Part shown: in pieces, positions 1 to 64,000 of the stretch
How positions within the stretch are numbered: position 1 is the first letter of the stretch
How the letters are laid out: every line of letters starts with the position of its first letter
Assembly (NCBI GenBank): GCA_000961575.1
Contig: LADP01000019.1
Location: 62,001 to 126,000, forward strand
Length of the DNA: 64,000 nt
Reading direction: 5' to 3'
DNA from: Peptococcaceae bacterium BRH_c8a
GTDB lineage: Bacteria > Bacillota > Desulfotomaculia > Desulfotomaculales > Desulfallaceae
Position numbers and translations under genes: made by a program
The notes under the pieces: model-generated
Databases searched by the model: none
Told to the model about the DNA's origin: nothing
Seen by the model: only the letters and a program-made list of their open reading frames with translations

Positions 1-447
1 GACGTATTCATCAGGAATATTGTGGGTATGTTTAATGCCGAAATTAACAGCGGCTTTAAAACCAAATCTATGGTAATACGCAGGATCACCAACAAGAAGA
101 ATGGACGTGTATCCCATATCGTTTGCCAATTTAAAACTCTCCTTGATTAGTTTAGAGCCTATTCCTTGATTACGATACTCTAAAACAACTGAAATAGGTG
201 CCAAAAGAAGTGTTTCATATTTATTACCATTGTTGATAATATAAGTCTTTGTTAACATTAGATGTCCAATTAATTTACTGTTCTCTTCGGCAACCAAAGC
301 CAGTTCCGGAATATAATTGCCGTTGCTGCGCAGCTGATTGACAAAATCCTGTTCTTGACCGTTTGTAACTTTTGCTGTTTGAAAAGCAACTTTAACTAGA
401 TCATAGATCTGAGAAAATTCTTCCGGTTTTTCTCTTCTAATAACCAT
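1..447 (-). CDS. GNAT family N-acetyltransferase, partial (3' end outside window)
   Basis: The reading frame runs on the minus strand from ATG at 447 off the left edge of the window, giving 149 visible residues. A GGAAGG ribosome site lies about 9 bases upstream of the start. The sequence has the GNAT pattern: a central beta strand, then an acetyl-CoA loop reading RNQGIGSKLIKE, followed by a GFK segment (YYHRFGFKAA) typical of the YhbS/Eis-like subgroup. The family transfers acetyl groups from acetyl-CoA to amines; the substrate cannot be told here. The C-terminus is missing because of the window edge, not because of gene damage that I can see. Confidence 0.85.
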   Translation of the reverse strand, partial: MVIRREKPEEFSQIYDLVKVAFQTAKVTNGQEQDFVNQLRSNGNYIPELALVAEENSKLIGHLMLTKTYIINNGNKYETLLLAPISVVLEYRNQGIGSKLIKESFKLANDMGYTSILLVGDPAYYHRFGFKAAVNFGIKHTHNIPDEYV

Positions 448-473
448 CTTTATGATCCTTCCTTTATCTATAA

Positions 474-866
474 TTAACGCTGCCAGATATAGACTGTGCC
501 ACTATCCAATATTCGCTGCATGTAGTGCCGGGCGGCGCTTTTTAACCATTCTCTGGTAAGCGGTACCAGCAAAGACAATCCGAAAAGGTCTGTTAATAAG
601 CCCGGGGTGATTAAAAAAGCGCCGCCTAACAAGATAAAAACCCCATCAATTAGCTTATTGCCGGGAAGAATCCCCTGTTGAATGTCCTGCTTCATTCGAT
701 TGAGCACGTTTAAACCCTGCGATTTTGCCAATAAGACTCCGACAAATCCGGTAGAAGCCACGATTAGAATGGCTGGCAACGTTCCAATCAATCCGCCCAA
801 TTTGATTAGAATCCATAACTCCAGCAGGGGAACCAAGGTAAATAGTAAGAATAGTTTAATCAACAT
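474..866 (-). CDS. fxsA: FxsA family membrane protein
   Basis: This encodes about 130 residues with the FxsA layout: a hydrophobic first segment, a short loop, a second pair of hydrophobic segments and the motif GGxxLITPGLLTDLFGL near residue 90. FxsA of E. coli is a small inner-membrane protein that suppresses F-plasmid exclusion of phage T7; in Firmicutes its role is unknown. I chose ATG 866 because AAGGGAGA lies 9 bases upstream; a longer in-frame start at 887 lacks such a site. It stands alone, just downstream of the acetyltransferase start region on the same strand. Confidence 0.85.
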   Translation of the reverse strand: MLIKLFLLFTLVPLLELWILIKLGGLIGTLPAILIVASTGFVGVLLAKSQGLNVLNRMKQDIQQGILPGNKLIDGVFILLGGAFLITPGLLTDLFGLSLLVPLTREWLKSAARHYMQRILDSGTVYIWQR

Positions 867-1032
867 GAATGTATCTCCCTTCACCATAGTTATTTGCTGA
901 TGAGCGGAAATTGAATCTAATTGGCTTAAAGACTGCTCCCAGAAGGGACGTTCTGTTTAGTTAATTAAATTGTACTACGCTTAACATTATTTGGCTATAA
1001 AAACCCGAAATTCGTTTACAAACGTATTCTAA

Positions 1033-2661
1033 TTATTCACCTTTAGAGGCTTCTTCAATAATATGGTCGGCCGTCCTAGCCGCGATGGCCATAACCGTTT
1101 CCGTGGGATTGCCCCCGCCCGAGGTTACAAAAGCAGCGGCACTGCATATATACAGGTTTGGGATATCGTGACTGCGGCAAAAACCGTCTACCACCGAGGT
1201 GGACGGATCATTACCCATCCGGCAGGTACCCATCAGGTGGCCGGTATCCGGTATTACAAAAGCAGGTTTACCACCGGCCGCTTCCAATATGTCATTAGCC
1301 TTGGCCACCGCGTGGGCAATTAGTTTGTTGTCGTTTACACTATAACCGAATGTCACCAGTGGCCTGGGCATCCCGTACTCGTCCTTTTCGTCGCTTAAGG
1401 TAACCGAGTTGTTGACATTGGGCAGCACTTCACCCACCATTGTAATCTGGGCGAAAAAGTTATAATCACGCATGATGTCGTACAGCTTTTGGCCCCAAAT
1501 GCCGGCCTTGGCGACCAGGTTTTTAGCCAGTCCCAGCGGTCTGGAGCCGTGGGCATTGAAGGTATAGCCCCTGACAAAGCCCCGGGACTGGTCGGTTTCG
1601 TAAAAATCCTGCGATACCGCCAGCACGGGAGTTCCTTTGTAGATGCGTACTTCGTCGTGGAACTTGGCAAAGATATCGTGCGCGCTGTGGGTCATCAGTT
1701 CCTTGCCCACCATGCCGCTGCTGTTGGCCAGGCCGTCGGGGAATTGCGGGCAGGCCGAGTGCAGCAAAAGGCGGGGTGTTTCGATGCAGAAAGCTGAAAT
1801 AATGGTGATTTTGGCCTTTTGGAAATACTCCTTGTCGTCATGGACGAAGGTTACCCCTGTAACCAGGCCGGTTTTGTCCACGTCCACGTGAGTGACCATG
1901 CAGTCGCTAAGCACTTCGGCCCCGTGTTTAATAGCCTTGGGGATGTGGTGGATTAGGGTGCTAAACTTAGCGTTTGGCAGGCACCCCTGGTTGCAAAACC
2001 CCCGGTTGATGCAGGGTGGCCGCCCGTCAAAGGGTGCCGACAGGATGGCCAGCGGAGCCACCGTGCTTTTTAGGCCCAACTTTGCGCAACCCTCACGGAA
2101 AATAAGGGCATTAGCGCTAATCGGTTCCCGTTCGGGGTAGGGGTAAGGTCCCTGGAAGGGGCCCCAGGGGAAGTGTTTGGGCCCGGAAACGGCGATGTCC
2201 TTCTCTATTTTAGCGTAATAAGGTTCCAAATCCTCGTACCGGATGGGCCAGTCATCGGCCACGCCATCCACGGTTTTAACCATGAAATCACTTTCGTGGA
2301 ACCGGTAAAACACACCGGTAAAGTGCACGGTGCCGCCGCCCACGCCGCGACCCGAGTTGTTGTGGCCCATTGACAGCGGGTCACTGCCCGCCACCAGCCT
2401 GGTATCGTTCCAGGCCAGGCTCTGCATGGAAAGCTCATCACTGGCGAAGTCGGTCTGTGGGTTCCAAAAAGGACCGGCATCAATGACAACCACCTTAAAA
2501 CCCGCTTTGCTCAGCTCGTAAGCCAGCACCCCGCCGGCGGCGCCGGCGCCGACAATGCAGATATCCGCCCCGTCGCTGTATTTGCGCTTGCCCAGGTGAT
2601 TATTTCGATGACCGTCGTAATGGTCGCAGTCGTGCTGCACGTAATCATGATTCTTGGGCAT
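1033..2661 (-). CDS. GMC-family FAD oxidoreductase, large subunit of a gluconate-2-dehydrogenase-like enzyme
   Basis: The 542-residue protein has the dinucleotide-binding motif VGAGAAGG near residue 40 for FAD and the C-terminal GMC signature: a GHLMGTCRMG segment with the catalytic His, then SGGGNPTETVMAIAARTADHI. GMC enzymes oxidise alcohols or sugar hydroxyls to carbonyls. The gene overlaps the end of the upstream subunit-3 gene by 17 bases, so the two are surely co-translated. No twin-arginine signal is visible on this subunit and no cytochrome subunit follows, so the electron acceptor is unknown. The natural substrate is unknown. Confidence 0.85.
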   Translation of the reverse strand: MPKNHDYVQHDCDHYDGHRNNHLGKRKYSDGADICIVGAGAAGGVLAYELSKAGFKVVVIDAGPFWNPQTDFASDELSMQSLAWNDTRLVAGSDPLSMGHNNSGRGVGGGTVHFTGVFYRFHESDFMVKTVDGVADDWPIRYEDLEPYYAKIEKDIAVSGPKHFPWGPFQGPYPYPEREPISANALIFREGCAKLGLKSTVAPLAILSAPFDGRPPCINRGFCNQGCLPNAKFSTLIHHIPKAIKHGAEVLSDCMVTHVDVDKTGLVTGVTFVHDDKEYFQKAKITIISAFCIETPRLLLHSACPQFPDGLANSSGMVGKELMTHSAHDIFAKFHDEVRIYKGTPVLAVSQDFYETDQSRGFVRGYTFNAHGSRPLGLAKNLVAKAGIWGQKLYDIMRDYNFFAQITMVGEVLPNVNNSVTLSDEKDEYGMPRPLVTFGYSVNDNKLIAHAVAKANDILEAAGGKPAFVIPDTGHLMGTCRMGNDPSTSVVDGFCRSHDIPNLYICSAAAFVTSGGGNPTETVMAIAARTADHIIEEASKGE

Positions 2662-3253
2662 TTCTTTTAGCCTCCCAGGGATCAGTCAGTCCTTTTTCCA
2701 CCCGCACATAGCCGCGGGGGTAGGCCGGGCCGCCGTATCCAATTTCGGACCAGACGGTGGGGTGGGAATAATAAGCGCTGGTAATCTGTGTGGCCAGCTT
2801 TTTAAACAGTTCCTTCTGGGGTATGGTCTGCCATTCGGTCATGGGAGCAGCTTTTCCGGCAGCTAAAGCACTTAGTAATAATAGCTGCGGCTGCGGGTCA
2901 ACTTCCAGGAAAGGGGCCCCGTATTGTTTTTGGGCCAGCTTGTCCAGGGCTTTTAGCCCTTCGCGGATAAGCACTTTTTGATCCGGTGTGCCCACCTTGC
3001 GCTGATCCTCGCCGATGGGGGAAGAAAGCTTATTGTCAATGTGATGCAGAACGTAGTCCAGTAATTCTTTTCTTTCATCGTAAAGAATGTGTTTGGCAAT
3101 GGCGGCAATTAAGTCGGCTTCGTGTTGGTTTAAAAACTTGTGTTTCTCAAATGGCCCTAATCTCTTTAATACTATCGCACGGGTATGGTCATCCCAGTGG
3201 TCTTTTTCTTTTAATAAATCGTATCCGGGGTATCTGGTTCGATTCTCCTGCAT
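2645..3253 (-). CDS. Gluconate 2-dehydrogenase subunit 3 family protein
   Basis: This 202-residue protein matches the small-subunit family that accompanies GMC large subunits: an early helical region (KHKFLNQHEADLIAAIAKHILYDE) where family members have FxxxExxTLxAIADxIIP-like text, and a C-terminal WSEIGYGGPAYPRGYVRVE segment. It has no obvious Tat or Sec signal, unlike many relatives. It lies between the small membrane protein (4 bases upstream) and the GMC subunit (17-base overlap), so the three genes form one operon. It probably stabilises or anchors the large subunit. Confidence 0.75.
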   Translation of the reverse strand: MQENRTRYPGYDLLKEKDHWDDHTRAIVLKRLGPFEKHKFLNQHEADLIAAIAKHILYDERKELLDYVLHHIDNKLSSPIGEDQRKVGTPDQKVLIREGLKALDKLAQKQYGAPFLEVDPQPQLLLLSALAAGKAAPMTEWQTIPQKELFKKLATQITSAYYSHPTVWSEIGYGGPAYPRGYVRVEKGLTDPWEAKRNAQES

Positions 3254-3257
3254 GCCG

Positions 3258-3650
3258 CTACCTCCAGTACAGGGCGATTAAACCCAGGATGCTCATCGCC
3301 GCCACCATGGCCGGCAGCGTCAGGGGCGGGCCGATCAGGAAGTTCTGTGATTCGCCGTAACCCCCCACCCGTTGACCGATGCCGGTAATATGCAGCACCG
3401 TGCCTGTTACGCCTAATGCCACGCCGGCAAAAAGTAAAACTGCCAGGATGGTACGCAGTACCGGCAGGTTATACATTGATAGAAGTAAGGCAAATATCCC
3501 AATTAACGGGGCGCCGATTACCGGCCCGTACTGAGCCCAGTGTCTAAAGTTTTGCCGGTAATGAAAAATGCTGACTTGAACGGTGATCATCAGTAAAGCC
3601 AGTCCCGTAAATAGAAACAATATACGGCTTATCGGCCAACCGTCCCACAT
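3258..3650 (-). CDS. Small four-helix membrane protein of the GMC operon
   Basis: The protein has 130 residues and four strongly hydrophobic stretches, near residues 8-26, 42-60, 64-84 and 108-128. I do not recognise the family. It is the first gene of the GMC/subunit-3 operon, ending 4 bases before the next start. The position suggests a membrane anchor or quinone-side subunit for the dehydrogenase, but no haem-binding His pair or Cys motif is evident, so that is inference only. Confidence 0.65.
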   Translation of the reverse strand: MWDGWPISRILFLFTGLALLMITVQVSIFHYRQNFRHWAQYGPVIGAPLIGIFALLLSMYNLPVLRTILAVLLFAGVALGVTGTVLHITGIGQRVGGYGESQNFLIGPPLTLPAMVAAMSILGLIALYWR

Positions 3651-3823
3651 TTGGAGAACCCCCTAATTAATGTTGTAAATTTAGTTTATTTATTCCCCAA
3701 GTTAACCTCTTATTATAACAGGCAGGGCGGCTATCCCGCACAGGGACGCGGTTTACCGGTTGGCGAAACTTGTAGGCGCCCTTTTTAATGTGATGCGTGT
3801 TGTTCTTTGGGAGTGAAAATTAC

Positions 3824-3856
3824 AAAGCCGTCGTTGGTTATACCATCGACGGCTTT
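3824..3856. repeat. Perfect 10-bp inverted repeat, intergenic
   Basis: AAAGCCGTCG at 3824-3833 is repeated inverted as CGACGGCTTT at 3847-3856, with a 13-base loop. It lies 50 bases past the stop of the TSUP permease gene (3907). No run of T follows on either strand, so it is not a clear intrinsic terminator. The rest of 3651-3906 shows no convincing gene, though the minus strand stays open in one frame from the permease into this hairpin. Confidence 0.5.
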
Positions 3857-3906
3857 AATAGATTGGTCAACAGGTATGCAAAATGGCCAGGTTTGGGCAA
3901 CAGTTT

Positions 3907-4875
3907 TTACAGGAAAAACTGTATAACGTACTGCAGCGCCAGGAACAAAATTAAGCTCGCCATGATTACCTTGACAATGTTCTCTTTTAAATACTTCTGC
4001 AAATACGCGCCACAGTATGTCCCGGCAAGGCCGCCTATCCCGAACAGCGCACCCAGCGCCCAGTCGGGCGCCACATTGGTGGACGCGCCCACCGCGGTCA
4101 TCGCTAAAATGGAATAAAATGCTACTCCCGCTATGGAGGTCAGGAACGTCCCGGCCAGGGCCGCCCCGGCAACGGTGTAAACGGGCAAACCTAAAATGGA
4201 AACACAAAATGGAGCAATGATAGCGCCGCCACCAATCCCATAGATGCCACCAATAAGTCCAACTCCCAGCGCCAGCGCAAAAACGGTCATGGTGCTAAAA
4301 GAATAGGTTTCACCCCAAAATTCATATTCAATCCGGGTCATGGAAAAGCTTTTGGTTTTTACCACCGCGTCGGCCGGTAAACCGGCAGCTACTTTTTGGT
4401 TGCTCTCCGCCTTAATCCGCGCTACCTGTTCTTTAAACTTTTGCTCCAGTGCTTTATTTTGCGCTTTTTGTTTCTTAGAGCCACCGGTGAATTCAGTAAC
4501 AATTTTGATGCCCAGATATAGCAATACGACACCCATAAATAGTTTAAACGAACGGGGGTCGGGCAAATATGCGATCCTGATCCATGACCCCAAAAACACC
4601 CCCGGCAAGGTACCAATAGTCACTACCCAGGTAAGCGGCCAAGCCATGCGCCCCTCTTTAATAAACCGGTAAAGGCCGCCTGGAATGGCCACAATATTAT
4701 AAATTAAGTTGGTCGGGCTAACCGAAGGACTGGTATATTGCAGCACACTAACCTGAAAAGGCAGCAGTAAAAATGCGCCGGACACGCCGGCGGAGGCAGT
4801 TATTGACGAAACAATAAAAGCCACCAGCGGAGGGATTAACGGGTTAATCTCTACGCCGGAGACAGGAAAATACAT
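3907..4875 (-). CDS. Sulfite exporter TauE/SafE (TSUP) family permease
   Basis: The 322-residue protein has about eight membrane segments in two halves. Each half begins with a glycine-rich turn (ASAGVSGAFLLLPF near the N-terminus; GIYGIGGGAIIAPF in the middle), the repeat hallmark of TSUP permeases, which move sulfite, sulfoacetate or other sulfur-containing anions. A charged cytoplasmic loop of about 60 residues (KKQKAQNKALEQKFKEQ) separates the halves. ATG 4875 follows AAAGGAGTG at a good distance; the longer frame to 4914 does not. The gene starts 44 bases downstream of the WtpA-like gene, so it may be in the same transcript. Confidence 0.85.
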   Translation of the reverse strand: MYFPVSGVEINPLIPPLVAFIVSSITASAGVSGAFLLLPFQVSVLQYTSPSVSPTNLIYNIVAIPGGLYRFIKEGRMAWPLTWVVTIGTLPGVFLGSWIRIAYLPDPRSFKLFMGVVLLYLGIKIVTEFTGGSKKQKAQNKALEQKFKEQVARIKAESNQKVAAGLPADAVVKTKSFSMTRIEYEFWGETYSFSTMTVFALALGVGLIGGIYGIGGGAIIAPFCVSILGLPVYTVAGAALAGTFLTSIAGVAFYSILAMTAVGASTNVAPDWALGALFGIGGLAGTYCGAYLQKYLKENIVKVIMASLILFLALQYVIQFFL

Positions 4876-4918
4876 ATTAGGCACTCCTTTATAAAAAAAA
4901 TTATCGCAGCGCATCAGT

Positions 4919-5740
4919 TTAGCAGGGAATTAGTCCGTTTGCTTCCAATATTTCTTCTCCTCGGGGCCCGGTAAGTATTTCAATAAATTCCTGGGCCAGT
5001 TCCTTTTGATTGGAATTCTTTGGTATGGAAACGGCAAATTCGATGGGGGCGCCCCAAATTTCAGAATCCAGTCCGGGGAAGTTGCCTTCGATAACAACTC
5101 GGGCCCGCGCGTAATAATCGGCGTGCCGGGGGTCACTTAGATTAATTTCCGGTGGGAATTGAATATAGGGCAGATTCATTTGTTTGGCCACCGACATATA
5201 TTCAAAACCATAGTCAATTTTGCCCTCCAGCAAGGCTACGGCCAGGTCTAGGGATTTAGGGTATAAGTTGCTCCATCCGTTTTCCAAGGCCTGGTATAAA
5301 CCCGGTTTGGCATAATATTGCTCGGCCAGCTGCCACAACATTAATGTTCGGTAACCGCAGGGGTCAAGCCGGTGGTCTGAACGCGCGTATTTAATAGTGG
5401 CGTTGCCAAGCAGCACATCCATCCAATTTTGCTCGTTTATTCGGTTACTGTCTGTAGAAAACTCATCAAAGGCCAGCACTATTTGGTCAGTGGCAAAAAC
5501 AAAAGAGGTGTCCACAAACCGGGGTATTAAGATATCGTTAAACACCTGGTAATCGGCCAGGGCAATTACATCCACAACCTTGCCTTCCGCCACGGCACTG
5601 GCGCAGGCCCGTGACCCGGCGTAATCCAGCTCAACTTTTAAAGCCGGGTATTTTTCCCAAAGGAGATGGATGCAATCTTTAATGGGCTTTCTTAGCGCGC
5701 CGGCATGCAGTATTTTCAGCGCGTTCGGATCAGTTTTCAT
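4919..5740 (-). CDS. Tungstate/molybdate-binding (WtpA/ModA-like) protein without signal peptide
   Basis: The 273-residue protein follows the type-2 periplasmic binding fold of WtpA: LHAGAL near the start, DYAGSRACA (anion-binding loop), VIALADYQVF, RSDHRLDPCGYRTLM and a C-terminal FIEILTGPRGEEILEANG segment. WtpA proteins deliver tungstate or molybdate to an ABC permease. Here the start, ATG 5740 after AAGGAGGGG, gives no signal peptide and no lipobox, and no WtpB or WtpC is nearby. It overlaps the PadR gene by 11 bases. A cytosolic oxyanion sensor or buffer working with PadR is a reasonable inference. Confidence 0.75.
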   Translation of the reverse strand: MKTDPNALKILHAGALRKPIKDCIHLLWEKYPALKVELDYAGSRACASAVAEGKVVDVIALADYQVFNDILIPRFVDTSFVFATDQIVLAFDEFSTDSNRINEQNWMDVLLGNATIKYARSDHRLDPCGYRTLMLWQLAEQYYAKPGLYQALENGWSNLYPKSLDLAVALLEGKIDYGFEYMSVAKQMNLPYIQFPPEINLSDPRHADYYARARVVIEGNFPGLDSEIWGAPIEFAVSIPKNSNQKELAQEFIEILTGPRGEEILEANGLIPC

Positions 5741-6083
5741 CAGAGTGCCCCTCCTTGGCCGCCAAATCACTATATTCGGTTAAGAAATCTTCAATTTCTT
5801 TCTTTTGCTGCTTTAGTTTCAGCACAGCTCCTTGTAAGGCTTTAAGCCCCGCTCGGGTGATGGCATAATTCCTTCTGGCCGGCCCCGTCTCGGTAGCCTC
5901 CCAATTAGATAAAACAAATCCTTCCTTCTCCATGCGCCGCAGGTTCCGGTAAATAGTGCCCGGCTCCACAATTTCATCTTCATGCAAAGCGTTAAAGCTT
6001 TGGATAAGCTCATAACCGTGGGTTGGTTTTTTCAAAATAAGTAAAAGAAGCATGGGCTGGATCATTCTGTCCACTCCATTCAA
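5730..6083 (-). CDS. PadR-family transcriptional regulator
   Basis: The 117-residue protein starts directly with the PadR winged helix: MIQPMLLLLILKKPTHGYELIQSF, then EPGTIYRNLRRMEKEGFVLSNWE and GPARRNYAITRAGLKAL, followed by a short helical tail (LKLKQQKKEIEDFL) for dimerisation. PadR proteins are repressors that respond to small ligands. It overlaps the gene before it by 4 bases and the WtpA-like gene after it by 11 bases, so all three are one operon. Two palindromes upstream of the operon (6338-6377) are candidate operators. Confidence 0.85.
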   Translation of the reverse strand: MNGVDRMIQPMLLLLILKKPTHGYELIQSFNALHEDEIVEPGTIYRNLRRMEKEGFVLSNWEATETGPARRNYAITRAGLKALQGAVLKLKQQKKEIEDFLTEYSDLAAKEGHSDEN

Positions 6084-6301
6084 GCAACGTTCCAGTAATA
6101 GTCAATAGCATAGCCTTTTTGCAGAAAAGCTTCAATTATGGTATCCGCATCAATATACGTAGGATTATATATAATCATAATCTGCCCGGTTTTTACCGCA
6201 AAATCGCTTGAACGTAGTCCCAGTCTAAAGCGAAGGATGTCCTTAATGGGCAAATTTGCAGCAGGACATTTTTGATTAAGCTTGATGAACATACTTTCCA
6301 T
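6080..6301 (-). CDS. Small protein of unknown function, first gene of the PadR operon
   Basis: About 73 residues from ATG 6301, which follows GGGGGG at about 9 bases; a GTG two codons earlier is also possible. The pattern of alternating hydrophobic strands with two helices (FIKLNQ, LPIKDILRFRLGL, GQIMIIYNP, DADTIIEAFLQKGYAIDYYW) resembles the small ferredoxin-like fold of HMA domains, but no CxxC is present. I do not recognise a named family. It is translationally coupled to PadR by a 4-base overlap. Confidence 0.6.
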   Translation of the reverse strand: MESMFIKLNQKCPAANLPIKDILRFRLGLRSSDFAVKTGQIMIIYNPTYIDADTIIEAFLQKGYAIDYYWNVA

Positions 6302-6337
6302 CGCCACAATCCCCCCATAAATGTTACTCAAGCCTAT

Positions 6338-6377
6338 GTGCGTCATGCACTTAGTGTTATTACCAATATGATAACAC
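6338..6377. promoter_or_regulatory. Two palindromes, candidate PadR operator
   Basis: GTGTTAT at 6354-6360 and ATAACAC at 6371-6377 form a perfect 7-bp inverted repeat around a 10-base spacer. Just inside it, towards the gene, GTGC-gtcat-GCAC (6338-6350) is a second, shorter palindrome. Both lie 40-75 bases upstream of the start of the small-protein/PadR/WtpA-like operon. Dyads with roughly this spacing are usual for PadR-type repressors, so autoregulation is likely. Confidence 0.5.
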
Positions 6378-6525
6378 TTTATTAATAATTTCACAATGTT
6401 TGATTGCCGAACAACTGGTTTAATTATTGCCGGAGATACAACCTTAATTAGGGGGATTGTGGATAAATCGTTAGCACCTTAGTAATAATAAACTAAAATA
6501 CCATATTATGAGAGGTAACTGGTGA

Positions 6526-7308
6526 GTGGAAAGAATACCATCTACTAAGCGTTTACGCCGCCCTAAAGCTTATATATCAGCCTTTGAAGCCAACCATGTG
6601 CACCTTAGAAACCCCTGGATGACTGTTTGGTTGTCGGCCACCTTTCCCGGTTTTGGGCATATATTTCTGGGGAGCTATTTAAAGGGATTTCTGCTGGTAA
6701 TTTGGGAGGTTATAATTAACGTCAATGCAAACTTGAACACCGCCATTATGTATTCTTTTACCGGTCAATTTGACTTGGCCATGTCAGTGCTTGACAAAAG
6801 GTGGTTGTTGTTTTATATATCCGTTTTTGTTTATTCCCTCTGGGACGCCCACCGGGCAACGGTGTGTATGAATAAGTACAGTATTTTAGCCGACAGAAAT
6901 CATGCGCCCATCGTTCCGGTGAAGATGAATAGTATAGAATTTAACTACCTGGACAAGCGGCAACCCTGGCTTGCCGCATTTTGGTCCCTTGCTATGCCGG
7001 GTCTTGGCCACCTGTATATTCACAGGCTGCTCACCGGTTTTTTTATTTTAATCTGGTGGATTGCCATCACATATTTTTCTCGACTTCTTGAAGCAATACA
7101 TTACAGCTTCCTAGGAAACTTTAGCCAGGCAACTGCCATAGCAAATCCCATCTGGCTGCTTTTTTTGCCCTCTCTATATGCCTTTGCCATTTACGATTCT
7201 TATGTTACCGCAGTTGAATATAATAAGCTTTTTGAAATGGAACAGGCTGATTTTTTAAAGGAAGACTATCAAAACCCAGATTTTGATATTAATGATGTTA
7301 CATTCTGA
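6526..7308 (+). CDS. Membrane protein with an internal duplication, unknown function
   Basis: The 260-residue protein is two copies of one unit of about 110 residues. Each copy has PW-x-A/V followed by a PGxGHxY/F turn, a GF-x-x-I-W helix, an I-x-YSFxGxFxxA segment, and a WLLF-x-x-S helix ending in D. Copy one spans about residues 25-115, copy two about 143-245. Each copy has about three membrane helices. I know no function for it. The GTG start at 6526 has AGAGGTAAC upstream; no ATG is near. It leads a run of three plus-strand membrane-protein genes. Confidence 0.75.
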   Translation: MERIPSTKRLRRPKAYISAFEANHVHLRNPWMTVWLSATFPGFGHIFLGSYLKGFLLVIWEVIINVNANLNTAIMYSFTGQFDLAMSVLDKRWLLFYISVFVYSLWDAHRATVCMNKYSILADRNHAPIVPVKMNSIEFNYLDKRQPWLAAFWSLAMPGLGHLYIHRLLTGFFILIWWIAITYFSRLLEAIHYSFLGNFSQATAIANPIWLLFLPSLYAFAIYDSYVTAVEYNKLFEMEQADFLKEDYQNPDFDINDVTF

Positions 7309-7326
7309 AAAGGTCGGTGAATACAA

Positions 7327-7791
7327 TTGCTGGTGATATGTACTTTTGATCATTCCCTGCACTTGGAACTGGCTATTACCAAGTTGGAACAAGAGGGTAT
7401 TAAAAAAGATAATATATTAGCTGCCCCATTAGAAAGGCGCAAAGAAGAGAAAAAAATATTCGATACTATCCACCACTCAGACGGTATAAGTCTTTTTGAT
7501 GGGGCATTAACTCTGGGCACCGTTTTTATGGTTTTGGGCACCATTTATGGTTTTATATGGACCTGGGGGCCGATAATATGGGGTTTAATTGGGTTGTTTG
7601 TTGGAACTGGCAGCGGGTTAATGCTAGATTTATTGTTTAATAAGCAAAAGAGCAGTACCAAGAAAATAGGAGATAATTTTTCTGAAGTGGTGATTATTAT
7701 TAAATGTAGCGAAGATCAAGCATCAATGGTTAAACAGGTTCTTTGGGAGCACAACTCCCTGGGGGTTTCATTAGTGGGTATAAAAAAGTGA
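7327..7791 (+). CDS. Membrane protein of unknown function (glycine-zipper-like core)
   Basis: The 154-residue protein has a soluble N-terminal part of about 60 residues with a strand-helix-strand pattern (LVICTFDHSLHLELAITKLEQEGI), two hydrophobic segments rich in Gly (near 63-80 and 82-100), and a C-terminal strand-helix unit (VVIIIKCSEDQASMVKQVLWEH). The first part resembles the small-molecule-binding half of general-stress proteins that have a central glycine-rich hairpin, but I cannot name a family. It begins with TTG 18 bases after the previous stop, with AAGGTCGGTGA upstream. Confidence 0.65.
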   Translation: MLVICTFDHSLHLELAITKLEQEGIKKDNILAAPLERRKEEKKIFDTIHHSDGISLFDGALTLGTVFMVLGTIYGFIWTWGPIIWGLIGLFVGTGSGLMLDLLFNKQKSSTKKIGDNFSEVVIIIKCSEDQASMVKQVLWEHNSLGVSLVGIKK

Positions 7792-7838
7792 TTTGTGTTC
7801 GGTGATTGTGTTTGGTGATTGTGTTTAAGGAGGAATTT

Positions 7839-8378
7839 ATGAATCAGGCCTTTGCAGAACAGATGAAACTTCAAGATAAGTATTTTGGTCAAATATACGA
7901 AACATGGCTTATTAATTTATTTACCATCCAGTGGTGGGCACTATTATTGGTGTTTATTATTCCTTGGGTTATTTGGTGGAAGCTTGTTGACAAAAATAAA
8001 ATTACCGCAATATTGTGTTATGGACTAATAGTTTCTATCCTATCATCAGGCCTCGATGAAGCTGGACATGCACTGCATTTATGGGCTTATAAATATAGGC
8101 TAGTTCCATTATGTGTAGAATTAAAACCTACCAATGTAAGTCTAATACCGGTAATTTATATGCTGGTCTATCAATATTTTACCAGGTGGAAAGAATTTAT
8201 TATTGCTACTACCATAATGGCAGCCTGCCTTGCTTTTATTGGAGAACCGTTTCTTGACTGGCTTGATATTTATAAAAGATTCAAATGGGAATATATATAC
8301 TCTTTTCCCATCTATATAGCCATCGCAGTATCAGTAAAGCTGTTATTGGGACTAATTACAGGCCCCAATAAGCGTTAA
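7839..8378 (+). CDS. CBO0543-type multi-spanning membrane protein
   Basis: The 179-residue protein begins at ATG 7839 after AAGGAGG. It has five or six membrane helices and the features I associate with the CBO0543 family of spore-formers: an early WW pair, WKLVDKNK after helix one, LDEAGHALHLWAYKYRLVP after helix two, and VYQYFTRWKEF after helix three. The function of the family is unknown; it is found mainly in endospore formers. Two tandem copies of the 13-mer TGTGTTYGGTGAT lie just upstream (about 7796-7821). Confidence 0.7.
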   Translation: MNQAFAEQMKLQDKYFGQIYETWLINLFTIQWWALLLVFIIPWVIWWKLVDKNKITAILCYGLIVSILSSGLDEAGHALHLWAYKYRLVPLCVELKPTNVSLIPVIYMLVYQYFTRWKEFIIATTIMAACLAFIGEPFLDWLDIYKRFKWEYIYSFPIYIAIAVSVKLLLGLITGPNKR

Positions 8379-8406
8379 ATAACATGCTCGTTACACACAA
8401 AACGCC

Positions 8407-8568
8407 CAGCCCGGCCAATCCCGGGCTGACCAGCACGCGCCAGCCGCCGGGAACACAAACCAGCACTCCTCGTTTTGTGGTTAGACAAAATATTTCCCAA
8501 ACACTTGTTTTTTCCAAACAAAACATACATAATTTACCGGCAACTTGCAACAAATTCAACTTGCAACA
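8407..8568. repeat. Intergenic hairpin and 12-base direct repeats
   Basis: Between the convergent CBO0543-type gene and maoC there is a GC-rich hairpin, CAGCCCGG at 8407-8414 with CCGGGCTG at 8421-8428, and a direct repeat CAACTTGCAACA at 8541-8552 and 8557-8568. The second copy reaches into the last codons of the hydratase gene. The hairpin has no T-run directly after it, so its role as terminator is doubtful. Confidence 0.4.
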
Positions 8569-8987
8569 CCTGGCACCACCGGGGGGAGTACGAGTACGCT
8601 GCCTGTGATGACCTCAATGCCGTCCTGGTTGTAAAAACGCATACTTAAGCGGACAAATTTATTTTTTTCTAGTTTTTCTATCACCTCTGCTTCGGCGGTA
8701 ATGGTGTCGCCTATTTTTACCGGACGTAGAAAACGGGCGTTGATATCAAGCAAAACTGAACCTAAACCGGGTAGTTGCATGCCGATTACCGGGGCAATTA
8801 AGCCCAGGGTTAACGGTCCATGCGCAATCCTTTCGCCAAACTGGGTGGTTTTGGCATATTCGCTGTTTATATGAACCGGGTTAAAGTCACCGGAAAGCCC
8901 GGCATACAAGACAATATCGGTTTCGGTTATTGTTTTGCTAAAGGACGCTTTTTCACCGATTACTAATTCTTCATAACTTTTTCCCAT
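8556..8987 (-). CDS. MaoC-family (R)-specific enoyl-CoA hydratase
   Basis: The 143-residue single hot-dog domain carries the hydratase-2 motif: ETDIVLYAGLSGDFNPVHINSEYA, with Asp and His five residues apart as the catalytic pair, then GERIAHGPLTLGLIAPV. Length and motif match PhaJ-type enzymes, which add water to trans-2-enoyl-CoA giving the (R)-3-hydroxyacyl-CoA. It is the last gene of the operon TRAP transporter - GlcD - GlcF - MaoC, 17 bases after the GlcF stop. Its partner reaction there is unknown. Confidence 0.85.
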   Translation of the reverse strand: MGKSYEELVIGEKASFSKTITETDIVLYAGLSGDFNPVHINSEYAKTTQFGERIAHGPLTLGLIAPVIGMQLPGLGSVLLDINARFLRPVKIGDTITAEAEVIEKLEKNKFVRLSMRFYNQDGIEVITGSVLVLPPVVPGVAS

Positions 8988-9004
8988 TTTAAAGAAACCT
9001 CCTT

Positions 9005-10243
9005 CTAATAGTTAATAATACCATGCGCTTGAGCCAACAGTTCAACGGGATGCCGTACCGATACTTTTAAATGCCTTTTTTTAATCCCGTGCAGTAGTTG
9101 GATCCGGCACGCCGGACAACTGGTGGCAACTATAGAAGCTCCGGTTGATACGATACTGTTAATTTTACGATTCAGGATACGCATGGACAAATCGTAATGC
9201 GTAAAATTAAAGGTTCCCGCTCCACCGCAACAGCTGTCGTAGTCAGCCATTTCTTTATATCCATCGCCGGCAACCGCCTGTAGCAAAGCAAGTGGCTCGT
9301 CATTTACCAACTGATAACGGGACAGGTGGCAAGGTTGATGGTAGGTAATAACTTGCGGAACATTCTTTAGACCGGTTTGCCAATTAATGTTTTGCACTAT
9401 AAACCGGTTAATATCTACGACTTTACTGGCCAGGGCCTGGGCTTGGTGCTGCCCCGGTTCCCCCGCGAACAATGCCGGGTAACTTTGCCAGGTGGAACCA
9501 CAAGTGGCACAATCAGTGACAATCAAATCAACATCCTGGTCTGCAAAGGCCATGATGTTTTGCCAGGCCAGTTTGCGGGCCGTTTCCACATCACCGTAAG
9601 CTATATGTGGCCCCCCGCAGCAGACTAGTTTTTCAGGTATGATTACTTCATAACCGAAATGGTTAAGCAGTTTAATAACCGCATGGGGAACCCGGGGAAA
9701 CAGCAAATCATCCAGACAGCTTAAAAACAGCCCCACTTTTTTATACTGGCTGCTCTTTTGCATCGCCGGCCATTGTTCTTTAAAGGTTTTTTCGGGTAGC
9801 GGGGGTATGATGTTCTCTTTGGCTTTTAAACCTTTGGGTAACCAATTATTAACCCCCAACTGGCGGGAAACACCCAGCCCGTGCATAATCCGGGCCAGGT
9901 TAGCCGGGTACTTTAGAACGTGCTGTAACGCCACCCGGTAAACCAATGGCAGTCCTTTAACGGAGGCATAAGCTTCCTTGTAGGCCAGCACTATTTTATA
10001 AGTGGGTACCTGGGAAGGGCAATTATCCGTGCAACTGCGGCATCCCAAACAGGCGTTGATGTAGTCATTTAATTTGGTGCTCATACTAAGCTTGCCCGCC
10101 ATTAATTCTCTAATCAGGCGCACTCTGCCCCGGGCCAGTGCGGGCTCAAGGCCACTAGAAATAAATGTGGGGCATACTCTTTGACACGCCCCACAGCGCA
10201 TACAGCGGTACACATCATCTTCAAGGTCAGTTAACCTGGTCAT
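9005..10243 (-). CDS. Glycolate/lactate dehydrogenase iron-sulfur subunit (GlcF-like, two CCG domains)
   Basis: The 412-residue protein has two 4Fe-4S motifs near residues 14-25 (CMRCGACQRVCP) and 66-77 (CLGCRSCTDNCP), followed by two cysteine-rich CCG domains: CLDD...VCCGGPH and YHQPCHLSRYQ...DSCCGGAGTFNF, with CPACRIQL near the end. This is the GlcF arrangement. Such subunits pass electrons from the FAD subunit to a membrane or soluble carrier. It overlaps the GlcD-type gene by 4 bases. Confidence 0.85.
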   Translation of the reverse strand: MTRLTDLEDDVYRCMRCGACQRVCPTFISSGLEPALARGRVRLIRELMAGKLSMSTKLNDYINACLGCRSCTDNCPSQVPTYKIVLAYKEAYASVKGLPLVYRVALQHVLKYPANLARIMHGLGVSRQLGVNNWLPKGLKAKENIIPPLPEKTFKEQWPAMQKSSQYKKVGLFLSCLDDLLFPRVPHAVIKLLNHFGYEVIIPEKLVCCGGPHIAYGDVETARKLAWQNIMAFADQDVDLIVTDCATCGSTWQSYPALFAGEPGQHQAQALASKVVDINRFIVQNINWQTGLKNVPQVITYHQPCHLSRYQLVNDEPLALLQAVAGDGYKEMADYDSCCGGAGTFNFTHYDLSMRILNRKINSIVSTGASIVATSCPACRIQLLHGIKKRHLKVSVRHPVELLAQAHGIINY

Positions 10244-11652
10244 TTGGCTTTCTCCATAACGAAAACCTTCCCCGGATTAAGAATATGGTTGGGGTCCAGA
10301 GCTTGCTTAATTTGGCGCATCACACTTACCCCTACCTCTCCAAATTCAGTTTCTATATATTTGCGCTTGGCCAGCCCGATGCCATGTTCACCGCTAAGGG
10401 TTCCGCCAATACTAATCGTTTCACGAAAAATTTCGTCGATGGCCTGGTGGACACGGGCCATTTCTGCTTGGTTACGCTCATCGGTGCAAATGATCGGGTG
10501 CAGGTTACCATCCCCGGCATGGCCCATAATCGGGATGAACAAATCGTACTTGCTGGCAATTTGCTTAATCTTGTTTACCATGTGGGGCAGCATACTACGG
10601 GGCACTGTGGCATCCTCAACGATGGGGGTGGGTGATTTCATGGCCATACAGATAAAAGCTGCCCTGCGTCCGGCCCATAACTCGGCCGACTCCTTTTCAG
10701 TACGCGCCAGCTTAACCTCCCTGGCCCCACAGGCTAGGCATAGTTTTTTAATCCGCTCGGCTTGTTCGGTTACTTCATTGTCTCTGCCGTCCACCTGGAT
10801 CAAAATTACCGCCTGGGCATCCACCGGTAAACCGCATGGTTTTGTTGTCTCCACAAGTTTCATGGTTTCTTGATCCATTAATTCCATCGCCGTAGGGATT
10901 ATTTTGGCTTTGATTACCGCCGCTACGGCAGCAGCGCCGTCTAGCAGGTCATCAAAAATAGCTAGCATGGTGCGATTAGTTTCCGGCAACGGTATCAGCC
11001 GCAGGGTCACTTCGGTAATAATGCCCAAGGTACCCTCTGAGCCGGTAAACAGCCTAATCAGGTCGTATCCGGTAACGTTTTTGATGGTCTTGCCACCGAC
11101 CCTTAATATCCGGCCATCTGCCAGTACTGCCTGCAGGCCCAGGACATAATCACGGGTTACACCAAATTTTAGCCCTCTGGGGCCACCGGCATTTTGGGCC
11201 ACATTGCCACCGATGGTAGACATATGTGCACTTTGGGGGTCGGGGGGGTAAAAAAGCCCCAGTTCCTCTACCGTGGCATGGAAAGATGCTGTATTAACCG
11301 CGGGTTGCACTACGGCGACCATGTTGTCGGCATCAATCTCCATTATGCGGTTTAACCGTTGCATGACCATAACCATACCCCCTGACAGTGGTATGCTGGC
11401 CCCGCAAATATTGGTGCCTCCCCCCCGGGGAACTACCGGCAGGCGGTTATGATTAGCCAGTTCCATAACTTGCGAGATCTCTTCCACTGTTCCCGGGATA
11501 ACCACAACCTCCGGTAGATGCGAGACGGTGCCGGCATCATATGAATAACAGACCAGATCTTCAGGGCTGGTAAGCACGTTTTGCTTGCCTACTATGGCAC
11601 AGAGCTGGGCTATAATGTCTTTGGTAATGCCTTTTTTAGACAATAATTTCAC
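10240..11652 (-). CDS. FAD-linked 2-hydroxyacid dehydrogenase (GlcD/DLD family)
   Basis: The 470-residue protein has the FAD-binding type-4 (VAO) domain, VVPRGGGTNICGASIPLSGGMVM near residue 75 and DPQSAHMSTIGGNVAQNAGGPR near 140, and the C-terminal domain with PIMGHAGDGNLHPIIC and SGEHGIGLAKR. The family oxidises D-lactate, glycolate or other 2-hydroxyacids to 2-oxoacids. It lies between DctM (6 bases upstream) and GlcF (4-base overlap), so the TRAP system probably imports the hydroxyacid that it oxidises. The exact substrate is not readable from the sequence. Confidence 0.85.
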   Translation of the reverse strand: MKLLSKKGITKDIIAQLCAIVGKQNVLTSPEDLVCYSYDAGTVSHLPEVVVIPGTVEEISQVMELANHNRLPVVPRGGGTNICGASIPLSGGMVMVMQRLNRIMEIDADNMVAVVQPAVNTASFHATVEELGLFYPPDPQSAHMSTIGGNVAQNAGGPRGLKFGVTRDYVLGLQAVLADGRILRVGGKTIKNVTGYDLIRLFTGSEGTLGIITEVTLRLIPLPETNRTMLAIFDDLLDGAAAVAAVIKAKIIPTAMELMDQETMKLVETTKPCGLPVDAQAVILIQVDGRDNEVTEQAERIKKLCLACGAREVKLARTEKESAELWAGRRAAFICMAMKSPTPIVEDATVPRSMLPHMVNKIKQIASKYDLFIPIMGHAGDGNLHPIICTDERNQAEMARVHQAIDEIFRETISIGGTLSGEHGIGLAKRKYIETEFGEVGVSVMRQIKQALDPNHILNPGKVFVMEKAK

Positions 11653-11658
11653 CTTCTT

Positions 11659-12987
11659 TTACTGGATCATCAGCGATGGCAGCCATAGCACGAGCTGTGG
11701 GAACAGAATAACCAGTAACAGAGTGATAATTTGCAGTACCACAAAGGGCCAAACCCCGCGCATGATATGACCGGTGGTCACCCCGGGCGGTGCTACACCC
11801 TTTAAGTAAAATATGGAATAGGCAAAGGGAGGCGTTAAAAATGAAGTCTGGTACATCACGCAGACAGCGATGGCAAACCAAAGTGGGTCAAATCCCAGCG
11901 AAGCTGCAATAGGTGTAAAAATGGGGACAATGATCAGCATGGAGGCGATCCAGTCCATCAGCAGGCCGAGAATAAACACCATGAACATCATTAAGAAAAA
12001 GATGCCCCACTTGCCAAAGGGAAGGCTTAAAAACGCATTTTGAACCACGTTGCCGCCGCCCAGGCGCATAAATACACTAACAAACAAACCGGCAAAAATG
12101 ATAATAGTATAAATCATGCAAGAGGTTTGTAAGGAACGGTACAGGGTTTCTTTAAGCACTTTTAAGTTTAGCTTGCCATAGGCTGCGGCAATAAGCATCG
12201 AGGCTAAAGCGCCAATGGCGGCAGCTTCGGTAGGTGGTGCAATGCCGAACCAGATAACTCCCAAAACCGCGAAAATGAGAGCCAGTACCGGCACAATATG
12301 AATAAGAATACCCATTAATTTTTCCTTGGTGCTATACCGGTTACGTTCTTCAATTGGTAACGGCGGCCCGGCCGCCGGGTTAAGCTGGCATTTTATTAAT
12401 ACATAAACAATGTAAAGAACACCCAGCACAATGCCGGGGACCATCGCGCCGTAGAAAAGTTTACCAACCGATAACCCTGCCGTTGGCCCGTAGACTACCA
12501 GCATGATACTGGGTGGAATTAAAATCCCCAGCGTGCCGCCGGCACAGATGACGCCGCTGGCCATACTTTTGTCGTAATTTTGTTTAACCATCGCCGGCAG
12601 GAAAAGCAGGCCCATAGTAACCACTGAAGCGCCCACTATACCGGTAGTGGCAGCAAACAAAATGGATATAAAAAGAGCCGAGACAGCCAGCCCACCTTTT
12701 AATCCACCCAGGGCCACCCCCAGTACGTCAAACAGTTTGTTGGCCACCCCCGAGTGTTGCAGCATATTGCCCATGAAAACGAACAAAGGAATGGCTAGCA
12801 AAGTATAATTTTTTACCGTACCAAAAAAGTTTAAAAAAACCAGGTTAAATACATCAGGGCCCCAGAATACGTAACCGAATATTACTCCTAAACCACCCAG
12901 TACGGCAAACAGATAGTACCCTGAAAAGATACCGGCAATTAACCCTAATAGCATCAAAAAAAATACTGTTAGAGAACTAACTACCAT
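11659..12987 (-). CDS. dctM: TRAP transporter large permease (DctM)
   Basis: The 442-residue membrane protein has about twelve hydrophobic segments and the DctM signatures: FGTVKNYTLLAIPLFVFMGNMLQHSG, FAATTGIVGASVVTMGLLFLPAM and GGTLGILIPPSIMLVVYG. It is the channel subunit of a sodium-driven TRAP importer for organic acids. It overlaps DctQ by 11 bases and is followed 6 bases later by the GlcD-type dehydrogenase gene. Confidence 0.9.
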   Translation of the reverse strand: MVVSSLTVFFLMLLGLIAGIFSGYYLFAVLGGLGVIFGYVFWGPDVFNLVFLNFFGTVKNYTLLAIPLFVFMGNMLQHSGVANKLFDVLGVALGGLKGGLAVSALFISILFAATTGIVGASVVTMGLLFLPAMVKQNYDKSMASGVICAGGTLGILIPPSIMLVVYGPTAGLSVGKLFYGAMVPGIVLGVLYIVYVLIKCQLNPAAGPPLPIEERNRYSTKEKLMGILIHIVPVLALIFAVLGVIWFGIAPPTEAAAIGALASMLIAAAYGKLNLKVLKETLYRSLQTSCMIYTIIIFAGLFVSVFMRLGGGNVVQNAFLSLPFGKWGIFFLMMFMVFILGLLMDWIASMLIIVPIFTPIAASLGFDPLWFAIAVCVMYQTSFLTPPFAYSIFYLKGVAPPGVTTGHIMRGVWPFVVLQIITLLLVILFPQLVLWLPSLMIQ

Positions 12988-13513
12988 CGGAGGCCCCCCT
13001 TTCGCGCTGCAACTTTTGAATGTTTTTGATTAATTCGGCTATCCCTTGAATCAGTAATAACAGCATAGCCACGGCAATAACAGTTTTTACCGGGTAAATA
13101 GGAGGATCCCAGATACCGGAATAAATTTTCTCTTGCTTAGACCAGGAGAATATAACCTGTGGTATGGCGTAAAGCAGTCCAATGGTAACCACAGGGAAAA
13201 ATAAAATAACACTGGCTATAATATCGGCAATGGCTTGTTTTTTGGGCGACATGTTCATGTAAAAAATATCCACTCGAACCTGCTGGCCAGTTTTAAGTGT
13301 CCAGGCCGCGCCCAGTACCATAGCCGAACCACCGACCATGTAACTGATATCAAAAGACCAAAAAGTTGGGGCATTAAAAAAGTACCGGCAAACGACCTCA
13401 TAAGCGATGCTAAAAATTAAGATTAGAATTAGCCAACTGGTTATTTTGCCGGCCCATTCAACAATGCTTTCTAAAACATTGGTTATCTTGGTGGAGATAT
13501 TATCTTGGTGCAA
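12977..13513 (-). CDS. dctQ: TRAP transporter small permease (DctQ)
   Basis: The 178-residue protein has four hydrophobic segments and the DctQ pattern EVVCRYFFNAPTFWSFDISYMVGG followed by GAAWTLKTGQQVRVDIFY. It is the small membrane subunit that pairs with DctM. It lies between the DctP binding protein (about 90 bases upstream) and DctM (11-base overlap). Confidence 0.9.
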   Translation of the reverse strand: MHQDNISTKITNVLESIVEWAGKITSWLILILIFSIAYEVVCRYFFNAPTFWSFDISYMVGGSAMVLGAAWTLKTGQQVRVDIFYMNMSPKKQAIADIIASVILFFPVVTIGLLYAIPQVIFSWSKQEKIYSGIWDPPIYPVKTVIAVAMLLLLIQGIAELIKNIQKLQRERGASDGS

Positions 13514-13602
13514 AATTTTACCTCCTAAGACTAAATATTAGGGGTTGCTGCGTGGCGTTGGTTTGTGAATGGCCATTGCCACGCAGCCCAAATTAATAAA
13601 AA

Positions 13603-14700
13603 CTATTTATACTGTGGTTGCATGGCTTCACGCCAGGGACCGTACTCGGCAAGGAATTTATTCTGGGAATCATATACTTTCTTGAAGACCGGGTCTTTGG
13701 CTGCTGTTTCGGCGTATAGTTCATCAGCCATTTCTTTAATCTTTTGCTGGTCTGCAGGGTCAAACTCAATAATCGTTAATTTACCGGCTTCTTCTAACTT
13801 TTTATACTCCTGCCATACCTTCATGTCTTCGGAAGCACTGTGAGCCCAGGCCTTGCCCCACATGTTCTCGCAGCTCAGTTCGACAATGGCTTTTAAATCA
13901 TCGGGTAGTTCATTCCACTTGTCCTCGTTGACCATAAAGGAAAAGGTGGATGTTGGCTGGTGAATGCCGGGCACTACCAAATACGGTGCAATTTCATGGT
14001 AACCAAGGGGATAGTTGCTGGCCGGGGTGGCGTACTCAATGGCGTCAACCACGCCTCTCTCCAGCGCTTGATAAATTTCGTTACCCGCTACAGATACAAC
14101 ACTGGCGCCCAGCTTGGATTGAAGCTGGCCCCAAAAGGCTACGCCGCGAACTTTCTTGCCTTGCAAGTCTTCGAGATTGCGAATCGGTACCTTGGATTGG
14201 TACATAATCTCCGGTGTGTAGCAGCCGGCCGGTAGAACTTTCACGTTATAATCGGCAAAAATTTCCTGCCATAAATCGGCACCTTCACCCTCTAGTACCC
14301 AGGTCATATACTCCTGTTCGTTCATGCCCAGGGGCATGGCGGCATAAAACCCGGCGGCGGGAATTTGGCCCATCCAGTAACCTTCCCAGCTGTGGATGGC
14401 GTCCACTGAACCGCCGTTAACTGCGTCAAGAAGGTCTAAAGCGCCTACAATGGTGCCCACCGGGTGCATTTCCACAGTCAGGCGACCACCCGAAGTTTCG
14501 GTGATATTTTTGGCTATTTCTTGAGCCATCCAGTGCAAAACAGTTCCTTCAGGCCAGGGTGACTGGGCCACCCATTTATATGTTTGCCCGTCGGCTGCGT
14601 TATCCGTAGCCGCTTGATCGCTGGTGCTCGCACAGCCCGCGGTAAAGGCGACAGCCAGTACCATCCCTAAAACTAACAGGATACTTAGTTTTCTTCTCAT
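13603..14700 (-). CDS. dctP: TRAP transporter substrate-binding lipoprotein (DctP)
   Basis: The 365-residue protein opens with a lipoprotein signal (RRKLSILLVLGMVLAVAFTAGC; lipobox AFTAGC near residue 23). The mature part follows the DctP fold: the strand after KWVAQSPWP, GRLTVEMHPVG, IHSWEGYW, the LEDLQGKKVRGVAFWG segment, and ERGVVDAIEYATPASNY in the ligand-contact region. The WE and Tyr-rich contacts resemble binding proteins for larger organic acids, but the ligand is unknown. I prefer ATG 14700, 9-10 bases after GGGGG; ATG 14706 is possible. Confidence 0.85.
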   Translation of the reverse strand: MRRKLSILLVLGMVLAVAFTAGCASTSDQAATDNAADGQTYKWVAQSPWPEGTVLHWMAQEIAKNITETSGGRLTVEMHPVGTIVGALDLLDAVNGGSVDAIHSWEGYWMGQIPAAGFYAAMPLGMNEQEYMTWVLEGEGADLWQEIFADYNVKVLPAGCYTPEIMYQSKVPIRNLEDLQGKKVRGVAFWGQLQSKLGASVVSVAGNEIYQALERGVVDAIEYATPASNYPLGYHEIAPYLVVPGIHQPTSTFSFMVNEDKWNELPDDLKAIVELSCENMWGKAWAHSASEDMKVWQEYKKLEEAGKLTIIEFDPADQQKIKEMADELYAETAAKDPVFKKVYDSQNKFLAEYGPWREAMQPQYK

Positions 14701-14805
14701 TAACATTGGCCCCCTTTTATAATTTTTGATCAATCAACCAAACTGTTGCCATTGCGAAAGCCTATAGTCCACCTCCTTGGTTTATAAAGTAATTAGTTAC
14801 ATTTG

Positions 14806-14831
14806 TAATTAACTAAAATTTTAGTCAATTA
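14806..14831. repeat. AT-rich 26-bp near-perfect palindrome
   Basis: TAATTAACTAAAA at 14806-14818 is mirrored by TTTTAGTCAATTA at 14819-14831 with a single mismatch. It lies between the SDR stop (14843) and the DctP start (14700) on the minus strand. It has no T-run and looks more like a regulator-binding dyad for the TRAP operon than a terminator; it could also be an AT-rich terminator stem. Confidence 0.45.
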
Positions 14832-14842
14832 AAGTTAATCTC

Positions 14843-15589
14843 TCACATGTAAAATCCACCGCTAACATTAACAATGGTGCCCGTGATGTAAGATGCCTGC
14901 GGCGAGGCCAGAAAACAAACCGTTTCGGCAACTTCATCGGGTTTGGCAAAGCGTCCCATCGGGATTCGACTGGTAATTTTATCTTTAAGATCCTCAGTCA
15001 ATTGCAAACCCATTCCAGTGTCAACATAGCCGGCAGCCAGGGCATTGACGGTAATTCCGTGTTTAGCCACCTCGGCGGCAGTGGCCCTGGTTAAACCCAG
15101 CAGGCTGGCCTTGGCGGCGGCATAATATGGCGTGCCGGTAATGCCTGTCATACCCACCACCGAAGTAATATTAATGATACGCCCGTAATTTTGCTGCCGC
15201 ATCTGTTCCAGCACTGCCTGCATGCAGTTAAAACTCCCGGCCAGGTGCACTGAAACTACTGCATTCAAATCGGTAAGGTTGGCATTGCGCATCAAGCTGT
15301 TGCGATTGTTCCCGGCATTGTTAACCAGTACATTTATGCCACCTAAGGCAGTGCCGATTTGTTCCACCATGTTTAAAACCTCGGCTGGATTTGTCACATC
15401 AGCCACAACAGCTATGGCCTCCCCGTTTTGCTCCCGTATGGCATCCACCACCTGGCTAAGTTGCTGGCGTTTATTGGACGTATCATTTAGGGCCAGCTTA
15501 AACCCTTTTAGGGCTAGGGCCAGGGCTATGCTTTGTCCAAGGCCTTGAGCAGCACCGGTTACAAGTGCTACGTTTCCTTTTGCGCGCAT
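14843..15589 (-). CDS. SDR-family 3-oxoacyl/3-hydroxyacyl dehydrogenase (FabG-like)
   Basis: The 248-residue protein from ATG 15589 is a classical short-chain dehydrogenase: GAAQGLGQ cofactor loop near residue 12, NNAGNN near 90, catalytic Ser in NITSVVG, and YYAAAKAS with the Tyr-Lys pair, ending in the usual ITGTIVNVSGGFYM. FabG-like enzymes interconvert 3-oxo- and 3-hydroxyacyl thioesters with NAD(P)H. A TTG at 15613 overlapping the previous stop is an alternative start. It is the last gene of the CoA-synthetase / CoA-transferase operon. Confidence 0.85.
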   Translation of the reverse strand: MRAKGNVALVTGAAQGLGQSIALALALKGFKLALNDTSNKRQQLSQVVDAIREQNGEAIAVVADVTNPAEVLNMVEQIGTALGGINVLVNNAGNNRNSLMRNANLTDLNAVVSVHLAGSFNCMQAVLEQMRQQNYGRIINITSVVGMTGITGTPYYAAAKASLLGLTRATAAEVAKHGITVNALAAGYVDTGMGLQLTEDLKDKITSRIPMGRFAKPDEVAETVCFLASPQASYITGTIVNVSGGFYM

Positions 15590-15609
15590 AATACCGATAC
15601 CCCCGTTAA

Positions 15610-17178
15610 TCAACCGTTTAATGTCTTTTTGCTTAGTCCCATTAATTGGTTGGCAAAAATTCGGCTATCCATTAGTTTTAGCTGTTGGGATATCAAAGGT
15701 TTAAACTCCATCTGACCCAAAATATCCCTTTCCAAATCAACTCCGGGAGCGATCTCCAGTAACTCCACGCCGCCCGCCGTTAATTGAAAGACTGCTCTTT
15801 CGGTGATATACAGCACAGTTTGTTTGTTATGCCTGGCATACTTGCCGCTGAAAGTTATTTGCTGCACTTGCCGGACAAACTTTTTGGTTGAGCCCTCACG
15901 AATAATTTTTAATTGGCCGTCTCCGATGGCTAACTCCAGCCCACCGTTGGTAAACGTACCGCAAAATATTACTTTTTTAGCATTTTGGGAGATGTTAATA
16001 AAACCGCCCGGACCGACCACTCGTGAACCAAATTTGCTGACGTTGATATTGCCTGCGGTATCAACCTGGGCCATCCCCAGAAATGCTATATCCACCCCAC
16101 CCCCGTCGTAAAAATCAAATTGGGCCGGCTGTTCAAGTACCGCATCAGGGTTGGCCGCTGCGCCCAGGCTTAAGCCTGTCGCTGGTATACCGCCCATTAA
16201 GCCGGATTCAAGGGTCAGGTAAATATCGTCATTAATACACTCTTCTGCGCTTACCAGGCTGACGGCGTCAGGCACGCCTATGCCCAAATTGACAATTTTG
16301 CCCGGTAGCAACTCCAAAGCGCCGCGCCGGCCAATAACTTTGCGCTCATGGAGGGGCAGTTTGGCTATTGCCGAGGTTGGTACGCGCAGTTTGTGACTGT
16401 AGGCCGGATCATAATCAATAGTAAAAGACATGGGGTGGTTTTCCTTTTGCGCTACCACAATGATGTCTACCAGGATGCCCGGGACTTTTACCTCCCTGGG
16501 GTTTAATGACCTGGCTTTAGCCAAACGTTCCACCTCTGCTATTACCAGACCACCGGAATTTTTAGCGGCTTGGGCGATAGCCAGGGTTTCCAGGAAGACA
16601 GCTTCTTTTTCCATCGTAATGTTACCCAGTTCATCGGCCGTAGTCCCGCGAATTAGCGCCACATTAACGGGGAATGACTTATACAGCAACCACTGCCGCC
16701 CGTCGATGGTCAATAGCTGAACCAGGTCTTCGGTACTAATCTCGTTTAGTTTTCCACCCTCGATACGGGGGTCGACAAAGGTTTCCAGTCCCACATGGGT
16801 AACGACGCCTGGCTTTCCACCCGCGATGGCGCGAAAGAGGTGGGTTATAACGCCCTGGGGAAACGCATACCCTTCAGCTAAATTATTAGCCACTAATTGT
16901 CCCAGTTTGGGGGCCAGTCCGATATGTCCGCAGACTATCCTTTTGGTTAACCCCACATGCCCATAGTGGTTGATGCATTTAGTTTGGCTGTCGCCCTGAC
17001 CGGCAGCATGTACCAGGGTTAAATTTCTTGGTTTCCCGGTGTTTAGAAAACGTTCTTCAATTTTAACGGATAGCTCCTCGGGGTGACCGAAGCCTATAAA
17101 CCCGTTGATGGCGATGGTGTCACCATCTTTAATCAGGCTAACCGCTGCTTCTGAAGTACATAACTTATTACATAACAA
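15610..17178 (-). CDS. Acyl-CoA:acetate/propionate-type CoA transferase (family I, fused subunits)
   Basis: The 522-residue protein is a fused alpha-beta family I CoA transferase of the Pct/YdiF type. The N-terminal half has DGDTIAINGFIGFGHPEEL, and the C-terminal half has NLGIGVPDAV and the active-site strand YLTLESGLMGG, whose Glu forms the thioester intermediate. The family activates a carboxylate with CoA from acetyl-CoA or a similar donor. It sits 33 bases after the acyl-CoA synthetase gene, so the same carboxylic acid may be activated by either route. Confidence 0.85.
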   Translation of the reverse strand: MLCNKLCTSEAAVSLIKDGDTIAINGFIGFGHPEELSVKIEERFLNTGKPRNLTLVHAAGQGDSQTKCINHYGHVGLTKRIVCGHIGLAPKLGQLVANNLAEGYAFPQGVITHLFRAIAGGKPGVVTHVGLETFVDPRIEGGKLNEISTEDLVQLLTIDGRQWLLYKSFPVNVALIRGTTADELGNITMEKEAVFLETLAIAQAAKNSGGLVIAEVERLAKARSLNPREVKVPGILVDIIVVAQKENHPMSFTIDYDPAYSHKLRVPTSAIAKLPLHERKVIGRRGALELLPGKIVNLGIGVPDAVSLVSAEECINDDIYLTLESGLMGGIPATGLSLGAAANPDAVLEQPAQFDFYDGGGVDIAFLGMAQVDTAGNINVSKFGSRVVGPGGFINISQNAKKVIFCGTFTNGGLELAIGDGQLKIIREGSTKKFVRQVQQITFSGKYARHNKQTVLYITERAVFQLTAGGVELLEIAPGVDLERDILGQMEFKPLISQQLKLMDSRIFANQLMGLSKKTLNG

Positions 17179-17211
17179 GCATATCCCCCCATAACGGGTA
17201 GAAGATTCGAA

Positions 17212-18849
17212 CTAGCCCAGACCCTTTTTCTCCAGATCAAGCTTGCGTAGGTCTTTGCGCATTACTTTGCCGGTTACCGTCATGGGCAGGCTGTCTGTAA
17301 ATTCAACTTCACGTGGGTATTCATGGGCAGCCAGCCTGTTTTTAACGAAATTTTTAATCTCGTTGGCCAGTTCGGTGCCGGGTGTATACCCCTCGTTTAG
17401 CATTATAAAAGCCTTAACAATTTCCCCTCTAATCTCGTCGGGGCTGCCAATTACCGCCGACATAAAAACAGCCGGGTGTTTTAGCAGGCAATCTTCAATT
17501 TCAGACGGCCCGATGCGGTAGCCGGCGCTAGTAATAACATCGTCTTTGCGCCCGTTGAACCAGAAATAACCCTCTTCATCCCGACTGGCAGCATCTCCGG
17601 TGAGCAGCCAGTCACCGATAAATTTATCTTTGGTGGCCTGTTCATTTTGCCAGTAACCCAGAAACATTACCGGGTCGCCACGCTTTACAGCAACTTCACC
17701 CAACTGACCGGGTGGCAGCTGATTGCCTGCTTCATCTAAAATGGCCAGTTCATGACCAGGCACCGCGCGCCCCATAGACCCAGGTTTAATGGGCATTATT
17801 TCACTACAGTTGGCAACTAACAAGTTGGCTTCGGTTTGGCCGTAAAATTCGTTTATTTCCAGCCCCAGTTCAGCCCGCCCCCAGTGCAAAATTTCTTCAC
17901 CCAAAGGTTCCCCTCCGCTGGCCACAGTTCTTAAGGCCAGGCCGTATTTTTCTTTAACTCCGGTTACCGAGCGCATTATTTTCAATGCTGTGGGCGGTAA
18001 AAAGGTATTTCTGACTTGATGCCTGACCATTAACTTGATGGCCTCTGTGGGGTCAAACTTTTTAAGGCGGCAGGCTAGAACCGGAATACCATGATGTAAA
18101 CTGGGAAACAGCACATCTATAAGACCGCCGATCCAGGCCCAATCTGCCGGTGTCCAAAATAAATCGCCGGGTTGGGGAAAGAAATTGTGGGGCGTTTCAA
18201 CACCGGGTAAGTGCCCCAACACAACGCGGTGCGCGTGTAGTGCCCCCTTCGGGGGACCGGTGGTACCCGAAGTATAAATAATTAACGCCGGGTCATCAGG
18301 CGAAGTCACTACGGGTTCATAACTATCCGACGCATTTTCTATTTCATCGTGAAAGATAATTAATCCATCTCCGACCGTAGTGGGCTTGCCGACGCAAATT
18401 ATATATTCCAGTGCTTTGAGCTTGGGCCTTATTTCCATTATTTTGGGTAGGTTTTCAGAATCTACCAGCACTATCTTGGCCCCACTGTTACTTAGCCTGT
18501 ATTCCAGTGCTTCCGGCCCGAACAAGGTGAACAGCGGGATATTTATGGCACCCACTTTAAACCCGGCCAGGTGTGCGATTACAGTTTCAGGCTGTTGCGA
18601 AAGAACCAGCCCAATTCGATCCCCCCGGCAAACCCCCAAATGAGTGTAAACATTGGCTAGTTTGTTGGATAAAAGCTTTAAATCCTTAAAAGTAAATTTA
18701 CTGACCTGCCCGTGTTCATCCTCATAAATTAAAGCCAAACGGTTCCTATCGTTGGCATACCGGTCGCAACAGTATTCGGCTATGTTGTAATGCTGAGGTA
18801 AATCCCATTTATAGTTTTGATAAATCTCCTGGTAACGCGTAACTGCCAT
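17212..18849 (-). CDS. AMP-forming acyl-CoA synthetase
   Basis: The 545-residue adenylate-forming enzyme shows the P-loop-like motif IIYTSGTTGPPKGALHAH near residue 170, FYGQTEANLLVAN, WLLTGDAASRDEEGYFWFNGRKDDVI and the C-terminal lysine motif LPMTVTGKVMRKDLR. The WTPADWAWIGG segment and general pattern resemble medium-chain and aryl-carboxylate CoA synthetases of the AcsM group. ATG 18849 follows GGAGGAAGGAG. A sigma-54-type promoter lies about 50 bases upstream, so it heads the operon with the CoA transferase and SDR genes. Confidence 0.85.
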   Translation of the reverse strand: MAVTRYQEIYQNYKWDLPQHYNIAEYCCDRYANDRNRLALIYEDEHGQVSKFTFKDLKLLSNKLANVYTHLGVCRGDRIGLVLSQQPETVIAHLAGFKVGAINIPLFTLFGPEALEYRLSNSGAKIVLVDSENLPKIMEIRPKLKALEYIICVGKPTTVGDGLIIFHDEIENASDSYEPVVTSPDDPALIIYTSGTTGPPKGALHAHRVVLGHLPGVETPHNFFPQPGDLFWTPADWAWIGGLIDVLFPSLHHGIPVLACRLKKFDPTEAIKLMVRHQVRNTFLPPTALKIMRSVTGVKEKYGLALRTVASGGEPLGEEILHWGRAELGLEINEFYGQTEANLLVANCSEIMPIKPGSMGRAVPGHELAILDEAGNQLPPGQLGEVAVKRGDPVMFLGYWQNEQATKDKFIGDWLLTGDAASRDEEGYFWFNGRKDDVITSAGYRIGPSEIEDCLLKHPAVFMSAVIGSPDEIRGEIVKAFIMLNEGYTPGTELANEIKNFVKNRLAAHEYPREVEFTDSLPMTVTGKVMRKDLRKLDLEKKGLG

Positions 18850-18899
18850 CTCCTTCCTCCTGTATTTTTTAAAATTTTCTGAAACTAATGAATATATCA

Positions 18900-18913
18900 G
18901 CAATTATCATGCC
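18900..18913 (-). promoter_or_regulatory. Sigma-54 (-24/-12) promoter of the acyl-CoA synthetase operon
   Basis: On the minus strand the sequence AGGCATGATAATTGCT has GG at 18913-18912 and GC at 18901-18900, separated by exactly 10 bases, as in the consensus TGGCAC-N5-TTGCW; only the first consensus T differs. The start point would fall near 18888, about 40 bases before the gene start. The next gene (19164-20555) encodes a sigma-54 activator, which supports the call. The remainder of 18914-19091 shows no gene that I can support. Confidence 0.7.
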
Positions 18914-19091
18914 TAATACTAAAACCCCGGATTACTTGGTCTAACGCGGCCGGGTCGAATTTAAAACTTCGATCCTTGTGTCAAAAGCGGACAAAACAGA
19001 ACGCATTTACCTGCTCCAGGCCCTGGACAGCCGGGATTTATCGTTATTGTCCCAGTAGCGCAACATTGTCCTACCAATAGCACAAAAAAAC

Positions 19092-19128
19092 AAAATATTC
19101 GGATTTATTGTGGGAACCCGAATATTTT
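19092..19128 (-). terminator. Intrinsic terminator of the sigma-54 activator gene
   Basis: A perfect 11-bp stem is formed by AAAATATTCGG (19092-19102) and CCGAATATTTT (19118-19128) with a 15-base loop. Read on the minus strand it is followed by GTTTTTTTG. It stands 36 bases past the stop of the activator gene and separates it from the acyl-CoA synthetase operon. Confidence 0.75.
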
Positions 19129-19163
19129 ATAGGTTAACAAGGCAAGCTGGGGGGCGGTTTGCA

Positions 19164-20555
19164 TCAAGGTAAATCAATATGGTATTTTTTTATTTTCCGA
19201 TATAGCTTTGAACGGGGTATGTTTAATAGCTCTGCTGCTTTGGAACGGTGAAATGATGCTTCCTTAAGGGCAGCAATAATAGCTTTTTTTTCTGACTCGA
19301 CGACTATATCTTCTAAACAAGCATTATTGACAACCATCTCTTGCGTTAACTTGGTGTCCGGAGTGGCGGTTGAAACAAATGAGGGTAGGTGACCCGGTGT
19401 TATAAAGTCATCCTCGACTGTACAAACCAGTTTTTCAAGGGTATTTTTGAGCTCTCTGATATTGCCCGGCCATGCATATTGTTCTAAAATTTTTAGGGCC
19501 GGTTTTTTAATTTTCTTTAAGTAACCAGTTTCCAAATGCAATTTAGCCAAATAATGCTTTGTTAATACCGCTATATCGTCGGCATGCTCTCTAAGGGGTG
19601 GTATTTTAATGGACAGTACGTTTAGGCGGTAAAATAAGTCTTTACGAAAAGTCCCCTGCCGGACTTTTTCTTCCAAATCAGAATTAGTAGCTGCTACGAT
19701 GCGCACATCAACAGGCATTAGTTTGTGCCCCCCAAGGCGCTCAATTTCTTTTTCCTGAATGGCCCGCAGGATTTTAGCCTGCATGTTGATCGGCATATCC
19801 CCTATTTCATCAAGGAATAAAGTCCCCCGATGTGCCTGTTCAAACTTTCCAGCCAGCCCACCTTTTTTGGCTCCGGTAAAAGTGCCCTCTTCGTAGCCAA
19901 AAAGCTCGGTTTCCATAAGGGTTTCCGGTATTGCCGCGCAGTTAATGCGGATAAAAGGATAGTCCTTTCTTTGGCCTTCACTATGAATAGCATGGGCAAC
20001 AAGTTCTTTACCAACCCCACTCTCCCCGGTGATCAGTACGTTAGCTCTAAGACACGCGATGCGGCGGACAGTTTTATTAAGTTCGAGCATTGCTTTACTG
20101 GTGCCAATAATGTTTTTGGTACTATACTTGGCGCCGTGAAACCGTTTAAGCTGGCATTTATAGTAATTGAGTTCTTTTTGCAACATTAAATTTTGTTCCA
20201 TTAGTTCTTCAAGTTCTAACATGTTTTTAAATAATACCATGCCAAACATGCCATATACTTTGCCCTGGTTAATTAAAGGAATGCGGTGGACAATGGCCTC
20301 CTGACCGTGCAAATAAGTCATTTTCTGTGCTATTTCGGCTTCTCCGGTTTGTAATACAATCGGCGCCCGGCTGTTGGGGATAAATTCGACAATATTTTTA
20401 TAAATGGTATCCTTTTTGGTTATTTTTAAAAAGTTTCGGTAACTCCAGTTCAATGCTTTTATATTACCGTTTTTATCAACCAAAATCATGGGAATGGGAA
20501 TATCCTGAAACACTTTATTAAACATTTCTGAAAAGTTGTTAAACAGATTATCCAT
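19164..20555 (-). CDS. PAS-containing sigma-54-dependent transcriptional activator
   Basis: The 463-residue protein has an N-terminal PAS domain (residues about 12-115, IPIPMILVDKNGNIKALN), a short coiled-coil linker (ELEELMEQNLMLQKELNYYK), a full AAA+ domain (Walker A GESGVGKE; FLDEIGDMP; RLNVLSIKIPPLRE), and a Fis-type HTH at the C-terminus (RSKAAELLNIPRSKLYRKIKKY). The sigma-54 contact loop reads GTFTGA in place of GAFTGA, a variant found in some activators. It probably senses an organic-acid metabolite and activates the sigma-54 promoter at 18900-18913. Confidence 0.9.
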   Translation of the reverse strand: MDNLFNNFSEMFNKVFQDIPIPMILVDKNGNIKALNWSYRNFLKITKKDTIYKNIVEFIPNSRAPIVLQTGEAEIAQKMTYLHGQEAIVHRIPLINQGKVYGMFGMVLFKNMLELEELMEQNLMLQKELNYYKCQLKRFHGAKYSTKNIIGTSKAMLELNKTVRRIACLRANVLITGESGVGKELVAHAIHSEGQRKDYPFIRINCAAIPETLMETELFGYEEGTFTGAKKGGLAGKFEQAHRGTLFLDEIGDMPINMQAKILRAIQEKEIERLGGHKLMPVDVRIVAATNSDLEEKVRQGTFRKDLFYRLNVLSIKIPPLREHADDIAVLTKHYLAKLHLETGYLKKIKKPALKILEQYAWPGNIRELKNTLEKLVCTVEDDFITPGHLPSFVSTATPDTKLTQEMVVNNACLEDIVVESEKKAIIAALKEASFHRSKAAELLNIPRSKLYRKIKKYHIDLP

Positions 20556-20747
20556 ATTACATCCCTCTTGGAAAATAAACTTTATTATAAAATATAGTTC
20601 GCAAAAAAAAACGATAACCCTTTTAAAATTACTAAAAAGTATGAATAATTTGTCGATTTATGTTGCCAAGGCAAGAAGGAATTTCCGTTGAATTTATGTA
20701 AAAAGATATAAAAATAAAAGCCATTCACATTTAAAGGGGGTTATTGC
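20556..20747. other. Divergent intergenic region with a TTGCC-aa-GGCAA palindrome
   Basis: This gap lies between the minus-strand activator gene and the plus-strand RraA-like gene. It is AT-rich and contains the perfect palindrome TTGCC-aa-GGCAA at 20663-20674, a possible regulator site for either gene. I found no GG-N10-GC promoter on the plus strand here. Confidence 0.4.
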
Positions 20748-21458
20748 ATGAGAGATACCGATATCACCAGACCAGCCCAAGAGGTAATAGACGGCTTCCG
20801 GGAGTTGTTAAGGCATTACGAATCGGTTACCTGCGCCATTTCAGACAGCATGGACAGGTTTAACGCCATGACCGCCGATATGAAACCGCTATTTGATGGC
20901 ATCCGCTTTGCGGGGACGGCTGTAACGGTAAAAACTTTATCTTCCGATTTGGCAGCCGTAATTAAGGCTATCGATGTATGTCTGCCTGGAGATGTTATTG
21001 TCATTGATACCATCGGCTGTATCAACACTGCATTTTGGGGCGAAAACATGACCATGTCGGCCTTGAACCAGGGAGTTGTGGGTACGGTTATAGATGGATC
21101 CTGCCGCGATGTGGAGGAAATAAGAAAGTTGAAGTTTCCGGTGCTATGTAAAGGTATCGTGCCCAACGCGGGTTCGGTATCAGGATACGGCCAAATTAAT
21201 GTACCTGTTCAATGTGCCGGCGTACCGGTAAACCCAGGGGATCTAATAGTTGTTGACTGCAATGGCGTAGTGGTCGTGCCCCAAAAAACGGCAGCCGAAA
21301 TTTTGCACAAGACAACCGCATTGCTGGCGACCGAGCACATTATTCAAGAACAAATTAAAGCTGGTACGACTATTGGTAAACTGCTTAATATTGACGAAGT
21401 ATTTCAAAACACGTTTAGTTATCAAAACCGGGCCGTCAAGAATAAAAACAAATCTTGA
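20748..21458 (+). CDS. RraA-like protein / 4-hydroxy-4-methyl-2-oxoglutarate aldolase family
   Basis: The 236-residue protein shows the RraA/HMG-aldolase fold: VTCAISDSMDRF at the N-terminus, GTAVTVKTLSSD, GDVIVIDTIGCINTAFWGENMTMSALNQGVVGTVIDGSCRDVEEI in the middle, where family members have the metal/substrate site G-E-x-x-x and R-D, and NPGDLIVVDCNGVVVVP. Family members cleave 2-oxo-4-hydroxyacids or decarboxylate oxaloacetate. GGGG precedes the ATG at a suitable distance. The neighbours, a divergent activator and a CoA ligase, give no clear substrate. Confidence 0.8.
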   Translation: MRDTDITRPAQEVIDGFRELLRHYESVTCAISDSMDRFNAMTADMKPLFDGIRFAGTAVTVKTLSSDLAAVIKAIDVCLPGDVIVIDTIGCINTAFWGENMTMSALNQGVVGTVIDGSCRDVEEIRKLKFPVLCKGIVPNAGSVSGYGQINVPVQCAGVPVNPGDLIVVDCNGVVVVPQKTAAEILHKTTALLATEHIIQEQIKAGTTIGKLLNIDEVFQNTFSYQNRAVKNKNKS

Positions 21459-21531
21459 CCCCCCCCAGTTAATAAGAATGCTAAGTTATTGAAATAATAA
21501 TGTCACCGTTGTTTTAAATTGAGGTGAAAGT

Positions 21532-21789
21532 ATGGAATTATCGGTATCCTGGCACGACTGGAAAAGGGTATTGCAGAAAGCGGTGCACGCTGCCGAGTTT
21601 GTTGGCCTGTCCGACGACCGGATTAACGATCTGGCGTGCTTGGTCGGTGAAATTTTAGCTAAAGATATAGATCCAGGTAATCGAGAACAAACGCTTTTAA
21701 ACATCCTGTGGAATGAAGCGGATGAAAACGATAAAAAGGTTTTGGCTAAACTGATAGTCCGGATGGTTGATAAACCCCTTCATTCATAA
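21532..21789 (+). CDS. DUF3243 domain protein
   Basis: The 85-residue protein matches the small Firmicute family DUF3243: SWHDWKRVLQKAVHAAEFVGLSDDRINDLACLVGEILAKDIDPGNREQTLLNILWNEADENDKKVLAKLIVRMV spans nearly its whole length in that family pattern. It starts at ATG after GAGGTG. The function is unknown. Its stop is 26 bases before the convergent end of the CoA ligase gene. Confidence 0.75.
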   Translation: MELSVSWHDWKRVLQKAVHAAEFVGLSDDRINDLACLVGEILAKDIDPGNREQTLLNILWNEADENDKKVLAKLIVRMVDKPLHS

Positions 21790-21814
21790 GGCCGGTGCCT
21801 TGGTGTGTTTATGG

Positions 21815-23452
21815 TTAAGTTTGGCGCCTGCGTTCTTCGTCCCGTATCTCGCGGCGGAGTAACTTCCCCACTTTGGATTTGGGCAACATATCTCTAAATT
21901 CAATATACTGGGGAACTTTGTAAAAGGCCAGCCTTTCTCTGCACCAACTGACCAGTTCGCCGGCGTCTACCCCGCGAGCACTTTCTTTTAACACCACAAT
22001 GGCTTTAATCCGCTCCCCCACCTTGGGGTCCGCAACGCCCACTGCACAGGCCCCCACCACCGCTTCATGATCCTGCAGCACCGCTTCAATTTCGGATGCC
22101 GACACCCTATAGCCCCGGTGTTTAATAATATCCGCCCTTCTGTCGACATAATGAAGTTCCCCTGTGTCATCAATGCGTACAAAATCACCCATCCGGTACC
22201 ACCTTTTACCATCGATATAGACAAATGATTGCGCCGTCTCCTTTGGCTTTTTCCAGTAATCCATTAAAAATTCGGAGGTCACCAACAGTTCCCCTACTTC
22301 ACCCGGTTTAACCGCCTCTAGATTATTAGGTTCTAAAATTTTAATCTCCCTGGACGGAAACGGGATCCCCAGGCTTTGCGGGGCTGGGTCTTTGTGCATG
22401 GGGCTAAGGCAAAGGTGACCAACTTCGGTAGACCCGTAAACCTGATAGATGGGCCGTTTGGTCAATTCTTTAAACCTTTTAAAAACCTCAATGGGCAGCA
22501 CATCACCACCGCTCCAGCAATATTTCAAAGAAGCCAGATTATATAAATCCAACCGGTCATTTTCTAAAATCATGCGGTAAAGCGCAGGCACACCAAGTAA
22601 CATAGACACTTTATATTTTTGGATCGCTTCCAGTATGGCATCAACAATGGGCACCGGCATCAGCACGGTAGGGTTGCCGATGGTTAAAGCAATGCCCATA
22701 AACATGCCCTTGGCCATAATGTGGAATAGCGGGTTAACCAGAATAAAGCAATCATGGCCTTCTGATACATGGCCTTCGATAACATCATAATAATCCTTGA
22801 CATATGACACCATGCCGCTATGGGTACCGGGCACTCCTTTGGGCAGACCGGTTGTACCCCCGGTATATAATATGTAGGCCAGTTGTTCTTGGGGGTTAAT
22901 GACCACTGGCGGCGGTTGGGGTGGATATTTACGCAGCAGGTCCAGAAAAAAGTAGGTATGCGCGTTTTTTTCCACTATGCCCCGGGGCACCCGGTCAAAA
23001 ACCCAGCCCGTGGTTTTTTTCCACCACGGCAGTAAATCCACCAGGTTGGTTACGATAACCCGCTTTAGCGGTGTTTTAGCAAAAACTTCACTCACATAAC
23101 CAAAGTTGGTGTCCTGACAAATAATCGTTTCGGCTCCGGAGTCATTTAATTGATAGGATATTTCATAAGGAGTATAAATAGGCGAGGTTGGTACCGGAAT
23201 GGCGCCAATCTTTTGGATCGCGAAATAAGCGATAATCCACTGGGGGCAATTGGACAGGTAAAGCATGACCTTATCGTTTTTTTCAACCCCTAATTCATAT
23301 AAGGCGGTAGCAAACCGGTAGATCATTTCTTGTAATGCCCGGTAGGTAATAGTCTCGCCCAGATAAACCAGGGCTACCTTATCGGGTAAATTATGGGTTA
23401 CCCTTTCTAGTCCGGTGATCACTTCTTCTTCAACCGAAATTATCCCCTTCAT
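21815..23452 (-). CDS. AMP-dependent acyl/aryl-CoA ligase of the Liv-type transporter operon
   Basis: The 545-residue ligase has the adenylation motif YILYTGGTTGLPKGVPGTH near residue 190, YQVYGSTEVGHLC, RWYRMGDFVRIDDTGELHYVDRRADIIKHRGYRVSASEIE and the final LPKSKVGKLLRREIRDEERR. This is the long-chain/aryl-CoA ligase pattern. It is the last gene of the operon LivK-LivH-LivM-LivG-LivF, 20 bases after LivF. Joining a Liv importer with a CoA ligase is common for uptake and trapping of aromatic or fatty acids; the substrate here is inference. Confidence 0.85.
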   Translation of the reverse strand: MKGIISVEEEVITGLERVTHNLPDKVALVYLGETITYRALQEMIYRFATALYELGVEKNDKVMLYLSNCPQWIIAYFAIQKIGAIPVPTSPIYTPYEISYQLNDSGAETIICQDTNFGYVSEVFAKTPLKRVIVTNLVDLLPWWKKTTGWVFDRVPRGIVEKNAHTYFFLDLLRKYPPQPPPVVINPQEQLAYILYTGGTTGLPKGVPGTHSGMVSYVKDYYDVIEGHVSEGHDCFILVNPLFHIMAKGMFMGIALTIGNPTVLMPVPIVDAILEAIQKYKVSMLLGVPALYRMILENDRLDLYNLASLKYCWSGGDVLPIEVFKRFKELTKRPIYQVYGSTEVGHLCLSPMHKDPAPQSLGIPFPSREIKILEPNNLEAVKPGEVGELLVTSEFLMDYWKKPKETAQSFVYIDGKRWYRMGDFVRIDDTGELHYVDRRADIIKHRGYRVSASEIEAVLQDHEAVVGACAVGVADPKVGERIKAIVVLKESARGVDAGELVSWCRERLAFYKVPQYIEFRDMLPKSKVGKLLRREIRDEERRRQT

Positions 23453-23472
23453 ATCGTCACCTCGCGGGTAAA

Positions 23473-24240
23473 TTACATGCCAAAATAAGCACTTAGCACA
23501 TCTGGGTTGTTCATTAGATCTTCGGCGGTACCTTCCATAACAATCGATCCGTTTTCCAGCACATAACCGTAATCAATAATGGGCAGCACCGGTCTGGCAT
23601 ATTGCTCGCCCAATAGTATGGTAATCCCGGTTTGCTGCTTAATTTCATTAATTGCTTTGGCCAGACGGGTCTCTATGCTGGGCGCCAACCCCAGCAGTGG
23701 TTCGTCTAACAAGAGCATTTTGGGCTGCGCCATTAACGCTCTGCCGATAGCAATCATTTGCTGTTCCCCGCCGCTTAAAAAACCAGCCTCCCGGTTTTTT
23801 AATTTCTGCAGTTCGGGGAAAAGCTGAAAAATATAGGCCAGGGTCTTTTTCGCCTGGGCCTTGTCAGCCAGGTAACCCCCAATTTTTAAATTCTCCAGGG
23901 CGCTGCTTTCGGTAAACAGCTGACGCCTTTCGGGACAGAGCACAATGCCTTTACGGGCCCGTTTATGGGGTTGAAGGTTTTGGATGTCTTCCTCGTTAAA
24001 ATTGATGGCGCCAAATAAGGTGATCCTTTCCCCGCCGGTCATGGCCTCCTTTTTTTTGATATCCAGCATTACCCCAGAAATAGTGTGCATTAGCGTGGAT
24101 TTGCCCGCACTATTGGCCCCAAATATGCCGGTAATTTGGCCTGTACGGCACTTGAGACTAATATTATTAACGGCCAAGGCATTTTCGTAAAAGACCATTA
24201 GATCGCGAACTTCTAATACCCAATCATCATTTGAAGACAT
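23473..24240 (-). CDS. livF: Liv-type ABC transporter ATPase (LivF)
   Basis: The 255-residue ATPase has Walker A GANSAGKST, the ABC signature LSGGEQQMIAIGRAL, Walker B MLLLDEPLLGLAP and the H-loop replaced by LLGEQYARP, the usual LivF variation. The start ATG 24240 lies 6-7 bases after GGAGGAGAG; an earlier ATG at 24258 falls inside that ribosome site. It overlaps livG by 14 bases. Confidence 0.85.
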   Translation of the reverse strand: MSSNDDWVLEVRDLMVFYENALAVNNISLKCRTGQITGIFGANSAGKSTLMHTISGVMLDIKKKEAMTGGERITLFGAINFNEEDIQNLQPHKRARKGIVLCPERRQLFTESSALENLKIGGYLADKAQAKKTLAYIFQLFPELQKLKNREAGFLSGGEQQMIAIGRALMAQPKMLLLDEPLLGLAPSIETRLAKAINEIKQQTGITILLGEQYARPVLPIIDYGYVLENGSIVMEGTAEDLMNNPDVLSAYFGM

Positions 24241-24994
24241 AGGTTGTCTCTCCTCCAAAATAAGCTCGCTTCACTTTTTCGTCATTAAAAATATCGCTGG
24301 AGTCTCCTTCGGCAATCTTTTCGCCAAAATTTAATACCAATACTTTATTGGCCAACTTAAAAAGTTCTTTGATCCTGTGCTCGACCATAATCAGGGTGAT
24401 GCCTTCGTCCTGTAACCTTTCCATTAATGGAATCATACTGGCTATTTCAGACATGCTGAGCCCGGAAAAAATTTCGTCGCAAACAATCAACTCGGGCCTT
24501 AACGCCAGGCACCGACAAAGCTCAAGCCGTTTAAGGTAGCCTAAGGGAAGAGTGCCCGCCAGTTTATAGGGCACCCGGGCATCGCGCTCAAAACCCACTT
24601 CCTCCAGGATATCTATGGCTACGGCACCTCGGTCACCGAGTTTGCCCCGGGCCGTGCGCCTGGCCCGGGGTGAGTACAGGGGCGGAACCAGGTTTTTATA
24701 AACCGGCAATGTTGGGTAGGGCCTCATAATTTGGAATGTCCTGGCCAGCCCGGCGTCCGCAATTTTATACGCCGGCCACTTGCTGATGTCTAGACCTTTA
24801 AAAATAATCTGGCCGGCGTCTTTTTTTATAAAACCGGTAATCAGGTTATTAAGCGTGGTTTTGCCCGAACCGTTCGGGCCGATGACACCTAAAATTTGAC
24901 CCTGCCGGAGATTAAAACTGACGTCATTGATAGCCTTGATGCCACCGAATGATTTGCTGACATGCCTGACCTCAAGAATTAACTTGGCACTCAT
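24227..24994 (-). CDS. livG: Liv-type ABC transporter ATPase (LivG)
   Basis: The 255-residue ATPase has Walker A GPNGSGKTT, Walker B ELIVCDEIFSGL and MVEHRIKELFKLANKVLVLNFGEKIAEG, typical of LivG. The ABC signature is unusual: LPLGYLKRLELCRCL stands where LivG normally has LSYGxQRRLE-type text, so the conserved Ser-Gly-Gly is lost. ATG 24994 has GTGAGGGT upstream; TTG 25012 is an alternative. It overlaps livF and ends the membrane-subunit part of the operon. Confidence 0.85.
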   Translation of the reverse strand: MSAKLILEVRHVSKSFGGIKAINDVSFNLRQGQILGVIGPNGSGKTTLNNLITGFIKKDAGQIIFKGLDISKWPAYKIADAGLARTFQIMRPYPTLPVYKNLVPPLYSPRARRTARGKLGDRGAVAIDILEEVGFERDARVPYKLAGTLPLGYLKRLELCRCLALRPELIVCDEIFSGLSMSEIASMIPLMERLQDEGITLIMVEHRIKELFKLANKVLVLNFGEKIAEGDSSDIFNDEKVKRAYFGGETTYVFK

Positions 24995-24996
24995 TT

Positions 24997-26010
24997 TTAT
25001 ACCCTCACCCAACGTTCAAATTGTTCATATCTTCTTCTCAGGTAATTCATAATCCCTTCGGTCCAAAAAACAACGCAGAATACCATTACCACCGAATAGA
25101 AGACGATTCTTAAGGTGCCAAACGATCTTAATGATTCGGAAATAGGCACCAGCAGGAATGCCCCCACCAACGGGCCATAAATGGTGCTGGTGCCGCCGAC
25201 CACAGTGGCCGCCAGGGGCAGAATGGAAAAGTCCATCGCAAACAAAGACATCCCCACCCAACCATAAAGATGGGTCAGGTAAGCGCCGCCAAAACAGCCC
25301 ATTGCAGCGCTAATAAATACGGCCTGGGCTTTATACCAGGTTACATTTAGCGCGGAAGCCCTGATGGCCAGTTCATTATCTTTAACACCCCGAAAAACCA
25401 GCCCGATATCGGCGTGATTAACCAGCCTGGTCAGGGCAAACATACAGGCCAGCACAACCAGGATAATCACATATTGATTAACCCAAACATTGGGCAGCAC
25501 ATTTAACCCGGCTATCCCGTCAGTGCCGCCCCAAACACCCGTCGCGCTAATAATCATTACCGTAGCCAGCGGGTAAATAAAACTGACCACGGCAAAATAA
25601 ACTCCGCGCAGCGGCAAGCAAGGCAGCAGCAGCAATGTACATAATAAAGCGCCGGTTACGGAAGCGATTGGGATGGTCAATAGCGGGGGCAGGCCCAAAG
25701 TAGAATTTAAAACGCCGGATATATAACCACCAACGCCCACAAACATAGCCCCACCCAGATTGACCAACCCGACAAAATTAGCCAAAAACCCAAAACTCAC
25801 CGCCAGCAGAGCGTAAACACCGGCGATGGTCAATACCTTCTGCCAATAGGGCGGCAAAATTAAAGGCAGGATTAGCAACACGGTTACCAGCGCCAGTCCC
25901 GGCCCCACCAAAAACAAGATCTCTTTGGCGGATGAAACGGCATAAATAGTGTCCGAACGGACTTTGACACCTCGATCCAGCCTTTCCCGGCGCCTCTCCT
26001 GCATAAACAC
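24997..26010 (-). CDS. livM: Liv-type ABC transporter permease (LivM)
   Basis: The 337-residue permease has about ten hydrophobic segments and LivM motifs: LLAVSFGFLANFVGLVNLGGAMFVGVGGYISG and the cytoplasmic EAA-like segment LVFRGVKDNELAIRASALNVTWYKAQAVFISA. It is a channel subunit for branched-chain amino acid or carboxylate uptake. It overlaps livH by one base at its start. Confidence 0.88.
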   Translation of the reverse strand: MFMQERRRERLDRGVKVRSDTIYAVSSAKEILFLVGPGLALVTVLLILPLILPPYWQKVLTIAGVYALLAVSFGFLANFVGLVNLGGAMFVGVGGYISGVLNSTLGLPPLLTIPIASVTGALLCTLLLLPCLPLRGVYFAVVSFIYPLATVMIISATGVWGGTDGIAGLNVLPNVWVNQYVIILVVLACMFALTRLVNHADIGLVFRGVKDNELAIRASALNVTWYKAQAVFISAAMGCFGGAYLTHLYGWVGMSLFAMDFSILPLAATVVGGTSTIYGPLVGAFLLVPISESLRSFGTLRIVFYSVVMVFCVVFWTEGIMNYLRRRYEQFERWVRV

Positions 26011-26876
26011 TACACCCTTTCTTCAAGTTCCTTTTGTCTGCCAAATAGTCCGGAAGGTTTTAAGATCAGAATTAAGATGATCGTCAGCATGGCTACTACC
26101 AGATGATAATGAGAGGCTATATAGGTTACGGTGGTTATTTGAGCCAAGCCAATTAAAAAGGAAGCCACTACCGCTCCGCCCCAACTGCCCAAACCGCCAC
26201 AAACGCTAACCGCGATTGCAAAAATAAGCACTTCATAACCCGTCTGCACGGTTATGTTACCTAAGGGGAGCAAAAGCACCGCGGCCAGTCCGGCCAGCGC
26301 CGAACCAAGGGCTACGGAGATGGTGGCGACCAGGTCGGCATTGATACCCAGTACCATCGCAGCTCGTTCATTTTGCGCAATGGCCCTTAAAGCCAGGCCA
26401 ATTTTGGTATAGTGGGTAAAAAACCATAACAAAGCTACCACTGCAATGCCGGCCCCGACAATAATGAGCCGCTGCAAATCAACCGGCACACCGCCTATAT
26501 AGACCATCCCTTTGGCGAATGGTGGCAGCATATAGGTTGTGCCCCGGAGCCCGAACCAGCGCAGCAATTCCAATATGGCCACCCCAACGCCGAATGACGC
26601 TATAATCTCTGAAATTGGCATGCCCCTGACTCTAATCAGAATAGACCGGTAAAGCATGGCGCCAATGCAGGCGGCCACCAGTAACGACATTATAATGGCC
26701 AGCACATAAGGCATTTGTAACCGGTTAAGAAATATCCAGGTTAAATAACCGCTTAATATATATAGAGCGCCGTGGGCAAAGTTAGGCACACGGCTAACTC
26801 CATAGGCCAGGGCAAAACCGATCGACATTAAAACCAGGCTGATGCTGTTAATTAGTCCATAGATAAGCAGTTCCAT
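26010..26876 (-). CDS. livH: Liv-type ABC transporter permease (LivH)
   Basis: The 288-residue permease has about eight hydrophobic segments and LivH motifs: GFALAYGVSRVPNFAHGALYILSGYL near the start and TKIGLALRAIAQNERAAMVLGINAD for the ATPase contact. ATG 26876 follows AAGGGAG by 11 bases; the longer frame to 26912 adds 12 residues without hydrophobic character. It lies 41 bases after livK. Confidence 0.88.
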   Translation of the reverse strand: MELLIYGLINSISLVLMSIGFALAYGVSRVPNFAHGALYILSGYLTWIFLNRLQMPYVLAIIMSLLVAACIGAMLYRSILIRVRGMPISEIIASFGVGVAILELLRWFGLRGTTYMLPPFAKGMVYIGGVPVDLQRLIIVGAGIAVVALLWFFTHYTKIGLALRAIAQNERAAMVLGINADLVATISVALGSALAGLAAVLLLPLGNITVQTGYEVLIFAIAVSVCGGLGSWGGAVVASFLIGLAQITTVTYIASHYHLVVAMLTIILILILKPSGLFGRQKELEERV

Positions 26877-26917
26877 CCATGCTTTACTCCCTTCGCGCCA
26901 AACAAGGTCCAACCAAA

Positions 26918-28210
26918 TTATTTATCCATCCACGGGGGGAATTTCAGCGGCGCCGTAGCAATGGCGGTGGGCAGAACTGTTTCCCTTTTGCCATCCTGCC
27001 ACTGGATAACTTGCGGTACTGCTCCTTCGGCGGGGTCAAGGCTGGGAATAACCTGGTGGTTCTCATTAAATTTTATTTGTCCATAAACCCCGACCATATC
27101 AGTTTCCTCCAGGGCCGTAATTACTTTTTCGGGTTCGGTGCTGCCGGCCCGCTCAATGGCATCAACCAGGGTATATATGGCTTGGTAACTGGAAGATGTC
27201 CCATACCCTTCGGGTTCGATATTCCACCTTTGCTGGTAGGCATTGAAAAACTCCATCGTTAATGGGGTTACCTCGGCAGGTGCATTACCGGCATTGACCA
27301 GGTGCACCATAGTGTATTCACCTTTACCCTCGGTCGCTGCAGAGAAACCGGGCTGCTCGGCGGCATTAATAAAACCGTAGGGCAAAGCCGGTAACTTCAT
27401 ATCGGCGTACTGCTTAAGCAGTATGGAACTTTCCGGCATATCCATCCAAATAAAGATAACCTGCGCCCCGAAATTTTTGGCTTTAATTAAGCCCGCCGAA
27501 TAATCGGTGGTTCCCGTCGGATAAATTTCCGGGTTCATCACTTGCCAGCCTTTCTGCTGCAGCTGGTCGAACATTATTTCTCCTCCAGCCCGGGCGTGTG
27601 CCACATCCTGAACCATAATAGCCACTTTGTCAAAAGCGTAGTTTTCTTTTAAGTTATCAAAAACAGAGAGCATCTCCCCAACCATTGTTTTTGAGCTGCC
27701 GGTAATTCTAAAACAATATTTTAGCTGGTCGTAATTTTCGGCCACACTAACTTCAAACTGGGGGGATAAAAACCCGGTAGTCGCGATAAATATTTTTTGG
27801 TTTCGGGATACCAAATCCATCGCGGCCAGTGCTGCCTCGGAACGAGCCGGACCGCCGACCAAAAAATCAACTTGCTTGTCCAAAATAAGTTTTTCTACCG
27901 CCATCAGCGCGTCGCTTACCGGTACGCTCGGTTCTAGATCCCGGGTGTCGATTACCTCAACTTGGAGTGGACGCTGCTCATCACCAACCTTGACCCCGCC
28001 CTTGGCATTAATCTCCTCAACCGCGAGTGTAATTGCTCTTTCAGCATCCCAGCCATACAGGAAAGCCGAAGGCAAAGGGGCACCGATAATAATGGGGTTG
28101 GCCTGACTCTCCTGTTGGGGTGCGGCGGAATTGCCACCACAGCCGGCAAGGGATAGCAAACACAGGATGATGATAACGCTAAAAACCACTATTGACCGTT
28201 TTTGCAGCAC
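26918..28210 (-). CDS. livK: Liv-type ABC transporter substrate-binding lipoprotein (LivK-like)
   Basis: The 430-residue protein has a lipoprotein signal with lipobox LAGC near residue 24 and a Gly/Ser/Gln linker. The mature domain is a type-1 periplasmic binding protein: PIIIGAPLPSAFLYGWDAERAITLAVEEINAKGGV, VDFLVGGPARSEAALAAMDL and YSAGLIKAKNFGAQVIFIW. The GTG start at 28210 follows GGAGGG. It heads the operon that ends with the CoA ligase. Of known groups it is closer to carboxylate-binding Liv proteins than to true leucine binders, but I cannot name the ligand. Confidence 0.85.
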   Translation of the reverse strand: MLQKRSIVVFSVIIILCLLSLAGCGGNSAAPQQESQANPIIIGAPLPSAFLYGWDAERAITLAVEEINAKGGVKVGDEQRPLQVEVIDTRDLEPSVPVSDALMAVEKLILDKQVDFLVGGPARSEAALAAMDLVSRNQKIFIATTGFLSPQFEVSVAENYDQLKYCFRITGSSKTMVGEMLSVFDNLKENYAFDKVAIMVQDVAHARAGGEIMFDQLQQKGWQVMNPEIYPTGTTDYSAGLIKAKNFGAQVIFIWMDMPESSILLKQYADMKLPALPYGFINAAEQPGFSAATEGKGEYTMVHLVNAGNAPAEVTPLTMEFFNAYQQRWNIEPEGYGTSSSYQAIYTLVDAIERAGSTEPEKVITALEETDMVGVYGQIKFNENHQVIPSLDPAEGAVPQVIQWQDGKRETVLPTAIATAPLKFPPWMDK

Positions 28211-28331
28211 CTGATTTCCCTCCTTAAATTTCTATATCCTTAAACAACTAACTAAAACGTATTATCTTTTTATGCATCACTGTAACAGCAAATTCCATAA
28301 AACCGAACTGGAAAGGATTAATTTTACAACC

Positions 28332-29234
28332 CTAATCGGGGCAGTTATAAATTGAGATTATGTACTGAGCAACCCGGTAATCATCTAAAATTTGTTTATG
28401 CCCATCCCAAGAGCCCGATAAAGGGTTAACCGAAATAATTTCCCCATCACCCAACGGATGGCCGTTCTGATCTACAAGACGTGCGGTGAGTGGGGTGACA
28501 ACCAGGTCTTGTTTAGTTCCAAAGGTAGCTAAATGGATTCCACCTTGATTAAGCTTTTCTGCCGTATTCTTTCCGGTGGATAACACATCGAGTTCATCTT
28601 TTAACTGGTACTCGGCTGCCAGTTGCTTAACCACAACGGAGCCCCAGATGGGCCTTATTCTTGCCAGGGCGTCGATGGTTCGGGAATAAGGGGAGCCCAA
28701 TAAGGGTGAATTAAGAGTAACAACACCTTTGATCGGGCCCGGTTGATTAAGGTGATATCGATTGATATATTCAAAGGCAATTTTGCCCCCCAGGCTGTGA
28801 CCAACCAGCAAAAAGCGGGCTTCGGGGCGGTTAAATGCTAGTTCCTCAATCATTTCCTTCAGGAATAAGATACTAAACTCAATGGGCTGGCCGGAATCCC
28901 GGGTGGTATACGGATTGGGATACCAGCGGCCTTTTTCTACTTGCCCCCCTTGATAGCTATATTTTAAAAAGCGCTCATCGGTATAGGATAGCCCGACCTG
29001 GGCAAACTGCCGGCGCAAGTACGAAAAACCCATTTGGTTGTAAGGTGGCTTATCACAATAGGAGTTAAGGCCGGAAAGAAAAATAATGTAGGTATTACTT
29101 TGCTGCTTCGGCAAGTTTTGAAAGTTTTGTTGATTATCTGTGGCCTCGGGTTCCGGGCCAGGTAATTCCGGGAGCAAGAATGAGATTAAGATAATGGCCA
29201 GGATTAAAATAACGGATGTCAGACGGATCCTCAA
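28332..29234 (-). CDS. Membrane-anchored alpha/beta hydrolase (lipase-like)
   Basis: The protein of about 300 residues starts with an uncleaved or signal-anchor segment (LTSVILILAIILISFLLP) and then shows an alpha/beta-hydrolase: TYIIFLSGLNSYC (oxyanion region), nucleophile elbow LLVGHSLGGKIAFEY with the GHSLG Ser, and a late GSWDGHKQIL with the probable catalytic His. TTG 29234, 8 bases after GGTGGAGG, is the best start. It follows a terminator behind the spoVA operon, so co-expression with the spore genes would need read-through. Confidence 0.75.
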   Translation of the reverse strand: MRIRLTSVILILAIILISFLLPELPGPEPEATDNQQNFQNLPKQQSNTYIIFLSGLNSYCDKPPYNQMGFSYLRRQFAQVGLSYTDERFLKYSYQGGQVEKGRWYPNPYTTRDSGQPIEFSILFLKEMIEELAFNRPEARFLLVGHSLGGKIAFEYINRYHLNQPGPIKGVVTLNSPLLGSPYSRTIDALARIRPIWGSVVVKQLAAEYQLKDELDVLSTGKNTAEKLNQGGIHLATFGTKQDLVVTPLTARLVDQNGHPLGDGEIISVNPLSGSWDGHKQILDDYRVAQYIISIYNCPD

Positions 29235-29281
29235 CAGGTCAACCTCCACCGACAATGATCTGTTTGCTGGCTATTAAAACC

Positions 29282-29301
29282 GGGGCTGGTTAATCAGCCC
29301 C
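29282..29301 (-). terminator. Terminator of the spoVA-type operon
   Basis: GGGGCTG (29282-29288) pairs with CAGCCCC (29295-29301) around a 6-base loop. On the minus strand GGTTTTAAT follows. The stem overlaps the stop codon of the YhcN-like gene at 29294. Confidence 0.6.
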
Positions 29302-29758
29302 GCATATTTTTATTGATTTTTTCAAATTTAGTCTTAAGTTTCGCCGGCTCTTCACCCTGCTGAATTTGAGTGTTTAACTTCTGAAGTTCGGCAAATAGTT
29401 TTTTGTCCGTGGTCACGTAGACTTTGTACTCGGGGGCCAGCCGGGTTATTTCTTGGTGTACTTCCTGGCGGATTGATTTTAACCTTAACCTGTCGAAACC
29501 GGTTACTTTGGCGGCCACCGAAATTTCCCGGTCCAAAACCACTACTACACTATCTTCTACCGCGTCCACTGTTTTGGCCCTTTCCTTAACCTGGGCGGCC
29601 AGTGCGGTATTTTCAAGTACATCCTGGTTTAATGTTTGCTGTTGTTGGGTCTGAGGTTGTTGGGGCTGAGGTTTTTGGGCCGGCGAATTTTGCATGGTAC
29701 AGCCGGACATGATCAGCATTAAAAAAACTGTCAATGTCAATCTGGTAAGCAATTTCAT
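29294..29758 (-). CDS. YhcN/YlaJ-like sporulation lipoprotein
   Basis: The 154-residue protein has a lipoprotein signal with lipobox IMSGC near residue 20, then a Gln/Pro linker (residues about 25-45) and a compact domain: AQVKERAKTVDAVEDSVVVVLDREISVAAKVTG, the ring-building-like fold of YhcN/YlaJ spore proteins. In spoVA2mob-type operons a lipoprotein of this family follows the SpoVA genes, as here. It is likely in the inner spore membrane; its exact role is not known. Confidence 0.75.
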   Translation of the reverse strand: MKLLTRLTLTVFLMLIMSGCTMQNSPAQKPQPQQPQTQQQQTLNQDVLENTALAAQVKERAKTVDAVEDSVVVVLDREISVAAKVTGFDRLRLKSIRQEVHQEITRLAPEYKVYVTTDKKLFAELQKLNTQIQQGEEPAKLKTKFEKINKNMRG

Positions 29759-29772
29759 CGTCGCATCACCTT

Positions 29773-30126
29773 TTATCCTTTAGGTTTAAAAAACAGTGAA
29801 GCCATAAAGGCAAAAATAATGGCTGCGGATATGCCGGCACTGGTTACTTCAAATATACCGGTTAGGATGCCCACCAGGCCGGTCTTTTCGGCCTCGGCCA
29901 GTGCTCCGTGCACCAGGGAATTGCCAAAACTGGTAATCGGCACGGTGGCGCCCGCCCCGGCAAAATCAATTAGCGGCTCGTAAAGTCCGAAGCCCGCCAG
30001 TACCGCACCCACAACCACCAGGATGCTGATGGTATGGGCCGGAGTATACTTTCCCACATCAAGCAGCAACTGCCCCACCACACAGATTAGCCCGCCAACT
30101 ACAAAAGCCCAGAAATATACCTCCAA
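29773..30126 (-). CDS. spoVAE: Stage V sporulation protein AE (SpoVAE/SpoVAEb)
   Basis: The 117-residue membrane protein matches SpoVAE in length and motif: [16 protein letters not shown], then [55 protein letters not shown]. SpoVA proteins import dipicolinate into the forespore and release it in germination. The TTG start at 30126 lies 5 bases after AAAGGAGTGG; the longer frame to 30234 runs through the end of spoVAD and is not native. It follows spoVAD by 13 bases. Confidence 0.9.
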
Positions 30127-30139
30127 GTAAACCACTCCT

Positions 30140-31150
30140 TTAGTGGACGCTTTCGATTGAAACGGCGTGTGCAATGCAGGGAATGCTTTCATTTTGCTGG
30201 TACGACAGCGGTGATAACAGCGCACCGGTGGCAATAATCAGTACCTTACCCAGTTCACCCTGCTTCATCCGGTTCATAATGTGACCAAAAGTAACGGTGG
30301 CCGAACACCCGCACCCGCTTCCCCCGGCCAGTACTATGGGCTGGTCTGCACTGTAGATTAAAATCCCGCAGTCGGTAAACCTGTCTTCGGGAAAGTCTAT
30401 GCCGTGTTTTTTTAATAGGTCGTAGGCAATTTTGTGCCCGACGCGCCCCAGGTCTCCGGTGGCGATAAGGTCGTATTCATCCAAGGAAATCTGCAAATCT
30501 CTGATGTGGGCGGTGATGGTATCCACTGCGGCCGGCGCCATAGCGCTGCCCATGTTGTACGGGTCGGTGATGCCCATGTCTAGAATTTTGCCGATGGTGG
30601 CCGATGTAACCCGGGGGCCTTCCCCTTCAGTGCTAAGCAGGGCTACGCCGGCACCGGTTACGGTCCACTGGGCGGTAGGAGGCTTTTGGGCACCGTATTC
30701 AGTGGGATAACGGTATTGTTTTTCTACCGCGGCATTATGGCTGGCGGTACCGCAGATAACATTATTGCCGCCCCGGCTGTCTACGATTAACGAGCCCAGG
30801 GCCAAGCTTTCCATTGAACTGGAGCAGGCCCCGTACAGGCCTAAAAATGGTACGGCCAGTGTCCTGGCGGCAAAGCTGCTGGAAATAATCTGGTTCAGCA
30901 AATCCCCGCTGAGGAAAAACTGGATATCCTGCTTCTGCAGGCCCGCCTTGCGAATAGCAATTTCACAGGCTTCCTCCAACATCTTTTCCTCTGCTTTCTC
31001 ATAACTATCCTGACCCAGCCACAGGTCGCCGTGCAGGATGTCAAAGTCATTGGCCAGCGGTCCTTCGGCTTCAAAGGGACCGCCCACTGTGGCGGTGGAG
31101 ATAATCACCGGCTTGTTCTTGAAGAGCCAGGTTTGGTGGCCGTGCAGCAT
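30140..31150 (-). CDS. spoVAD: Stage V sporulation protein AD (SpoVAD)
   Basis: The 336-residue protein is SpoVAD: it has the thiolase-like fold, with [14 protein letters not shown] near residue 25, [21 protein letters not shown] (Cys at the old thiolase site), [39 protein letters not shown] and [16 protein letters not shown]. SpoVAD binds dipicolinic acid on the forespore membrane. It starts 5 bases after spoVAC. Confidence 0.92.
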
Positions 31151-31155
31151 ACTGT

Positions 31156-31635
31156 TCAGGTCCCCCCCAACTTGGTTAGCAGTGTTTTAATCAGGGCTAC
31201 AACGAATGCTGAAAATACGCCGAATACAATTACGGAACCGGCCAATTTGAACATTTTGCCCCCTACACCCAGTACAAACCCCTCACTGCGGTGTTCGATG
31301 GCGGCCGAGGCCATCGAATTGGCAAAGCCTGTTACCGGTACGGCAGTGCCGGCACCGGCCCACTGGGCAATATGATCATAAACACCTATGGAGGTTAAAA
31401 TTACGGAAAGCAGGATCATGATCGCCACGGTGGGGTTACCCACTGTCTTTTCGGTGAAATCAAAGTTCCACAAAAAGAATTCGGAAACGCCCTGACCAAT
31501 CATACATATCAGGCCGCCAACCAGAAATGCTTTCAGGCAATTAAACAGCACCGGGCGTTTTGGTTCTCTGGCCTTGGAAAAACGCTGGTATTCCTGCTGC
31601 ACTGGAGTTAGTTTTTTCTTTTTTTTGTTGGACAA
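31156..31635 (-). CDS. spoVAC: Stage V sporulation protein AC (SpoVAC)
   Basis: The 159-residue protein has a basic N-terminus (SNKKKKKLTPVQQEY), then FLVGGLICMIGQGVSEFFL and GAGTAVPVTGFANSMASAAIEHRSEGFVLGVGGKMFKLAGSVIVFGVFSAFVVALI, the SpoVAC pattern. SpoVAC forms a mechanosensitive channel that releases dipicolinate. It lies between the DUF421 gene (12 bases) and spoVAD (5 bases). Confidence 0.92.
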   Translation of the reverse strand: MSNKKKKKLTPVQQEYQRFSKAREPKRPVLFNCLKAFLVGGLICMIGQGVSEFFLWNFDFTEKTVGNPTVAIMILLSVILTSIGVYDHIAQWAGAGTAVPVTGFANSMASAAIEHRSEGFVLGVGGKMFKLAGSVIVFGVFSAFVVALIKTLLTKLGGT

Positions 31636-31647
31636 TGCATCACACCC

Positions 31648-32508
31648 CTATCTTATTAGCAAGGGTTCAAGCTCGCTGATTGTTTCTGTTAGTATGGCTG
31701 CGGATTGACTGTACATTTCTTTGGCCGGCGGGTTTTTTGTGCCCAGGGCATATAATTCGCAATCGGCCTGGCATTTTTTTAAAGTTGAATATAAAAGTTC
31801 CTTGGCTTTTGGTTTAGGTACCCTAACCACATCATCAAATAGGTCCAGGTAAAGTTGGCCTATTGAGTCAACCTGGGCAATAAAAACGTTTTCCGGTGCC
31901 ACGCCCACCTTTTCCAGCTCGGTGTGCAGCCAGTTTCTGTTCAGGCCCAGCGCGGTTAATGGTTCGTCCATCATGATTCCGTCCATCATCACTGTCTGTG
32001 GTACACTTTCCAGCCCTACGTTTAGGCCGGCTGTTTTTGGTGTCAACGGTTGTTTGTCTTTTTTCAAAAGCACGCTGAGGTCTCCGGCAGGCTCCAGGAC
32101 GGCAAATTCAACGTCGGCAAAGTTGAATACATTTTTTCTTCTTAGTTGGCTTAGCAGGTCTTCCGGCGTGTACCGGGCCTCCATCATTTTGTCTTCCAGA
32201 ACTTTGCCGTGGTTAATGAGTACAGTTTCCGACCCCTGAACTATATCTCTGACCGTTTTGTATTTGATGGACAAGACATAAATTAATGCCGGCAGCGCCG
32301 TCCATACCGCCAGCGCAATGAGCCCGTGGACTAGATTTCCCACCAGGTTTAAAGAAATGGCAGCGACAATTACGCCAATGGCAATCCCCGTCACCAGGTC
32401 AAAAAAAGTTAACCGCGAAGTCAGCCTTTTGCCAAGCAGCCGAACCAATATTAATGTAGCCGCGAAGAGGCCGGCGGAACGTAAGAGTATATTTAACCAT
32501 TCAGGCAC
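31648..32508 (-). CDS. DUF421 (YetF/YrbG-type) membrane protein
   Basis: The 286-residue protein has three N-terminal membrane segments, LVRLLGKRLTSRLTFFDLVTGIAIG near residue 20, and a soluble DUF421 domain with VLINHGKVLEDKMMEARYTPEDLLSQLRRKNVFNFADVEFAVLEPAGDLSVLLK. A second, less conserved domain of about 110 residues follows. YetF-type proteins accompany DUF1657 and SpoVA genes in the spoVA2mob operon of Bacillus, where they add to spore heat resistance. The start is 14 bases after the second DUF1657 gene. Confidence 0.85.
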   Translation of the reverse strand: MPEWLNILLRSAGLFAATLILVRLLGKRLTSRLTFFDLVTGIAIGVIVAAISLNLVGNLVHGLIALAVWTALPALIYVLSIKYKTVRDIVQGSETVLINHGKVLEDKMMEARYTPEDLLSQLRRKNVFNFADVEFAVLEPAGDLSVLLKKDKQPLTPKTAGLNVGLESVPQTVMMDGIMMDEPLTALGLNRNWLHTELEKVGVAPENVFIAQVDSIGQLYLDLFDDVVRVPKPKAKELLYSTLKKCQADCELYALGTKNPPAKEMYSQSAAILTETISELEPLLIR

Positions 32509-32522
32509 CGTAAATTTCTCCT

Positions 32523-32729
32523 TTAAAACCCTTTATATTGTGGTTCTTCAAATTCAAGTTCACCGAGTCTTTTTTCCAGGTCATTAATAACATTTCCAAT
32601 GCCCGAGGCATTACGCTTCAATATCTTGGTCACCTCGTCATTTGTTTCAATGATGGCAAAAGACTCCAATGTGGATTTGGCTCCTTTTAAGCTGGCAATG
32701 GTCTGTTTAACTTGGCTTCCGATAGTCAT
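32523..32729 (-). CDS. DUF1657 protein (second copy)
   Basis: The 68-residue helical protein has the DUF1657 pattern: VKQTIASLKGAKSTLESFAIIETNDEVTKILKRNASGIGNVINDLEKRLGELEFEEPQYKGF. The ending EEPQYKGF is identical to the first copy at 32811-33017, and both begin MT-x-x-x-QVKQT. The family is a marker of spoVA2mob-like operons and probably makes small helical bundles; function unknown. Confidence 0.85.
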   Translation of the reverse strand: MTIGSQVKQTIASLKGAKSTLESFAIIETNDEVTKILKRNASGIGNVINDLEKRLGELEFEEPQYKGF

Positions 32730-32784
32730 GTTGGTGTCCCCCTTCGCAAATATTCTGCATCATCCGGCTTTTAATATACACAAA

Positions 32785-32810
32785 AAAACCGGGTCGGTTG
32801 ACCCGGTTTT
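32785..32810 (-). terminator. Intercistronic terminator/attenuator between the two DUF1657 genes
   Basis: AAAACCGGGT (32785-32794) pairs perfectly with ACCCGGTTTT (32801-32810) around a 6-base loop. Read on the minus strand it starts right after the stop codon of the first DUF1657 gene and ends in TTTTTTTGTG. It should let the first gene be expressed at higher level than the rest of the operon. Confidence 0.75.
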
Positions 32811-33017
32811 CTAAAACCCTTTGTATTGTGGCTCTTCCTGTTCTATTTCGCCAATCCGTGGTTCAATGCTCTGCACAATAGACTGTGTTTGCTGAGCGGC
32901 GCTGGTGTATAGCTGTTTGGCTTGTTGGTTCTGAGTTTGCATGGCAAAAGTTTCGAAGCTGGCCTGCACGCTTTTGAGTCCGGCTAATGTTTGTTTTACC
33001 TGAGTTGCAACCGTCAT
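32811..33017 (-). CDS. DUF1657 protein (first copy)
   Basis: The 68-residue helical protein (VKQTLAGLKSVQASFETFAMQTQNQQAKQLYTSAAQQTQSIVQSIEPRIGEIEQEEPQYKGF) is the first gene of the spore operon. AGGGGG lies about 9 bases before the ATG. It is about half identical to its neighbour at 32523. The strong terminator after it suggests that it is made in excess. Confidence 0.85.
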   Translation of the reverse strand: MTVATQVKQTLAGLKSVQASFETFAMQTQNQQAKQLYTSAAQQTQSIVQSIEPRIGEIEQEEPQYKGF

Positions 33018-33254
33018 AGTATACCCCCTGTAAGTTAAATATTTTACACTGTATCTAGCTATAACCCTTGAACAAATCTTTTATTTCAGGTTAATTTTGG
33101 GATTACAACTACGATGTGCAGTTCTACCGGTATGTAATGCAATTTATTGTCCTGCCAAGTCATTAAATGTCGAGATTTTGTAAAGATTGCGTCTAAAGGT
33201 ACCGATAATTAGGTATAACCAAATTAGAAACTATTAGATGGGTAGTGACAAGTA

Positions 33255-33410
33255 ATGGTTCTTCCAATATGGCTTTATTTGCCCTTGTGTCTTTTGTTTG
33301 CTGAGATTTTTCATCAAGTTATATCAATATCGCGCTGGGCTATATACCCGATTATGATTATATTTGGAACTTTAATGACTTTAGGTGCCTTATACGGGGA
33401 TAAGCTGTAA
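33255..33410 (+). CDS. Small hydrophobic protein, 51 residues
   Basis: ATG 33255 opens a frame of 51 codons ending at TAA 33410. The product is mostly hydrophobic: PIWLYLPLCLLFAEIFHQ, then WAIYPIMIIFGTLMTLGALYG, which gives two possible membrane helices and a charged end. The upstream GGGTAGTGA is a modest ribosome site. A strong plus-strand terminator (33465-33508) follows by 54 bases and has no other plus-strand gene to serve. I do not recognise a family. The stretch 33018-33254 shows nothing else. Confidence 0.5.
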   Translation: MVLPIWLYLPLCLLFAEIFHQVISISRWAIYPIMIIFGTLMTLGALYGDKL

Positions 33411-33464
33411 TAAGACGGCAGGCTTGATTGGCACATTTGCTTGAGTTGGGAAGGTTTAAAACGG

Positions 33465-33508
33465 GGACAGGTTGTTGGATCAAGACAACCTGTCCTTAAT
33501 TTTTTTTT
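33465..33508 (+). terminator. Strong intrinsic terminator
   Basis: GGACAGGTTGT (33465-33475) pairs perfectly with ACAACCTGTCC (33485-33495) around a 9-base loop, followed by TTAATTTTTTTTTA. It ends whatever plus-strand transcript precedes the Dps gene, most simply that of the 51-residue protein gene. Confidence 0.8.
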
Positions 33509-33586
33509 ACCAGCCCAAAGATTTAATGCTGGGAATAACAAACTAGCGGGGCGGTTACTATAACAAAAAATGTAAAGGAGGGTTTT

Positions 33587-34333
33587 ATGATGGATAATAT
33601 GCAGCCGCAAACAGCCGTCCCGGGTGACGTGGCCCAGGTGATGGCCAATATTAGTAACTTTGAGGGCAAATTCAATCTGGACAAGTCTGGTTTTGATCCC
33701 AACATGCCCGGTCACTCTACCAATCACACCATGATAACCCGGCAACAGCCGCGTACCGCCAAAAGCGCCGGAGCAGGCATTGGCCTCTCCCCCGAAGTGC
33801 GTCTGGAAATGGGCCTGATGTTGGACGACCACCAGTGTGCCCTTACCGTGGCCCTGCACCAGTATAATAAGCACCACTGGCTGACCGAAGGTGCGGAATC
33901 GTTCTTAAGCCTCCATCATCTGCTGGATGAACATATTGATAAGACCCAAAAGCATATCGACTCGGTGGGCGAGCGGGTGGCCCGGTTGGGAGTCGTGCCC
34001 ACGGCGCACCCGGTAACGCAGCATGAATTATCCTACATTAAACATGAAGTTGAAGGTCGTTACACCATGCGTGATTTTATCCGCAACGACCTGGAGCATG
34101 AGCTTAAAATTCAGGAGATGCTGCGTCGAACCATTGCCCGGGCCCATGAACTGCATGATTTCGGTACCGTGGAGGTTCTGGAAGAGGTACTTTTAGACCG
34201 CGAAGACCTGGGTTATCACCTGTACAGCGTGCTGGAGGACGATACCCTGGTACGCGGCATGCATCACCTTGTGCATACCGAAAATAACCTGGCCGGCAAC
34301 CGCATGCTAAGGCCGGACAGCAAACTTCAATAA
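33587..34333 (+). CDS. dps: Dps-like ferritin-family protein with N-terminal extension
   Basis: The 248-residue protein has a four-helix ferritin-like core. The Dps ferroxidase residues are in place: HHW, LHHLLDEHID and GERVARLG (His, His, Asp, Glu spacing as in Dps). A 60-residue N-terminal tail rich in Asn, Gly and Gln precedes the core, and a C-terminal segment of about 70 residues follows (EVLLDREDLGYHLYSVLEDD). Dps proteins store iron and protect DNA against peroxide. The gene has AAAGGAGGG upstream and leads a pair with the gene at 34357. Confidence 0.75.
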   Translation: MMDNMQPQTAVPGDVAQVMANISNFEGKFNLDKSGFDPNMPGHSTNHTMITRQQPRTAKSAGAGIGLSPEVRLEMGLMLDDHQCALTVALHQYNKHHWLTEGAESFLSLHHLLDEHIDKTQKHIDSVGERVARLGVVPTAHPVTQHELSYIKHEVEGRYTMRDFIRNDLEHELKIQEMLRRTIARAHELHDFGTVEVLEEVLLDREDLGYHLYSVLEDDTLVRGMHHLVHTENNLAGNRMLRPDSKLQ

Positions 34334-34356
34334 CCAAAACTCCCGGGGGTGAGTGA

Positions 34357-34698
34357 ATGCGGATAGTGGCGTGGATGCCTGACCAGGATCAAGTGGGATT
34401 CTTGGTGGATTCGCTGCGCAATGCCGGTTTTGACCGTCAGGACATGATTATATCCGACTTGGCGGATGCGGAAAGACAGCGCCATGACGACCCCGATGAA
34501 ATTGCTAACGAAGTGGCGTTCATTAAAACCGAGCGGGACGGATTATGGGAAGCCGGAGCCTATGTGGATGGAATTAAAGGTTTTAAACCCGAGGGTAAAA
34601 GCGGTTTTGTGGTGGCCGTAAAAACCCCCAAGCACGAAACCGACCGGGTGAGAACCATTATGGAACAGTCGGGAGCCGCCCAAATAATCCAGGATTAA
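34357..34698 (+). CDS. Small acidic protein of unknown function, downstream of Dps
   Basis: The 113-residue protein has a strand-helix pattern like a small ferredoxin-like fold (RIVAWMPDQDQVGFLVDSLRNAGF ... SGFVVAVKTPKHETDRVRTIMEQSGAAQI). The form is reminiscent of small stress proteins with a heat-induced YflT-type unit but too divergent to name. It begins 23 bases after dps and is followed by a terminator, so the two are one operon. Confidence 0.65.
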   Translation: MRIVAWMPDQDQVGFLVDSLRNAGFDRQDMIISDLADAERQRHDDPDEIANEVAFIKTERDGLWEAGAYVDGIKGFKPEGKSGFVVAVKTPKHETDRVRTIMEQSGAAQIIQD

Positions 34699-34731
34699 CG
34701 ATAGGCAACCCCAAACCCAACTGAAACAAAC

Positions 34732-34759
34732 AAAATTCCGGTACTTAGCCGGAATTTTT
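34732..34759 (+). terminator. Terminator of the dps operon
   Basis: AAAATTCCGG (34732-34741) pairs with CCGGAATTTT (34749-34758) around a short loop; TTTG follows directly. The flanks ACAAAC and GTTTGT extend the dyad, so it may act in both directions. Confidence 0.75.
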
Positions 34760-34816
34760 GTTTGTCTTGCATTTTGTGTCGCCGGAGCGGGAAAAATTTA
34801 TACAGGAGGTTTTGCT

Positions 34817-34978
34817 ATGTTCAGTGATGATAACTTGTTCAAACCAAACGACGGTTCCGGTCACGGTGAAAGCATCAAGAACAGTTTAGCTTTCCAGCAA
34901 GTGGCCCCCGGCAGCAGGCGCCGCCGCGATTTTGTGCGTGCTTACCAAAACTGGGTTCAGTCTACAGCCAATCCATAA
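34817..34978 (+). CDS. Small protein, 53 residues, unknown
   Basis: ATG 34817 lies 6 bases after the strong ribosome site AGGAGGT and opens a 53-codon frame. The product begins FSDDNLFKPNDGSGHGES and has an Arg cluster (GSRRRRDFVRAY) near residue 35, then QNWVQSTANP. No family is recognised. Its last 17 bases overlap, tail to tail, with the end of the Mrr-type gene on the other strand. Confidence 0.6.
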   Translation: MFSDDNLFKPNDGSGHGESIKNSLAFQQVAPGSRRRRDFVRAYQNWVQSTANP

Positions 34979-35894
34979 GCATCTCGTGCTTGCGCAGATA
35001 GGAAAGAATGAGTCCTGATAACCCGACAAACAGGTTAATCACACCGATGGCCAGGTATACTGTGCCGATGAAACCGCCCTGCAGTGCCGAAATGATGATG
35101 AAAATAATGCCCAGGAAGACAAAAGATAACGCTTTGCCACGGGAGAACATAATGTTCTCCTTGATGGAAAGGGCCATTTCATACCCGGAAATGCGGCTTT
35201 CTTTCTCATCGCGCCATTTTTCGTCCGGAAACACCGGGTGGTTGGCTCTCTTGGCCATGCGCAGCACGGCATGACCGTCTACGAGATGGATGCGTACCTG
35301 CCCCCGCATCCGGCGTACGAACCGGCGGGTTTCATCGGTAAAAGAGCCGGAGGTAAACACGATTCCGCTATCGAACCCGGCCTGCTTTACTTCGGTATAG
35401 AATTTTTGCATCTTCCCGGCTGTGATTTTAAGGTCGTCCGGGCCAGAGTTTACGCACATGACCCCCACTTTGCGGTTGCGGATATAACCGGTCAGGTCAA
35501 TTGTGGAATCACCGCCCGGGGCCAGCACCTTAAACCCCGTAGCCGGGAGAATGGCTTCCATTAACTCTTTCACCAGTACCGCAAAATCCCCGGGTGATGC
35601 CATTTCTTTGAGGTTTTCCCTACACTTGCGGGCAGAATACCAGATGTCCCGGTGTTGGTGCAAAGTTTTGTTTTTGTGTCTGTGGTACCAGACCACCAAC
35701 CAGGTGCCCAGCGCCAGCACCAGTACCGTTAAGGTGCCGGATAATACCGGGGCCAGTGGCAGTACGCGTACGGTCAGGGCTGCCAATAGCCACACCAGCA
35801 ACAGGGCCAGCAGTATGTCGATGACCCGGGCTAGACGGGTACGGTCGTCCCGGGCAGGATTTTGCACGTAATAATGAGGCTTGTCTTTAGTCAT
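34962..35894 (-). CDS. Membrane protein with an Mrr-type (PD-D/ExK) nuclease fold, probably inactive
   Basis: The 310-residue protein has two N-terminal helices (residues about 24-70), a restriction-endonuclease-like domain (about 95-225), and two C-terminal helices. The domain shows FAVLVKELMEAILPATGFKVL, GDSTIDLTGYIRNRKVGVMCVNS and FDSGIVFTSGSFTDETRRFVRRMRGQVRIHLVDGHAV, as in Mrr_cat. In active enzymes the strand after the IDL Asp ends in Q/E-x-K; here it reads VGVMCVNS, so the catalytic Lys is lost. A role in DNA or nucleotide sensing at the membrane is possible; function unknown. Confidence 0.65.
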   Translation of the reverse strand: MTKDKPHYYVQNPARDDRTRLARVIDILLALLLVWLLAALTVRVLPLAPVLSGTLTVLVLALGTWLVVWYHRHKNKTLHQHRDIWYSARKCRENLKEMASPGDFAVLVKELMEAILPATGFKVLAPGGDSTIDLTGYIRNRKVGVMCVNSGPDDLKITAGKMQKFYTEVKQAGFDSGIVFTSGSFTDETRRFVRRMRGQVRIHLVDGHAVLRMAKRANHPVFPDEKWRDEKESRISGYEMALSIKENIMFSRGKALSFVFLGIIFIIISALQGGFIGTVYLAIGVINLFVGLSGLILSYLRKHEMLMDWL

Positions 35895-35987
35895 GACTCT
35901 CCTCCATAATTAACAGTTATATTCTACCAGTTATATACCAAATTATTGCCGATTTAGTTGCTTTGTAATCATCGGGGGTGTTCTTAA

Positions 35988-36596
35988 TTGCTCGAACGTG
36001 AAGAACTGGAAGCAAAATACGCCGCCCTGGACCGGGTAATTGACCGGTACCACTGCGACAAAGATCAATTAATCCGGGTTTTGCAGGAGGCCCAAGAGGT
36101 GTTTGGTTACCTGCCGGAGGAGGTGCAGACTTATGTCGCCGGGAAGATGGACCTGCCTGTGAGCGAAGTGAACGGGGTGGTTACTTTTTACTCCCTGTTT
36201 GCCACCGAGCCCCAGGGCCGCTTTTCTATTAACGTCTGCACCGGTACCGCCTGCTACGTGCAGGGAGCGCAAAACTTACTGGAAGATTTTAAAAGAAGCC
36301 TTAACCTGACAGATAATGATACTACCCCGGACGGGTTATTTACGGTCAAAAGCACCCGCTGCATCGGTGCCTGCGGCCTGGCTCCAGTGCTGACGGTAAA
36401 CGATGAGGTGCATGGCAAACTGACTCGTAAGGATGTTGCCAAATTGCTGCGCACCTACAAGCGGAAAGGGGACACCCCTTCTAATGAAATTAAAGAGGTT
36501 ACTAAGGAATGTCCCCAACCGAGGAGGGTGAAGGATATTGATCAGGTCCCTGCAGGACTTGGAACAGATCAGGAACAACCGCCGGCCGGACATTGA
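35988..36596 (+). CDS. NuoE/HydC-like [2Fe-2S] subunit
   Basis: The 202-residue protein has the 24-kDa subunit pattern: an N-terminal helical bundle (LIRVLQEAQEVFGYLPEEVQTYVAGKM), FYSLFATEPQGRFSINVCTGTACYVQGA and STRCIGACGLAPVLTVND, giving four Cys for one [2Fe-2S] cluster in a thioredoxin fold. A 40-residue C-terminal tail follows. It starts with TTG after GGGGGTG and overlaps the NuoF-like gene by 59 bases. Such pairs feed electrons between NAD(P)H and hydrogenases or formate dehydrogenases. Confidence 0.85.
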   Translation: MLEREELEAKYAALDRVIDRYHCDKDQLIRVLQEAQEVFGYLPEEVQTYVAGKMDLPVSEVNGVVTFYSLFATEPQGRFSINVCTGTACYVQGAQNLLEDFKRSLNLTDNDTTPDGLFTVKSTRCIGACGLAPVLTVNDEVHGKLTRKDVAKLLRTYKRKGDTPSNEIKEVTKECPQPRRVKDIDQVPAGLGTDQEQPPAGH

Positions 36597-38412
36597 ACTG
36601 CGTATCAGCAGGGAGGAGCAAAACGGGCAGAAACACGTGCTGGTATGCACGGGAACCGGCTGTGTATCTTCTGCCAGTCATGGAATATTGGAAGAGCTGC
36701 AAAAGGAAATTCGGTCTGCCGGTATAAATAAAAAGGTTAAAGTTTTCAAGACCGGTTGTTTCGGTTTCTGCAAGCTGGGGCCCATTGTAATGGTTCATCC
36801 CGGTGATTATTTTTACTGCCTGGTGGAAAAGAAGGACGTCCGGGAACTGGTGCGGGAACACTTGAAAAATAACCGGGTGGTGGAAAGGCTGCTGTACCGG
36901 GACGAGGTGGCCGGCGGCCCGGTACAGCGGCGCTCGGAGATCCATTTCTTTCAGGCCCAGAACCGGGTGGCCCTGCGTAACTGCGGCCTGATCAACCCGG
37001 AAGATATTCATGAGTTTATTGCCGCGGACGGGTATTTTGCTCTGGCCGAAGTACTGCTGCACCGGAAACCCGGTGAGGTAATCGACCTGGTTTTGCATTC
37101 GGGGCTGCGGGGTCGGGGCGGCGGCGGGTTTCCGGTGGGTAAAAAGTGGGCGGTGGCGGCGGAATCGCCCGGGGATGAAAAATACGTGGTGTGCAATGCC
37201 GACGAGGGCGATCCCGGCGCTTTCATGGACCGCAGTATTCTTGAAGGCGACCCGCACAGCGTACTTGAAGCGATGACGATCGCGGGGTATTGCATTGGTG
37301 CCCGGCAGGGTTACATTTACGTGCGGGCGGAATATCCCATTGCTGTAGAACGATTGGAAATAGCCATTCAAGAAGCACGCAAGCTGGGTTTGCTGGGTGA
37401 CAATATCTTGGGCACGGGCTTTCGTTTTGACATTGACCTGCGCCTGGGGGCCGGGGCTTTTGTGTGCGGCGAAGAAACCGCCCTGCTCCGCTCGGCCGTT
37501 GGCCAGCGGGGCGAGCCCCGCCCCCGCCCTCCCTATCCGGCCCAATGTGGTTTGTACGAAAAGCCCACCTTGCTGAACAACGTGGAGACTTTTGCCAATA
37601 TCCCGGTGATTATCCGGTACGGCTCCCGCTGGTACGCCACGATGGGTACCGAAAAAAGCAGAGGAACCAAGGTTTTTTCATTGGCCGGCAAGATTAACAA
37701 TACGGGCTTAATCGAGGTCCCTATGGGCACCACGCTGCGCACCGTGGTGTTTGACATTGGCGGTGGCGTGCCCCTGGGCCGAGAATTTAAGGCGGTGCAA
37801 ACCGGCGGGCCATCGGGCGGTTGCCTGCCGGCCGCACACCTGGACACGCCCATTGAATATGAGTCGCTTAAAGAAAAGGGCTCCATGATGGGCTCCGGCG
37901 GGCTAATTGTGATGGACGAAACAGACTGTATGGTTGATATTGCCAAGTTCTACCTGGAGTTTAGCCAGGACGAATCCTGCGGCCAGTGTACCCCCTGCCG
38001 GGTAGGTACCAAACGAATGCTGGAAATACTAGAACGGATTACCGAGGGTAAAGGTGAAATGGAGGATCTGGATACCCTGGAGGAACTGGGGGCCGAAATA
38101 AGGGACGCCTCCCTTTGCGGACTAGGTGTGGCGGCGCCCAACCCGGTACTTTCGACAATGCATTATTTCCGTGACGAGTACGAAGCACATATCAGGGATA
38201 AAAAATGCCCGGCGGGTGTGTGCCGAGCTCTGCTGGACTATTCCATAGACGAGGAAAAGTGCATTTCCTGCGGCATTTGCAGTAAGGCCTGCTCGGTGGG
38301 TGCCATCATTGGGGAGCAAAAGGGCCGGCCTTACTTTATCGACCGCCAGTTGTGTCTTAAGTGCGGGGCTTGTATTGCCCGCTGCCCCAAGGATGCCATT
38401 TTTACCGGTTAA
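36538..38412 (+). CDS. NuoF/HydB-like flavin and iron-sulfur subunit
   Basis: The 624-residue protein has four parts: an N-terminal thioredoxin-like [2Fe-2S] domain (CTGTGCVSSA, KTGCFGFCKLGP), the NuoF FMN/NAD core (GLRGRGGGGFPVGKKW, ADEGDPGAFMDR, GAYVCGEETALL-type GAGAFVCGEETALLRS), the 4Fe-4S motif DESCGQCTPCRVG, and two C-terminal 4Fe-4S motifs (CISCGICSKAC, CLKCGACIARC). This is the HydB arrangement of NAD-linked bifurcating enzymes. The usual third subunit (HydA or a formate dehydrogenase) does not follow; a terminator does. The TTG start follows GAGGAGGGTG. Confidence 0.88.
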   Translation: MIRSLQDLEQIRNNRRPDIELRISREEQNGQKHVLVCTGTGCVSSASHGILEELQKEIRSAGINKKVKVFKTGCFGFCKLGPIVMVHPGDYFYCLVEKKDVRELVREHLKNNRVVERLLYRDEVAGGPVQRRSEIHFFQAQNRVALRNCGLINPEDIHEFIAADGYFALAEVLLHRKPGEVIDLVLHSGLRGRGGGGFPVGKKWAVAAESPGDEKYVVCNADEGDPGAFMDRSILEGDPHSVLEAMTIAGYCIGARQGYIYVRAEYPIAVERLEIAIQEARKLGLLGDNILGTGFRFDIDLRLGAGAFVCGEETALLRSAVGQRGEPRPRPPYPAQCGLYEKPTLLNNVETFANIPVIIRYGSRWYATMGTEKSRGTKVFSLAGKINNTGLIEVPMGTTLRTVVFDIGGGVPLGREFKAVQTGGPSGGCLPAAHLDTPIEYESLKEKGSMMGSGGLIVMDETDCMVDIAKFYLEFSQDESCGQCTPCRVGTKRMLEILERITEGKGEMEDLDTLEELGAEIRDASLCGLGVAAPNPVLSTMHYFRDEYEAHIRDKKCPAGVCRALLDYSIDEEKCISCGICSKACSVGAIIGEQKGRPYFIDRQLCLKCGACIARCPKDAIFTG

Positions 38413-38453
38413 GAATTTGGTTTGCTTTTTAATCTTGCTTGATGATAGGTAAG

Positions 38454-38506
38454 CAAAAAAAGGGCAGGTAATTTTTGTAATCAAAAAAGCTACCTGCCCT
38501 TTTTTG
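38454..38506. terminator. Bidirectional terminator between nuoF-like and arsR
   Basis: AAAAAAAGGGCAGGTA (ends 38470) pairs with TACCTGCCCTTTTTT (from 38491) around a 20-base loop. The A-run on one side and the T-run on the other allow termination of the plus-strand NuoE/NuoF transcript and of the minus-strand arsR transcript. Confidence 0.8.
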
Positions 38507-38528
38507 TCTCCGGAAGTCTTTTATTTCA

Positions 38529-38894
38529 TTATTTTGCCTTGAGGCAGGAATGCATTCCTTTTTCCATACGCAGACAGGCACCGTATTCCCGATGCGTCTG
38601 CCGATTTTCCAAGTTATCACGTAATTGATCAAATAAGTCAGTATTAGATGCCAACCGTTGTTCAAAAACTTTTTGATCCAAGGAATAAAATACCCAGCGG
38701 CCATCTTTATCATCTTGAACTATACCGCTTTTCTTTAAGAGCCTTAGGTGGTGGGAAACAGCCGGCTGAGACATACCTAAGTCATCCATGATTTCACAAA
38801 CACACATATCCCGTCTGGACAACATCAGGATAATTTTTAGCCGGGTTTCATCAGCTAAAATTTTTAAGAAATCCAGCACATCTTTTTTCATCAT
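38529..38894 (-). CDS. arsR: ArsR-family metalloid-sensing repressor
   Basis: The 121-residue protein is an ArsR/SmtB winged helix: FLKILADETRLKIILMLS, then MCVCEIMDDLGMSQPAVSHHLRLLKKSGIV. The CVC pair in the alpha-3 helix is the classical As(III)/Sb(III) site of E. coli-type ArsR. The Cys-containing tail (GACLRMEKGMHSCLK) adds two more Cys. It follows the HesB-like selenoprotein gene by 61 bases and is probably co-transcribed with the ACR3 gene. It is the natural candidate for the four ATAAR-N6-CTTAT operators. Confidence 0.88.
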   Translation of the reverse strand: MMKKDVLDFLKILADETRLKIILMLSRRDMCVCEIMDDLGMSQPAVSHHLRLLKKSGIVQDDKDGRWVFYSLDQKVFEQRLASNTDLFDQLRDNLENRQTHREYGACLRMEKGMHSCLKAK

Positions 38895-38955
38895 AAATCT
38901 CCCTACTTAAAATAATAACCCCGGGGCATTTTTTCGTTTTATTTTCTCAGGCGAG

Positions 38956-39255
38956 TTAACTTGTTAAAAAGTCTATCCCCTCAACCATTATTTTTTTAAA
39001 CCATAGCAGTTTACTTAAAGTAATTATTAACCCGTCATCTTTTATGTTCAAGCCATTTTTAATGTGTACTTTGATATCTTTTGTTTCATACGTTCGATAT
39101 TCTTCTTCGCCCACCGGGCGTTGTGGTTCCACGAACAGCACGGGCGCGGAACCACAACGATTTCACCCCCGCCATACCGTGGTTACCAGCAGGTGGCCGC
39201 CTTTGTTAATGATATAATCCCGGGCTTGGGGCTCGATGGTTATTTTCAATGCCAT
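38956..39255 (-). CDS. HesB-like selenoprotein (in-frame UGA as Sec31)
   Basis: ATG 39255 starts 3 bases after the ACR3 stop and the frame runs 100 codons to TAA at 38956, with one in-frame TGA at 39163-39165 (codon 31). The part before it (ITIEPQARDYIINKGGHLLV) and after it (VFVEPQRP-like LFVEPQRPVGEEEY, DIKVHIKNGL, LLWFKKIMVEGIDFL) read as one HesB-like/CC-Se-motif protein; UGA stands in the WRG-U-NRCGS segment. A perfect 12-bp hairpin begins 3 bases after the UGA, as expected of a bacterial SECIS. Conventional gene calls would split or drop it. Function unknown; neighbours suggest metalloid handling. Confidence 0.8.
39119..39159 (-). promoter_or_regulatory. Bacterial SECIS hairpin of the HesB-like selenoprotein
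   Basis: On the minus strand CGTTGTGGTTCC (39159-39148) pairs perfectly with GGAACCACAACG (39130-39119), leaving a 17-base loop that begins with G. The stem begins 3 bases after the UGA, and the loop 15 bases after it. Position and form agree with bacterial SECIS elements, which lie in the coding sequence just downstream of the Sec codon and bind SelB. Confidence 0.75.
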
Positions 39256-39258
39256 CAC

Positions 39259-40365
39259 CTACTTCCCTTTGGCCGCCGAGGGAGTTTTAACCTCAAACCA
39301 GTGTCTGGTGCGCAAGCAGAACCTTACCAGCAACAGCATTAAAGGCACCTCAATAAGTACGCCTACCACAGTAGCCAGGGCGGCGCCGGAAGCAAGACCA
39401 AACAGGGTGGCGGCTGTGGCTATGGCCACCTCAAAATGGTTGCTGGCCCCAATCATAGCCGTGGGTGCGGCATCCTCGTAGCTAAGTTTAAGGAATTTGG
39501 CAGCCACGTAACCGATGATAAAAATAACCACTGTTTGGATAAACAGGGGAACGGCAATCATGCCGATGACCAGGGGTTGCTGAAGAATAACTTCTCCCTG
39601 CAGCATAAAAAGAAAAATCAAAGTAATTAAAAGGGCGATCATAGATACTTTGCCGGTATGTTTTAAAAACACGGCTTCGTACCATTCCACTCCTTTTCTT
39701 TTAAGCAGGTTGCTGCGGGTAAAATACCCCGCCACCAGAGCCACCCCAACATAAAATAATATCGCGTAAGCCAAAGTGGCAAAGGGGATGGTTATATCGG
39801 ATACACCCAGCAAAAGGCTGCCTAGCGGCGCGTACAAAAACAACATGGTTAGCGAATTTATGGCCACCATCACCAGGGTATGGCCCATAAACCCCTTGGC
39901 CAGATAACTCCAGACCAGTACCATCGCGGTACAGGGAGCAATACCCAGCAAAATCATCCCGGCTATGTAGGAGTCGGCCATGTCGGCAGGGATAAAAGGT
40001 GCCCAGATGTAACGCATAAATATAATGGCAAAAAATAGCATGGTAAATGGCTTGATGGCCCAGTTCACTACTAAAGTTAATAATACCGGTTTTGGTGCCC
40101 GAATGGCCTGGGTTACTTCACTGAAATCAATCTGCACCATAATTGGGTACATCATCAGGAAAAGCAATACCGCAATGGGAATGTTGACCGCTGTGCCCGG
40201 CACTTGCATGGCGTTAAGGGTTTCTGCCACGTTGGGAAAAGCTGCTCCCAGGGCGATGCCGATAACGATACATAGTAATACCCACAAGGTCAGGTATTTT
40301 TCAAAAACCCCCAGGTTTCTTTCTTTTTGTAGCTGCCTTATTTTTACAGCTGCTTGTTGATCCAT
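39259..40365 (-). CDS. acr3: ACR3-family arsenite efflux permease
   Basis: The 368-residue protein has ten membrane segments and the ACR3 signature GIAPCTAMVLVWSYLAKG with the essential Cys near residue 150, plus IGASNHFEVAIATAATLFGLASGAALATVVGVLIEVPLMLLLV at the end. ACR3 exports arsenite, driven by proton motive force. ATG 40365 follows AAAGGAGTTG; a longer frame to 40407 is less likely. A promoter with an ATAAR-N6-CTTAT operator lies about 110 bases upstream. The HesB-like selenoprotein gene follows 3 bases after its stop. Confidence 0.9.
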   Translation of the reverse strand: MDQQAAVKIRQLQKERNLGVFEKYLTLWVLLCIVIGIALGAAFPNVAETLNAMQVPGTAVNIPIAVLLFLMMYPIMVQIDFSEVTQAIRAPKPVLLTLVVNWAIKPFTMLFFAIIFMRYIWAPFIPADMADSYIAGMILLGIAPCTAMVLVWSYLAKGFMGHTLVMVAINSLTMLFLYAPLGSLLLGVSDITIPFATLAYAILFYVGVALVAGYFTRSNLLKRKGVEWYEAVFLKHTGKVSMIALLITLIFLFMLQGEVILQQPLVIGMIAVPLFIQTVVIFIIGYVAAKFLKLSYEDAAPTAMIGASNHFEVAIATAATLFGLASGAALATVVGVLIEVPLMLLLVRFCLRTRHWFEVKTPSAAKGK

Positions 40366-40471
40366 AAAAACAACTCCTTTCTGTATTAACTTGTTATTAA
40401 AATTCATCTATTAGTCCTAAAATATTGGTTTTGAAATTCAAACCTTAATCATCTATTATGGCCCATGATAT

Positions 40472-40516
40472 ATAAAAACTTGCTTATATAATAATTACCT
40501 ATACCTTACAAGTCAA
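40472..40516 (-). promoter_or_regulatory. Promoter and ArsR-type operator of the ACR3 operon
   Basis: On the minus strand TTGACT (-35, 40516-40511), a 17-base spacer and TATTAT (-10, 40493-40488) form a good housekeeping promoter. Directly after the -10 box lies the dyad that reads ATAAAAACTTGCTTAT on the plus strand (40472-40487), covering the start point. The 17-mer TTGCTTATATAATAATT (40480-40496) is repeated exactly at 47242-47258, upstream of the thioredoxin-like selenoprotein operon. Confidence 0.75.
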
Positions 40517-40554
40517 CAGCTTTTTGTTAAATACCTGTTAGCTCTTAGATATTT

Positions 40555-41766
40555 TTAAGGGCAGGCAATCAACTGTCTGGACCAGAGACATTCGGCGCAG
40601 GAAGGGCTGTTGCCCCAACAATCACTGTCATTGTTATCCACGTAAGAGCAGCCGTCCATGAACTTGCAATCGGTACAGGAGGGGAACTGAAAATCATTAA
40701 CCGCCCGCCGGAAGTTAATGTAAATGGGTTCGGTCCAAATATGATCCAGAAGTTCTTTAGCCACGTTGCCCAGGTAAAAAGGATACATTTCCTTGATGCG
40801 CCCATAAATATAGCAGTTGTACGAATGCATTAACGCATAACAGGGTGAAACAAATCCCTTGTTATTGATTACCATTGCCCTGTCCTCAACAAATTTGCAG
40901 TGCCTTTCGGTGCGCAATTTGATATGCGGCATTTGGGCTTGAACCATCAGCATAGCATCATTGCCGAAAGGTGTGCCTGTATCGTCTATGTCATAAAGGA
41001 TTTGATCTTTCATTTCTTCATTATAAGGCAGCACATTGGTAACAATCATCCGGCGCGCTTTTAATTCCCGCACCAGTTTGGCCAGAGTGGGAAGTTTATG
41101 ATAATTATCCTTGGTGGCCACAAACTCAATGCCCAGTTCAGGATAGCGTACGCCCCTTTGGGCTTTTATTTCATTCAGCAGCTTCAAATTGTCCAGCACC
41201 CCGTGGAAATCCGCCCCCTGCCGGATATGGCAGTATTCCTCCTCGTCCGGGCCGTCCAGCGAAACAAATATCATATCCAGCTTGAGGTCAATCAGCTTAT
41301 TGATCACCTCTGCTGATAATAAAGAACCATTGGTAATCACTTCAGTCCGCAAACCTCTGGATTTTATCGTTTTTAGCATTTCCAAAAACCGCGGGTGGCT
41401 GAAGGGTTCTCCGAAACCGCCGAAATGTACACACTCAAGCGCCGGCAGTAGATCCAAGCTCTGGGCGATGCGCTCAAAAACACTCCACTCCATGTGGGCC
41501 AGATCGTCCTGCCAGGAATTTCTGATGCAGGTTGTGCAGGCAAAGTTGCACACCGTGGTGGCTTCAATATATAATTTTTTAACATCAACGACCCGGGGGA
41601 TAATTTGGAAACCATTTTGAGTTTTAATGCATAACGCCTCTACAGCTTCGTTGTTACCTTTAGTTTGACTAATATCCGAGGGCAAAATCATCTGGCCGCC
41701 CTGCTTAATGGAGACAGTTTGACCCGCTTGAAAGCTGTTGCCTGTAATTACATATCCCTTTGACAT
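40555..41766 (-). CDS. Radical SAM/SPASM protein, putative metalloenzyme maturase
   Basis: The 403-residue protein has an N-terminal beta-rich domain of about 60 residues (GYVITGNSFQAGQTVSIKQGG), the radical SAM core with the cluster motif CNFACTTC near residue 73, GGFGEPFSHP, NGSLLSAE and SLDGPDEEEYCHIR, and a Cys-rich SPASM tail (CTDCKFMDGC, CWGNSPSCAEC). The overall shape is that of maturases linked to tungsten-containing aldehyde oxidoreductases, but no such oxidoreductase is in the window. Its own operator upstream ties it to the lipoyl/selenoprotein regulon. Confidence 0.75.
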   Translation of the reverse strand: MSKGYVITGNSFQAGQTVSIKQGGQMILPSDISQTKGNNEAVEALCIKTQNGFQIIPRVVDVKKLYIEATTVCNFACTTCIRNSWQDDLAHMEWSVFERIAQSLDLLPALECVHFGGFGEPFSHPRFLEMLKTIKSRGLRTEVITNGSLLSAEVINKLIDLKLDMIFVSLDGPDEEEYCHIRQGADFHGVLDNLKLLNEIKAQRGVRYPELGIEFVATKDNYHKLPTLAKLVRELKARRMIVTNVLPYNEEMKDQILYDIDDTGTPFGNDAMLMVQAQMPHIKLRTERHCKFVEDRAMVINNKGFVSPCYALMHSYNCYIYGRIKEMYPFYLGNVAKELLDHIWTEPIYINFRRAVNDFQFPSCTDCKFMDGCSYVDNNDSDCWGNSPSCAECLWSRQLIACP

Positions 41767-41870
41767 GATTTACCTCCTGCTGGCATTGTTAGCATATAAC
41801 ACATTGCATTGTCCTATAACGGAACATGTGTAACAATTCAGTCTAGTTGAGTATGCCGGTTTGGTTATAT

Positions 41871-41886
41871 ATAAAAGTTTACTTAT
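41871..41886 (-). promoter_or_regulatory. ArsR-type operator upstream of the radical SAM gene
   Basis: ATAAAAGTTTACTTAT fits the ATAAR-N6-CTTAT pattern shared by four upstream regions in this part of the window. It lies 105 bases before the radical SAM start and 72 bases after the end of the lipoate-ligase gene. The promoter boxes here are less clear (TTGCTT, then TTTATA at 17 bases). Confidence 0.6.
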
Positions 41887-41957
41887 ATTTTTAAGCAAAT
41901 GCAATACCACACAACTATGCATATAGCAGGTGAAAATCATATTAATAAACCTCGTAA

Positions 41958-42704
41958 TTATTCATCCGACAAGGCTACACGGTTGTCTACCCGTACAAAT
42001 GTAATATCCAACTCCTGCTCAAAACCGGCAATAATTGCTTCCTGAACTTCTTCAGCCGTCACCGGGCGGGCTAAAATCTCTTCCAGGCTGGTTACTTTGC
42101 ATTTTAAAAGCTCGGCCTCGGTACCGGCAAATATCTTGGCCAGCAGGTCACCCTGTGGCTTCAATAAAATTGAACCGTGCTGCAGCAGTGCAGCGCCAAT
42201 TCTTTTCTGGGCGCTGCCGATAATTTTCCTGCCACACCAGGTGATATCCCCTGGTGTGGCCAGGGCAAAGCAGGACGCCGGGAAAGGTGCCCCGTATTTC
42301 TCTTCACCAAATGATGCGTTTACTCCTAAAAGGGCCAGGCCGGCCAGTAGACCCCGGCAGATGTAACGGTAGGACTCCGCAAGGCTGGCCGGCATATCCC
42401 GTCCGGCCCGGGCCGTCACACTGTAGGTGAGATCGCCCCAGTGCAGCACGGCCCGCCCGCCGGTAATTCGTTTTACGGTCACAATGCCCAGTTCGTCCAG
42501 TGCCTTTTGATCCAGGCCGTCCTCTTGTTGAAAATACCCCAGGGAAACGGCGGGTGGCGACCACCGGTAAAACCGCAGAGTGGGGGTTGAGTTCGCACCA
42601 GACTGCTCGGCAAGCAGCGCCTCGTCGACAGCCATGTTTGTCTGGGGCTCCTGCGCATCCTGGATGATTAGACGCCAGACTTTTCCCCGCTCACTTCCCG
42701 TCAT
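41958..42704 (-). CDS. Lipoate-protein ligase / lipoyl transferase (LplA/LipM family)
   Basis: The 248-residue protein has the biotin/lipoate ligase fold: TNMAVDEALL near residue 20, RFYRWSPPAVSLGYFQ, VKRITGGRAVLHWGDLTYSV (lipoyl-AMP loop) and KIIGSAQKRIGAALLQHGSI with the catalytic Lys. It attaches lipoate or octanoate to carrier lysines. ATG 42704 follows AGGAGTG and overlaps the lipA end by 14 bases; the longer frame lies inside lipA. With LipA next door, the pair supplies lipoyl groups to the GcvH-like carrier. Confidence 0.85.
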   Translation of the reverse strand: MTGSERGKVWRLIIQDAQEPQTNMAVDEALLAEQSGANSTPTLRFYRWSPPAVSLGYFQQEDGLDQKALDELGIVTVKRITGGRAVLHWGDLTYSVTARAGRDMPASLAESYRYICRGLLAGLALLGVNASFGEEKYGAPFPASCFALATPGDITWCGRKIIGSAQKRIGAALLQHGSILLKPQGDLLAKIFAGTEAELLKCKVTSLEEILARPVTAEEVQEAIIAGFEQELDITFVRVDNRVALSDE

Positions 42705-43587
42705 GGGCAACAACACTCCTGTAATGATCCCCGGCGTGGTAGGAACTGCGCACCAGCGGTGCGGCGGCCACGCTTTTAAAGCCCAGAACCAGTGCAATTT
42801 GCTCCCAGTGTTTATATTCCTCCGGCGGCACATAACGCTGCACCGGGTAGTGCCGCAAGGACGGCGCCAGGTACTGGCCGATGGTTAACATATCTACCCC
42901 GGCCTGCAGTAAATCCTGGAGCACCCGGTGCACTTGGGCTTCTGTCTCCCCCAGCCCCAGCATGAGGCCCGATTTGGTGATTAGCGCTGGATCCATTAAT
43001 TTGGCCGCCTCCAGCACCTCCAAAGAGCGGCGGTACCGCGCGTCCGGGCGAACCTCCCGGTATAAGTGGGGCACCGTTTCAATGTTATGGCCGAAAACGT
43101 CGGGACGGGCGTCAATGACGATTTTTAAGCTGCCGGCAGCTCCCTTAAAGTCTGGTGTCAGCACCTCCACGGTCGGTGGTCTATCCAATTGCCTCAGCTC
43201 ATGAATGACCGCGGCAAACTGGCCGGCCCCGCCGTCGGGCAGGTCGTCCCTGGTCACCGAAGTTACCACCACATGGTCAAGCTTTAAATTAGCCGCTGCC
43301 CGGGCCAGCCGGTGCGGCTCTTCGCTGTCCGCCGCCACGGGCCTGCCCTTGTCTACCGCGCAAAACCGGCAGTTTCTGGTGCAAATATTACCTAAAATCA
43401 TGAACGTGGCCGTGCCGCGAAAGAAGCAGGCACCCCGGTTGGGGCAGCGCGCGCTCTCACAGACGGTGTGCAGCTGCAAGTTTTTTATGGCATCGCGGGT
43501 TTTGGTCAGGGAAGGGTGGCCAAGGCCGCCGCATCTTTTTCCGCCGCGCACCATCACCAGGAGCCAGGCCGGCGCCGGTTGTGACAT
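42691..43587 (-). CDS. lipA: Lipoyl synthase (LipA)
   Basis: The 298-residue enzyme has both LipA clusters: the auxiliary-cluster motif CESARCPNRGAC near residue 43 and the radical SAM motif CTRNCRFC near residue 69, with VVVTSVTRDDLPDGGA, TPDFKG, GHNIETV and LMLGLGE. The C-terminal RSSYHAGD carries the conserved RSSY serine. LipA inserts two sulfur atoms into octanoyl-lysine. It is 4 bases after lpdA on the minus strand. It lacks the longer N-terminal part of some relatives. Confidence 0.93.
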   Translation of the reverse strand: MSQPAPAWLLVMVRGGKRCGGLGHPSLTKTRDAIKNLQLHTVCESARCPNRGACFFRGTATFMILGNICTRNCRFCAVDKGRPVAADSEEPHRLARAAANLKLDHVVVTSVTRDDLPDGGAGQFAAVIHELRQLDRPPTVEVLTPDFKGAAGSLKIVIDARPDVFGHNIETVPHLYREVRPDARYRRSLEVLEAAKLMDPALITKSGLMLGLGETEAQVHRVLQDLLQAGVDMLTIGQYLAPSLRHYPVQRYVPPEEYKHWEQIALVLGFKSVAAAPLVRSSYHAGDHYRSVVAHDGK

Positions 43588-43591
43588 AACG

Positions 43592-44992
43592 TTAACTCCT
43601 TTCCGCCGGGGGCATGTGGATGGCCAAACCCAGCGCCCCTTGAGCCGTCTCCAATACGGCTTCGGCCAGGGTGGGATGGGTGTGGATGGTCTCTACAATT
43701 CCCCGCACGCCCACCTTGTTCCGCATCGCCAGGGCCACCTCGGCAATTAGATCCCCGGCATGCGGCCCGACGATATGCCCGCCCAGGAGCTGTTCGGTTT
43801 TGCTGTCTACCACCAGTTTCACCAAGCCTTCCCATTCGCCCATAGCCTGGGCCATGCCCAGCGACTTAAACGGGAACGAGACTGACGTGACCGTAAACTG
43901 CTCCTTGGCCTTATCCTCGCTCATACCCACCGCGGCGTACTCGGGGGTACTAAACACGCAGCGAGGCACCACCCGGTAATCCATAGCCGTCTGGTAACCC
44001 ATAGCGTGTTCAGCGGCGGTAATCCCTTCAGCGAATGCCACGTGAGCCAGCCACATTTTTCCGGTTATATCGCCCGCCGCGTACACGCCGGGTACACCGG
44101 TAAGCATGTGTTCATCCACCGGCAGCGGCTTGCCGTCGGCCTGCAGACCGATATTTTCCAGGCCGATGTTTTCCACGTTGGCCCGGCGGCCCGCGGCCAC
44201 CAGCAGTTTTTCAGCTTCTAGGGCGCCGCCCCCGGCCAGGGTAACCGTAACGTTAGGGCCGCCCTGGACCTGCTCCACCCGTACCCCGGTCATTACCTTA
44301 ACCTTGCGGCGTTTGAGCATTGATTGCAGGTAAGTGGCCGCCTCGGCGTCCTCCCGGGGCAGAATGCGGTCTTCCATTTCCAGCAGGGTTACCTTGCTGC
44401 CCAGTTCGGCCATGATTACCGCCATCTCCACACCTACAGCGCCGCCGCCTAGTACCAGCAGCGAAGCGGGAACCGCAGTTAGTTCCAGAATATCATCGGT
44501 TGTCATTACCCCCGGTATATCACCGGCCAAGGGGCCGGGGCGAGCCGGGCGTGAACCGGTGGCCAGCACCACTTTACGGGCGCAGACCCTGGTTACGCCG
44601 GTCTCCCCGGTTACTTCAATCACCCCGGGCTCCAGCAAACGCCCCGTGCCCGGGTACAGATCAACCCGGTGCTGTTTAAAAAGGTGGTGGATCCCGCCGC
44701 GCAGCAGTTCCACCACCCTGTTTTTGCGGGCGATAATGGCCGGCACGTCGGGAGAAACGTTTTCCACGTTGATGCCGTAGGTCTTGCCCTTGCGGGCCAG
44801 ACGCAGCACTTCCACCGAAGCCTTGATAGTCTTGGTGGGAATGCAGCCGCGGTTGAGGCAGACACCGCCCAGGTATTCCTGCTCCACCACCGCCACCTTG
44901 CCGCCAAGCTGGGCTGCGCGGATGGCGCCCTGGTAACCCGACGGCCCGCCGCCCATAAAAACCACGTCATAGATATCCGTTGTTTTACTCAT
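43592..44992 (-). CDS. lpdA: Dihydrolipoamide dehydrogenase (LpdA)
   Basis: The 466-residue flavoprotein has FMGGGPSGYQGAIRAAQLG for FAD, the redox disulfide GGVCLNRGCIPTKT near residue 45, a second nucleotide site LGGGAVGVEMAV and the dimer-interface catalytic pair HTHPTLAEA. It reoxidises dihydrolipoyl groups with NAD. It lies between the OsmC gene (13 bases) and lipA (4 bases). No 2-oxoacid dehydrogenase or GcvP/GcvT is near, so its partner is most likely the GcvH-like protein at 46303. Confidence 0.93.
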   Translation of the reverse strand: MSKTTDIYDVVFMGGGPSGYQGAIRAAQLGGKVAVVEQEYLGGVCLNRGCIPTKTIKASVEVLRLARKGKTYGINVENVSPDVPAIIARKNRVVELLRGGIHHLFKQHRVDLYPGTGRLLEPGVIEVTGETGVTRVCARKVVLATGSRPARPGPLAGDIPGVMTTDDILELTAVPASLLVLGGGAVGVEMAVIMAELGSKVTLLEMEDRILPREDAEAATYLQSMLKRRKVKVMTGVRVEQVQGGPNVTVTLAGGGALEAEKLLVAAGRRANVENIGLENIGLQADGKPLPVDEHMLTGVPGVYAAGDITGKMWLAHVAFAEGITAAEHAMGYQTAMDYRVVPRCVFSTPEYAAVGMSEDKAKEQFTVTSVSFPFKSLGMAQAMGEWEGLVKLVVDSKTEQLLGGHIVGPHAGDLIAEVALAMRNKVGVRGIVETIHTHPTLAEAVLETAQGALGLAIHMPPAERS

Positions 44993-45005
44993 CTTAAACT
45001 CCCGC

Positions 45006-45431
45006 CTATTGGATGATTTCGATTACCGGCTCCATAACGATTTCGCTTTTCACCGAATCGGCGATGGTGGAGTATTTTTGGGCTAACTGTAGGGCCCGGA
45101 GAACAGTCTTTTCGTTAGTGTTTTTTACTTTTAATTGCGGTTTTAAGGTCACTTTATTGAACCAGGAAGTTTTGTCAACCCGTTCTTCAACTTCGCCGTA
45201 GGCTTCGCACTCAAAAGCCACCAGTTCGATTTTGAATCTCTTAACCGCCCACAGCACCATCATGTGGATGCAGGTATTGATCGACGCCACGTAAGCGTCC
45301 TCCGGGGTCATCATATTCGGATGCCCGTACAGCGACGGCGGCGCGGAAAATTCCATTTCCGTGCCGTTTTCACAGTACATATAGCCTAAATGCTCCTGTT
45401 TCCAGACCACTTTGTTATAATAACTGGGCAT
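45006..45431 (-). CDS. OsmC-family protein
   Basis: The 141-residue protein has the OsmC pattern: a strand-rich N-terminus, then GHPNMMTPEDAYVASINTCIHMMVLWAVKR with the first conserved Cys, and a second region AQKYSTIADSVKSEIVMEPVIE where OsmC/Ohr usually has the second Cys (here Ser). OsmC/Ohr proteins are thiol peroxidases that use dihydrolipoamide as reductant, which fits the lipoyl and LpdA genes beside it. The missing second Cys argues for a changed reaction. Confidence 0.78.
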   Translation of the reverse strand: MPSYYNKVVWKQEHLGYMYCENGTEMEFSAPPSLYGHPNMMTPEDAYVASINTCIHMMVLWAVKRFKIELVAFECEAYGEVEERVDKTSWFNKVTLKPQLKVKNTNEKTVLRALQLAQKYSTIADSVKSEIVMEPVIEIIQ

Positions 45432-45434
45432 GCT

Positions 45435-45878
45435 TTATTTCCCCCCGTCGTTCGGCTTGCTGATTATTTCATCCACCTTTTTAGCGATCTCACCCGCCAC
45501 CAGGTCAATGGCCTGCTGGTCCATATCCACCAGCGTGCGGGCCGAGCCCGGGGCGTTGATGCCGTGCTCTTTGAGTAAATCGGTAATTACTATCGAGTGT
45601 TCCGGCTTTTTGCCGCCCAGTTTTTCGGTTATTTTTTGGCCGCAGCGCTTGTCACAGCCGTCCACGGTGATGGTGGGGAAGTTCTCCACGAAACCCCGCT
45701 CTTCCTTACCGTTGTTGATAAACAGCGGCAGGCAGATGGTCACTGTGTTATTGGGCTTGATTTGATCCAGCACCTTGCGGCAGGCAAACCGAGTCAGTGT
45801 CCCCTCCGGCAGTTCTTCACCATTGCAGGGGATAATGCCCACTTTTTTCGGTGGGGTGATTTCAACCAGTTCAAGCAT
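45435..45878 (-). CDS. DGC-domain putative zinc/metal-binding protein (copy 2)
   Basis: The 147-residue protein shows the DGC family pattern: VGIIPCNGEELPEGTLTRFACRKVLDQI near the start and ITVDGCDKRCGQKITEKLG in the middle, where the DGC-x2-C Cys pair gives the family its name. About four conserved Cys could bind metal. ATG 45878 follows AAGGAGGG and overlaps the first DGC gene by 8 bases. Function unknown. Confidence 0.78.
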   Translation of the reverse strand: MLELVEITPPKKVGIIPCNGEELPEGTLTRFACRKVLDQIKPNNTVTICLPLFINNGKEERGFVENFPTITVDGCDKRCGQKITEKLGGKKPEHSIVITDLLKEHGINAPGSARTLVDMDQQAIDLVAGEIAKKVDEIISKPNDGGK

Positions 45879-46290
45879 CAGCTGATCCCTCCTTTTTGGC
45901 CGGGCAGTCGATCTCCAACGCCAGGTCACTGGCCAGGATCTCCACCAGTTTACGGCCCGGTTCGCCCAGATCCAGTATGCCGGTGGGCTTAAGGTCTCGG
46001 TGGTGTTTAAAAGTGTTAATTACCCTGACGGCCCGGTCGGGCTTTTTGCCTGCTGACTCTACGTTTTTGCGGGCGCAGTCCTGGGCACACCCGTCCAGGG
46101 TGATGACCGGGTTGTTTTTAACCAGTTCCACCGCGTCGGGGTCGCCGATCATCAGTTTGGCCAGGCAGGTGGTGGTTACCTTGCCCGGGCACAGATCTTC
46201 CATCAGAGTATAAGTGGACTGGCGTCCGATTTCCCCGTATGGTTTGCCGATCCCGCTGCAGGGCAATACTACAGTTGTTTTGTTCGCCAT
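45871..46290 (-). CDS. DGC-domain putative zinc/metal-binding protein (copy 1)
   Basis: The 139-residue protein is a second member of the family, with VVLPCSGIGKPYGEIGRQSTYTLMEDLCPGKVTTTCLAKL and VITLDGCAQDCARKNVESAG. It differs from copy 2 outside the Cys regions, so the two probably form a heteromer or have separate partners. ATG 46290 has GGGAG 8 bases upstream; a GTG at 46299 is possible. It follows the GcvH-like gene by 12 bases. Confidence 0.78.
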   Translation of the reverse strand: MANKTTVVLPCSGIGKPYGEIGRQSTYTLMEDLCPGKVTTTCLAKLMIGDPDAVELVKNNPVITLDGCAQDCARKNVESAGKKPDRAVRVINTFKHHRDLKPTGILDLGEPGRKLVEILASDLALEIDCPAKKEGSADA

Positions 46291-46302
46291 TGCTGTCACT
46301 CC

Positions 46303-46758
46303 CTATTTCGTCATTTCATTTTTAATCTTTTCTTCCATCAGCGGGAAATAAGTTTTGGCATCCATTAATGCCTGCTTGGCACCGGCCAGGTCCGCGGGTT
46401 CAATTTTGTAAATCCAGCCTGACCCATAAGGGTCCTGGTTGATTTGCTGCGGCTCGTCTTCCAGGGCACCGTTCACCTCTTTAATCACGCCGCTTACCGG
46501 CGCGACTAGGGTCATAGTGGTCTTGATGGTTTCCATGCTGCCCATTTCCCCGCCTTGCTTGACTGCGGCGCCGGCTTCCAGAAGCTCAACGAAGGCCACA
46601 TCGCCGCCGGTCTTCTGCATATAATCAGTAATCCCCACGGTAACCAAACCGTTTTCTTCCTGCTTTACCCAGCACTCGTCCTGGTGGTACAGGTAATATT
46701 CCTTGACCCGGAAAGCAAACTTATCGTAATTAAATTCCATATATCCTGTTTCACTCAT
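46303..46758 (-). CDS. GcvH-like lipoyl carrier protein
   Basis: The 151-residue protein has the GcvH fold, with GLVTVGITDYMQKTGGDVAFVELLEAGAAVKQGG and the lipoylation hairpin GSMETIKTTMTLVAPVSG, where Lys79 is the predicted lipoyl site, then VNGALEDEPQQINQDPYGSGWIYKIEP. The N-terminus (YDKFAFRVKEYYLYHQDECWVK) is not that of glycine-cleavage H proteins and has an extra Cys. No GcvP or GcvT lies near, as with the LbpA-type carriers of sulfur metabolism. The ATG has AAGGAGCGG upstream. Confidence 0.85.
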   Translation of the reverse strand: MSETGYMEFNYDKFAFRVKEYYLYHQDECWVKQEENGLVTVGITDYMQKTGGDVAFVELLEAGAAVKQGGEMGSMETIKTTMTLVAPVSGVIKEVNGALEDEPQQINQDPYGSGWIYKIEPADLAGAKQALMDAKTYFPLMEEKIKNEMTK

Positions 46759-46781
46759 CTTTAGACCGCTCCTTCTACTGT

Positions 46782-47126
46782 TTAAGTTTTGTCCAGTTGT
46801 TCCTTAACGGCGTCAATAATCAGATCCTGGTCCAGGCCGCCGTGGAACCTGGGCTCGCCGTTGATTACCATCAGCGGCAGGCGCACCCGATCCAGCATTT
46901 TTTCTACCTCGGGATAATCTTTAATCTTGTCGGTCTTGACGTCAATGAAAGCACATTCCACCCGGTCACCAAAAACATCCTTTAGTTTGACGGCGAGTTC
47001 TCTGGCTTCATCCGGCATGGTTTTCGCGGGTTCGCCGCAGGCGCCCCCTGAACCGCAGCCTCACCCGCCGGAAACAACGGGTGCGTCAATGCCGAATACA
47101 TAAACTCGGCTCTTGTTTTCTTCCAT
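46782..47126 (-). CDS. Thioredoxin-like selenoprotein (in-frame UGA as Sec22)
   Basis: ATG 47126 follows GGAGGAG and opens a 114-codon frame to the stop at 46782, with one in-frame TGA at 47061-47063 (codon 22). The N-terminal strand (SRVYVFGIDAPVVSGG) leads to U-GCGSGGACG, a Sec-Gly-Cys redox site, and the rest reads as a thioredoxin fold: ARELAVKLKDVFGDRVECAFIDVKT, RVRLPLMVINGEPRFHGGLDQDLIIDAVKEQL, with the cis-Pro in RLPL. A hairpin lies just after the UGA. It heads the lipoyl operon, 23 bases before the GcvH-like gene. It probably reduces the carrier or a bound metalloid. Confidence 0.8.
47026..47056 (-). promoter_or_regulatory. SECIS-like hairpin of the thioredoxin-like selenoprotein
   Basis: On the minus strand GCGGTTC (47056-47050) pairs with GAACC-c-GC (47033-47026), a 7-bp stem with one bulged C and a 16-base G-rich loop (AGGGGGCGCCTGCGGC). 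It begins 4 bases after the UGA. It is weaker than the one in the HesB-like gene, and the loop is a little closer to the UGA than usual. Confidence 0.5.
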
Positions 47127-47174
47127 GTTAACTCCTCCTCGCCTGTGTTTGGTACTAGTTTGTTTGCATTAACC

Positions 47175-47210
47175 AACCCAAAACATAAAAATACTTTTAT
47201 GTTTTGGGTT
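47175..47210. repeat. Perfect 16-bp inverted repeat in the selenoprotein leader
   Basis: AACCCAAAACATAAAA (47175-47190) is mirrored by TTTTATGTTTTGGGTT (47195-47210) around ATAC. It lies between the promoter (47250-47278) and the start of the thioredoxin-like selenoprotein (47126), so it is in the 5' leader. A T-run precedes rather than follows it in the direction of transcription, so it is not a normal terminator; it could be a leader hairpin or regulator site. Confidence 0.55.
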
Positions 47211-47233
47211 AAAAAAATTGAGATAAAAAACCT

Positions 47234-47278
47234 ATAAGTGATTGCTTATATAATAATTCGCTACAAGCTTCATGTCAA
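47234..47278 (-). promoter_or_regulatory. Promoter and ArsR-type operator of the lipoyl/selenoprotein operon
   Basis: On the minus strand TTGACA (-35, 47278-47273), a 17-base spacer and TATTAT (-10, 47255-47250) form a near-consensus promoter. The dyad that reads ATAAGTGATTGCTTAT on the plus strand (47234-47249) adjoins the -10 box and covers the start point, as at 40472. A repressor bound there would block transcription of the whole operon from the selenoprotein to the lipoate ligase. Confidence 0.78.
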
Positions 47279-47365
47279 CTGCGTTGCAAATTTTTTAACC
47301 AGGAACTGGTTGCACTATCAGCCCGCGGGTGATTACCCCGGCGGTTCTAGGCATCTTTACCCGAC

Positions 47366-48361
47366 TTAGTTGCTTGTTTCCATTGCTGGCGTAACGTTTT
47401 GCGCCCAGTATTCCCGCAAGTAAGGGGTCAGCCTGTAAAAACCCGCCATGAAAAGCACCTGAATTAGCGGTTTAATGGCAATGATCATCACCGTGAGCGG
47501 CGGGAAAAACACCACCGCCAGTGCCAGGGCGATGGAAATGTTTTTACCGCTGACCCCGTAGGCCAGGGCTACCATATCCGGGTAATTGGTGCGGGTCAGC
47601 CGGGCATATAACACCGAACTGCTGAACAGCAGCGTATAGAAAACCACCAGTGGTATGGCAATTATGCCCAGGTATTGCGGGTTGTGCAACAGGGTTACCG
47701 ACTCGGCCATCATGGAGATAAAGAATACCAAGTACATGCCCAGGGCGGAAACCGCCGGGAACACCGGTTTTAATGCCATAAACTTTTGAGATCCCCATTT
47801 TTTTACCAGCCACACCCTGGTCAGGTTGCCCAGGATCAGGGGGATGACGAGGGTAAACAAAATAGTTTGCATCATTTGCCAGGCGTTCACCGGTACGTAT
47901 TTGCCGGCCAGAAAACTCATCCATAGCGGAATCAGCACAATACCGGCCAAAAAACTGGTTACTGTAATAACCAGGGTCATGGGCGCGTTTCCCTTGGCCA
48001 TAGCCGTCCAGGCCACGATCATGCCCGCACAGGGAACCACCCCGGTAAGGATCAGGCCCACCGCAAAGTCAGGGTAACCGGCTAAAAACACCAAAGCCAA
48101 CAATGCCGCCAGCAAAGGGGAAATTAAATAATTAAAAACCATTACTACCGACATAAACCCCACTCGCTTGGCGGCCCCGGCAACCTCATTAATTTTAATG
48201 CCCACCATCATAGGGTACAGCATAACGAATAGAGCCACTGGGTACAACACCTGCAGTTGTTTGCCAACCCCCGGTAAAATATAGCCCACCAGCAGCCCGA
48301 GAACAATTACCCCCATTAATAGCTTAATCATTTGCTTGTTTATAAATTGAGCTACGCTCAC
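47366..48361 (-). CDS. ACR3-like (BASS superfamily) permease, second copy
   Basis: The 331-residue protein has ten membrane segments and the ACR3-type half-signature GVVPCAGMIVAWTAMAKG with the Cys in the same place as in the first ACR3 (GIAPCTAMVLVWS), and SGKNISIALALAVVFFPP at the second crossing point. It is distant from the first copy, so it may export another anion such as an organoarsenical or thiol-arsenic species. The GTG start at 48361 follows GGGAGGG. Its own promoter has the shared operator. Confidence 0.8.
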   Translation of the reverse strand: MSVAQFINKQMIKLLMGVIVLGLLVGYILPGVGKQLQVLYPVALFVMLYPMMVGIKINEVAGAAKRVGFMSVVMVFNYLISPLLAALLALVFLAGYPDFAVGLILTGVVPCAGMIVAWTAMAKGNAPMTLVITVTSFLAGIVLIPLWMSFLAGKYVPVNAWQMMQTILFTLVIPLILGNLTRVWLVKKWGSQKFMALKPVFPAVSALGMYLVFFISMMAESVTLLHNPQYLGIIAIPLVVFYTLLFSSSVLYARLTRTNYPDMVALAYGVSGKNISIALALAVVFFPPLTVMIIAIKPLIQVLFMAGFYRLTPYLREYWAQNVTPAMETSN

Positions 48362-48451
48362 TTTTGTTCCCTCCCCAGTGCCTAAAAATTGCAGATATAT
48401 GAAGAATGAAGCCGGCAAATTAACATCCGTTCTCTAGGGCACTTAATGAAA

Positions 48452-48518
48452 ATAAGTTCGGACTTATATAAGATTATCATAATTAATTTATATTATGATG
48501 CAGTTTGTTGCTTGTCAA
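48452..48518 (-). promoter_or_regulatory. Promoter and ArsR-type operator of the second ACR3-like gene
   Basis: On the minus strand TTGACA (48518-48513), 17 bases and TAATAT (48495-48490) form a promoter. The perfect dyad ATAAGT-tcgg-ACTTAT (48452-48467) lies about 22 bases downstream of the -10 box, inside the early transcript, 90 bases before the GTG start. It is the most symmetrical of the four sites. Confidence 0.7.
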
Positions 48519-48612
48519 TATTAATATCAGGAAGATAATACTATAAAAAATCGATTTGCCATGATACAAAACAATGGATACTCCCTTGAGTCCCGCAACA
48601 AGGAAAAAAAGT

Positions 48613-48633
48613 GGGCAGGTCTTTAACCCGCCC
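48613..48633 (-). terminator. Terminator of the DUF2703 gene
   Basis: On the minus strand GGGCGGGTTAAAGACCTGCCC forms a 4+3 bp stem with one G-T pair, followed by ACTTTTTTTCC. It lies 25 bases after the TGA at 48659 but inside the longer unshifted frame that runs to 48541, which argues that the longer frame is not the real gene end. Confidence 0.65.
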
Positions 48634-48658
48634 AACTACTATATATTCTTTCCACGTT

Positions 48659-49266
48659 TCAGCAGCATTTGCTATTGCCACAACCGCAGCAAGCATCGTT
48701 TTCTGATTGCAATACGTTACTATCGGTTTGCCTGATTGTTGTTTTTGTATGGCCGCATAAAAACGTTTCAAGTTGTCCGGCAATATATATTCTTGCTCTG
48801 TTGCATTTGAAGGGTGGCGTACACCCCCGTACACTTCCTTGAGAATTGCTTCAATGATCATGGCTTTGGGCGGAACGGTGTAATCCTTGCCCTGATAAAC
48901 CCAAACCCGGCAGTCTACATCATCACCGCAAAGGTCTCCGCAAGACTCACAAAGACTTTCTTTTACCTCCAGTTGAATATCACGCCCGTTGATACGAATA
49001 GTAGGAGAGCTTACAAATTTCCAAGCCCTGGCCAGTTCCTCGCTATGCACATTGATTTTGTTCACCACTACATCAACACCTGTGGCTTGAAGCACCTTGG
49101 AAACCTCTAAAACGGCTTCATCAAGGCTTGAGTCGGTTCCCTGGCACAGGGTACAAACACTTAAATCCAGGTATAAAAAGTCAATAATAATTTGTTTTTG
49201 AATATCCTTAATTTCACTGCAGCAGTCGGGACCGCAACAACCGCCTGAATTTTGGACTATTATAAT
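48659..49266 (-). CDS. DUF2703 protein, probably frameshifted near the C-terminus
   Basis: The frame begins with NSGGCCGPDCC and continues DLSVCTLCQGTDSSLDEAVLEVSKVL, VHSEELARAWKFVSSPTIRINGRDI and CESCGDLCGDDVDCRVW, the Cys-rich thioredoxin-like DUF2703 pattern. Adding one A to the A5 run at 48742-48746 shifts the reading to ENDACCGCGNSKCC and TGA at 48659, just before a terminator; unshifted, the frame runs through that terminator to 48541. The ATG at 49335 lies in the loop of the preceding terminator, so the start may be the ATT at 49266 after GGGAG. Mutation or sequencing error are both possible. Confidence 0.6.
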
Positions 49267-49324
49267 CCACTCCCTATATTTTAGTTTGATAAACTTCTCA
49301 TATCTAAAGACGGCAGATAAAATA

Positions 49325-49349
49325 AAAGGACGCATATTCTACGTCCTTT
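49325..49349 (-). terminator. Terminator of the sigma-factor gene
   Basis: AAAGGACG (49325-49332) pairs with CGTCCTTT (49342-49349) around a 9-base loop; on the minus strand TTATTTTATC follows. It is 15 bases after the sigma-factor stop and contains the ATG that a gene finder would use for DUF2703. Confidence 0.7.
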
Positions 49350-49363
49350 AGATTCAACAAAAT

Positions 49364-49861
49364 TTAACATGCACTGCTTTTGTGTTTGTAGTCTATAATA
49401 CTGCCTGAACGGTCAAACTCTAAATCACAGCAGCCTAGCAGCATCTCCTTAAGCTTTCCCCTGGCTCTTTGCACCCTGGACTTGGCCCCGGTTAATGAAA
49501 TGCCGGTTCTTGCGCCCAGTTCCTTTTGAGTTAGGTTTTGGTATTCTGTCAAAAATATGGCCTGTTTATATTTTTCCGGCAAGTAACTAATCATGTTTTT
49601 CAAGCAATAAGCAATTTCTGCATTGGCGTTTACTTCGGACCAGGGTTCGTTGACCAGATCATCTGGAAGTGGGGTTAATGCTAATGTTCTGTCTCGTCTG
49701 CGGTAATAATCAACAATCGCATTTCTTGTTATTCTGTAGATCCAGGGCTGGATTTTGTTTTGGTTTTGCACACTAGCGATATTGTTATGAATCTTACAAT
49801 AGATATCCTGTAGAATATCCTCGGCGTCATATTCGTTTGGGACACGTCTTTTAATGAGCAT
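49364..49861 (-). CDS. SigZ-like ECF sigma factor, N-terminus apparently shortened
   Basis: The 165-residue protein has region 2 (YDAEDILQDIYCKIHNNI, IQPWIYRITRNAIVDYYRRR) and region 4 (LPEKYKQAIFLTEYQNLTQKELGARTGISLTGAKSRVQRARGKLKEML) of a SigZ-type sigma factor, with a Cys pair after region 4 (LLGCCDLEFDRSG). SigZ proteins normally begin about 15 residues earlier; here the frame opens at IKRRVPNEYD and a stop codon lies directly before the ATG. No good ribosome site is seen. It could be a remnant or use an unseen start. Confidence 0.7.
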   Translation of the reverse strand: MLIKRRVPNEYDAEDILQDIYCKIHNNIASVQNQNKIQPWIYRITRNAIVDYYRRRDRTLALTPLPDDLVNEPWSEVNANAEIAYCLKNMISYLPEKYKQAIFLTEYQNLTQKELGARTGISLTGAKSRVQRARGKLKEMLLGCCDLEFDRSGSIIDYKHKSSAC

Positions 49862-49967
49862 TTACACAAAGGGTAAACAGGTTAACACCGATACAGCGGA
49901 AGAAATTGTCGACAGGCTGGAGGAAAAGAATTCTAGTGCAACTTTCAACCATTTTAAAACACATCCC

Positions 49968-50207
49968 TTACATTTCTTCCTGGATGTAACGAATGATATC
50001 CTTGTGTTTGGGCACCCGCCCGAACACCTTTACCTTACCGTTAATCACCAGCCCAGGCGTCATTAGCACGTTGTAATCGGTGATTTTGTCCAAATCCTCT
50101 ACTTTTTCCACCGCAGCGTTTAAACCGATTTCTTCCACTGCCTTATGCACTGCTTTCTCCAGCTCCTTGCATTTTTTGCAGCCTGGACCCAGCACTTTAA
50201 TGTCCAC
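49968..50207 (-). CDS. Small thioredoxin-like redox protein (MTH895 type)
   Basis: The 79-residue protein has the active-site motif GPGCKKCKELEKAV near residue 9, then LITPG-like VLMTPGLVINGKVKVFGRVPKHKDII with the cis-Pro. Such small CxxC proteins reduce membrane or metalloid-related partners. It lies 15 bases after the CcdA fragment on the minus strand, the usual order for CcdA plus thioredoxin in arsenic islands. The plus-strand frame over the same DNA is a shadow. Confidence 0.8.
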   Translation of the reverse strand: MDIKVLGPGCKKCKELEKAVHKAVEEIGLNAAVEKVEDLDKITDYNVLMTPGLVINGKVKVFGRVPKHKDIIRYIQEEM

Positions 50208-50222
50208 TAGTTGCGCCTCCTT

Positions 50223-50426
50223 TTAATGTAGTATTTTATCCCATAAAAACCACAGACCCAGCAGCAGTAATATTACACCGCTAATCCTCTGCGAAATATC
50301 GCTCCAAACTTGTAACCGGTCTACTTTTTTAACTAGTCCAGTGAAAGTGCCAACAACCAGCAGGGGCAAGCTGCGCCCCAAAGCATAAATAAATAACAGC
50401 ATAAACCCGTAAAGCGCGCTGCTCAA
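50223..50426 (-). pseudogene. CcdA/DsbD-like fragment, C-terminal part only
   Basis: About 67 residues (SSALYGFMLLFIYALGRSLPLLVVGTFTGL, then VDRLQVWSDISQRISGVILLLLGLWFLW) match the last two or three membrane segments of a CcdA-type thiol transporter, which is normally about 200-240 residues. Everything before the SALYG segment is missing, including the two catalytic Cys. The frame upstream shows no hydrophobic remnant, so the 5' part has been deleted, with a break near 50430. Confidence 0.75.
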
Positions 50427-50593
50427 AAAGCGTTGTTATATAACGGCTTATTTAGTTGAAACCCGGAAGGTAGGTGTCAAAAAGTTTATATTTCCAAATT
50501 ATCCATTTGTTTTGCGGGTGGTTTAAGCTTCGCTGGTATTACCCCAAAAAGGGAAAATAATATTGGAAAATGATTTAATTTTATTTATCATAA

Positions 50594-50615
50594 TAGTGAT
50601 ATAATAATGATATAA
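50594..50615 (+). promoter_or_regulatory. Tandem 11-bp repeats, operator/promoter of the toxin-antitoxin pair
   Basis: TAGTGATATAA (50594-50604) is followed directly by TAATGATATAA (50605-50615), with TATAAT-like text inside both. They end 21 bases before the antitoxin start. Direct repeats of this kind are typical autorepression sites of Phd/YefM antitoxins. The stretch 50427-50593 shows nothing else of note. Confidence 0.5.
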
Positions 50616-50636
50616 GCTATTCGTGAGGTGATTTAT

Positions 50637-50912
50637 ATGCCAATAATTCGTCCTGTTTCAGATTTGCGTAATAAAACACCTGAGATTGAGGAAATTTGTA
50701 TCAAAGAACAAAAGCCGGTTTTTATCACCAAGAACGGCAACGGTCATCTAGTTATCATGAGCCAGCAGCTTTTTGAGGAACAGCAAGCTCTATTGGAACT
50801 TTATGACAAGCTGGACGAGGCCGAAGAACAAAGCCGCGCTGGAAAGCGTCGCCCGTTCCGCGATGTTATGGCAGATTTAAGGAGCCGTATCCATGCCAAA
50901 GTATCTAATTAA
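50637..50912 (+). CDS. Phd/YefM-family antitoxin
   Basis: The 91-residue protein begins with the Phd/YefM DNA-binding domain (IIRPVSDLRNKTPEIEEICIKEQKPVFITKNGNGHLVIMSQQLFEEQ), followed by a helical tail (YDKLDEAEEQSRAGKRRPFRDVMADLRSRI) that would wrap the toxin. ATG 50637 follows GAGGTG. It overlaps the toxin gene by 20 bases, which couples their translation. Confidence 0.88.
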   Translation: MPIIRPVSDLRNKTPEIEEICIKEQKPVFITKNGNGHLVIMSQQLFEEQQALLELYDKLDEAEEQSRAGKRRPFRDVMADLRSRIHAKVSN

Positions 50913-51198
50913 TTTCACCGAAGCTGCAGAGCAGGATCTGGTTGTAATTGTTGAATATATCGCAAACGATAATCCTGCTGCTGCACTTAAACTGGCTGAA
51001 AGATTTGAACAGAGCATTTTGCAGCTTGAGGACTTCCCACTGATCGGCGCGATACCGAAAAATAGAAGACTGATCCGACAAGGATATCGGATGTTGCTAG
51101 TTGATAGTTATGTGGTATTTTATGCTCTGCTGAATAATGAAACAGTTGAAATCAGGCGCATTGTTAGCGGGAAAAGAGATTATCAGTTTTTACTTTAA
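50893..51198 (+). CDS. RelE/ParE-family toxin
   Basis: The 101-residue protein has the RelE/ParE fold: YLINFTEAAEQDLVVIVEYIANDNPAAALKLAERFEQSILQLEDFPLIGAIPKNR, then GYRMLLVDSYVVFYALLNNETVEIRRIVSGKRDYQFLL. The last strand carries RRIVSGKRDY, as in mRNA-cleaving RelE relatives and in gyrase-acting ParE; which activity applies cannot be decided by eye. It is neutralised by the preceding antitoxin. Confidence 0.88.
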   Translation: MPKYLINFTEAAEQDLVVIVEYIANDNPAAALKLAERFEQSILQLEDFPLIGAIPKNRRLIRQGYRMLLVDSYVVFYALLNNETVEIRRIVSGKRDYQFLL

Positions 51199-51288
51199 AC
51201 TAGTTACTGTAATAACCAAGCAATGTGTTAAGTTCCGATGCTAACCATTTCAGGAACATACAAATCTAGTCTTTGAGGACATATAAAT

Positions 51289-51328
51289 AAAGTGGAAGCC
51301 CTTGTAAAACGAGGGCTTCCACTTTTTG
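51289..51328. terminator. Terminator after the toxin-antitoxin pair
   Basis: AAAGTGGAAGCCCT (51289-51302) pairs with AGGGCTTCCACTTT (51312-51325) around a 9-base loop, with more T after it. It lies between two converging genes and may serve both the toxin gene and the acyl-CoA synthetase beta gene. Confidence 0.8.
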
Positions 51329-51389
51329 AGTTAAGATATGAAACCCGGTTGAATTACGTATTGCTGTGGAACAATATCCATATCATTGC

Positions 51390-52070
51390 TCACCTTAGTT
51401 TTACCCGGGCGTCCAGCACCAGGGCGCCTGCAGGGTAAACCACCACCGGGTTTAAATCCAGCTCCATGATTGACGGACACTTTAGCATCAAGTCGGCTAC
51501 TCCGGTCAGTATACTCTCCAGTGCTGCCAGATCCGCCGGGGGGATGCCTCTGTACCCTTCCAGCAGGCGGGCACCGTGCAGTGCGCGCACCATCGCTGCA
51601 GCTTCATGTTTATCGATGGGGAGCATGCGGAAACAATGATCAGCAAGGATCTCGGTAAAAACGCCGCCCAGGCCAAACATAATTACCGGGCCGAAATGGG
51701 GATCCACAGTGGCCCCGATAATCACTTCGATGCCCTCTTTAGCCATGCGCTGCACCGTAACCCCAGCGAGCGGGTCTGCCCGGCGGGTGCGGTCCATAAT
51801 TTCTCGAAAGGCCTGGCTTACGGCATCGGGGCCTGAAAGGTTCAGGCAAACTCCGCCGATATCACTTTTATGGCTAAAAACCGCCGAGCGAACTTTCAAT
51901 ACTATGGGATAGCCAATTCGCTGTGCTAATGCCACCGCTTCTTCTACGGTGGCGGCAGGATAGCTTGCATTGACGGGAATGCCAAACGCTGCCACCAGTG
52001 CTTTGCTTTCATCCTCAAAAAGGATGTTCCGCCCTGATGCGCCGGCCTGGGTGATTATTTTACCCGGCAT
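51390..52070 (-). CDS. ADP-forming acyl-CoA synthetase, beta (ATP-grasp) subunit
   Basis: The 226-residue protein has an ATP-grasp fold: LFEDESKALVAAFGIPVNASYPA at the start, YPIVLKVRSAVFSHKSDIGGVCLNLSG, EGIEVIIGATVDPHFGPVIMFGLGGVFTEIL and MELDLNPVVVYP. Together with the alpha subunit it converts acyl-CoA, ADP and phosphate to the acid and ATP, conserving energy at the end of a CoA pathway. It overlaps the alpha gene by 11 bases. Confidence 0.88.
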   Translation of the reverse strand: MPGKIITQAGASGRNILFEDESKALVAAFGIPVNASYPAATVEEAVALAQRIGYPIVLKVRSAVFSHKSDIGGVCLNLSGPDAVSQAFREIMDRTRRADPLAGVTVQRMAKEGIEVIIGATVDPHFGPVIMFGLGGVFTEILADHCFRMLPIDKHEAAAMVRALHGARLLEGYRGIPPADLAALESILTGVADLMLKCPSIMELDLNPVVVYPAGALVLDARVKLR

Positions 52071-53454
52071 GTTTTTCCCTCCCCCCGTAGTGGATTAAGG
52101 CGGATACAGCCGCGGCTGCTTCCTCCGGGGAGGTATAAAGGGGCACCCCGGCTGACTGTAAAAGCTGTCTTTCCTCCCGGCAGGCCTCCCAGGTTGATAC
52201 GTAGTAAGCTAGTACCGGCTTGCCGCTGCGCTGTTGCGCGGCCAACAGTTCCGCGCTGGGGAAGCGCCAGTTCTTATGTAAACAATAAATGGCCACCAGC
52301 AGGTCAATACCCGGGTCATCCAACATGGCATTGACCACCCGGCCGTAAATCCCGGCCTCAAATCCCACACCAACGGTATCCAACGGGTTTTTTAAAACCA
52401 CCGGCGGGTTTTGCCCCATTGCATCCTTAATGCTGTTAATAGTTGCTGGCTGCAACGCCGGTAGGGAAATCCCCTGGCGGGCGGCCACATCCAGCAGCGC
52501 AATGCTGGGGCCGGCGGTATGGGTAACCACACCCAGCCCTCCCCCGGCGGGCAGTGTTGATATGGACAGGGCTTTGCAAGCGGCTACCAGTTCGGCCACG
52601 CTGTCCACCATCAACACGCCAAACTGATCCATTAAAATATCCCGGTACATCCGGTAACTGCCGGCAGCGGTGCCGGTATGGGTAAGGGCCACATAATCAT
52701 TGGCCGCGAACCGGCCGGCTTTGTAAATAACCACAGGTTTGCTCTTGGCAATCCGGGCGGCAGCCTGCACCAAATCGCGGGCTTGCTCGGTGCCTTCAAG
52801 GAAAATGCCAATCACATCGGTTTCATTATCCTGGGCCAGGTAGGCCAGATAATCGCTGATTTCGAGGGTGCTGCGGTTGCCAACCCCCACCCATTTGTTG
52901 ATGCCCAGCCCTTCGTCAGCGGCTTTATGCATCAGGGTCAGGCCGATGCCTCCGCTCTGGGAAACAAATGACACCCGCCCTTTAGGGAGCCGTAAGGGGT
53001 AAAAGGTGGAATAGAAATCGGCGCCGGTATTAAATAACCCCAAGGTATTGGGACCCACCAGGGCGATGCCGTAATCCCGCGCCAGGGACACCAGGCGTTC
53101 CTCCAGACGCAGCCCGTCGTCCCCCGTTTCCCGGTATCCGCCGGCTACGCATATGGCGGCCTTAATCCCCAAACGGCCGCACTGGGCAATGGTATCCACG
53201 GTGGCAAACTGGTTCACTGCCACCACCGCCACGTCCACCGGCCCGGGAACCTCCTCCAGGGTCGGATAAACCTTTAGGCCCTGCAGGGTTGTCAGGCGCG
53301 GGTGAACCGGATACACTTGGCCCTTAAAGCCTCCGTAAAGTACACTTTCCAGTAGGTTATAACCCACCCGGCCGGGGGAGTCGGTGGCTCCCACTACGAC
53401 GACGCTGCGCGGGTTAAACAACCTGTGCATGGCCTGAAGCTTTTCTTTATCCAT
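52060..53454 (-). CDS. ADP-forming acyl-CoA synthetase, alpha (CoA-binding) subunit
   Basis: The 464-residue protein has the CoA-binding domain (FNPRSVVVVGATDSPGRVGYNLLESVLYGGFKGQVYPVHP), the ligase domain with VGPNTLGLFNT, FVSQSGGIG, and the phospho-His site region THTAGPSIALLD near residue 320; the family His would be in KAGRFAANDYVALTHTGTAAG. It is the larger partner of the split acyl-CoA synthetase. ATG 53454 follows AAAGGAGG. It lies next to the benzoyl-CoA genes, which produce acyl-CoAs whose energy it could conserve. Confidence 0.88.
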   Translation of the reverse strand: MDKEKLQAMHRLFNPRSVVVVGATDSPGRVGYNLLESVLYGGFKGQVYPVHPRLTTLQGLKVYPTLEEVPGPVDVAVVAVNQFATVDTIAQCGRLGIKAAICVAGGYRETGDDGLRLEERLVSLARDYGIALVGPNTLGLFNTGADFYSTFYPLRLPKGRVSFVSQSGGIGLTLMHKAADEGLGINKWVGVGNRSTLEISDYLAYLAQDNETDVIGIFLEGTEQARDLVQAAARIAKSKPVVIYKAGRFAANDYVALTHTGTAAGSYRMYRDILMDQFGVLMVDSVAELVAACKALSISTLPAGGGLGVVTHTAGPSIALLDVAARQGISLPALQPATINSIKDAMGQNPPVVLKNPLDTVGVGFEAGIYGRVVNAMLDDPGIDLLVAIYCLHKNWRFPSAELLAAQQRSGKPVLAYYVSTWEACREERQLLQSAGVPLYTSPEEAAAAVSALIHYGGREKHAG

Positions 53455-53488
53455 ATCAGACCTCCTTTTTAGGTAATTAAATTATCCG

Positions 53489-54421
53489 CTATTCTGTATC
53501 CTTGCGGATCCGCTTCACCATTCCGGCAATGGGTAAACTGTACCCACTACCGATATAAACTCCAATTAACACCAAGGTACCGCCAAAAAGGTGGTAGGCT
53601 TGAATTCTTTCATCCAGAAAAAAATAGGCCATGATGATGGCGTAAACGGGAATGAGGTTATAAAAATTAGCGGCCACTGTGGAACCCAGACGCGCGATGC
53701 TATGGTTCCACCACAGGAAACCGATTACTGATGCAAAAACCCCCAGGTACACCAGGCTGACGGCTGCCTGCCAGGACATATGATAGGCAACGTCGCCCCG
53801 CCACTCCCAAATCGCCGCCGGCACCAGCAATATAACCCCCACCAGGCTGGCGTAAGTGGTGGCCTCCAACGGTGTTATAACAGTCATAACTTTTTTGCCC
53901 AGCGTTGAGTAAACCGCCCAGATAAAGGTGGCCATAAGTATGATTATGTCACCGGGGTTAAAACTCATCGACAAGAAAATACCCCATGAACCGCGTATTG
54001 CTATCACAAATACCCCGGCCACCGAGATTAAAAAGCCCCCGATGCGTTTGATACTGACGTCCTCTTTTAGCCATATTACAGCCAGCAAGGCAACTAACAC
54101 GGGATTGAAGGCGTTAATAATGGTGCTGTTAATTGTTGTGGTATATCGCAGTCCAAAGTAGACCAAGGTATTAAAGGCAAAGACCCCGGTAATGCCAAGT
54201 GCGATAATAGATGGCCATAAAGAACGCGGCGGGATTTTAATGTCTTTTCTGGTAAACAGCAGCAGCATTAAAATTATACTGGCTACACCAAAGCGCACCG
54301 CAGTAATCGTAAATGGTGGCAGGGACTGCACCAGTATTTTACCCAGGATAAAATTTGTGCTCCAGATTAGCGGTACCAGAGCCAGCAGCAAGTAAGGTGA
54401 TGTCAACTTTTCTTTTAGCAT
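53489..54421 (-). CDS. EamA-family (DMT superfamily) permease
   Basis: The 310-residue protein has ten membrane segments in two EamA repeats: LVPLIWSTNFILGKILVQSLPPFTITAVRFGVASIILM and ATFIWAVYSTLGKKVMTVITPLEATTYASLVGVI. Such carriers export metabolites or amino acids. It lies alone between the ADP-forming synthetase and the carbonic-anhydrase-like gene, so its substrate is unknown. Confidence 0.85.
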   Translation of the reverse strand: MLKEKLTSPYLLLALVPLIWSTNFILGKILVQSLPPFTITAVRFGVASIILMLLLFTRKDIKIPPRSLWPSIIALGITGVFAFNTLVYFGLRYTTTINSTIINAFNPVLVALLAVIWLKEDVSIKRIGGFLISVAGVFVIAIRGSWGIFLSMSFNPGDIIILMATFIWAVYSTLGKKVMTVITPLEATTYASLVGVILLVPAAIWEWRGDVAYHMSWQAAVSLVYLGVFASVIGFLWWNHSIARLGSTVAANFYNLIPVYAIIMAYFFLDERIQAYHLFGGTLVLIGVYIGSGYSLPIAGMVKRIRKDTE

Positions 54422-54495
54422 GTTGTTTCCCTTGATTAGATTCGTGGCGTTGATTGTTGATTAGTGGTGCAAATTATTCTACCATTTCAATTATT

Positions 54496-55044
54496 CTAAC
54501 ATTTCCTTACCACTTCGTGCAGTGATATTTCACGCAATCCTTTAAAAAGACGCGGCGGCAGCGCCATGTAATAACCGGTACCGGTTTCCAGACTGGCAGC
54601 AAATGCATCCGTTACTTCGCCGATATCCACTGCCGGCACGCCAACCAGCAGTCTGCGCGGCCCAACCACGATCCCCGAGGTTACCAGTGCCCCGGCGGCT
54701 ATGCAGCTGCCGGCGCCAATTTTTACCCCCTGCATAATAATGGCGCCCATGCCTACGACAACATGTTCTTCCAGTACAGCATCATGTAAAATGGCCCCGT
54801 GCCCGATATGGCTTTTGGCTCCCAGGATGGTTATAACGCCAGGTGCGGAATGGATGATACAGTTTTCCTGGATGTTGGAGCGCGGCCCGACCACTATTGC
54901 ACCCCAGTCACCCCTAAGCCTGGCCCCGGGCGCAATATAACAACCGCTGCCTATCTGCACATCCCCAATAATGGTAGCCTCGGGGTAAACATAGGCGTCG
55001 GGGGCAATAACCGGCCGCTTTCCCTCAAACTCGTAAATAGGCAT
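54496..55044 (-). CDS. Gamma-carbonic-anhydrase-like hexapeptide protein
   Basis: The 182-residue protein is a left-handed beta helix: repeated (I/V/L)-G-x-x turns from residue 15 to 140, with NIQENCIIHSAPG and GAKSHIGHGAILHDA supplying the three metal-binding His. It resembles the PaaY/CaiE group found in aromatic and carnitine CoA catabolism, where a thioesterase or carbonic-anhydrase role has been suggested. A 40-residue tail (YYMALPPRLFKGLREISLHEVV) follows. Its location beside the bam genes fits that group. Confidence 0.85.
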   Translation of the reverse strand: MPIYEFEGKRPVIAPDAYVYPEATIIGDVQIGSGCYIAPGARLRGDWGAIVVGPRSNIQENCIIHSAPGVITILGAKSHIGHGAILHDAVLEEHVVVGMGAIIMQGVKIGAGSCIAAGALVTSGIVVGPRRLLVGVPAVDIGEVTDAFAASLETGTGYYMALPPRLFKGLREISLHEVVRKC

Positions 55045-55146
55045 AATAACTCTGTCTACCTCCTGTCCGCTAAGATTCTTTCATTCCACTTCGTTTCCAT
55101 TCGGAATGAGACACAAGTTACAATGATTATCTTAAAAATAAAACAC

Positions 55147-55176
55147 CCGGCGAGAACGCGATCTGTTCCCCGCCGG
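55147..55176 (-). terminator. Terminator after the amidohydrolase gene
   Basis: CCGGCG (55147-55152) pairs with CGCCGG (55171-55176), with GAAC/GTTC extending the stem inside and a mismatch between. On the minus strand GTGTTTTATTTTT follows. It is 44 bases after the amidohydrolase stop. Confidence 0.6.
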
Positions 55177-55219
55177 CGAATTTAATTTCGTGAACGGTTA
55201 AATTTTTTATATCAAGGTT

Positions 55220-56050
55220 TTAGAATAGTCCCAATAATTTAGCGGCATTGCCGCCCAGGATTTTCGCTTTACTTTCTTCTTTCAATGGCAGATTCCGGAT
55301 CACCTCTATGTTTCCCTTTAAGTCTGTCAGCCCCGGCCAGTCACTGCCGAAGATAGTCTTATCCGCAACCCTTTCCAGCTCCGGGAAATAGGTCATTATT
55401 TTTTGTGGCGGCAGTCCCGCCAATTCCATATATACATTGGCATGCAGCCGGGCCAGGAAAAAGGCCCGGTCATACCAAAAGCCCCGGCCGCTGTGTACTA
55501 TTACGATGGGCAGGTCGGGAAAGTCAACGGCCACATCATCCAAATACAGGGGATCACCGTATTTTAACCGGGAGCCCTTGAATACCGAGGAACCGGTGTG
55601 GAACATGACCGGGATCTGCAACTCTTCCGCCTGGGCGTATAAGGGATAAAGCAGCGGGTCATTAGGATAAAACAACTGGTAAGTCGGGTATAATTTAAGC
55701 CCGCGAAAGCCGGCTTGCACCAACCTTTTTAACTCCGCGCGGGAATTCGTGGTCATGTACGGGTTTATGCTGGCAAAGGGGATTAACCGCTCTTGCCCGG
55801 AACAAAACCGGAGCACATATTCATTAGAACAGATCCCTGTAGCCACCGGCGTTAATTCAGCTAAAACCACACCGTAATCAACCCCGTTATCCCGCATAAA
55901 CGACACAAACCGTTCCGGGTCGCAAAAACGTTCGTAAAAATCAGGCCAATTGACATCGGTTTGCACCCCCTTAATCCAGTTCAGGGGGCTGTCATTATAA
56001 TGTTCGTAATAAATAGGGTGAATGTGAAAATCAACTACCGGAGCGCTCAC
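55220..56050 (-). CDS. Amidohydrolase-family metal-dependent hydrolase/decarboxylase
   Basis: The 276-residue TIM-barrel protein has the metal motif VDFHIHPIYYEHY at residue 5-15, PFASINPYM, GFRGLKLYPTYQLFYPNDP with the metal-ligand Lys/His region, MFHTGSS, IVIVHSGRGFW and IFGSDWPGL. It belongs to the amidohydrolase-2 group, which contains hydrolases and cofactor-independent decarboxylases. It comes 73 bases after the bamQ stop; its role in the pathway is unknown. Confidence 0.8.
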   Translation of the reverse strand: MSAPVVDFHIHPIYYEHYNDSPLNWIKGVQTDVNWPDFYERFCDPERFVSFMRDNGVDYGVVLAELTPVATGICSNEYVLRFCSGQERLIPFASINPYMTTNSRAELKRLVQAGFRGLKLYPTYQLFYPNDPLLYPLYAQAEELQIPVMFHTGSSVFKGSRLKYGDPLYLDDVAVDFPDLPIVIVHSGRGFWYDRAFFLARLHANVYMELAGLPPQKIMTYFPELERVADKTIFGSDWPGLTDLKGNIEVIRNLPLKEESKAKILGGNAAKLLGLF

Positions 56051-56123
56051 TTTTTTACCACCGTCTTTGGGCTGATTTTTTTGATCATCTTATTATAAAT
56101 CAATATATTTTGGTGCCCAGTTT

Positions 56124-57191
56124 TTAAAAGTCAGGTGTCAGAACAATTCGCTTCATTAACTTACCCGCATGGGATTCCTGGAAGGCCTGCTCAATTTGGC
56201 TCATGGGCCTTACTTCCACAAACGGTTCGAGTTTAATTTTTTGTTCCAGGACGTATTGTAATACTTCGGGATAATACTGCGGCAGGCAGCCCCAGGTGCC
56301 GATGAGCTCGGCATCAAAGGCCATCAACCGGGATAGCATATACTCCACTTTGTGCATCCCATAACCCACGATTATCATTTTAGATACAAATGATAACAGC
56401 TCGAGGCCAATTTGCTGCCCGGTCTTGCTGCCGGTGCATTCAAAGATCTTCCACCCGTAACTCGGCAGCCCGTTATCTTTGCAGTAGGCTTTAAATTTAT
56501 TCCTGACCGACTTTACGTCTTGATCCAGGGTGCTGATGGCATAAGTGGCGCCAAATTCCATCGAACGCTGCAATTTTTCTTTATTTCTGGCAATCGCCAC
56601 CACTGCTTTGGCACCCAGAACTGAAGCAATTTGGGTCATATGAACGCCAATGCCGCCGGTGGCCCCAATAACTACCACCAAATCGCCTTCACCCAGCCCG
56701 GCCCGTTTGGCGGCCTGGTAAGGAGAGGTTATGGCATCTGCTACCACGGACAACTTTTCCAGGGGCAGGTCTTTACAATCATCCACCACGCAAAGATCTC
56801 CAGCGGGAACGGGTATATGGCTGGAGAACCCGCCGTAAATGCCCAGGCTGTTGCCGGGCATTTTTTGCTTCAGGCAGCGGTTGCCGCGACCCGAGGCGCA
56901 GATGGGGCAATTGTTGCAAGGCATAACCGCCGGGACAACCACGTTTTTGCCCAGCAGGTCTGATTCGCCGGCAACTACCCGGCCGCTTATTTCATGACCC
57001 AGGGTCAGGGGCGGCTTAACAACGGTAGGTACACCGTCGTAAAAATAACCAACGTCAGTATGGCACACGCCGCAGCCGGCCACTTCCACCAGCACTTCAC
57101 CCGGTTGCAGTTCGGGTACGTCAATACTTGTTTGCACCAGTTTCCCGGGCTCCTGCATTTGCCAGGTGTCTATTTTGTTCGGTATGTTCAC
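56124..57191 (-). CDS. bamQ: 6-hydroxycyclohex-1-ene-1-carbonyl-CoA dehydrogenase (BamQ/Had)
   Basis: The 355-residue zinc alcohol dehydrogenase has GCGVCHTDVGYFYDGVPTVVKPPLTLGHEISG, the structural zinc motif CNNCPICASGRGNRC, and VIGATGGIGVHMTQIASVLGAKAVVAIARN for NAD. It matches Had of Thauera and BamQ of Geobacter, which oxidise 6-hydroxycyclohexene-carbonyl-CoA to the 6-oxo compound. It starts with GTG after GGGAGG, 36 bases after the hydratase gene. Its neighbours catalyse the step before and the step after. Confidence 0.9.
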   Translation of the reverse strand: MNIPNKIDTWQMQEPGKLVQTSIDVPELQPGEVLVEVAGCGVCHTDVGYFYDGVPTVVKPPLTLGHEISGRVVAGESDLLGKNVVVPAVMPCNNCPICASGRGNRCLKQKMPGNSLGIYGGFSSHIPVPAGDLCVVDDCKDLPLEKLSVVADAITSPYQAAKRAGLGEGDLVVVIGATGGIGVHMTQIASVLGAKAVVAIARNKEKLQRSMEFGATYAISTLDQDVKSVRNKFKAYCKDNGLPSYGWKIFECTGSKTGQQIGLELLSFVSKMIIVGYGMHKVEYMLSRLMAFDAELIGTWGCLPQYYPEVLQYVLEQKIKLEPFVEVRPMSQIEQAFQESHAGKLMKRIVLTPDF

Positions 57192-57226
57192 TTAGATAAC
57201 CTCCCTAAAACAAGATATTAAAATAC

Positions 57227-57991
57227 TTATTGGCCCTGCCAAATCGGCTTGCGTTTTTCCATAAAGGCCGCCAGCCCTTCCACAGCGTCGGCGGTTTGCA
57301 TTAATTCCTGCAAATAAATTTCGTCTATTGTTTTAAGCCCGGCCCTGAAATATTTATTTAAGCCGGCTTTGGTTGCCTTTTTGGTTAAGGCCAGGACTAC
57401 CGGGCTCATGCCCGTAAATTTTTGCAGAAATTCTTGCACGCCCTCGGCAAAAGAATCCTTGGGGACAACTTTATTCACCAGGCCCAATTGTTCCGCTCTG
57501 GCGGCATCGAATATTTCGCCGCTTAAAAGCAGTTCCATGGCTCTGGGCCAGGAAAGTAACCGGGGCAATAAGTAACAGGCTACGGGCGGGAATACACCCA
57601 CCGCTATTTCGGGCTGGCCGAACTTGGCTTTATCGGAGGCCACCACCAGGTCGCAGAATAGCACTAGTTCGTACCCGCCACCTAGGGCGGCACCATTTAC
57701 CGCCGCCACAATGGGTTTATCGGTCTCATGCATGGCCAGAAAAAGGCGGTCAAATACATCGATCATACCGGCTACTTTATCCGCGGTATGATCGGCAACA
57801 TCTACGCCCGCCGAGAACGCTTTACCCTCGGCATTAAGCACGATCAGGGTTCCAGGCTGCTCCCTGGCCCAGGCAAAGGCCTTGATTATTTCTTCCATCA
57901 TGGCGATGGTTAAAACGTTTAAGGGAGGTTGATTCAAGGTTATGAAGGTCATGCCGTCCTCGTTCTTAACTTTTAAAAACTGATAACTCAT
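57227..57991 (-). CDS. bamR: Cyclohexa-1,5-dienecarbonyl-CoA hydratase (BamR/Dch)
   Basis: The 254-residue protein has the crotonase fold: LNAEGKAFSAGVDVADH, NGAALGGGYELVLFCDLVVASDKAKFGQPEIAVGVFPPVACYLLPRL and LGLVNKVVP. The sequence follows the Dch/BamR subgroup, which adds water to the dienoyl-CoA produced by benzoyl-CoA reductase. It lies between bamA and bamQ on the minus strand. The 100 bases before it contain nothing clear. Confidence 0.88.
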   Translation of the reverse strand: MSYQFLKVKNEDGMTFITLNQPPLNVLTIAMMEEIIKAFAWAREQPGTLIVLNAEGKAFSAGVDVADHTADKVAGMIDVFDRLFLAMHETDKPIVAAVNGAALGGGYELVLFCDLVVASDKAKFGQPEIAVGVFPPVACYLLPRLLSWPRAMELLLSGEIFDAARAEQLGLVNKVVPKDSFAEGVQEFLQKFTGMSPVVLALTKKATKAGLNKYFRAGLKTIDEIYLQELMQTADAVEGLAAFMEKRKPIWQGQ

Positions 57992-58092
57992 TTAGATCCC
58001 TCCCGAATAAGTGGTTCAAGAATTACTGCCACAGCCCGGCAAGAGGGGCAGACTTCCGCCCCCCCCACCGTAATGCGGTCATGGTTTTAAGG

Positions 58093-59223
58093 TTATTCTT
58101 TGCGCGGCCCCAATACCGCGTCGATTAACTCCTGGTCAAAGGGTTTGCCTTCGGCCAGCAGTTGCCGGTATTTAATAAAGTCAATGGTGTCTTTGCCGGT
58201 CAGCTTTTTAGTGTTAAAAGCGTTAAATCCCAGGTAGGCTTCGCTCATCATGTTGGCCCCCAGCCAGTGACGGGAGCTGATCTTGGCCTGGTCCCAGTAA
58301 TACTTTTTCTTGACCCGCACGCTGTCAACGGACATCTGCAGGCAGTTGGGGAATAAGTTGGTCAGCTTGTAGAGCGTTTTGTCGATTTCTTTGTCCAACA
58401 GGGTGAAGTCAACTTCCCCTTCTTTGAGCATTTGCTTGGCTTTGACCGCGGCGTCGCCGGTGACGGACTCACCGTATACAATTTCGCCGTCAGCCACGTA
58501 CTGGTCGGTAACGATTAGTGGATTACGCATAAATTCGCCACTAAATTTAAGCACGGGAACGGCTTTAGAGATTAGGCCCAGGCGGGCCATTTTATAAGCG
58601 CTCCACATTTCGCAGGAAATGCAGTTCCACATGGCTTGCTCCATGCCCAGGTACCAGTGTAAAAAGTCAGTGGAGCCGCCGACGGGGGCCGAACCGTGTT
58701 TGGGCCCGGCCTGTCCGAAAATGGCCAGGTCGGAAGAAATGGTCACGTCGCAAGCCATGCCGATTTCCTGACCACCGGCCACCCGCATGCCGTTAACCCG
58801 GCAGATTACTGGTTTTTTGCAATTTAAGATGCCGTCCACCATGCCGTTGAACAGATCCATATAGGCCATATACTCGCTGGGATTGCCGCTGTAGTATTCG
58901 GCATATTCCTTGGTATTGCCGCCGGTGCAAAAGGCTTTGTCCCCGGCTGCGGTAAAGACCACGGCCACTACCGACCGGTCCATGGATGCTTTATGGAAAC
59001 CGGCGATTACCCCTTTGACCATTTCCGTTGTGTAGGAGTTATATTGGGCAGGGTTGTTAAGTATAACCCAAGCTGAATATAATCCTTCAATCGCGTTGCC
59101 GTTTGGATCTACTATAGGCTTTTTTTCGTATACCACACACGGTGCCTCGGTGCCGAAATGCTCATCACCAAAAATATCGTGATCTTTGATGTCGGTTTGA
59201 CGGGGCCACTTGTTTAGTTCCAT
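58093..59223 (-). CDS. bamA: 6-oxocyclohex-1-ene-1-carbonyl-CoA hydrolase (BamA/Oah)
   Basis: The 376-residue protein is the ring-opening hydrolase of anaerobic aromatic degradation: FCTGGNTKEYAEYYSGNPSEYMAYMDLFNGMVDGILNCKKPVICRVNGMRVAGGQEIGMACDVTISSDLAIFGQAGPKHGSAPVGGSTDFLHW is the highly conserved core used as a marker for this pathway. It hydrates and cleaves the ring to give 3-hydroxypimelyl-CoA. The ATG follows AGGAGGG. It is preceded by the DUF35/thiolase/SDR genes and followed by bamR and bamQ. Confidence 0.95.
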   Translation of the reverse strand: MELNKWPRQTDIKDHDIFGDEHFGTEAPCVVYEKKPIVDPNGNAIEGLYSAWVILNNPAQYNSYTTEMVKGVIAGFHKASMDRSVVAVVFTAAGDKAFCTGGNTKEYAEYYSGNPSEYMAYMDLFNGMVDGILNCKKPVICRVNGMRVAGGQEIGMACDVTISSDLAIFGQAGPKHGSAPVGGSTDFLHWYLGMEQAMWNCISCEMWSAYKMARLGLISKAVPVLKFSGEFMRNPLIVTDQYVADGEIVYGESVTGDAAVKAKQMLKEGEVDFTLLDKEIDKTLYKLTNLFPNCLQMSVDSVRVKKKYYWDQAKISSRHWLGANMMSEAYLGFNAFNTKKLTGKDTIDFIKYRQLLAEGKPFDQELIDAVLGPRKE

Positions 59224-59314
59224 GTTTTAAACCCTCCTGATTAAATTAAATATTTATTTTAAATGGATAAACAAACAATGAGCTTAGTAACTATTCACCT
59301 CCCCGATTCATGCC

Positions 59315-59728
59315 TTAGGCCTTGATAAACTCGTAGGTGATTTGACCATCGGGTAGGTTAACTACCGCGGCCTTTAATGACATCACCACCATCGTTTCTT
59401 CTTTGGCGATGGCACTGCTTAAGCGGCCAAAAACCTTAGTCCCGTTAAAGTCCGCCAGGGCCAGGGTGTAGGGTACGTCTTTCTCAAAACCCGTGGGGGC
59501 ATAGTTGACGCGGGTATAGCTGAGCAGGTTGCCCGGGCCCTCAATGTTAATCCATACCATGTCACTGCCCAGGCAACCACAGCAGTCTGCCCGGGGCGGG
59601 AAATATGTATTCCCGCAACTTATGCACTTGGTACCTTTAAGTTCGTTGCTTTCCAGGGCTGCCACAAAAGCGTTTACCTTGGTCTGGGAAGTAAAACTTT
59701 TGTGCCCGAATTTTTCAAAACCCATCAT
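59315..59728 (-). CDS. DUF35/OB-fold zinc-ribbon partner of thiolase
   Basis: The 137-residue protein has a zinc ribbon (CISCGNTYFPPRADCCGC) near residue 37 and an OB-fold domain (GPGNLLSYTRVNYAPTGFEKDVPYTLALADFNGTKVFGRL). Such proteins form complexes with SCP2-type thiolases, as BbsA does with BbsB in toluene degradation. It lies 2 bases after the thiolase stop, so the two are surely partners. Confidence 0.88.
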   Translation of the reverse strand: MMGFEKFGHKSFTSQTKVNAFVAALESNELKGTKCISCGNTYFPPRADCCGCLGSDMVWINIEGPGNLLSYTRVNYAPTGFEKDVPYTLALADFNGTKVFGRLSSAIAKEETMVVMSLKAAVVNLPDGQITYEFIKA

Positions 59729-59730
59729 CT

Positions 59731-60885
59731 CTACCTCCCCAGGATTATTACGTTGCCGTAAACACCGACGCCGCCGATATTATGCACCAGCCCGATGGCA
59801 GCGTTGGGCACCTGGATTGCGCCAGCCTCACCACGTAATTGCTGCACAATTGTCCGCACCTGTGACCCGCCGGTGGCGCCAATGGGGTGTCCCTTGGATA
59901 AAAGCCCCCCGTCAACGTTGACGGGAATTTTACCCCCGATATAGGTTTCACCGGCTCTAATTAGCTCGGCGCCCTGCCCGGGTCCGGCAAAGCCCAGGTT
60001 TTCATAGGCCATCAGTTCAGCGATGGTAAAGCAATCGTGCACTTCCGCCACGTCGATATCCCGGGGGGTAACTCCGGCCATTGCATAAGCTTTTTCGGCG
60101 GCCACGCGGGCACAGGTCAGCCCGTTTAAAGCATCCCGGCCGGTCAGGGTCATGGATGCTGTGGCCGAACCCAGACCCAGCACCCAGACTGGTTTCTTGG
60201 CCATTTCCTTAGCCCTTGCTTGGCTGGCCATAATGATACAAGAGGCGCCGTCCGCATTAGCACAGCAGTCAAACCGCTTTAGCGGGCTGGCCACCATGCC
60301 GGCATTCAAGGCGTCTTCCAACTTAACTTCTTTACGGTAAACAGCTTTTTCATTTAAGATCCCGTATTTTGATGCTTTGACCCTGATTAAGGCCAGGTCT
60401 TTCTCGGTACTGCCATAGCTGGCAAAATGGGCCTGGGCGTGCATGGCGTAGTAGGCCGGCATCATGGTGCCAAATGGTGCTTCCCACATAATGTCCGCGC
60501 CGCGGCCCATGCGCTCCTGGGAATCGGCAGATGATATTTCCGACATTTTCTGAAAGCCCAAGATTAACACCAGATCATGCAGCCCGGACTTAATCATGGA
60601 GTAGCCAACCCTGATGCCGGTGGTACTGGAAGAGCAAACGCTCTCCACCGCAAATGTGGGCTGCGGGTTTAACCCCAGGTACTCGGCAATAATCCCCGAC
60701 GGGCTGCGTTGGTTATCGTATTCCGGAGCCGAACAGATAATGGAGGCATCAATATCACCGGTGCTGATACCCGCATCCTGCATCGCTTCCCTGAACGCTT
60801 CAAAGGCCAGTTCCCTGATGGAACCTTGGTAGCTCCGGACAAAGGCGCTCTGGCCCACACCTATAATCGCTACATCTTTAGACAT
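59731..60885 (-). CDS. SCP2-type thiolase (3-oxopimelyl-CoA or related thiolase)
   Basis: The 384-residue protein has the acyl-transfer Cys84 in VESVCSSSTTGIRVG, HDCFTIAELMAYENLGFAGPGQGAELI with the catalytic His region, and the final GHPIGATGGSQVRTIVQQLRGE. It belongs to the lipid-transfer-protein-like thiolases that need a DUF35 partner, present here. Placed next to bamA and an SDR, it would split 3-oxopimelyl-CoA into glutaryl-CoA and acetyl-CoA; a BbsB-like role is the alternative. Confidence 0.85.
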   Translation of the reverse strand: MSKDVAIIGVGQSAFVRSYQGSIRELAFEAFREAMQDAGISTGDIDASIICSAPEYDNQRSPSGIIAEYLGLNPQPTFAVESVCSSSTTGIRVGYSMIKSGLHDLVLILGFQKMSEISSADSQERMGRGADIMWEAPFGTMMPAYYAMHAQAHFASYGSTEKDLALIRVKASKYGILNEKAVYRKEVKLEDALNAGMVASPLKRFDCCANADGASCIIMASQARAKEMAKKPVWVLGLGSATASMTLTGRDALNGLTCARVAAEKAYAMAGVTPRDIDVAEVHDCFTIAELMAYENLGFAGPGQGAELIRAGETYIGGKIPVNVDGGLLSKGHPIGATGGSQVRTIVQQLRGEAGAIQVPNAAIGLVHNIGGVGVYGNVIILGR

Positions 60886-60924
60886 CTATGAACCTCCCCG
60901 GCATTACCTATCCGGCACCCGTAA

Positions 60925-61671
60925 TTACAGCATCACCATGCCGCCATCCACACAAATGGTTTGGCCGGTTATATAAGCTGAGTCATCGGATGCTAAAAAT
61001 ACTATCATCGGGCTGATTTCGTCAGGCTGCGCAAACCGGCCCAGCGGTATGCGTTCCAGGTACTTGGCTTTAAACTTGGGGTCGTGGGCAATGGTTTTGG
61101 TCATTTCGGTATCGGCCATCGGAGCCACGGTATTAACCCTGATGTTATACCGGGCCAATTCTTTGGCCGCAGATTTGGTTAGGGCATACACCCCACCTTT
61201 GGCCGCGGTGTAATTCACTTGGCCGATGGTGCCTAAAAGCCCGGCGGAGGATGTGATATTGATAATGGAACCCGATTTTTGTTCGATCATTGGTTTGGCT
61301 ACGGCCTGCAGACAGTTAAATGTGCCGGTGAGGTTAATCCGGATGACCTCGTCCCATTGTTCTGGAGTCATTTTCCATAACATGCCCGGCTTGCTGATGC
61401 CCGCGTTGTTAAAAAGTATATCGATACGGCCAAATACGGCCAGGGTTTCATCCACCATTTTTTGCACCTGTTCGCGATCACCAACGTCAACGCTCATAAC
61501 CAGGTACCGGGCGCCTGTCGCCTTGACTTTTTCCACTACCGGACTGTCCTGGTTAATACTGCGGCTAATGATTACTACTGCCGCGCCGGCACTGGCCATT
61601 GCCAATGCCGCGGCCTCTCCAATGCCCTGCCGGGCGCCCGTGATAATAGCCACTTTTCCCTGCAGTTTCAT
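60925..61671 (-). CDS. SDR-family 3-hydroxyacyl-CoA dehydrogenase
   Basis: The 248-residue short-chain dehydrogenase has GARQGIGEAAALAMASAG for NAD, NNAGISK, SIINITSSAGLLG, and VNYTAAKGGVYAL with the Tyr-Lys pair, ending ITGQTICVDGGM. It is the first gene of the bam operon. From its position it most likely oxidises 3-hydroxypimelyl-CoA to the 3-oxo compound before the thiolase. A half-site AACTATAT lies about 45 bases before its start. Confidence 0.82.
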   Translation of the reverse strand: MKLQGKVAIITGARQGIGEAAALAMASAGAAVVIISRSINQDSPVVEKVKATGARYLVMSVDVGDREQVQKMVDETLAVFGRIDILFNNAGISKPGMLWKMTPEQWDEVIRINLTGTFNCLQAVAKPMIEQKSGSIINITSSAGLLGTIGQVNYTAAKGGVYALTKSAAKELARYNIRVNTVAPMADTEMTKTIAHDPKFKAKYLERIPLGRFAQPDEISPMIVFLASDDSAYITGQTICVDGGMVML

Positions 61672-61712
61672 TTAATCCCCTCCTTTCAAGGCACCCCCGT
61701 GCATGCTAACTA

Positions 61713-61862
61713 AACTATATGGTATGGAATGGATAAAAAAAATCGCTTAAAAGCATGGAAGCGAGGTGAATTAGGGGTGAAACAAGGGTTAACTCTTTTT
61801 GGGTAATTTAAGTCGGTGTTGACAGAATTTTCATAAAAGTTATAAAATCTAACTATATAGTT
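61713..61862. promoter_or_regulatory. Divergent promoter region between the bam operon and the two-component system
   Basis: On the plus strand TTGACA (61819-61824), 16 bases and TATAAA (61841-61846) make a strong promoter for the kinase gene. Its start point falls on the perfect palindrome AACTATATAGTT (61851-61862). A related sequence, AACTATATGGTA, lies at 61713-61724, upstream of the SDR gene on the other strand. The two sites may be bound by the response regulator encoded at the window's end. The other bases of 61672-61818 show nothing clear. Confidence 0.6.
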
Positions 61863-61879
61863 TTCATGAAAAGCCTGGT

Positions 61880-62062
61880 GAGGTGTTTGGTGTTATCTCC
61901 AGGATGCGACTCGCCATTATAATTGAACGAGCTCAATCGCTTACGGGCGCCGGAGAACTCGCGCCCTGCGGGCACGAAAGTCTAGCTCCGGCGCTTATCC
62001 TCCAGCTCTTTCGCTCTTTGAACTAAGCTCCTATGCATCCCTCCGATAACACCAAACACCTC
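61880..62062 (+). ncRNA. Structured leader or MITE-like element closed by an 18-bp inverted repeat
   Basis: GAGGTGTTTGGTGTTATC (61880-61897) is repeated inverted without mismatch at 62045-62062, enclosing about 147 bases. Inside are a second stem, GCGCCGGAG (61947-61955) with CTCCGGCGC (61986-61994), and within that a third, GCCC-tgc-GGGC (61963-61973). No gene fits. If the promoter at 61819 is used, the element makes up most of the 5' leader of the kinase gene and ends 32 bases before its start. It may be a regulatory RNA or a small non-autonomous mobile element; I see no clear target duplication. Confidence 0.55.
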
Positions 62063-62094
62063 CGAAATTTAGTTTTTCGAAGGGAGGCCAGACT

Positions 62095-63777
62095 TTGTTG
62101 TTAACCTTAAAATCCACCGAACCTGAACTGGTTTTGGCCTGCCAGGTGGGCCCTTCATTTAAGACAAACCCTAATTTGGAAGACTCTTTGCAACAGATAT
62201 TACAAACCTCCGTACAATCATTTGGGTTTGGGCGGGCGACCTTTGTGCTCGTGCGGTCAGGTAAAGCCCCTGTCTGGTGGCATGCTGAAAACAAGCTTAT
62301 GCCTAAGGAAAACGTTAAAAAAGATAACTGGCATGCCTGGTACGAGAACTTGAACCGCTCCGGTGGCGGGGACATTAATAGGTTGCTTGACCCCTTAAAC
62401 CCGACGGCTTACACTACCCTGCCGGTGATTTTACAAGCCGGCAATCCGGTAGGTACTATGGAAGTAGGCATTTTTAACACCGACCCCGATACCGCCGAAT
62501 ACATGTTGATTAAAGCACTGTCGCTGGGCCGCCATATGGCCGATATTATTCAGGAATCCTTATTTGGACTGGGCAAAAACCATAAGTTCAGGAACGTGGC
62601 GGCCTGGATGGAAATGATTAGCACCATCAGTTCAACCTTGGACATCCGCCAGGTGCTCCATGTAGTGGCCCAGTTAACCGCCGATTGGTTTCTGGCCCGC
62701 AGTTGCATCCTGATGCTGGATGAAAACGACCATACCTTAATTCCCGCCGTGGCGGTAGGCAGCTATGATACTAAGCTCAAGGAAAGATTTAAGGCTTTAA
62801 AAAACTACCCCCCTTTCAAAGCCATCACTATGGCCATCAAAACGCAACGGCCCGTTGTAGTTACCCCGGATAATATTTATGATTACGTCCCGGCAAATAT
62901 TGTTGAAGACTTTAATTACAATTGGATGGTTTTTGCGCCGATGATTAAAAACAATAAAATCATCGGGATTTTGCAGGTGGATCGACCCTATGGCCCCGTC
63001 GGGTTTGATGCTGAGGCGGCCGAAAATATTTTTGCCGTGGCCAGAGCCACGGCTATTGCTATTGAAAATGCCAGGCTGGTTGAAGTTTTAGGCCAAAAGG
63101 AGCAGCTATTACACCAATTGGTTAACAAAATAATTACCGCCCAGGAGGATGAGCGCAAACGCTTGGCCTCAGACCTGCACGACGGGATTATCCAATCCAT
63201 GATTGCTATTTGGTATCGTTTGCAAAGAGTCTCGGCGGCGGCAGACAAAATTCCTGCCGAATGGCGCAAGGAAGTATCCGGTTTAACCATGCTGTTGGGA
63301 GAACAGATTCAGGATATCAGACGAATTTTGTATGACTTGAGGCCCATTATTTTGGACAACTACGGCTTGGTGCCGGCCATTAAATCTTGTATTGAAAAAA
63401 TTCAGGAGCAGCATGATTTTATTATTGAATTAACTATGGACGGGGAAGACGTCAGGTTTCCGCCGCAAATTGAAATTACCCTGTTCCGTATTTTGCAGGA
63501 AGCGTTGACCAACGTAGTTAAACACTCCGGGGCCACGCTGGTAAAAGTTGCTTTTTCTGCTCAAGACAAGGAAATCATCATGTCGATTACGGATAACGGT
63601 CTGGGTTTAAAAAAACCAGCCCTTAACCAATCCCAGACTCAGGCCCACCTTGGTCTGGCCAGTATCCAGGAAAGAGCCCTCCTTTTAAACGGATCATGCA
63701 GCATCGATTCCCGGTCCGGTGCGGGTACCCGGGTGGAAGTGATCATCCCGCTGCTCAGTGGGCCCGGTAATAACTAA
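62095..63777 (+). CDS. GAF-containing sensor histidine kinase (NarX family)
   Basis: The 560-residue protein has an N-terminal part of about 160 residues without membrane helices, a GAF domain (about 180-330: STLDIRQVLHVVAQLTADWFLARSCILMLDENDHT), the HisKA_3 motif DERKRLASDLHDGIIQSMIA with phospho-acceptor His362, and an HATPase domain (EALTNVVKHSGATLVKVAF, ITDNGLGL, HLGLASIQERALLLNGSCSIDSRSGAGT). It is therefore a cytosolic sensor. The TTG start has AAGGGAGG 7 bases upstream. By position it may control the bam operon, as BamVW does in Geobacter. Confidence 0.88.
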   Translation: MLLTLKSTEPELVLACQVGPSFKTNPNLEDSLQQILQTSVQSFGFGRATFVLVRSGKAPVWWHAENKLMPKENVKKDNWHAWYENLNRSGGGDINRLLDPLNPTAYTTLPVILQAGNPVGTMEVGIFNTDPDTAEYMLIKALSLGRHMADIIQESLFGLGKNHKFRNVAAWMEMISTISSTLDIRQVLHVVAQLTADWFLARSCILMLDENDHTLIPAVAVGSYDTKLKERFKALKNYPPFKAITMAIKTQRPVVVTPDNIYDYVPANIVEDFNYNWMVFAPMIKNNKIIGILQVDRPYGPVGFDAEAAENIFAVARATAIAIENARLVEVLGQKEQLLHQLVNKIITAQEDERKRLASDLHDGIIQSMIAIWYRLQRVSAAADKIPAEWRKEVSGLTMLLGEQIQDIRRILYDLRPIILDNYGLVPAIKSCIEKIQEQHDFIIELTMDGEDVRFPPQIEITLFRILQEALTNVVKHSGATLVKVAFSAQDKEIIMSITDNGLGLKKPALNQSQTQAHLGLASIQERALLLNGSCSIDSRSGAGTRVEVIIPLLSGPGNN

Positions 63778-63820
63778 ACAGAGCTTATTTACAAACACTC
63801 ACTTAGAGGAGGTAAACGGC

Positions 63821-64000
63821 ATGTCATCGATAAACCTAATGATCGTAGATGATCACCCGATGATCAGGGAAGGTCTGGTGGCCATGTTGAGTACCAATGA
63901 TGATATTATTGTGGTGGGCAGTTGCGGGGACGCCGAGGAAGCCAGCCGGATGGCCTTGGCCCAAAGTCCGGACATAATTCTGATGGACATTAAAATGGAA
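63821..64000 (+). CDS. NarL-family response regulator, partial (3' end outside window)
   Basis: ATG 63821 follows AGAGGAGG. The visible 60 residues are the start of a receiver domain: LMIVDDHPMIREGLVAMLSTNDDIIVVGSCGDAEEASRMALAQSPDIILMDIKM, with the acidic pair DD and the phospho-acceptor Asp in ILMDIKM. The HTH output domain lies beyond the window. It is the partner of the kinase 43 bases upstream. Confidence 0.88.
   Translation, partial: MSSINLMIVDDHPMIREGLVAMLSTNDDIIVVGSCGDAEEASRMALAQSPDIILMDIKME

What the first reader, a model, noticed from the sequence alone, without database searches (positions are those of the whole stretch)
38956..39255. In-frame UGA with a perfect SECIS-like hairpin in a HesB-like gene
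Reading through one TGA (39163-39165) joins two halves that make a coherent 99-residue protein starting 3 bases after the ACR3 stop. A 12-bp perfect hairpin begins 3 bases past the UGA. Both coding potential on each side and the RNA structure point to selenocysteine. Standard gene calling leaves only a 61-residue remnant. Seen directly: frame, UGA, hairpin. Known: HesB-like/CC-Se motif families contain Sec members. Inference: a role in metalloid or thiol chemistry.
Basis: partly seen in the sequence, partly recalled or inferred. Interest (0 to 1): 0.9.

Follow-up and report, generated by a model that had tools for sequence, protein, structure and literature searches.

The report
Selenoprotein gene in arsenite-efflux operon
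A stop codon inside a small gene next to an arsenic exporter is almost certainly read as the rare amino acid selenocysteine; the protein belongs to an already catalogued but unstudied selenoprotein family, and its placement suggests a role in handling arsenic or metals.

Summary
A 99-codon frame (39255-38956) with one in-frame UGA (39165-39163, codon 31) lies 3 nt behind an ACR3 arsenite-exporter gene and just ahead of an ArsR gene. Three bases after the UGA is a 15-bp hairpin (first 12 pairs Watson-Crick). The selenocysteine reading is strongly supported. The read-through protein matches NCBIfam NF041239, 'CC/Se motif family (seleno)protein' (E=4e-17), both halves contributing. The genome has selA-selB, two tRNA-Sec genes and two selD genes. 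A congeneric genome keeps the UGA, the hairpin (one compensatory pair change) and the ACR3-CC/Se-ArsR order, with purifying selection on both sides of the UGA. 45 of 113 class genomes carry the family; Sec-type members keep a SECIS-like stem after UGA (28 of 37 with all six pairs), Cys-type members do not (2 of 29). So: a new member of a known selenoprotein family, not a new kind. It is not in the HesB selenoprotein family TIGR01911, but profile comparison supports distant HesB-like ancestry. The added point is the recurrent order efflux pump - selenoprotein - ArsR, with ACR3 or a P1B-ATPase as pump, suggesting metal(loid) handling. That function is inferred, not shown.

The parts
38956..39255 (-). 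CC/Se motif family selenoprotein gene, 99 codons incl. Sec31, ATG at 39255 (alternative GTG 39258), stop TAA 38958-38956
   Evidence: translation; NCBIfam NF041239 E 4.3e-17, 62 bits vs cut-off 40; both halves match on their own; Ka/Ks 0.13 before and 0.15 after the UGA against the congeneric homologue
39163..39165 (-). in-frame UGA, read as selenocysteine (codon 31, motif UxxC: U-N-R-C)
   Evidence: conserved in L009/L055; aligned with UGA or Cys in most family members
39119..39159 (-). SECIS-like hairpin inside the coding region: 15-bp stem, 11-nt loop; the loop can close by a lone C-G pair to a 5-nt loop GUGCU, its G at 22 nt after the UGA
   Evidence: fold z -3.3, z -5.9; compensatory U-A to C-G change in L009; fits the bSECIS constraints quoted in PMC13188914 if the lone C-G pair is counted; otherwise the loop (11 nt) exceeds the 9-nt limit
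39259..40407 (-). ACR3 family arsenite efflux transporter, directly upstream in the same direction
   Evidence: TIGR00832 E 5.9e-112, above cut-off
38529..38894 (-). ArsR/SmtB-family metalloregulator directly downstream
   Evidence: NF033788 E 2.6e-29, above cut-off

Best explanation
The gene encodes a 99-residue selenoprotein of the CC/Se motif family (NF041239), probably transcribed with acr3 and arsR. At codon 31 the ribosome meets UGA; SelB carrying Sec-tRNA(Sec) binds the hairpin 3 nt downstream and selenocysteine is inserted, giving the motif U-N-R-C. Without selenium or SelB, translation would stop after 30 residues. The protein most likely uses the Sec/Cys pair in a distant HesB/IscA-like scaffold to bind a thiophilic metal or metalloid (here probably arsenite), as a buffer or delivery protein for the exporter, or to act in redox chemistry supporting efflux. 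Sec insertion is strongly supported by comparative evidence but not shown by experiment. Co-transcription is inferred from gene spacing and conserved order. The metal(loid) role is inferred from operon context only. The confidence given is for Sec insertion and family; the metal(loid) role stands at about 0.6.
For: Family match across the UGA and by each half; selB (387.8 bits) next to selA (612 bits), two tRNA-Sec genes with TCA anticodon, two selD genes each with one in-frame TGA; congeneric homologue with 86% identity, same UGA, purifying selection on both sides, all 6 codon differences in the 15 codons after the UGA synonymous, one compensatory stem change; Sec members retain a six-pair stem with CGU at the loop start (28/37 all paired, 31/37 CGU), Cys members do not (2/29); downstream hairpins more stable relative to shuffles after UGA than after Cys codons (p 0.02); order exporter-CC/Se-ArsR here and in the congener with ACR3, and in L066 with a P1B heavy-metal ATPase; ATPase-ArsR-CC/Se in L072.
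Against: No expression, proteomic or 75Se data. The window's stem is unlike the short stem of most family members, with the loop GU one codon earlier. Some family members have neither Sec nor Cys at the position (second copies in L076 and L078; L084 has Trp), so the residue is not strictly essential to the family. Most family members in the class do not sit beside ars or metal genes, so the arsenic role may be local. The structure prediction failed (pLDDT 33).
Confidence: 0.93

Rival explanations
1. UGA is a true stop: the gene is a decayed remnant, or two short separate ORFs.
For: Standard gene calling gives only a 61-aa remnant; no expression data. Some family copies elsewhere (L057 region) carry TAA/TAG and look decayed.
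Against: Same UGA in the congener with Ka/Ks about 0.15 after it; the family HMM crosses the UGA; UGA is the recurrent in-frame stop in the family, found in dozens of members.
Confidence: 0.04
2. The UGA is read through without SelB (near-cognate Trp or other suppression), and the hairpin only slows the ribosome.
For: The sequence alone cannot tell the inserted residue; one relative (L084) has Trp at the place of the UGA.
Against: Complete Sec machinery incl. tRNA-Sec; Cys, not Trp, is the usual alternative residue; the SECIS-like stem is kept in Sec-type and lost in Cys-type members.
Confidence: 0.02
3. The hairpin is a transcription terminator or attenuator between acr3 and arsR rather than a SECIS.
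For: Very stable stem downstream of an exporter gene.
Against: No U-tract follows it and the scan finds no minus-strand terminator there; it sits inside a constrained reading frame exactly 3 nt after the UGA, and the congener keeps it with a compensatory change.
Confidence: 0.02
4. Selenoprotein, but unrelated to arsenic: a redox or Fe-S type protein that happens to lie in the ars operon.
For: Most of the roughly 75 family members examined in the class do not neighbour ars genes; distant HesB-like profile.
Against: Exporter-CC/Se-ArsR order in two genera of different families with unrelated exporters, plus further CC/Se genes near P1B ATPases.
Confidence: 0.35

Closest known systems
NCBIfam NF041239, CC/Se motif family (seleno)protein (Moor_selen_rel; listed as first predicted in Moorella thermoacetica)
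   Same: Full-length HMM match above cut-off, length, position of Sec/Cys, SECIS-like stem after the UGA
   Different: Motif here is UxxC (U-N-R-C), while the review lists CxxU for the family; much longer hairpin; sits in an acr3-arsR operon
HesB-like selenoprotein family TIGR01911
   Same: Small protein, Sec at the matching place in a G-rich stretch; profile-profile alignment puts Sec on Sec (score 27.4; best of 200 column shuffles 13.9)
   Different: No TIGR01911 match; lacks the UxGP motif; only 17% identity over the aligned columns
Selenoproteins tied to metal(loid) handling (arsenate reductase and arsenite methyltransferase selenoproteins, Sao proteins)
   Same: Sec in thiophilic metal(loid) contexts (PMC13188914)
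   Different: Different protein families

Membership tests
NF041239 CC/Se motif (seleno)protein | Score above the curated cut-off of 40 bits | tested here: met
   62 bits, E 4.3e-17, profile positions 2-90 of 91
NF041239 CC/Se motif (seleno)protein | Sec or Cys at the active position with a nearby second Cys | tested here: met
   U31 and C34; the order is UxxC instead of the CxxU listed in the review
Bacterial selenoprotein | Sec machinery selA, selB, selC, selD in the genome | tested here: met
Bacterial selenoprotein | bSECIS: apical loop 3-9 nt, upper stem 4-16 bp, G in the first two loop positions, spacing 16-37 nt, MFE <= -7.5 kcal/mol | tested here: inconclusive
   Stem 15 bp, MFE -25.6, spacing within range; the loop is 11 nt unless the lone C-G pair predicted by the fold is counted, which gives a 5-nt loop starting with GU; constraints from PMC13188914
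Bacterial selenoprotein | Homologues with Cys at the Sec position | tested here: met
   about 30 members with Cys at or near the site against 43 Sec-type
Bacterial selenoprotein | Selenium found in the protein | not testable with these tools
   needs 75Se labelling or mass spectrometry
HesB-like selenoprotein TIGR01911 | HMM match above cut-off 66.35 bits | tested here: not met
   no match for the protein or in the whole genome
HesB-like selenoprotein TIGR01911 | UxGP motif | tested here: not met
   UNRC instead

The most novel reading that the evidence does not exclude
A selenocysteine-containing metal(loid) chaperone that serves different efflux pumps: the same small selenoprotein sits between the exporter and ArsR whether the pump is ACR3 or a P1B-type ATPase, so selenium would be used to hand thiophilic metal(loid)s to the pump, or to protect it.
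Probability: 0.3. Interest if true: 0.65.

Novelty: new member of a known kind. Interest (0 to 1): 0.38.

Why it matters
It gives an uncharacterised selenoprotein family a testable function: the operon ACR3 - CC/Se - ArsR, and its P1B-ATPase counterpart, point to arsenite or heavy-metal handling by a Sec/Cys pair. It is also a clear case for correcting gene annotation, since a standard-code ORF list keeps only a 61-residue fragment.

Tried and rejected
Plus-strand reading of the interval: full of stops, and the plus-strand fold is unremarkable, so the finding lies on the minus strand. Rfam found nothing relevant. Pfam has no significant match; one distant member gives only a weak Fe-S_biosyn hit (E 0.02). 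No plasmid matches. A first codon comparison was off by one codon and was redone. The terminator reading of the hairpin was rejected. The Haft papers on selenoprotein neighbourhoods are not held, so an earlier mention of this operon could not be excluded; three text searches found none.

Full report
What is there. The gene lies on the minus strand. From ATG 39255 the frame runs 30 codons to UGA 39165-39163 and a further 68 codons to TAA 38958-38956, 99 residues in all with U31. The acr3 stop codon is at 39261-39259, so the ATG is 3 nt away; a GTG directly after the stop is possible too. In the congener the start is a GTG overlapping the ACR3 stop. A hairpin of 15 pairs (12 Watson-Crick, then G-U, C-G, G-C) starts 3 nt after the UGA. 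Its energy beats all 200 shuffles. Only one other of 1,666 TGA triplets in the window has as stable a hairpin within 45 nt, and it lies in no long frame.

Family. NCBIfam NF041239, 'CC/Se motif family (seleno)protein', matches residues 5-94 of the read-through product at E 4.3e-17, above its cut-off. The 30-residue upstream part alone matches at E 0.0019 and the 68-residue downstream part at 1.4e-9, in consecutive parts of the profile, so the UGA lies inside one protein. The 2026 review PMC13188914 lists this family among prokaryotic selenoproteins, 'hypothetical protein predicted in Moorella thermoacetica', motif CxxU. The 2022 review PMC9312934 has an earlier form of the same entry. So the kind is known.

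Machinery. The genome (4.17 Mb, 48 contigs) has selB and selA side by side on contig 7, two tRNA-Sec genes above the Rfam cut-off, both called tRNA-SeC with anticodon TCA by ARAGORN, and two selD genes, each with one in-frame TGA. A third Rfam match is an ordinary tRNA-Ser. The genome therefore has what it needs to decode UGA as Sec.

Conservation. The close homologue found in the genome collection is from a Desulfotomaculum MAG (L009; L055/G011, same genus as the window's genome, gives the same sequence), 86% identical and with the UGA in the same place. Ka/Ks is 0.13 before and 0.15 after the UGA. In the 15 codons after the UGA all six codon differences are synonymous, and one stem pair changes from U-A to C-G. 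The order ACR3 - CC/Se - ArsR is conserved.

Family-wide view. 45 of 113 genomes of the class carry the family. In the fetched set there are 43 Sec-type sequences and 30 with Cys at or near the site. In the register of the conserved proline, 28 of 37 Sec members keep all six pairs of a short stem with CGU at the loop start in 31, against 2 of 29 Cys members. That the stem goes with the UGA is the strongest family-level evidence for a SECIS. The counts are not corrected for relatedness, so they overstate independence. The window and L009 have a different, longer stem whose loop GU lies one codon earlier.

Relation to HesB. TIGR01911 (HesB selenoproteins, UxGP) does not match this protein or any place in the genome. 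But an HHalign comparison between the CC/Se profile and HesB-type selenoproteins of the class aligns 87 columns end to end and puts Sec on Sec; score 27.4 against a best of 13.9 in 200 column shuffles and 6.7 for the reversed profile. So 'HesB-like' is plausible as a distant relation and wrong as family membership. HHalign's own probability is only 45%.

Context and function. Here the order is ACR3 - CC/Se - ArsR. In L066 (another family of the same order) it is P1B heavy-metal ATPase - CC/Se (19 nt apart) - ArsR; in L072 ATPase - ArsR - CC/Se; in L068 and L069 such ATPases lie nearby too. The ATPases fall in the heavy-metal/cadmium-type families (TIGR01525, TIGR01512 above cut-off). Most family members elsewhere have no such neighbours among those looked at. 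The inference is that at least this branch helps metal(loid) efflux, through a Sec/Cys pair binding or reducing a thiophilic species. Nothing here tests that.

Verdict. A real selenoprotein gene by all comparative evidence, shortened by standard-code gene calling, a new member of a known family, in an informative operon. The 0.93 confidence applies to Sec insertion and family; the metal(loid) role stands at about 0.6 and the specific chaperone mechanism at about 0.3.

Noticed in passing
window 47366-48418 (-) and 48541-49335 (-): A second ACR3/SBF-type permease (TIGR00832 104.9 bits, below cut-off) next to a DUF2703 protein that also hits the 'DF family (seleno)protein' model below cut-off; with a sigma-70-like gene at 49364-49861 this looks like a second metal(loid) cluster.
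   Followed up: partly
window 45435-46758 (-): Two DGC-domain proteins and a GcvH-like protein, close to lipoyl synthase, lipoate-protein-ligase-like and dihydrolipoyl dehydrogenase genes (41958-44992): a lipoyl-linked cluster.
   Followed up: partly
window 40555-41766 (-): Radical SAM/SPASM protein, TIGR04317 tungsten cofactor oxidoreductase maturase (above cut-off), upstream of ACR3; also upstream in the congener.
   Followed up: no
window 58079 (-): Another TGA followed by a very stable hairpin (-28.4 kcal/mol) but only 18 open codons before and 20 after.
   Followed up: no
L057 (G018:C13:24000-36000): Several CC/Se family copies in one locus, some with TAA/TAG inside and apparently decayed, others Cys-type, with ArsR and ACR3 about 2-3 kb away.
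   Followed up: partly
L076, L078, L062: Neighbouring pairs of CC/Se genes: Sec-type beside a copy lacking Sec/Cys at the site (L076, L078, opposite strands), and two Cys-type copies in tandem (L062).
   Followed up: no
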